A DNA stretch of 16,908 bases from assembly GCA_021817185.1 (NCBI GenBank), contig JAKAVU010000019.1, positions 1-16,908 of the forward strand, in the 5' to 3' direction. Source of the DNA: a bacterium. Its GTDB lineage: Bacteria > Chloroflexota > Dormibacteria > UBA8260 > Bog-877. A program made the position numbers and the translations under genes. The notes beneath the pieces are model-generated. The model had not been told where the DNA came from. It searched no databases and worked only from the letters and a program-made list of their open reading frames with translations. Positions 1 through 16,908 of this stretch are shown here, piece after piece. Positions within the stretch are counted from its first letter, which is position 1. The number at the start of each line of letters is the position of its first letter.

Positions 1-829
1 CGAACGCCGGGGTGGCCGGCCCGGCTGCGGCCCAGTCCGCGGTCGCCGTCGTCGGCTCCTCCTCCGGCTCCACGGCTTCTGACCCGTAGTCGAAAACCGG
101 CTCGGGTGGGACCCCGAAGGCCGGCGCCGCCGGCAAGCCCTCCTCTGGCTCCACGACTTCCTCTTCCGAGGGGGATGCCTCCGCGATTGGAGAGCCATCT
201 GGGGGAAAGGCCTCGAAAACCGGCTGGTCAGCCCAGGCGGCAACCACCTCCCCACGCTCCTCGCCAGCCTCCTGGGGGGTGGGCGTCTCCAAGGACTGGT
301 CTCCGGCGCCTCTGCCGAACTGCACCTCGGCCGCGGTTCGGTGCAGTTCGCCCGCCAGCGCTTCCTCCTCCAGGGGCTCGTCCTCCCAGGTCGCCGGGTC
401 GGGCCTCCACACCGGAACGGTTGCGCCCTCCGGCTCTGTCAGGGGCATCTCCTCGCTGCCCGCATCCCATGGGCTGGGCTCCGGGGCCTCCATCTCGTCG
501 GCCGGCGTCCACAACCCCTGGGGATACTCGGAGCCGGCGGTGTCCGGCCACTGCGGGGCGGGAGCATCGGTTGGGGTTGGGGCGGAGCTCCCCAAGTCAG
601 AGGACGGCGCCGCTCCGTATGGGCCGGAGAGCGGGCTGCCGGCACTGTAACCGGTGTCGGCAGCGGCGCCGCTCGAGATGTCTTCCTGGGCGACCCGCAT
701 CTCCAGCTTGCCCTCGGCCTCCACCCAGTGGACGGGGATGTCACCCGACTCGATCCGCCTACGGATCATCTCCGGGGGGAGGGCCAGCCGCTGGGCGACC
801 TGCTCGATGGTTAGGAACTCGTCTGGCAC
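1..829 (-). CDS. HTH (excisionase/MerR-like) protein with long acidic Pro-rich tail, C-terminus cut by window edge
   Basis: The frame is open without a stop from a GTG at 829 to the left edge, giving 276 residues. The start is chosen because a GAGG Shine-Dalgarno lies about 7 bases upstream. Residues 1-50 begin VPDEFLTIEQVAQRLALP and resemble the small winged-helix DNA-binding domains of excisionase-like proteins, which read helix-turn-helix then a beta wing. From about residue 55 the protein is low-complexity: rich in Pro, Glu, Asp, Ala and Ser, with many EEE/EPEE clusters, and probably disordered. It follows the membrane-protein gene by 34 bases on the same strand, so the two are probably co-transcribed. 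The DNA-binding role is inferred from the N-terminus only. The acidic tail may continue into another domain outside the window. Confidence 0.75.
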   Translation of the reverse strand, partial: MPDEFLTIEQVAQRLALPPEMIRRRIESGDIPVHWVEAEGKLEMRVAQEDISSGAAADTGYSAGSPLSGPYGAAPSSDLGSSAPTPTDAPAPQWPDTAGSEYPQGLWTPADEMEAPEPSPWDAGSEEMPLTEPEGATVPVWRPDPATWEDEPLEEEALAGELHRTAAEVQFGRGAGDQSLETPTPQEAGEERGEVVAAWADQPVFEAFPPDGSPIAEASPSEEEVVEPEEGLPAAPAFGVPPEPVFDYGSEAVEPEEEPTTATADWAAAGPATPAF

Positions 830-863
830 CGCTACTACCTCTGTGTGGGTCTGGTCAGGGCGC

Positions 864-1454
864 TCATGCGCGCTGGGGAGTCGACTTCCGGATCTTGCCC
901 GACAGCCGAGCTGGACTGGCGGTGTTGACCACCTCGTCGAATATCCGTTGCCAAAATGATGGCGCGGCGACCGCCATCCCGAATACCGAGCTCAGCACGA
1001 TCACCGCGTCCACGCTGGCCCGTCCCTGCGAGCTCCAGTAGTCGTCCTCGAGCCGCAGCCAGAGGGCGAACTCATCGAAGGTGAGGGCCGCACCGGCTCC
1101 GTAGAGGGGTGCCAACCTTCGCCGCCACCGGTGCTCGGAGCGCAGCAGGCTAACGTAGCCGCAACCGGTCAGAGTCAGGATGCCCCAGACCAGGTGGTGG
1201 ATGTGCAGCGGGTGCGCACCCTGCTTGCCCCCCAGCTCGATGTTCTTGAGGGGCAGCCAGTTGCCCCTGATCCCGTGGGTGATGATGCGCACCGTCGCGA
1301 ACGTTCCCAGGAACGAGGTCAGGACTCGAAGGTTGATCTCCTCATCCGGACGTTCGGCGGCGGTCTCCCGATAGCGGCGCCTCAAGCGCGCCGGCAGGGT
1401 CCAGATCGTCGAGAGCTCCCGATGGGGGGCGGGCGGCTGAGATTCCATGCTCAT
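864..1454 (-). CDS. conserved integral membrane protein of unknown function
   Basis: This 196-residue protein has about four hydrophobic segments near residues 45-60, 87-105, 117-135 and 148-166. Between the first two is a histidine cluster (HPLHIHH, 81-87), and the third contains FDEFALWL, followed by LEDDYW. The His and Asp/Glu clusters could bind a metal, but that is inference. I recall similar short membrane proteins annotated only as hypothetical in actinobacteria; I do not know a function. The first of two close ATGs (1454 and 1448) is chosen because a promoter-like GTTACA-17-TAGGAT sits so that transcription would begin at or next to this ATG. The downstream HTH protein starts 34 bases after its stop. 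Confidence 0.8.
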   Translation of the reverse strand: MSMESQPPAPHRELSTIWTLPARLRRRYRETAAERPDEEINLRVLTSFLGTFATVRIITHGIRGNWLPLKNIELGGKQGAHPLHIHHLVWGILTLTGCGYVSLLRSEHRWRRRLAPLYGAGAALTFDEFALWLRLEDDYWSSQGRASVDAVIVLSSVFGMAVAAPSFWQRIFDEVVNTASPARLSGKIRKSTPQRA

Positions 1455-1460
1455 CGGCGC

Positions 1461-1489
1461 ATCCTACGTCCTTTGGGCCGCCGTGTAAC
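1461..1489 (-). promoter_or_regulatory. leaderless-type promoter for the membrane-protein gene
   Basis: On the minus strand GTTACA (1489-1484) is followed by a 17-base spacer and TAGGAT (1466-1461). Six bases later comes the ATG at 1454. The hexamers match TTGACA/TATAAT at 4/6 each, with the key A2 and T6 of the -10 present. The distance to the start codon implies an mRNA with little or no 5' leader. Confidence 0.55.
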
Positions 1490-1755
1490 AGCCGATGCAC
1501 GCCGGGAGCGGACGCCACCGTGCTCCGGGGCCCGGTCCGTGGCCTGCCGCTGGGTGCGGACCGGCTCGCCGTCCAGGTCTCACCGCCGGCCGAGCCCGGC
1601 GGCCACCTGACCGCGGCCTCGTGGCACCAGCCCAGGCGGTGCCTCCGCGTAAGATCAGGTACCCGCGATCCTGGAGGCCGCCCTGGACAGCGCTGCCGCT
1701 TCATCCCTCGACCAGGGAGACCAGTCGAGAGTGATGCTGTGATGCAGCCGCCAGC

Positions 1756-1761
1756 TACATT
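1756..1761 (+). promoter_or_regulatory. -10 element (leaderless type) for the arsenate-reductase-like gene
   Basis: TACATT lies six bases before the ATG at 1768, and no Shine-Dalgarno is visible. No good -35 is seen at 16-18 bases upstream. The rest of the gap between the two divergent genes (about 1490-1755) holds no gene or repeat that I can support. Confidence 0.4.
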
Positions 1762-1767
1762 GGCACG

Positions 1768-2169
1768 ATGACCAAGGTGCTCTTCGTCTGCGTCCACAAT
1801 GCGGGGCGCTCGCAGATGAGCCGGGCGCTCTTCGAGTTGGCGGCTCAGGGGCGGCACCCATCTGCCTGCGCGGGCACCGACCCGGCCGAGGCGATTCACC
1901 CGCACGTGCTGCAGGCCATGGCCGAGATAGGGGAGGACCTCAGCGGCCGCAGGCCGGCGCTCCTCACTGACGAGTTGGCGCGCTGGGCCGACGTGGTGGT
2001 GACCATGGGCTGTGGCGACCGCTGTCCCTACATCCCGGGCAAGCGTTACATCGAGTGGACCCTGCCGGACCCGAAGGACCGTCCGCTTGAGGACGTGAGA
2101 CGCATCCGCGACGAGATCGGGCGGCGGGTGGCGGCGCTGGTTGAGGAGCTGGACTCCGCGCCGCTCTGA
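1768..2169 (+). CDS. arsC: arsenate reductase / low-molecular-weight phosphatase family (ArsC, LMW-PTP fold)
   Basis: This 133-residue cytoplasmic protein has typical length for the family. The N-terminus carries the phosphate-binding loop VCVHNAGRS, giving C8-X5-R14-S, the catalytic Cys/Arg signature shared by LMW tyrosine phosphatases and thioredoxin- or mycothiol-linked arsenate reductases. Cysteines 82 and 86 (GCGDRCP) lie where the resolving cysteines of Staphylococcus-type ArsC occur, though closer together. A late DP (101-102) after EWTL supplies the expected general acid. These features favour arsenate reduction to arsenite over protein phosphatase activity. No arsenite pump or arsenic-specific ArsR is adjacent, and the ArsR-like gene at 13864 lacks an obvious metal site. 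The start is supported by the -10 element at 1756. The next gene begins 33 bases after the stop. Confidence 0.85.
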   Translation: MTKVLFVCVHNAGRSQMSRALFELAAQGRHPSACAGTDPAEAIHPHVLQAMAEIGEDLSGRRPALLTDELARWADVVVTMGCGDRCPYIPGKRYIEWTLPDPKDRPLEDVRRIRDEIGRRVAALVEELDSAPL

Positions 2170-2202
2170 CCGGGTGGCGGCCGGGCGACCGCCATCCGGA
2201 AT

Positions 2203-3162
2203 ATGGTGGTCCCCGTGGCAGGTCCAGTGGCAGATACCGTTTCCCGCCCGGGGCCCGGCTTCGGTGGCCCCGCCCTCGAGGTGGCGGAGCTCACCAAGAG
2301 CTATGGCCGGAAGCTCGCGCTCGACCGGCTCAGCATGACCGTGCCCCAGGGGCAGATCTTCGGCTTCCTGGGTCCGAACGGAGCCGGTAAGACGACCGCG
2401 ATCCGCCTGGTGTTGGGGCTCTCGCGGCCCACATCGGGCGGGGGCACCGTCCTGGGTTTCCCCTTGGGCTCGCTGGCGGCGCGCCGCTCGATCGGGTACC
2501 TTCCCGAACTCTTCCGGTATCAGGGCTGGCTGCGGGCGGAGGAGGTGCTCGACCTTCACTGCGAACTGGCCGGCATTGCGCCCTCCCGGCGTCAGGACAC
2601 GATCCAAAAGGCGCTGGCCACAGTGAGCCTGGCCGATCGCGCCCAGGGACGGGTCTCCACCTTCTCCAAAGGCATGCAGCAGCGCCTGGGTTTGGCGGTG
2701 GCCCTGCTGGGGGAGCCCCGGTTGGTGCTGCTGGATGAGCCCACCTCCGCGCTGGATCCGGTTGGCCGTCACGACTTCCGGGAGATCCTCTGCCACCTCC
2801 GCGAGCGAGGCATCGCCGTGCTGCTCAACTCTCACCTGCTCTCCGAGGTGGAGCAGGTCTGTGACCGTGTCGCCATCGTGGACGGCGGCCGGGTGGTGGT
2901 GCAGGGGAGCCTCAAGGAGGTGCTGGGACGATCTCAGGTTCGAATCCGCTGTTCCGGGCTCACGGGGGACCAGCTCCGTGGTCTGGCTGCCCGGGCTCCC
3001 TTCCGCGTCGATGGGCCCTGGCTCATCTTCGACGGAGTTGCCGAGGCCGAAGTCCCCGATCTGGTCTCTGCCATCGTTGCCGCCGGCGCCAGGGTCCATG
3101 CCGTCGACCCCGGCCAGCAACCCCTTGAGGAGCGCTTCCTGGAGCTGGTGGGCGGCCGGTGA
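2203..3162 (+). CDS. ABC transporter ATP-binding protein (ABC-2 / NatA-like)
   Basis: This 319-residue ATPase powers the permease encoded next to it. Walker A is GPNGAGKTT (57-65), the signature is FSKGMQQRL (154-162), Walker B is LVLLDEP (174-180) and the H-loop histidine is H211. The Q-loop region reads YLPE, as is common in exporters of the CcmA/NatA type. A C-terminal accessory region (about 240-319) follows, usual for this group. The first about 20 residues are a weakly conserved extension, and no good Shine-Dalgarno precedes the ATG. An internal GTG at 2215 preceded by GGTGG is a reasonable alternative start. The gene overlaps the permease start (GTGA), so the two are translationally coupled. 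The substrate cannot be predicted. Confidence 0.93.
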   Translation: MVVPVAGPVADTVSRPGPGFGGPALEVAELTKSYGRKLALDRLSMTVPQGQIFGFLGPNGAGKTTAIRLVLGLSRPTSGGGTVLGFPLGSLAARRSIGYLPELFRYQGWLRAEEVLDLHCELAGIAPSRRQDTIQKALATVSLADRAQGRVSTFSKGMQQRLGLAVALLGEPRLVLLDEPTSALDPVGRHDFREILCHLRERGIAVLLNSHLLSEVEQVCDRVAIVDGGRVVVQGSLKEVLGRSQVRIRCSGLTGDQLRGLAARAPFRVDGPWLIFDGVAEAEVPDLVSAIVAAGARVHAVDPGQQPLEERFLELVGGR

Positions 3163-4007
3163 GGACCCTCTGGGCGATCTCCCGGCTGACGTTGAAGGAG
3201 CTGCTGCGACGTCGCCTGGTGCACGCCCTCCTGGGGCTGACCGTGGTTGTGCTCGCGCTCACCGGCTGGGGCTTCTCCAAGATTCCCCATCTGCATCTGG
3301 GCGGCCAGCTCCTGACCGCGGGCGAGGTGCAGCTGGCCTCGGCGCAGCTGCTGCTGCTGGTCATGTTCATGTTCAGCTTCGTGCTGGCGCTCAGCTGCTC
3401 CTTCGTGGCCGCTCCCGCCATCGCTGGAGATCTCGAGTCAGGGGTTGCCCAAGCGCTGTTGGCCCGGCCGGTGCGGCGGTCGCAGCACCTCTTGGGGCGC
3501 TGGGTCGGCCTGGTGGCCGGCACCGCGGTCTATGCCGTGGGGTCGACCACGGCGATTTTTCTGCTGGTGAGCTGGACGACCGGTTACCTGCCGCGTCAGA
3601 TCGGGTCGGCCGAGGCCGCCGTGGTTGCCGAGGGAGTCTGCCTGCTCACCTTTGCCCTCGTCCTGAGCACCCGACTTTCGACCATCACCACCGCCGTGAT
3701 CTCGGTGATGGCGTTCGGCACCATGTGGCTGGGCGGGGTCGCGGGCGCGTTTGGGCAGGCATTCCACAATCGCGCATTTGCGGATCTCGGGGTGGTCACC
3801 CACTTCCTGCTGCCCACCGATGGCATGTGGCGAGCGGCGGTGTTCGCCATCGAGCCGCTGAGCTCGCAGGCGGCTGCGCGCCACGGGCTGGGCTCAACCT
3901 TCCAGGTGAGTGGCGGACCGAGCCCGGCCTACTTGGCCTACGTGGCGCTCTGGGTGGGATCAGTCCTGGTGGTCGCCGTTCTCAGTTTCAGCCGCCGGGA
4001 GGTCTGA
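3159..4007 (+). CDS. ABC-2 type transporter permease
   Basis: This 282-residue membrane protein begins at a GTG that overlaps the TGA of the ATPase gene. The N-terminus has the amphipathic RLTLKELLRRRL segment typical of ABC-2 permeases, and about six hydrophobic spans follow (near 22-38, 63-88, 113-138, 152-170, 176-198 and 257-276). After the second span comes IAGDLESGVAQALLARPVRR, the cytoplasmic motif seen where such permeases contact the ATPase (usually E-x-G-T-L-x-x-L-L-x-x-P). Together the pair forms an exporter for an unknown lipid, drug, peptide or envelope component. No other transporter component is present, so the functional complex is probably two ATPases and two permeases. Confidence 0.9.
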   Translation: MRTLWAISRLTLKELLRRRLVHALLGLTVVVLALTGWGFSKIPHLHLGGQLLTAGEVQLASAQLLLLVMFMFSFVLALSCSFVAAPAIAGDLESGVAQALLARPVRRSQHLLGRWVGLVAGTAVYAVGSTTAIFLLVSWTTGYLPRQIGSAEAAVVAEGVCLLTFALVLSTRLSTITTAVISVMAFGTMWLGGVAGAFGQAFHNRAFADLGVVTHFLLPTDGMWRAAVFAIEPLSSQAAARHGLGSTFQVSGGPSPAYLAYVALWVGSVLVVAVLSFSRREV

Positions 4008-4113
4008 GGCAGGTTGCGTCGACCCGACCGGCCCTGTCAACCAGGTGGGGCGAAAGGCCGGCCCGGCCCAACCTTCCGCGTCGAGCCGGAGCGGGCGGAA
4101 GGGGGCACGAGGA

Positions 4114-4206
4114 TGGCGGGAAGGGAGGGATTCGAACCCTCGGACGAGGTTAAGCCCCGTCACCCGCTTAGCAGGCGGGCGCTTTCGGCCACTCAGCCAC
4201 CTCCCC
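4114..4206 (-). tRNA. tRNA-Ser(GCT)
   Basis: The minus strand folds into a class II tRNA of 93 bases including an encoded CCA. The acceptor stem GGGGAGG pairs with CCTTCCC (one G-T), with discriminator G. The anticodon stem CCCGC/GCGGG encloses CTGCTAA with anticodon GCT (AGC/AGT codons). A long variable arm follows, and the T arm is GAGGG-TTCGAAT-CCCTC. Confidence 0.97.
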
Positions 4207-4225
4207 GGGATTGGGTTGTGAACCG

Positions 4226-4231
4226 AGTATA
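4226..4231 (-). promoter_or_regulatory. -10 element of the tRNA-Ser promoter
   Basis: TATACT on the minus strand lies 19 bases before the tRNA 5' end, and a weak -35 candidate (CCGACC) is 17 bases upstream. This implies a short precursor leader of roughly a dozen bases. Confidence 0.5.
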
Positions 4232-4359
4232 GGCCCACCGATCCGGCGGGTCGGCCAGGGCCAATTGGCCGCGCCCGGCGCCAACCGGCCTTGGCCGTGA
4301 CCGGACCAGGGCACGTCCCTCGGCCACACCCGCGGAGCGGCCCGAGCTGCGTTAACGTT

Positions 4360-4911
4360 TCAGCCCAACCCCAAGTCTGAGGCCAAGGGGGTCAGGGCAG
4401 AGACCACCAGGGGGACCAGTTCCTCCAGTTCAACCCCGAGCTCGGCAGCGCCCTGGCTGATGTCCTCGCGGCTCACGCTGCGGGCGAACGCCTTGTCCTT
4501 CAGCTTCTTGCGCACCGATGGGTACTGGACCCGTGCCACCTCGCGCCCGGGCTGGACCATCGCCACCGCCATCACGAACCCGGTCAGCTCGTCGACGGCG
4601 AAGAGCCACTTGGCCATGGCCAGTTCTCGGGGCACCCCGCTGAAATTGGCGTGGCCCTGGATGGCCAGCACCACATCATCCGGGTAGCCCCGTTGCTCGA
4701 GAACGCTCCTGCCCCAGAAGGGGTGGTCATCGGGGTGAGCCTCGTAATCGAAGTCGTGCAGAAGCCCGGTGATCCCCCACTGCTCGACATCGCCCCCGCT
4801 TCTGGTCGCCGCCATGCGCATGACCGCCTCCACCGCCAGCCCGTGGCGGCGGAGGCTGTCCCCCTTGGTGTGCTCATACAGCAGAGCGAGCGCCTGCTCT
4901 CGGTCGGGCAT
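4360..4911 (-). CDS. HD-domain phosphohydrolase
   Basis: This 183-residue soluble protein has the HD superfamily metal ligands in order: H23, H52-D53 (LLHDFD), H87 (GHAN) and D107 (AVDELTGF). The family are metal-dependent phosphohydrolases that often act on nucleotides. The short, stand-alone form lacks a sensor domain and is usually annotated only as an HDIG-domain hydrolase, so the substrate is unknown. The frame stays open further upstream, but the ATG at 4911 is chosen because the upstream part would be antisense to the amidohydrolase and the first family-like residues begin here. A possible leaderless promoter, TTGTGC-18-TTTGAT, ends six bases before this ATG. The gene is divergent from the amidohydrolase, with 63 bases between starts. 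Confidence 0.87.
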   Translation of the reverse strand: MPDREQALALLYEHTKGDSLRRHGLAVEAVMRMAATRSGGDVEQWGITGLLHDFDYEAHPDDHPFWGRSVLEQRGYPDDVVLAIQGHANFSGVPRELAMAKWLFAVDELTGFVMAVAMVQPGREVARVQYPSVRKKLKDKAFARSVSREDISQGAAELGVELEELVPLVVSALTPLASDLGLG

Positions 4912-4958
4912 CACCAAATCAAAGCAGCTCGGCCGTCCCCCGCACAAGCGTTGCTTGC

Positions 4959-4967
4959 TGGTACGGT
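4959..4967 (+). promoter_or_regulatory. extended -10 promoter (leaderless type) for the M20 amidohydrolase
   Basis: TGG-TACGGT forms an extended -10 (TGn plus TAnnnT), followed by seven bases and then the ATG at 4975. No convincing -35 is present, which fits extended -10 promoters. No Shine-Dalgarno precedes the ATG. Confidence 0.5.
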
Positions 4968-4974
4968 TGCGCGC

Positions 4975-6240
4975 ATGCCCGAACCCACCACTGATCCGCG
5001 CGCCGCCGGGGTGTCGGGGGATCGCATTTGGGCCGATCTCACTGGCCTCGCCGAATTCGTCGAGGCGGGACTGCCTGGGTGGACCAGGAGAGTGTTCAGC
5101 GCTCCCTATCAGGCCTCTAGAACGCTCGTCCACACCCTGATGGAGGAGGCGGGCCTCGCCGCTGAGCGGGACCCCGCCGGCAACCTCATCGGACGCCTCC
5201 CGGGAGCCGACTCGACGCTGCCCCCCATCGTCATCGGTTCGCACACTGACACAGTCGCCGGCGGGGGCCGTTTCGACGGCATGGTCGGAGTGGTGGCCGC
5301 ACTTGAAGTGGCCCGCCAGCTCGTGAGGTCGCCTCTGCGTCACCCCCTTTGGGTGGTCGACTTCCTGGGGGAGGAGCCAAACGAGTTCGGCTTGAGTTGT
5401 CTGGGGAGTCGGGCGGTCACGGGGCATCTCGATTCGGACCACCTGCAGTTGCGCGATGGCTCGGGACGTACTCTGGCGGAAGCCTTGACCGCCGCCGGAT
5501 GCAGGCCCGCAGAACTCCAAGCGGCCCGTTGGAGGCCCGGCTCGGTTCACGCCTATCTGGAGCTACACATTGAGCAGGGACGGAGGTTGGAGCAGGCGGG
5601 CCTGCCGTTGGGGGTTGTCAGCGCCATCGTCGGCATCGCCCGGGCCCAAATCGACATCACCGGCAGGGCCGATCATGCCGGGACGACCCCGATGGATGAC
5701 CGGCATGACGCCCTGGTGGCTGCCGCCGAGCTGGTGCTGGGAGTCGAGCGCCTGGGTCGCAGCCAAGATGTGGGGCACGGAGTAGCGACAACCGGGAGGA
5801 TTCTGGTCAAGCCCAACGCCGCCAACGTGGTCCCGGCCCTCACCCAGCTCGTCGTCGAGATGAGGAGCACCGGCAAGTCGTGGCTGAGCCAGACCTCCGA
5901 AGCGCTGGAACGGATGGTGGCCCGGGTGGCCAACGACAGGTCGGTCGAGGCCCGCCTGACCTGGCTGTCGAGCGAGCCTCCGGTCCCTTGCGATCCTCGC
6001 CTGCGCCAGCTCCTGGGAAGAGCGGTCGAGCAGATGGGTCGCACTCCCATGGAGCTGGAATCGGGGGCCAGTCACGATGCCGCCCATGTCGCTCGCATGG
6101 CACCGATGGGAATGCTGTTCGTGCCCTCCCGAGATGGTCGCAGCCACTGCCCTGAGGAGTGGACCGAGCCCCGCCAGGTGGCCGACGGGGCCGAAGCCCT
6201 GCTTCGGGCCACGATTGAGACGGACGCCGCGGAGCTTTAG
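4975..6240 (+). CDS. M20 family N-carbamoyl-L-amino-acid hydrolase / allantoate amidohydrolase
   Basis: This 421-residue metallohydrolase matches the hydantoinase/carbamoylase branch of peptidase family M20, which releases CO2 and ammonia from N-carbamoyl amino acids or ureido compounds such as allantoate. The likely two-metal ligands are H90 (GSHTDT), D101 (RFDG), E134 (GEEPNEFG), H198 (LHIEQG) and H391 near the C-terminus (SRDGRSHCPEEW). The dimerisation domain carries GRADHAGTTPMDDRHDA (230-246). The length is normal. The frame is open further upstream, but the ATG at 4975 is the first start after an extended -10. The neighbours give no complete purine or hydantoin pathway, so the substrate (carbamoyl amino acid, allantoate or beta-ureidopropionate) stays open. 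Its stop overlaps that of the convergent split-barrel gene by four bases. Confidence 0.92.
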   Translation: MPEPTTDPRAAGVSGDRIWADLTGLAEFVEAGLPGWTRRVFSAPYQASRTLVHTLMEEAGLAAERDPAGNLIGRLPGADSTLPPIVIGSHTDTVAGGGRFDGMVGVVAALEVARQLVRSPLRHPLWVVDFLGEEPNEFGLSCLGSRAVTGHLDSDHLQLRDGSGRTLAEALTAAGCRPAELQAARWRPGSVHAYLELHIEQGRRLEQAGLPLGVVSAIVGIARAQIDITGRADHAGTTPMDDRHDALVAAAELVLGVERLGRSQDVGHGVATTGRILVKPNAANVVPALTQLVVEMRSTGKSWLSQTSEALERMVARVANDRSVEARLTWLSSEPPVPCDPRLRQLLGRAVEQMGRTPMELESGASHDAAHVARMAPMGMLFVPSRDGRSHCPEEWTEPRQVADGAEALLRATIETDAAEL

Positions 6241-6653
6241 CTGGAGCGCTCGACCCGCAGGAGCATGTGCGAGCCGGACTCCAACATCCAGGCGAGCGAC
6301 TCAGCCGTGACCGCTCCCGCCATCGCGAACCGACTCAGGATCAGCGCAAGATCGCCCTCCAGCTCGGCCAACCCAACCCGCCTGACGACGCCCTCCTGGC
6401 TGGGCCCGCCCCCGGGGACGGTGAGCCGAACCCACGGGTCCTCCTGCCACCGCTGGGCCTTCAGGCTGAAGGACGGTGTCAACAGGTAGACGTAACCCCG
6501 AGGGGAGATCGCGAACCACATTGCCACCCTGCCGGTACCTCTGGCGTCGCGCGACGAGACCAAGACCTCTTCCTGGTTGGATAGCTGGTCCAGAAATTCC
6601 TGCGGCAGGGGCGAGCCCAGCGGGCCAGCCTCAGAGGACGGCACGGTCTCCAT
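6237..6653 (-). CDS. pyridoxamine 5'-phosphate oxidase-like (FMN/F420 split-barrel) protein
   Basis: This 138-residue protein shows the split beta-barrel pattern: a strand LVSSRDARGTGR, then MWFAISPRGYVYLLTP, then SLKAQRWQEDPWVRLTV. The Lys/Arg before a DP-x-V-R motif is typical of small flavin or F420 binding oxidoreductases related to PNPOx. Such proteins bind FMN, F420, heme or biliverdin, and residues alone do not settle which. The ATG at 6653 has a GGAG about ten bases upstream. It overlaps by 23 bases the end of a possible upstream small ORF (6631-6951). Its TAA overlaps the TAG of the convergent amidohydrolase, leaving no room for an intergenic terminator. Confidence 0.8.
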   Translation of the reverse strand: METVPSSEAGPLGSPLPQEFLDQLSNQEEVLVSSRDARGTGRVAMWFAISPRGYVYLLTPSFSLKAQRWQEDPWVRLTVPGGGPSQEGVVRRVGLAELEGDLALILSRFAMAGAVTAESLAWMLESGSHMLLRVERSS

Positions 6654-6951
6654 GGCGATGCCGCTCCGGCAGAGGGTCGATGTGCCGCCGGAGCGGATAG
6701 CTCAGTTCGCGCCGGTTCCACACCGGCGCGCCCCGGGAGGCGGGACGGAGGACGCGGGGGATCGCCCGCCGGCTTGGCTCGTCGTCGAACCAAGGAAAGG
6801 ACTGCCCGGCTGTGGCCGCATCGATCGACCGCGCCGGCAGGCCCGGGGCAGACGCGGTGGGCGTCGGGACTCGGGCGCTCAGCGCAACCGCCGGCGGACC
6901 GGCCGCGATCTCGGCGATGGGTTCCAAACCCAGCCCGGAGGCGCCGGTCAT
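6631..6951 (-). CDS. possible small protein of unknown function, overlapping the split-barrel gene
   Basis: This is a 106-residue open frame on the minus strand whose ATG (6951) is preceded by AGGGAG at six bases, one of the better Shine-Dalgarno sites in the window. Third codon positions are mostly G/C, and the composition is less Arg/Pro-saturated than in shadow frames. It is rich in Ala, Pro and Arg, has no membrane span and no motif I recognise. It ends 23 bases inside the split-barrel gene, a layout compatible with translational coupling. It may still be spurious. Confidence 0.38.
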   Translation of the reverse strand: MTGASGLGLEPIAEIAAGPPAVALSARVPTPTASAPGLPARSIDAATAGQSFPWFDDEPSRRAIPRVLRPASRGAPVWNRRELSYPLRRHIDPLPERHRHGDRAVL

Positions 6952-7176
6952 AACCGGCTCCCTGATCCGCTTCCCGCTACTCCCCGCGGGATCCAGGTCA
7001 ATCCGACCCGGCTCGAGTTGCCGCCGTCGGCCAGACCAATGGGAGGTCTAGACGTGGTGCCCGGGGCGCCCCGCTCCTGGCTCTCCGCGGCACTCAAGAG
7101 TCGAGCGACGGCCGATGGATGGACCGACACGCCAGCGATGTTAGGTGCCGGCGATGGCGCGGTGCGGATGAGGAAC

Positions 7177-7254
7177 TGGCGACCCCGAGCGGATTCGAAC
7201 CGCCGATCTCCACCTTGACAGGGTGGCGTGTTGGGCCAGCTACACCACGGGGCC
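7177..7254 (-). tRNA. tRNA-Asp(GTC)
   Basis: This is a 78-base cloverleaf with an encoded CCA. The acceptor GGCCCCG pairs with CGGGGTC (one G-T), with discriminator G. The anticodon stem CCACC/GGTGG encloses CTGTCAA with anticodon GTC. The T loop is TTCGAAT. The 225 bases between its 3' end and the ORF starting at 6951 show no gene I can support. Confidence 0.97.
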
Positions 7255-7263
7255 ATGATCCAA

Positions 7264-7304
7264 CCCGCTCGGGGTGAGCGGGCTCGCCCGGCGATGGCCG
7301 GGCC
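7264..7304 (-). repeat. two GC-rich hairpins in the leader of the tRNA-Asp transcript
   Basis: Two perfect inverted repeats lie between the tRNA and its TATAAT. One is a 7-bp stem CCCGCTC/GAGCGGG with a 5-base loop (7264-7282). The other is a 7-bp stem GCCCGGC/GCCGGGC with a 4-base loop (7287-7304). If transcription starts near 7303, the first is fully in the precursor RNA and the second lies at the start site. A role in RNA processing or attenuation is conjecture. Confidence 0.4.
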
Positions 7305-7309
7305 CGGCG

Positions 7310-7315
7310 ATTATA
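7310..7315 (-). promoter_or_regulatory. -10 element (TATAAT) upstream of tRNA-Asp
   Basis: A perfect TATAAT occurs on the minus strand 56 bases before the tRNA 5' end. No clear -35 is seen. A perfect consensus is rare by chance in sequence this GC-rich. Confidence 0.5.
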
Positions 7316-7362
7316 CGTCTGGGCCAGATCCGTTCCCCGGCGGGGCACGATCGGGTGGCCGG

Positions 7363-7368
7363 TAAGAT
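7363..7368 (+). promoter_or_regulatory. -10 element upstream of etfB
   Basis: TAAGAT on the plus strand lies 36 bases before the proposed TTG start of etfB. This would give a leader of about 30 bases carrying the GGAG ribosome binding site. No clear -35 is seen. Confidence 0.35.
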
Positions 7369-7404
7369 GAATGGTCGAATCATCCGATGCCGGAGTGGGC
7401 GCTG

Positions 7405-8184
7405 TTGAAAATTGCGGTCTTTGTGAAGCAGATCCCCGATCCGTCGGGAGCCGGTGCCCTCGATCCAGCCACCCACCGCCTGGTGCGAGAGGGGGTGGAG
7501 GTGGTGCTCGACCCCGGCGACTCCTATGGGGTGGAGGCGGGGCTGCAGTTGGCCGAGTCCACCGGGTCAGAGGTGGTCGCGATCTCGATGGGAGGGGAGC
7601 GCGCGGTGGAGGTCATCCGCAAGGCGATGGCGATGGGCGCCGCGTCCGGCCTCCACGTGTGCGACGCGCGGCTGGCAGGTGCGGACGCCCTGACCACCGC
7701 GCGGGTGTTGGCGGCCTCCGTGTCTCACACCGGCGCCGAGCTGGTGGTGGCCTGCACCGAGTCCACCGATGGCTACACCGGCACCGTACCCGCCGCGGTC
7801 GCGGAGCTGCTGGGCTGGCCGTCGCTCACCTTCGCCAAGCAGGTGGAGCTGAACGGCCGGACCATCCGGATCCAGCGCCAGACACCCGCCGGGCATGACG
7901 TGGTGGAGGCGGAGCTGCCCGGGGTGGTGACCGTGACCGGGGGCATCAACGAGCCGCGCTATCCCACTCTGAAGGGGATCATGGGGGCCAAGGGCAAGCC
8001 CCTGGAGAGGGTCGACCTGGCCGGCATCGGACTCGACCCCGAGCAGATCGCCGAGGAGATGGGGCACCAGCGAGTGGTCGAGGTGGAACCTGCCCCCGAG
8101 CGCCAGGCCGGGCGGGTGGTCGAGGACGATGGCTCGGCTGCGCAGCTGGTCGCCGACTATCTGGCCGAGCTGAAGGTGATCTGA
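7405..8184 (+). CDS. etfB: electron transfer flavoprotein subunit beta
   Basis: This 259-residue protein starts LKIAVFVKQIPDP, the classic EtfB N-terminus. The start chosen is TTG at 7405 because GGAG lies nine bases upstream and EtfB proteins normally begin with this strand. An ATG at 7387 would add six residues but has no ribosome binding site. The family signatures seen are LDPGDSYGVEAGLQL, an AMP-binding half, and a late ITGGINEPRYPTLKGIMGAK-type motif. EtfB pairs with EtfA to carry electrons from acyl-CoA and other dehydrogenases to ETF:quinone oxidoreductase or another acceptor. etfA begins one base after the stop. The dehydrogenase partner is not in the window. Confidence 0.95.
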   Translation: MKIAVFVKQIPDPSGAGALDPATHRLVREGVEVVLDPGDSYGVEAGLQLAESTGSEVVAISMGGERAVEVIRKAMAMGAASGLHVCDARLAGADALTTARVLAASVSHTGAELVVACTESTDGYTGTVPAAVAELLGWPSLTFAKQVELNGRTIRIQRQTPAGHDVVEAELPGVVTVTGGINEPRYPTLKGIMGAKGKPLERVDLAGIGLDPEQIAEEMGHQRVVEVEPAPERQAGRVVEDDGSAAQLVADYLAELKVI

Positions 8185-8185
8185 T

Positions 8186-9154
8186 ATGCCGAGAATCTGG
8201 GCCTTCGTGGAGATGGCGGGCGACCAGGTGAGCCCGATCTCGCTGGAGATATTGTCCGGGGCTCGGGGGCTAGGCGGCGAGCTGGAGGCGATCGTGCTCG
8301 ATCCCCGGGCGACGGCTGCGGCCGCTGAGCTTGCCGAGTACGGCGCCACCACCGTATACCTCGGCACCGACTCCCAGTACCGCGATCATGTGGCGCAACC
8401 GCACGCGGCCACCCTGGCGGAGCTGGTATCGGAGCACCATCCCGACCTGCTGCTGTTCGGCGCCACCTATGACGGCAGAGACATCTGCGCCCGGCTGTCG
8501 GCACGGCTGGGTCTGACCGTGGTCGCCAACGCCACCGCGGTGAGCCGGTCCGGAGAGGGGTTCGCCATCGCGAGCTCGATCTTCGGGGCGACCCAGAACG
8601 TGACGACCTTGGTCCAGGGGCCGACGCCCTGCGTCTTGATCCGGCCCAAGTCGTACGCCGCTCAGCGTTCGGAGTCTCCCGCCCCTCCCCGGGTGATGGA
8701 TGTGGCAGTGCCCGCAGGGGCTCCACTCGGCGCCCGCAGGATCGAGTCGGTGGTGGCGCCGGCCTCCGGGCCGAAACTGGAGGACGCCCGGGTTGTGGTC
8801 AGCGGTGGCCGCGGGCTGCAGGACCCCGCCAACTTCCACCTGGTGGAGGAGCTGGCGGAGCTTCTCCACGGCGCGGTGGGGGCCAGCCGGGCGGTGGTCG
8901 ATGCGGGCTGGGTGCCCTACTCACGCCAGGTGGGTCAGACCGGTAAGACCGTCAAACCGGACGTCTATCTGGCATGCGGGATCAGCGGTGCCATGCAGCA
9001 CACGGTGGGGATGAAGGGCGCAGCCCACATCGTCGCCATCAACAAGGACCGCGACGCCCCGATCTTCAAGCTCTGCGACCTGGGGATCGTGGGCGACGTG
9101 CTCAAGGTGTTGCCCGCCCTCAGTGCGGAGCTGCGGGCCCGCGGCGCTGGCTGA
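8186..9154 (+). CDS. etfA: electron transfer flavoprotein subunit alpha
   Basis: This 322-residue protein is the FAD-holding subunit. The N-terminal half is the Rossmann-like domain shared with EtfB, with PDLLLFGATYDGRDICARL around 86-104. The C-terminal FAD domain shows the family motifs SGGRG (206-210), RQVGQTGKTVKPDVYLACG (247-265), GISGAMQH (265-272) and IVAINKD (282-288). The length is normal, with no insertion typical of bifurcating Fix-type ETFs, although I have not aligned it. It is the second gene of an apparent operon: etfB precedes it by one base and the FHA gene follows after ten. Confidence 0.96.
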   Translation: MPRIWAFVEMAGDQVSPISLEILSGARGLGGELEAIVLDPRATAAAAELAEYGATTVYLGTDSQYRDHVAQPHAATLAELVSEHHPDLLLFGATYDGRDICARLSARLGLTVVANATAVSRSGEGFAIASSIFGATQNVTTLVQGPTPCVLIRPKSYAAQRSESPAPPRVMDVAVPAGAPLGARRIESVVAPASGPKLEDARVVVSGGRGLQDPANFHLVEELAELLHGAVGASRAVVDAGWVPYSRQVGQTGKTVKPDVYLACGISGAMQHTVGMKGAAHIVAINKDRDAPIFKLCDLGIVGDVLKVLPALSAELRARGAG

Positions 9155-9164
9155 GATCGCGACC

Positions 9165-10481
9165 GTGAGCGGACCCGTGGGGGGGCTGAGCGGCCAACTT
9201 GCGCTGAGGGCTGCGGACGGCGCCACGGTCACCCTGGAACGCTTCCCCATCATCGTGGGCAGGATCACTCCTGAGCAAGGAGTCCCGGATGTTGACCTAA
9301 CCGAGTTTGACCCCCGGGGAGCGGTGGACGGCCGTCACTGCGAGCTCTTCCCCGACCCCGACGGCATCGAGGTGCACGATCTCGGCGCTCCCAACGGCAC
9401 CTGGGTCGAAGGCCACCGACTAAGCCCTGGGGAAAGCGCCCTGCTGCCCGTGGGCGGCCGACTGCGCATCGCGGGAGTGGAGCTGGTCCTGGTGCCCGCG
9501 CCGCCTCGTCGCCAGGTGCCGTCGGCGGACGCGTCCCCAGCGCCCTCGGACTGGCGCGAAGCCTCTCCCTTGACGGGAGTGCCACTTCCCCCGTCGGCCC
9601 GGAGCCCGGACGCGCCATTCATCACCCAGCTCCGGCCCAGTGGGAATCCTGACCTCAGTGCCGCGCCTTCGCTGGTGCGGCCCCATTTGGAGGAGGGGGC
9701 CGAGTCCGTGCGCATCGTCGAGGGCTCTCCGCTGCTGGTGGGCCAGTCCGGTTCTATGGTGAGCCGGGGACAGCCCGTCTCGGCGGCGGTTGTGGAGGAG
9801 GCACTCGCGGCCGCCCGAGCGTCCCTCCAATTGCCCCAGGATGCCGGCTTTGGTTGGGGCTACTCGGGAGATCTCGAGATCGATTTTGTCGCCACGCCGC
9901 CGGCACGCAGGGCCAGCCTCGGGGTCACTCGGTGCTCGACGCCGGCGGTGGCACCTGGGACCTTGGCTGCCGCCGCTTCCTGGGTGGCCGCGGGTGGAGG
10001 GCTGCTGCTGGCGGGCCGGGGCCCGGGGCGGGTCATGAAGGAGCTGGAGCCCGCCCTGCTCAGGGCCGGCCCGCGCCCGTGGGCTCTGTGTGCAGGCGAT
10101 GCCACCTGGATGTCGAGCGGCTGGGTGGAACTGCCCGCCGGGGAGCCAGAGGCGACCACTGCCGCCCTCGAGGGTGATCCGCTGGTGGTCCTTGGTGCCG
10201 ACGACAGAGAGCTGGGAGCGGTCCTCGCTGCCCTACCCAGGACGGCAGGGGGAACCGTGGTCGTCTTGGAGTCGGCCTCTCCGGAGGCCGCTCTGGAGCG
10301 CTGCCACCGTCTCCTTCAGGAGCGGGTGGCGCCGGGTGACCCCAAGCCCCTGAGAGAGGAGGTCGCGCGCCGGCTGCCGCGGCTGCTCACCTGGCGGTCG
10401 ACCCTCCAGTTGGAGTGGTGCTCGGTTCAGGCGCGCCCGGGAGAGGCGGTCTGGATGCTGACCCCTGTGGCGGAGCGCTAA
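9165..10481 (+). CDS. FHA-domain protein with degenerate CpaF/TadA-like (type II/IV secretion ATPase) C-terminal region
   Basis: This 438-residue protein starts at GTG 9165; the frame extends into etfA, but this is the first start after the etfA stop. Residues about 22-110 form an FHA domain, with G32-R33 and N77-G-T79 conserved, while the usual S-x-x-H phosphopeptide motif reads D55-G-R-H58. A Pro/Ser-rich linker (about 111-180) follows. Residues about 181-438 follow the layout of CpaF/TadA pilus ATPases, but the motifs are altered. Where Walker A (GGTGSGKTT-type) belongs is AGRGPGRVM (283-291). The GEVR-type Walker B region reads VVLGADDRE (341-349). The TIHAN-type His box reads VVLESASPEAAL (366-377). 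I therefore infer a catalytically dead, perhaps scaffolding, ATPase fold. The CpaF relationship is my pattern match, not a search result. Confidence 0.8.
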   Translation: MSGPVGGLSGQLALRAADGATVTLERFPIIVGRITPEQGVPDVDLTEFDPRGAVDGRHCELFPDPDGIEVHDLGAPNGTWVEGHRLSPGESALLPVGGRLRIAGVELVLVPAPPRRQVPSADASPAPSDWREASPLTGVPLPPSARSPDAPFITQLRPSGNPDLSAAPSLVRPHLEEGAESVRIVEGSPLLVGQSGSMVSRGQPVSAAVVEEALAAARASLQLPQDAGFGWGYSGDLEIDFVATPPARRASLGVTRCSTPAVAPGTLAAAASWVAAGGGLLLAGRGPGRVMKELEPALLRAGPRPWALCAGDATWMSSGWVELPAGEPEATTAALEGDPLVVLGADDRELGAVLAALPRTAGGTVVVLESASPEAALERCHRLLQERVAPGDPKPLREEVARRLPRLLTWRSTLQLEWCSVQARPGEAVWMLTPVAER

Positions 10482-10484
10482 CCT

Positions 10485-10655
10485 TTGTCCGCCCCAAAGC
10501 TTCCGGCGCCCACGTCGGGCCCTTCCGTCGCCAGCTACCTGGTGCTTTGCGTGCTGGTGGCGGCGGCGGTGCTGCTGGTGCTTTACCTGCTGGGAGCCGC
10601 GATGCCCGGCACGCTGCACGGCTTCCGAGCCGCCTTGGGGTTGCGCCCGTCGTAG
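10485..10655 (+). CDS. small single-pass membrane protein (56 aa)
   Basis: A 57-codon frame opens with TTG three bases after the stop of the FHA/CpaF-like gene. GGAG (10472-10475) lies nine bases upstream, inside the end of the previous gene. The product has a short Pro/Ser-rich N-terminus, one strong hydrophobic helix (about residues 16-40, Leu/Val/Ala) and a short basic tail (HGFRAALGLRPS). The size recalls Flp-type pilins, but the signature Gly-Glu-Tyr processing site is absent, so I do not call it one. The position suggests that it partners the preceding protein at the membrane. Confidence 0.6.
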   Translation: MSAPKLPAPTSGPSVASYLVLCVLVAAAVLLVLYLLGAAMPGTLHGFRAALGLRPS

Positions 10656-10670
10656 TCGGGTGCGAGCGTG

Positions 10671-10676
10671 CACAAT
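10671..10676 (+). promoter_or_regulatory. -10-like element (leaderless type) for the HNH gene
   Basis: CACAAT lies six bases before the ATG at 10683, with no Shine-Dalgarno. It lacks the first consensus T and a -35, so this is a weak call supported mainly by the same spacing at other genes in the window. Confidence 0.3.
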
Positions 10677-10682
10677 GGCAGC

Positions 10683-11264
10683 ATGCCGGTGCTATTGCTC
10701 AGTGCCTCGATGCAGCCGCTCAACGTCATCAGTCGCCGCCGCCTGGTGGTGCTTTTGACCAAGGAGAGGGTGGCGTTCTTCGATGACTCAGACCGGCTCG
10801 CGGTGGAGTGGGAGTTGGCCCATCGCCGCCTCGGAGAGGGCGTGATCGTGGTGCGGCTGCTGCGCAACGTGGTGGTGCCACGGCGCCTCATCCGGGCCAA
10901 CCGGCGCAACCTGCTGCTGCGCGACGACCACACCTGCCAGTACTGCGGGGTCCGGGCCGGACCAGCCGAGCTGACCATCGACCACGTGGTCCCGGTGTCA
11001 CGGGGCGGGGACGCCAACAGCTGGGAGAACCAGGTGGTCGCGTGCAAGCGATGCAACGGCCGTAAGGCCAACCATCTCCCCGAGGAGGTCCACCTGCGGC
11101 TGGCGCGGCCTCCCCGACCGGTGGTCCAGGAGTACGCCCACCTGCTCCTCCTGCGTCACCCGGAGGTGCGGACCGCATACGAGGACCTCCTGCGGTCGGT
11201 GCTGCCGGCCGCGCCGTCGACCGCCGGCGGCGGCGGACGTTTCCTGCAATCCATGGGTTCCTGA
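10683..11264 (+). CDS. HNH endonuclease family protein
   Basis: This 193-residue protein carries a complete HNH nuclease fold with structural zinc cysteines: C85-x2-C88 (CQYC), then the catalytic I-D-H at 99-101 (TIDHVVPVSRGG), N116 in NSWEN, and C121-x2-C124-N125 (CKRCN). The N-terminal 70 residues (LLLSASMQPLNVISRRRLVVLL) are the conserved lead-in of the widespread actinobacterial/cyanobacterial HNH housekeeping family, whose role is unsettled. The genes are not flanked by a methyltransferase or phage genes, so restriction or phage functions are not indicated. The ATG at 10683 matches the usual start of the family; a GTG at 10668 is possible. It converges on the RapZ-like gene with 19 bases between stops. 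Confidence 0.9.
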   Translation: MPVLLLSASMQPLNVISRRRLVVLLTKERVAFFDDSDRLAVEWELAHRRLGEGVIVVRLLRNVVVPRRLIRANRRNLLLRDDHTCQYCGVRAGPAELTIDHVVPVSRGGDANSWENQVVACKRCNGRKANHLPEEVHLRLARPPRPVVQEYAHLLLLRHPEVRTAYEDLLRSVLPAAPSTAGGGGRFLQSMGS

Positions 11265-11266
11265 TC

Positions 11267-11281
11267 ACGGGGCCGCCCCGT
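11267..11281. terminator. small hairpin between convergent genes, candidate bidirectional terminator
   Basis: ACGGGG-CCG-CCCCGT forms a 6-bp stem with a 3-base loop filling the gap between the HNH and RapZ-like stops. There is no T-tract on either side, so intrinsic termination would be weak. Confidence 0.35.
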
Positions 11282-11283
11282 CG

Positions 11284-12036
11284 TCAGTCCAGCGCTTGAG
11301 GCAGGTGCAGGGGCGGCTGGTCCAGCAGGCGGGCGGTGGCCCTGCCCGAGGAATTGATGAGATCGACGAGCTCACACGCGATGGCGACCGAGCGGTGCTT
11401 CCCCCCGGTGCACCCGATGGCGACCCTCAGCACCGAGCGCCGCTGGGCCTGATACAGGTCGAGCAGGTCCAGCAGCATCGGCAGAAAGCACTCGACGAGC
11501 CGCTGGGCGCCGGGCTGCGCCATGATGTGGCGGCGGACCATCGGGTCCTTGCCGGAGCGCTGGCGCATATCGGGGATCCAGTAGGGGCTGTCCAGAAAGC
11601 GGGTGTCCAGCACCCAGTCGGACTCCTCCGGGAGACCATCTCGGAACCCGAAGGTGAAGCAATCCACCCGCACCTGCTCGCGGTCCCTCCAGTCATCGAG
11701 CAGCTGGGAGAGGTAGGCCGTGGTCGACCGATCCAGCCCCAGGAGGTGGCGGTGGGGCTGGCGGACCGGCGGCTTGAGGGCGGCGCCCCGGGGGCTGCCG
11801 ACCTGCACCAGCCAATAGCGGACCTGACGGTCGTCGAGTACTCTGCCGAGCGTCGGGTTCGTCCTCTCGGTGACCAAGAAGGCGAGGTCTGGGCTCGTCG
11901 CCAGCATCCCGCTCACCTCGGCCTCAAGGGTTCCAGCCGCGCCGCCCACTTCCCCCACAGCGAACCCGGCCGCGACCGCCAGCTCCTCCAGCTCCTCGCG
12001 GTAGCGCTCCTCGGTCAGGATCAGAACCAAAGACAA
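11284..12036 (-). CDS. RapZ C-terminal-domain protein lacking the RapZ P-loop domain
   Basis: This 250-residue protein starts at TTG 12036, with GGGAG eight bases upstream. Its C-terminal half (about 115-250) is clearly the RapZ/YvcJ C-terminal domain, containing FTFGFRDGLP, VLDTRFLDSPYW, a long PMLLDLLDLY helix and the invariant IGCTGGKHRS loop that in Escherichia coli RapZ lies in the RNA- and glucosamine-6-phosphate-binding domain. RapZ proteins normally begin with a GxSGSGKS nucleotide-binding domain of about 150 residues. Here no Walker A exists, and the first about 90 residues read as a different alpha/beta unit (LVLILTEERYREELEELA, then LAFLVTERTNP and RYWLVQVGSP). The usual neighbours uvrC, yvcK and whiA are absent. 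I infer a nucleotide-independent sensor or RNA-binding relative. Confidence 0.85.
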   Translation of the reverse strand: MSLVLILTEERYREELEELAVAAGFAVGEVGGAAGTLEAEVSGMLATSPDLAFLVTERTNPTLGRVLDDRQVRYWLVQVGSPRGAALKPPVRQPHRHLLGLDRSTTAYLSQLLDDWRDREQVRVDCFTFGFRDGLPEESDWVLDTRFLDSPYWIPDMRQRSGKDPMVRRHIMAQPGAQRLVECFLPMLLDLLDLYQAQRRSVLRVAIGCTGGKHRSVAIACELVDLINSSGRATARLLDQPPLHLPQALD

Positions 12037-12434
12037 GGCTTGCTCTCCCTGGAGACAGCGCCGACACCACCCCCAAATTGGCCGAAACCGGGTGGGCCTC
12101 CCCGCCCGCCCCCAGTAGTGACGCGGACATTCTCGCAGAATCCCGGGCGTGACCCCGGGTTTCCTACTTCCACGTCCTCCGATCGCTGCTGCGGCACGAC
12201 CCACCGCCGCCACTGCGCCAGCTGCGTCCACTCCACGCAGGTTCGGCCGTTCCCGGGCTAGGCACGGGAGGCGAGATGCCTGCGCCGATGCCGGACCACC
12301 GATCCAGCCGGTGGGCTCCAGGAGATCCCGGTTGCCGCTGCCGAGCCACCCGCCCGCCGCGGCCGGCTCTTGTGGGCGGGCCGCACCGCTGGTTGGCGGC
12401 TTCCCCGCCCTGGATGCGACGGCTTGGTGACCGA
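12037..12434. other. intergenic stretch with no supported gene
   Basis: About 400 bases upstream of the RapZ-like gene hold only short frames of Pro/Arg/Ala-rich shadow type on both strands. I see no RNA gene, clear promoter or repeat. Confidence 0.4.
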
Positions 12435-12524
12435 CTACCAGGTGAGGTTCACCGCGGCGTCGAGGTCTCGGTCCAGCGTCACCTCCACCGGTAGCCGCAC
12501 TGCGCGGCCGGCACCATCAGCATG
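12435..12524 (-). pseudogene. possible remnant of a TnpB (IS200/IS605 OrfB) C-terminus
   Basis: The minus-strand frame ending at TAG 12437-12435 reads TLDRDLDAAVNLTW. This closely matches the end of TnpB/OrfB proteins, where DRD-x-N-A-A-x-N carries the last RuvC aspartate. Only about 29 residues are plausible. The zinc-ribbon cysteines that should precede it are not in the same frame; the neighbouring frame shows QCGYRW, suggesting a frameshift. There is no TnpA or intact element. Short length keeps confidence modest. Confidence 0.42.
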
Positions 12525-12556
12525 TGAGGTGACCGCTGAAGAAGGACCGGGCCGTC

Positions 12557-13432
12557 TCAGCGGTACTTGTCGATATCGTCGGGGCATCCGTGATCGAATC
12601 CGTAGGCGTCGGCGAGCTGGCGAACCGAAAGCACTTGGCCGGCAAAGCGAGACACCTGCATGTCGCAGGCCAGGGACGCCACCCCTCGAGCGACGTAGGT
12701 CGGTGACTCGGATATGGCGAATCCCGGCGCCGCCGCGCAAGCGTCGCGCCAGTTGTCCTCGGTCACGCCGAAGCCCTCCAGCATCTTCTCTGAACGGAGC
12801 CAGCCGGGGGTCACGCCGAGAGCGGTCACGGGGCGGTCGGCGAGCTCGACGGCAAGGCCCTTGATGATGCGCTCGACACTTGCCTTCACGAGGTCGTAGT
12901 AGAGGCCGACACCCGGGCGGAAGTCGGCGTTTGCCTTGCTGGTGCCGTCGGTCATCTCGACGATCAGGCCGCTTCCGCTGCGCAGCATCAGGGGGATTGC
13001 CTTGGCGCACGTGATGAGATGGGTGTCCACTCCCATGCGTAGCATTCGGAGGCCGCCCGCCAAGTCGTGTTCCCAGAGGGGCTTGTCCCACTCCGCATAG
13101 CGGTCACCACCGAAGATGTCGTTCACCAGCACGTCCAGCCGGCCCTGCTCGGCTTCGATCTGCGACACGAGGTCCGCAACGGCCCCGGGGTCCTCGTGGT
13201 CGACGCGAAGGGCCGTGCTTCTGCCGCCTGCCTTCTTGATGAGGGCCCCGGTCTCCTCGATGGTCTCCGGGCGACCGATCTCGGACGGGCCACGGCTGCT
13301 GCTGCGGCGGCGGCCAGTCGCGTAGACTTCGGCTCCGGCCCGGGCGAGCTCGATGGCGATAGCCCGCCCCGCGCCGCGGGTGGCTCCCGCGACCATGGCG
13401 ACATGGCCGGTCAGCGGTTCGTCTGGGCTCAT
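12557..13432 (-). CDS. SDR family oxidoreductase
   Basis: This 291-residue NAD(P)-dependent short-chain dehydrogenase starts at the ATG at 13432, which has AGGAG nine bases upstream. The nucleotide-binding motif is AGATRGAGRA (15-24), a variant of TGxxxGxG. Strand 4 reads VLVNDIFGG (101-109) instead of the usual NNAG. The catalytic pair is Y179-x3-K183 (YDLVK). The residues EMTDGT (159-164) occupy the catalytic Ser position region, and no clear Ser is seen there. This is the DHRS1-like subgroup with WEHDLAGGLRML after the fourth strand. The substrate is unknown. Leucine codons are mostly CTC, unlike the ETF genes but like the ArsR and MFS genes, suggesting shared foreign origin. Confidence 0.9.
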   Translation of the reverse strand: MSPDEPLTGHVAMVAGATRGAGRAIAIELARAGAEVYATGRRRSSSRGPSEIGRPETIEETGALIKKAGGRSTALRVDHEDPGAVADLVSQIEAEQGRLDVLVNDIFGGDRYAEWDKPLWEHDLAGGLRMLRMGVDTHLITCAKAIPLMLRSGSGLIVEMTDGTSKANADFRPGVGLYYDLVKASVERIIKGLAVELADRPVTALGVTPGWLRSEKMLEGFGVTEDNWRDACAAAPGFAISESPTYVARGVASLACDMQVSRFAGQVLSVRQLADAYGFDHGCPDDIDKYR

Positions 13433-13585
13433 GCTTCTATCTCCTCTCTTCAGATCCGGTCCGAGTCGAAGCGGCCGGGCCGTATTGCCCCGGGTCGCCG
13501 GCGCGAACCGATTGTCAGTCTGGCGCCATGTGGGGCCTGGCCGGGCGCACCTCGGCGGCCACCCCCAACTCGGGCCCACGTGTCG

Positions 13586-13819
13586 CTATAGGTTGCGACG
13601 CTGCGCGAACACCTCGTACAGAAGGGTGACCGCCCTGGCCCGTCGCTCCAGCCCCGTGTACTCGGGTGGCAGGACGGCGATCTCCAGTTCGGCCTCATAG
13701 AGCGCGGCCTGCAGGTCGCTGGCCGCCTCGACCCGGGGGGCGGTCTCCGGCTCGGCCTGCTCTCTGGCCAGACGGAGGTGCTTGGCGTAGAGCAGTCGTG
13801 GCGATCTCCGGTGACTCAC
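13586..13819 (-). CDS. hypothetical small protein (77 aa), divergent from the ArsR-type regulator
   Basis: A GTG-initiated frame of 78 codons lies on the minus strand. The product is charged and helical in look (AALYEAELEIAVLPPEYTGLERRARAVTLLYEVFAQ), with no membrane span and no family I recognise. The start lies 44 bases from the ArsR start, so the palindromic operator between them could control both. A GGCGGA abuts the GTG, too close for a good Shine-Dalgarno, so the true start may differ. SDR lies 153 bases downstream on the same strand. Confidence 0.5.
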   Translation of the reverse strand: MSHRRSPRLLYAKHLRLAREQAEPETAPRVEAASDLQAALYEAELEIAVLPPEYTGLERRARAVTLLYEVFAQRRNL

Positions 13820-13828
13820 TCCGCCAGC

Positions 13829-13857
13829 TTGACAAAGCTATCTTTGCAACATAAGCT
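13829..13857 (+). promoter_or_regulatory. strong sigma70-type leaderless promoter of the arsR-MFS operon
   Basis: A perfect TTGACA (13829-13834) is followed by a 17-base spacer and TAAGCT (13852-13857). After six more bases comes the ATG at 13864. Transcription should begin at or beside the start codon, giving a leaderless mRNA. No Shine-Dalgarno is present. This is the best promoter in the window. Confidence 0.8.
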
Positions 13858-13860
13858 TTG
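13833..13860. promoter_or_regulatory. palindromic operator, probable ArsR-type autoregulatory site
   Basis: A 28-base imperfect palindrome has outer arms CAAAGCT (13833-13839) and AGCTTTG (13854-13860) and a central TTG/CAA (13844-13849). It overlaps the end of the -35, the whole spacer and the -10, so a bound dimer would block RNA polymerase. CTTTGCA also occurs twice as a direct repeat (13842-13848 and 13856-13862). The binding protein is inferred to be the ArsR-type product encoded immediately downstream. Confidence 0.65.
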
Positions 13861-13863
13861 CAC

Positions 13864-14493
13864 ATGGCCAGATCCCCCTCGCAGAAGCCTCCGAAGGAAC
13901 TTGTCGGCTACCAACCCGAGCACGACCTCGTCCTCGATCCCCGCAAGCTGAAGGGTCTCGCCCACCCGATTCGGCTTCGCCTCCGCGGCGAACTGGTGGA
14001 ACGCGGTCCGGCGACCGCATCCCAGCTGGCGGCCCGAATCGGCGAGTCGAGCGGCAGCACGAGCTACCACCTCCGCCAACTCGCCGCCCACGGCCTTGTC
14101 GTCGAAGAGCCCGGCCTCGGGCACGGTCGCGAGCGCTACTGGCGCGCAGTCCACCGATCGACCTGGTACGTGTCATCGACGGAACCTGCTGAGCGCGAGG
14201 TCGGGGCCGAGTACATACGTGCCGTTGCCCACACCTATGCAGACCGCATCGTCCGCTTCGCTAACGCGGTCGAAGCCGCAGCCGAGATCCTCGGAACCGA
14301 ATGGACGGACTCCTGGGACATCAGCGACTGGCTCCTCGATCTCACCCCCGAACAGGCAGCCCGACTTTCGCGGGACTTCCACGAGCTCTGCGCCCCGTAC
14401 CGCCATGAGCCGGGCAGGAGCCCGTCTGGGACGCGCCTCGTTCACGTCCAGTTTCAGATCCTCCCGGCGCCCGAGGACCAGTCGGCGCCGTGA
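13864..14493 (+). CDS. ArsR-family (winged HTH) transcriptional regulator
   Basis: This 209-residue regulator has an ArsR-like winged helix at about residues 27-95: LAHPIRLRLRGELVERGPA, the recognition helix region GSTSYHLRQLAAHG and the wing GRERYWRAV. The C-terminal about 110 residues (Trp-rich WTDSWDISDWLLDLTPEQ) probably bind a ligand. No Cys pair for arsenite or other metals is present in the DNA-binding region, which points to a drug- or metabolite-responsive member of the type often paired with MFS exporters. The ATG at 13864 is fixed by the promoter six bases upstream. It overlaps the MFS gene by GTGA, so the two form one operon that is probably self-repressed. Leucine is mostly CTC (my hand count: CTC about 14, CTG 3, CTT 4). 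Confidence 0.92.
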   Translation: MARSPSQKPPKELVGYQPEHDLVLDPRKLKGLAHPIRLRLRGELVERGPATASQLAARIGESSGSTSYHLRQLAAHGLVVEEPGLGHGRERYWRAVHRSTWYVSSTEPAEREVGAEYIRAVAHTYADRIVRFANAVEAAAEILGTEWTDSWDISDWLLDLTPEQAARLSRDFHELCAPYRHEPGRSPSGTRLVHVQFQILPAPEDQSAP

Positions 14494-15764
14494 GGAGCAG
14501 GCGGGCGCCGCTGACGGGGCTTCTGTCCGCGGTCGGGATCTCGACCCTTGGGACGCGCATGACGTTTCTCGCGATCCCCTGGTTCGTCCTCACCACCACC
14601 GGCAGCGCCACCACGACCGGCGTCATTGCCTTCGCCGAGATGGGTCCATACGTGGCCGTCCAGGCGCTCGGTGGACCGATCGTCGACCGGCTGGGCGCGA
14701 AGAGGACGTCTGTGGTCACCGACCTCGTGGCAGCCCTGGCCATGGGAGCAATCCCGATTCTCCACGGGCTTGGCGACCTCTCGATCCCACTCCTTGCCGT
14801 CCTCGTGTGCGTGGGCGGCAGCGCGCGGGGGGCCGGAGACGCCGCGCGCTATGTCCTCGTCCCCGGCGTCACCGAGATCGCCGAGACCAGCCTCGAGCGG
14901 TCGAGCGGCCTCTACGACGGGGTGGGCAGGCTCGCTTCACTCATTGGCCTTCCGGCGGCTGGGGGCCTCGTCGTGCTGATCTCGGCGACGAACGTGCTCG
15001 CGCTCGACGCCGCGACGTTCGCCCTCTCCGCCCTGCTTGTCGCAATCATGGTGCCGCTGCGTGCTCAGCCGCCCAAGACTTCGGAGTCTCCGGGCGAAGT
15101 AGAGGCCAGCTACTTGGCGTCGCTTCGAGCGGGGCTGCGCTTTCTCCGCGCCGACCGGCTGTTGCTTGGGATCGCCGTGATGGTGCTGGTCACCAACTTC
15201 GTCGACCAGGCGGGCGGAGCTGTTCTCTTCCCAGTGTGGGCTGACCGCATCATGCACAGCGCGGCAGATCTCGGTCTCCTCGGTGGTGCGTTCGCGCTGG
15301 GAGCGGTTGCCGGCAACGGACTCACGACCTGGCTCGCGCCGCACCTACCGCGCCGACTCACGTATGGCGTCGGGTTTCTCCTCGCCGGGGCTCCGCGCTA
15401 CCTCGCAGTCGCTTTCATCTCGGGCCTTGCGCCAATCTTGGTGATCGCGTTCGTGAGCGGGTTGGGCGCTGGCGGCATCAATCCGATTCTGGGAGCGATC
15501 GAATACGAACGAGTCCCGCGGCACCTTCAGGCCCGCGTGCTCGGCACTGTGGGGGCGCTCGCGTGGGCGGGCATCCCCTTTGGGAGTCTCGTCGGTGGGG
15601 CAGCGGTCTCCGCGATCGGGCTACGAACGAGCCTCCTGATCGCTGCAGCCGTCTATGCCGTCACGACGCTTTCCCCATTCGTGTTTCCCGCGTGGCGAGG
15701 GATGAGGCGGGACGCTGGTCTCAGCCCTGAGTACCGCGGCGCGACGAAGGTGGCCGGGACGTGA
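14490..15764 (+). CDS. MFS transporter, probable drug/metabolite efflux
   Basis: This 424-residue inner-membrane protein has about twelve hydrophobic spans. The first loop shows the MFS signature variant GGPIVDRLGAKR (about residues 61-72), matching the G-x-x-x-D-R-x-G-R-R pattern between helices 2 and 3. The overall look is that of the MFS_3/EntS-like exporters. It begins with GTG overlapping the TGA of the ArsR-type gene, so translation is coupled and expression presumably rises when the regulator binds a ligand. The last about 20 residues are hydrophilic. The substrate is unknown. Codon use differs from the neighbouring core genes in the same way as in the regulator and SDR genes. Confidence 0.93.
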   Translation: MRSRRAPLTGLLSAVGISTLGTRMTFLAIPWFVLTTTGSATTTGVIAFAEMGPYVAVQALGGPIVDRLGAKRTSVVTDLVAALAMGAIPILHGLGDLSIPLLAVLVCVGGSARGAGDAARYVLVPGVTEIAETSLERSSGLYDGVGRLASLIGLPAAGGLVVLISATNVLALDAATFALSALLVAIMVPLRAQPPKTSESPGEVEASYLASLRAGLRFLRADRLLLGIAVMVLVTNFVDQAGGAVLFPVWADRIMHSAADLGLLGGAFALGAVAGNGLTTWLAPHLPRRLTYGVGFLLAGAPRYLAVAFISGLAPILVIAFVSGLGAGGINPILGAIEYERVPRHLQARVLGTVGALAWAGIPFGSLVGGAAVSAIGLRTSLLIAAAVYAVTTLSPFVFPAWRGMRRDAGLSPEYRGATKVAGT

Positions 15765-15849
15765 CCTGCAGGGTGAACCAGCCGGAGGCAGCGTGATGCA
15801 CAATCCCGATGGGAACTTGCTGGACCTACTGCCCCGCGTGTCTGGGTGA
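15763..15849 (+). pseudogene. C-terminal fragment of a VOC/glyoxalase-family protein
   Basis: In the frame ending at TGA 15847-15849, the translation reads DLQGEPAGGSVMHNPDGNLLDLLPRVSG. The HNPDGNLLDLL part matches the end of vicinal-oxygen-chelate proteins, where a DPDGN-x-x-E/D-L strand supplies the last metal ligand, preceded by EP-x-G-G. Nothing earlier in the family is present: upstream lies the MFS gene in another frame. I infer a truncated remnant left by deletion or recombination. It could alternatively be a fortuitous 28-residue match. Confidence 0.5.
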
Positions 15850-16019
15850 ACCGAGGAGGTAGGCGCGGAGCGCACCACCGCCTCTCTCCCCCCTCGGGCC
15901 CGCTCTACTGACCGACCGGCCCCGTGTCGTCTGGTCCGGCGAAGCGGGCCGACTACTGACTATCGCACGGTCGGAGGGGGACTTCGGCGGCATCTGGCGG
16001 CGCTCGCTGAGATCAAAAA

Positions 16020-16096
16020 TGGTCGGCCCGGTGGGACTTGAACCCACGACCTGAGCTTTATAAGAGCCCCGCTCTAACCAACTGAGCTACGGGCCG
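16020..16096 (-). tRNA. tRNA-Ile(TAT), reading AUA
   Basis: This is a 77-base cloverleaf with an encoded CCA. The acceptor CGGCCCG pairs with CGGGCCG (seven pairs), with discriminator A as expected for Ile. The D stem is GCTC/GAGC. The anticodon stem GGGCT/AGCTC (one G-T) encloses the loop CTTATAA, so positions 34-36 are TAT. The T arm is GTGGG-TTCAAGT-CCCAC. Shifting the stem by one breaks pairing and the T33 rule, so the anticodon reading is firm. A T5 run follows the CCA directly and may aid termination. Confidence 0.93.
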
Positions 16097-16106
16097 TCCC
16101 CTGGCA

Positions 16107-16112
16107 AGGATA
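16107..16112 (-). promoter_or_regulatory. -10 element of the tRNA-Ile promoter
   Basis: TATCCT on the minus strand lies ten bases before the tRNA 5' end. No good -35 is seen at standard spacing. Confidence 0.35.
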
Positions 16113-16140
16113 GGGGCAGCTGAGACCGTCGGGGCGATAG

Positions 16141-16146
16141 TACAAT
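16141..16146 (+). promoter_or_regulatory. -10 element (leaderless type) for the methyltransferase gene
   Basis: TACAAT (5/6 match to TATAAT) is followed by six bases and then GTG at 16153. No Shine-Dalgarno and no clear -35 are visible. It lies back to back with the tRNA-Ile promoter. Confidence 0.5.
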
Positions 16147-16152
16147 CCGTCG

Positions 16153-16908
16153 GTGGGGCAGATTGGGGCACCGGAGTGGGTGGTGGAGCAGTACCGCGAC
16201 AGCCACAATCTGACCAGCCGACAACGCCTGCACCGGGAGGCCTCCACCGCCAAGGTCCCCTGGCACCAGTTCGTGTTTCGGCATCTCCTCAGGTCGCCTG
16301 AGGGCAGCCACGTTCTGGAGGTGGGCTGCGGGCCGGGAAGCCTTTGGGTGGACAACGCCTCGGCCATTCCCGCCAGTTGGAGCATCACCCTGACGGACCA
16401 ATCGTCGGGCATGGTGGACGCCGCCACCGCCGCGGTCCGGGGTCTGAGCGTGGCCATCCAGGTCCAGGCGGCGACGGTCACGGACCTCCCGTTCGCGGAC
16501 GGTTGCTTCCAGATGGTGGTCGCCAACCACATGCTCTATCACGTTTCGGACCTTCCCAGAGGATTGGCTGAGATCGCCCGCGTGTTGGTGCCCGGGGGGC
16601 TCCTGGTGGCGGCGACCAATGGTCCCGGGCACCTGATCGAGTTGCGGAAGTTGGTCCGGGGGGTGGCCGGAGAGAGGGAGAGCCGCAGCGCGTCCTCAAC
16701 CTTCGACCTGGTCAACGGCCCGGCCCAGCTGCGTCCCTGGTTCACCGCCATCAGGATCAGCCGGCACCGCAATCGGCTGTGGGTCCGCGACCCCGAGCTG
16801 GTGATCGACTACTTGCGCTCGATGCCTCCCGGGGCCGGGCCCGCGGACTCCGAAGCCCTGATCCGCGAGCGGATCGTGCGGGCGATCGGCGAGCGGGGCG
16901 GGTTCGCG
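16153..16908 (+). CDS. class I SAM-dependent methyltransferase, cut by right window edge
   Basis: The frame is open from GTG 16153 to the right edge (252 codons). The Rossmann methyltransferase motifs are in order: motif I LEVGCGPGSLW (about residues 55-65), an acidic residue ending strand 2 in LTDQSSGMV, motif IV/post I region DLPFADGCFQMVVANHMLYHV, and LAEIARVLVPGGLLVAATNG. This is the Methyltransf_11/UbiE-like pattern acting on a small molecule or lipid. The N-terminal 50 residues (VVEQYRDSHNLTSRQRLH) look like the alpha-helical lid of this type. The GTG is chosen because a TACAAT -10 lies six bases upstream, implying a leaderless transcript. The C-terminus and substrate are not visible. 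The gene is divergent from tRNA-Ile. Confidence 0.9.
   Translation, partial: MGQIGAPEWVVEQYRDSHNLTSRQRLHREASTAKVPWHQFVFRHLLRSPEGSHVLEVGCGPGSLWVDNASAIPASWSITLTDQSSGMVDAATAAVRGLSVAIQVQAATVTDLPFADGCFQMVVANHMLYHVSDLPRGLAEIARVLVPGGLLVAATNGPGHLIELRKLVRGVAGERESRSASSTFDLVNGPAQLRPWFTAIRISRHRNRLWVRDPELVIDYLRSMPPGAGPADSEALIRERIVRAIGERGGFA

What the first reader, a model, noticed from the sequence alone, without database searches (positions are those of the whole stretch)
9165..10481. FHA protein fused to an apparently dead CpaF/TadA-type ATPase, encoded directly behind etfBA
Seen: an N-terminal FHA domain (GR at 32-33, NGT at 77-79), a disordered linker, and a 250-residue C-terminal region that follows the CpaF order of elements. 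Every catalytic motif is changed: Lys and Thr of Walker A are Arg and Val (AGRGPGRVM), the GEVR region is GADDRE, and the HAN box is ESA. The FHA Ser of S-x-x-H is also Asp. Known: FHA domains dock phospho-Thr peptides, and CpaF/TadA/VirB11 ATPases drive Tad pili and secretion. Inference: a pseudo-ATPase scaffold, possibly linking Ser/Thr-kinase signalling to a membrane partner (the 56-aa protein encoded next). Its place behind ETF genes, with no pilus genes nearby, is unexpected.
Basis: partly seen in the sequence, partly recalled or inferred. Interest (0 to 1): 0.75.

Follow-up and report, generated by a model that had tools for sequence, protein, structure and literature searches.

The report
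Doubly inactivated FHA–CpaF pilus-motor relative
In one group of uncultured bacteria, the genes for an electron-transfer protein are followed by a conserved gene whose product is built like a pilus motor with a signalling domain in front, but has lost the motor's ATP site and a key contact of the signalling domain, so it is probably a scaffold rather than an engine.

The parts
7387..8184 (+). etfB (electron transfer flavoprotein beta)
   Evidence: Pfam ETF E 2.2e-36; found upstream in 17 of 18 relatives, the contig of the 18th (L004) starting inside etfA
8186..9154 (+). etfA (electron transfer flavoprotein alpha)
   Evidence: Pfam ETF_alpha E 1.7e-38; directly upstream in 18 of 18 relatives
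9165..10481 (+). FHA-linker-pseudoCpaF protein, 438 aa (start GTG 9165 or GTG 9177)
   Evidence: dN/dS 0.14-0.26 in five pairs of relatives
9192..9497 (+). FHA domain, residues about 10-111; the phosphate-contact Ser position is Asp55 (9327-9329)
   Evidence: Pfam FHA 35.2 bits, cut-off 20.7; Asp in 16 and Ala in 3 of 19
9498..9641 (+). low-confidence linker, residues 112-159
   Evidence: pLDDT < 50 at residues 116-159
9642..9932 (+). region equivalent to the NTD of CpaF, residues about 160-256 (boundary approximate)
   Evidence: AF2 models and structural alignments
9933..10478 (+). RecA-type core equivalent to the CpaF ATPase domain, without Walker A Lys-Thr or His box
10011..10037 (+). position of the lost Walker A (AGRGPGRVM, residues 283-291)
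   Evidence: no GK[ST] in 19 of 19 homologues
10269..10277 (+). position of the lost His (HAN) box (ESA, residues 369-371)
   Evidence: profile alignment in register with CpaF HAN; no H-[AVT]-[NT] in 19 of 19
10485..10655 (+). 56-aa protein with one likely membrane span (by inspection) and an N-terminal motif LPxPTSGPxVxxY (motif at 10500-10538)
   Evidence: motif in 17 of 17 sequences seen; synonymous exceeds nonsynonymous change in all ten pairs counted; in 16 of 18 family genomes and 0 of the other 92 of the class at E <= 1e-10
10668..11264 (+). HNH endonuclease gene, last same-strand gene of the conserved block
   Evidence: Pfam HNH_5 E 2.8e-12; in the same place in 14 of 18 relatives, the other four contigs ending inside the FHA gene
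11284..12231 (-). RapZ C-terminal-domain protein, convergent
   Evidence: Pfam PapZ_C E 3.3e-31; conserved neighbour

Best explanation
The protein is a retired motor. It descends from an FHA-CpaF fusion (the class III CpaF architecture) that lost its ATP site, its catalytic motifs and the usual phosphothreonine contacts of the FHA domain, and was kept in one bacterial lineage as a binding platform made together with the etfBA genes. Shown: architecture and fold (by prediction), loss of motifs in all homologues examined, purifying selection, fixed gene order, co-occurrence with the small membrane protein, near-absence of strong Hanks-type kinase matches in the hosts. Inferred: it neither hydrolyses ATP nor reads phosphothreonine; the very conserved FHA face binds a fixed partner without phosphorylation, most likely the LPxPTSGPxVxxY segment in front of the small protein's membrane span. 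That would hold the pseudo-ATPase, possibly still oligomeric, at the membrane. What it then organises (ETF and its membrane acceptor, or something unrelated) is open.
Against: Direct profile comparison of the family with CpaF is weak: probability 1.7%, P 0.03, 73 columns, raw 24.4 against a shuffle maximum of 19.6. Family against bridge has probability only 31%, and the bridge has three sequences. Pfam T2SSE matches none of the 12 family members scanned. Gly32, Arg33, His58 and Thr79 of the FHA domain are kept in 19 of 19, so some phosphopeptide binding is not excluded. 13 of the 18 hosts do have a PF00069 match at E <= 0.001; two pass the Pfam cut-off, G008 clearly and G003 by 0.1 bit. Hosts are metagenome-assembled genomes, so absences may be gaps, and PF00069 does not cover every kinase type. 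Binding to the membrane peptide and any role with ETF are untested.
Confidence: 0.55

Rival explanations
1. It is a regulator of the cell's real Tad pilus: the dead subunit joins or caps rings of the intact CpaF proteins encoded elsewhere in the genome.
For: All 18 family genomes have a T2SSE match over the cut-off, with a canonical Walker A in at least one per genome; in G003 two of them lie in a Tad locus with RcpC, a TadZ-like protein and two T2SSF genes. Dead subunits that modulate active relatives are a common theme (general knowledge).
Against: T2SSE ATPases are in 109 of 110 class genomes whether or not the family is present, so there is no special link. In 18 of 18 loci the gene sits behind etfA; the one Tad locus that I looked at (G003) is on another contig. 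The three-helix bundle that precedes the NTD in CpaF has no counterpart in the model.
Confidence: 0.15
2. A phosphothreonine-reading adaptor: the FHA domain still docks phosphoproteins and the C-terminal part is a passive module.
For: FHA fold over the Pfam cut-off; Arg33 kept in 19 of 19; weak or partial PF00069 matches in 13 of 18 hosts; the bridging relative P0011 has the canonical Ser, and a kinase-domain gene lies about 8 kb away in its contig.
Against: Ser to Asp (16) or Ala (3), Asn77 kept in 2 of 19; 17 of 18 host genomes without a PF00069 hit at E <= 1e-10, against 23 of the other 92.
Confidence: 0.1
3. The operon place is incidental: the scaffold is real but has nothing to do with ETF, sharing only a promoter with a housekeeping operon.
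For: In 16 etfA regions from other class members none carries this family; a GAF sensor kinase is recognisable behind etfA in 8 of 16, other genes elsewhere, and one contig (L147) ends too soon to tell. So the slot behind etfA varies between lineages.
Against: Within the lineage the order etfB-etfA-FHA-membrane protein-HNH is unbroken wherever the contig allows, with gaps of a few tens of bases.
Confidence: 0.15
4. A decaying gene on its way out.
For: The core region diverges faster than FHA (dN/dS up to 0.34).
Against: Full-length open frames in all 13 relatives whose contig covers the gene without a gap; dN/dS below 0.4 in every part and pair counted (five pairs among five loci of one subgroup).
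Confidence: 0.02
5. A still active NTPase with a replaced nucleotide site.
For: Arg at 289 in 10 of 19 could contact phosphate.
Against: No basic residue is conserved at or next to the Lys position and six members have no Lys after residue 150; the His-box triplet is also gone, though 2 of 19 have a His at 371.
Confidence: 0.03

Closest known systems
Class III CpaF (FHA-IDR-3HB-NTD-CAD), described in PMC12019362 (section 10 and passages read)
   Different: No Walker A Lys-Thr, no His box, no three-helix bundle visible, not in a Tad locus
KilF of Myxococcus xanthus, CpaF fused to an N-terminal FHA domain (PMC8460266, passages read)
   Same: FHA plus CpaF-type region
   Different: KilF is described as the central hexameric ATPase of a Tad-like apparatus; here the ATP site is lost and no pilus genes were recognised nearby
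Bridging FHA proteins P0011-P0013; P0013 is labelled by its source FHA/type IV secretory pathway ATPase VirB11
   Same: FHA plus CpaF-like region; P0011 aligned nearly end to end with the family, C-terminal parts colinear
   Different: Canonical FHA Ser kept; Walker A degenerate (G-R-T) but recognisable; the gene of P0011 (L057, genome G063) lies on another contig than the etfBA pair of that genome
GarA/OdhI FHA regulators (PDB matches)
   Same: FHA fold
   Different: Those have the pThr-binding residues and no ATPase-like region (recalled)

Membership tests
CpaF/TadA Tad-pilus ATPase, class III | N-terminal FHA domain and disordered linker | tested here: met
   Pfam FHA over cut-off; residues 116-159 pLDDT < 50
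CpaF/TadA Tad-pilus ATPase, class III | NTD plus RecA-type ATPase fold | tested here: met
   Foldseek and structural realignment, on predicted models
CpaF/TadA Tad-pilus ATPase, class III | three-helix bundle before the NTD | tested here: not met
   No helices modelled between residues 112 and 171 (part of it low confidence); structural match starts at CpaF residue 147-148
CpaF/TadA Tad-pilus ATPase, class III | Walker A with Lys and Thr (K287/T288 in CpaF) | tested here: not met
   absent in 19 of 19
CpaF/TadA Tad-pilus ATPase, class III | His (HAN) box | tested here: not met
   triplet absent in 19 of 19
CpaF/TadA Tad-pilus ATPase, class III | arginine fingers R217, R223, R347 | tested here: inconclusive
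   no counterparts seen by eye in the A3 alignment, but the alignment is uncertain there
CpaF/TadA Tad-pilus ATPase, class III | encoded in a Tad locus | tested here: not met
   behind etfA in 18 of 18 relatives; the Tad locus of G003 is on another contig
CpaF/TadA Tad-pilus ATPase, class III | Pfam T2SSE over cut-off | tested here: not met
   no T2SSE match in the 12 family members scanned; below cut-off even in the bridge: 16.3, 16.1 and 13.4 bits against 24.9
CpaF/TadA Tad-pilus ATPase, class III | hexamer formation and ATPase activity | not testable with these tools
   needs protein work
FHA domain | FHA fold | tested here: met
   Pfam; structural matches to FHA chains, rmsd 1.8-3.3 over 89-107 residues
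FHA domain, phosphothreonine-binding | conserved Arg, Ser and Asn contact residues (identity of residues recalled) | tested here: not met
   Arg33 19/19; Ser 0/19; Asn 2/19

The most novel reading that the evidence does not exclude
A lineage that shed its Ser/Thr kinases turned a phosphothreonine-gated pilus motor into a doubly dead membrane platform: its FHA face, with Asp in place of Ser, grips an unphosphorylated, near-invariant PTSGP peptide on a partner membrane microprotein, and the dead motor core tethers the electron transfer flavoprotein made from the same operon to its membrane acceptor.
Probability: 0.12. Interest if true: 0.8.

Novelty: new variant of a known kind. Interest (0 to 1): 0.6.

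Why it matters
Pseudo-kinases are well studied (general knowledge), but I found no report of a conserved pseudo-motor in the secretion ATPase superfamily; my searches for one returned nothing, and they cover open-licence papers only. This family offers a graded series in one class of bacteria (intact CpaF, half-degenerate FHA-CpaF with G-R-T, fully degenerate family), an FHA domain kept under strong selection in genomes with hardly any strong Hanks-type kinase match, and a strictly linked membrane microprotein with a near-invariant peptide. It makes a clear, testable case for phosphorylation-independent FHA binding.

Tried and rejected
Local sequence error or frameshift: rejected, since the homologues share the losses. 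L016 looked truncated, but its gene holds a run of N; set aside. Loci L019-L024 matched only the FHA part and are not family members. At E <= 1, 86 of 110 class genomes have some match to the small membrane protein, 16 of them strong. Ten of the weaker places were fetched: none lies by etfBA, HNH or the FHA family, and 7 of 10 are near an ABC-transporter ATPase; the others were not looked at. Phyletic link with Tad: none, T2SSE is in 109 of 110. Literature: 'FHA domain' with 'CpaF' 3 papers (passages of all three seen); 'Dormibacterota' with 'FHA' 0; 'pseudo-ATPase' with 'Tad pilus' 0; 'FHA domain' with 'secretion ATPase' 6 (listing only apart from the two papers already seen); 'electron transfer flavoprotein' with 'FHA domain' 5, none on this subject by title or start of abstract; 'catalytically inactive', 'secretion ATPase', 'Walker A', 'paralog' 0; 'Dormibacteraeota' with 'type IV pil' 0; 'PilT', 'VirB11', 'degenerate Walker' 0. 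Listings were not used.

Full report
What is in the window. The reading frame 9165-10481 exists as described. Its N-terminal part is an FHA domain by Pfam (E 1.7e-8). The rest has no significant Pfam match, neither here nor in the nine members of alignment A1. Upstream are etfB and etfA, downstream a 56-aa ORF, an HNH gene and a convergent RapZ C-terminal-domain protein. The start codon is uncertain (GTG 9165 or GTG 9177), because most homologues begin at a position that is a CTG codon in the window.

Homologues. The protein database gave 9 hits, one being the window's own protein. A scan of genome contigs gave 24 loci; 18 (L001-L018) are family members and 6 (L019-L024) match only in the FHA part. 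Eight of the 18 records are titled Candidatus Dormiibacterota and ten only 'bacterium', but all 18 genomes fall in one class, that of G003, whose record is among the eight. That the window comes from this group is inference. Alignment A2 holds 19 rows: the window, five database proteins and 13 loci whose contig covers the gene. Left out were P0004 and P0006 (98.6 and 99.8% identical to L001 and L002) and P0009 (77% identical to L003); all three lack GK[ST] and the His triplet and have Asp at the FHA Ser position. Five loci cut by a contig end or an N stretch were also left out (L011, L015-L018).

Sequence bridge. A search of 400 genomes of the phylum with A2 found a distant relative in genome G063 (L057), and a protein search with it found two more (P0012, P0013). 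That phylum search scored at most four candidates per genome. P0013 is labelled by its source FHA/type IV secretory pathway ATPase VirB11. These three keep a Walker A with Arg for Lys (G-R-T) and a normal FHA Ser. They match CpaF with hhalign 98.3%, E 2.4e-14 (raw 107; 20 shuffles reach at most 20.2). The family matches them with raw 33.9 over 226 columns (20 shuffles at most 15.5), probability 31%. The family is thus the far end of a series: intact CpaF, half-degenerate FHA-CpaF, fully degenerate FHA-CpaF.

What is lost and what is kept. At the Walker A Lys position (290, ungapped) all 19 have V, I, A or L; Arg at 289 occurs in 10 of 19; there is no GK[ST] and no H-[AVT]-[NT] triplet in any, though 2 of 19 have a His at 371; six of 19 have no lysine after residue 150. 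In the FHA domain Gly32, Arg33, His58, Gly78 and Thr79 are kept in 19 of 19, but the Ser is Asp in 16 and Ala in 3, and the Asn is kept in 2. That Ser and Asn are phosphopeptide contacts is recalled. FHA is nevertheless the best conserved part: mean pairwise identity 0.71, NTD 0.49, core 0.38, linker 0.35, tail 0.26. In five pairs among five close relatives (L006, L007, L009, L012, L013; the window is not among them) dN/dS is 0.14-0.26 for the whole gene, 0.03-0.08 for FHA, 0.22-0.39 for the linker, 0.07-0.23 for the NTD and 0.14-0.34 for the core, with etfA at 0.09-0.17 and HNH at 0.05-0.10. So the protein is under purifying selection in every part.

Neighbourhood. etfA is directly followed by the family gene in 18 of 18 loci, with gaps of 4-67 nt; etfB is seen in 17, the 18th contig starting inside etfA. 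In 14 loci plus the window the small membrane protein follows. LPxPTSGPSVxxY is invariant in the 12 rows of A4 while the codons vary. Three more divergent copies (L014 and those of genomes G011 and G017) have Gly or Ala for the second Ser, so the motif over 17 sequences is LPxPTSGPxVxxY. In 110 genomes of the class it is found at E <= 1e-10 in 16, all with the family; the next hit is E 1.3e-4. The two family genomes without it, G015 and G018, have the FHA gene at a contig end. Ten weaker places were fetched and are unrelated in context. In 16 etfA regions of other class members none carries this family; a GAF sensor kinase is recognisable in 8 (confirmed by Pfam for one).

Kinases and pili in the host genomes. 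Each of the 18 family genomes has exactly one FHA domain by PF00498, the one behind etfA. For PF00069, 13 of 18 have a match at E <= 0.001, nearly all partial; two pass the Pfam cut-off (G008 at a contig edge, G003 by 0.1 bit), and only G008 has one at E <= 1e-10. At that threshold 69 of the other 92 class genomes have one (Fisher 3e-8, not corrected for kinship). The class search with A2 scored at most 15 candidates per genome, so remote members elsewhere may be missed. T2SSE ATPases are in 109 of 110, and G003 has a Tad locus on another contig.

Reading. FHA-CpaF fusions are known: class III CpaF (PMC12019362, section 10 read in full, passages elsewhere) and KilF (PMC8460266, passages). This branch has the shape of one but fails the defining catalytic features, so it should be called a CpaF-derived pseudo-ATPase and not a CpaF. 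The kinase-signalling idea is weakened by the altered FHA site and the scarcity of kinases. My preferred mechanism is a phosphorylation-independent membrane scaffold with the small membrane protein as partner; whether ETF is the client is open.

Limits. The hosts are metagenome assemblies (or titled as uncultured bins); completeness is not told. Structures are predictions. No complex could be modelled. Function is inferred.

Noticed in passing
G001-G018: The whole lineage carries a single FHA domain per genome and, with one exception, no PF00069 kinase match at E <= 1e-10, unlike 69 of the other 92 class members.
   Followed up: partly
window 10485-10655; L001-L010, L012, L013, L014, L016: Membrane microprotein with a near-invariant LPxPTSGPxVxxY segment; a possible FHA ligand or an independent element.
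   Followed up: partly
L141, L143, L145, L146, L148, L149, L153, L155: In these other class members etfBA is followed by a GAF histidine kinase (MDDKVIVDLLGQVG...; in L145 after one other ORF), in several with a response regulator next: a different signalling attachment behind etfA.
   Followed up: partly
L110:4708-5928: TadZ-like protein with an N-terminal response-regulator domain fused to a ParA-type ATPase in the Tad locus of G003, which also has two CpaF genes.
   Followed up: no
window 4114-4206, 7177-7254, 16020-16096 (-): tRNA-Ser, tRNA-Asp and tRNA-Ile genes.
   Followed up: no
window 1768-2169 (+): Low molecular weight protein phosphatase domain protein, with homologues in 11 of the 18 related loci.
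   Followed up: no
L075:16190-19001: Near the bridging FHA-CpaF of G063: an FHA protein with an M50 peptidase-like region and a protein kinase domain gene cut by the end of the fetched stretch.
   Followed up: no
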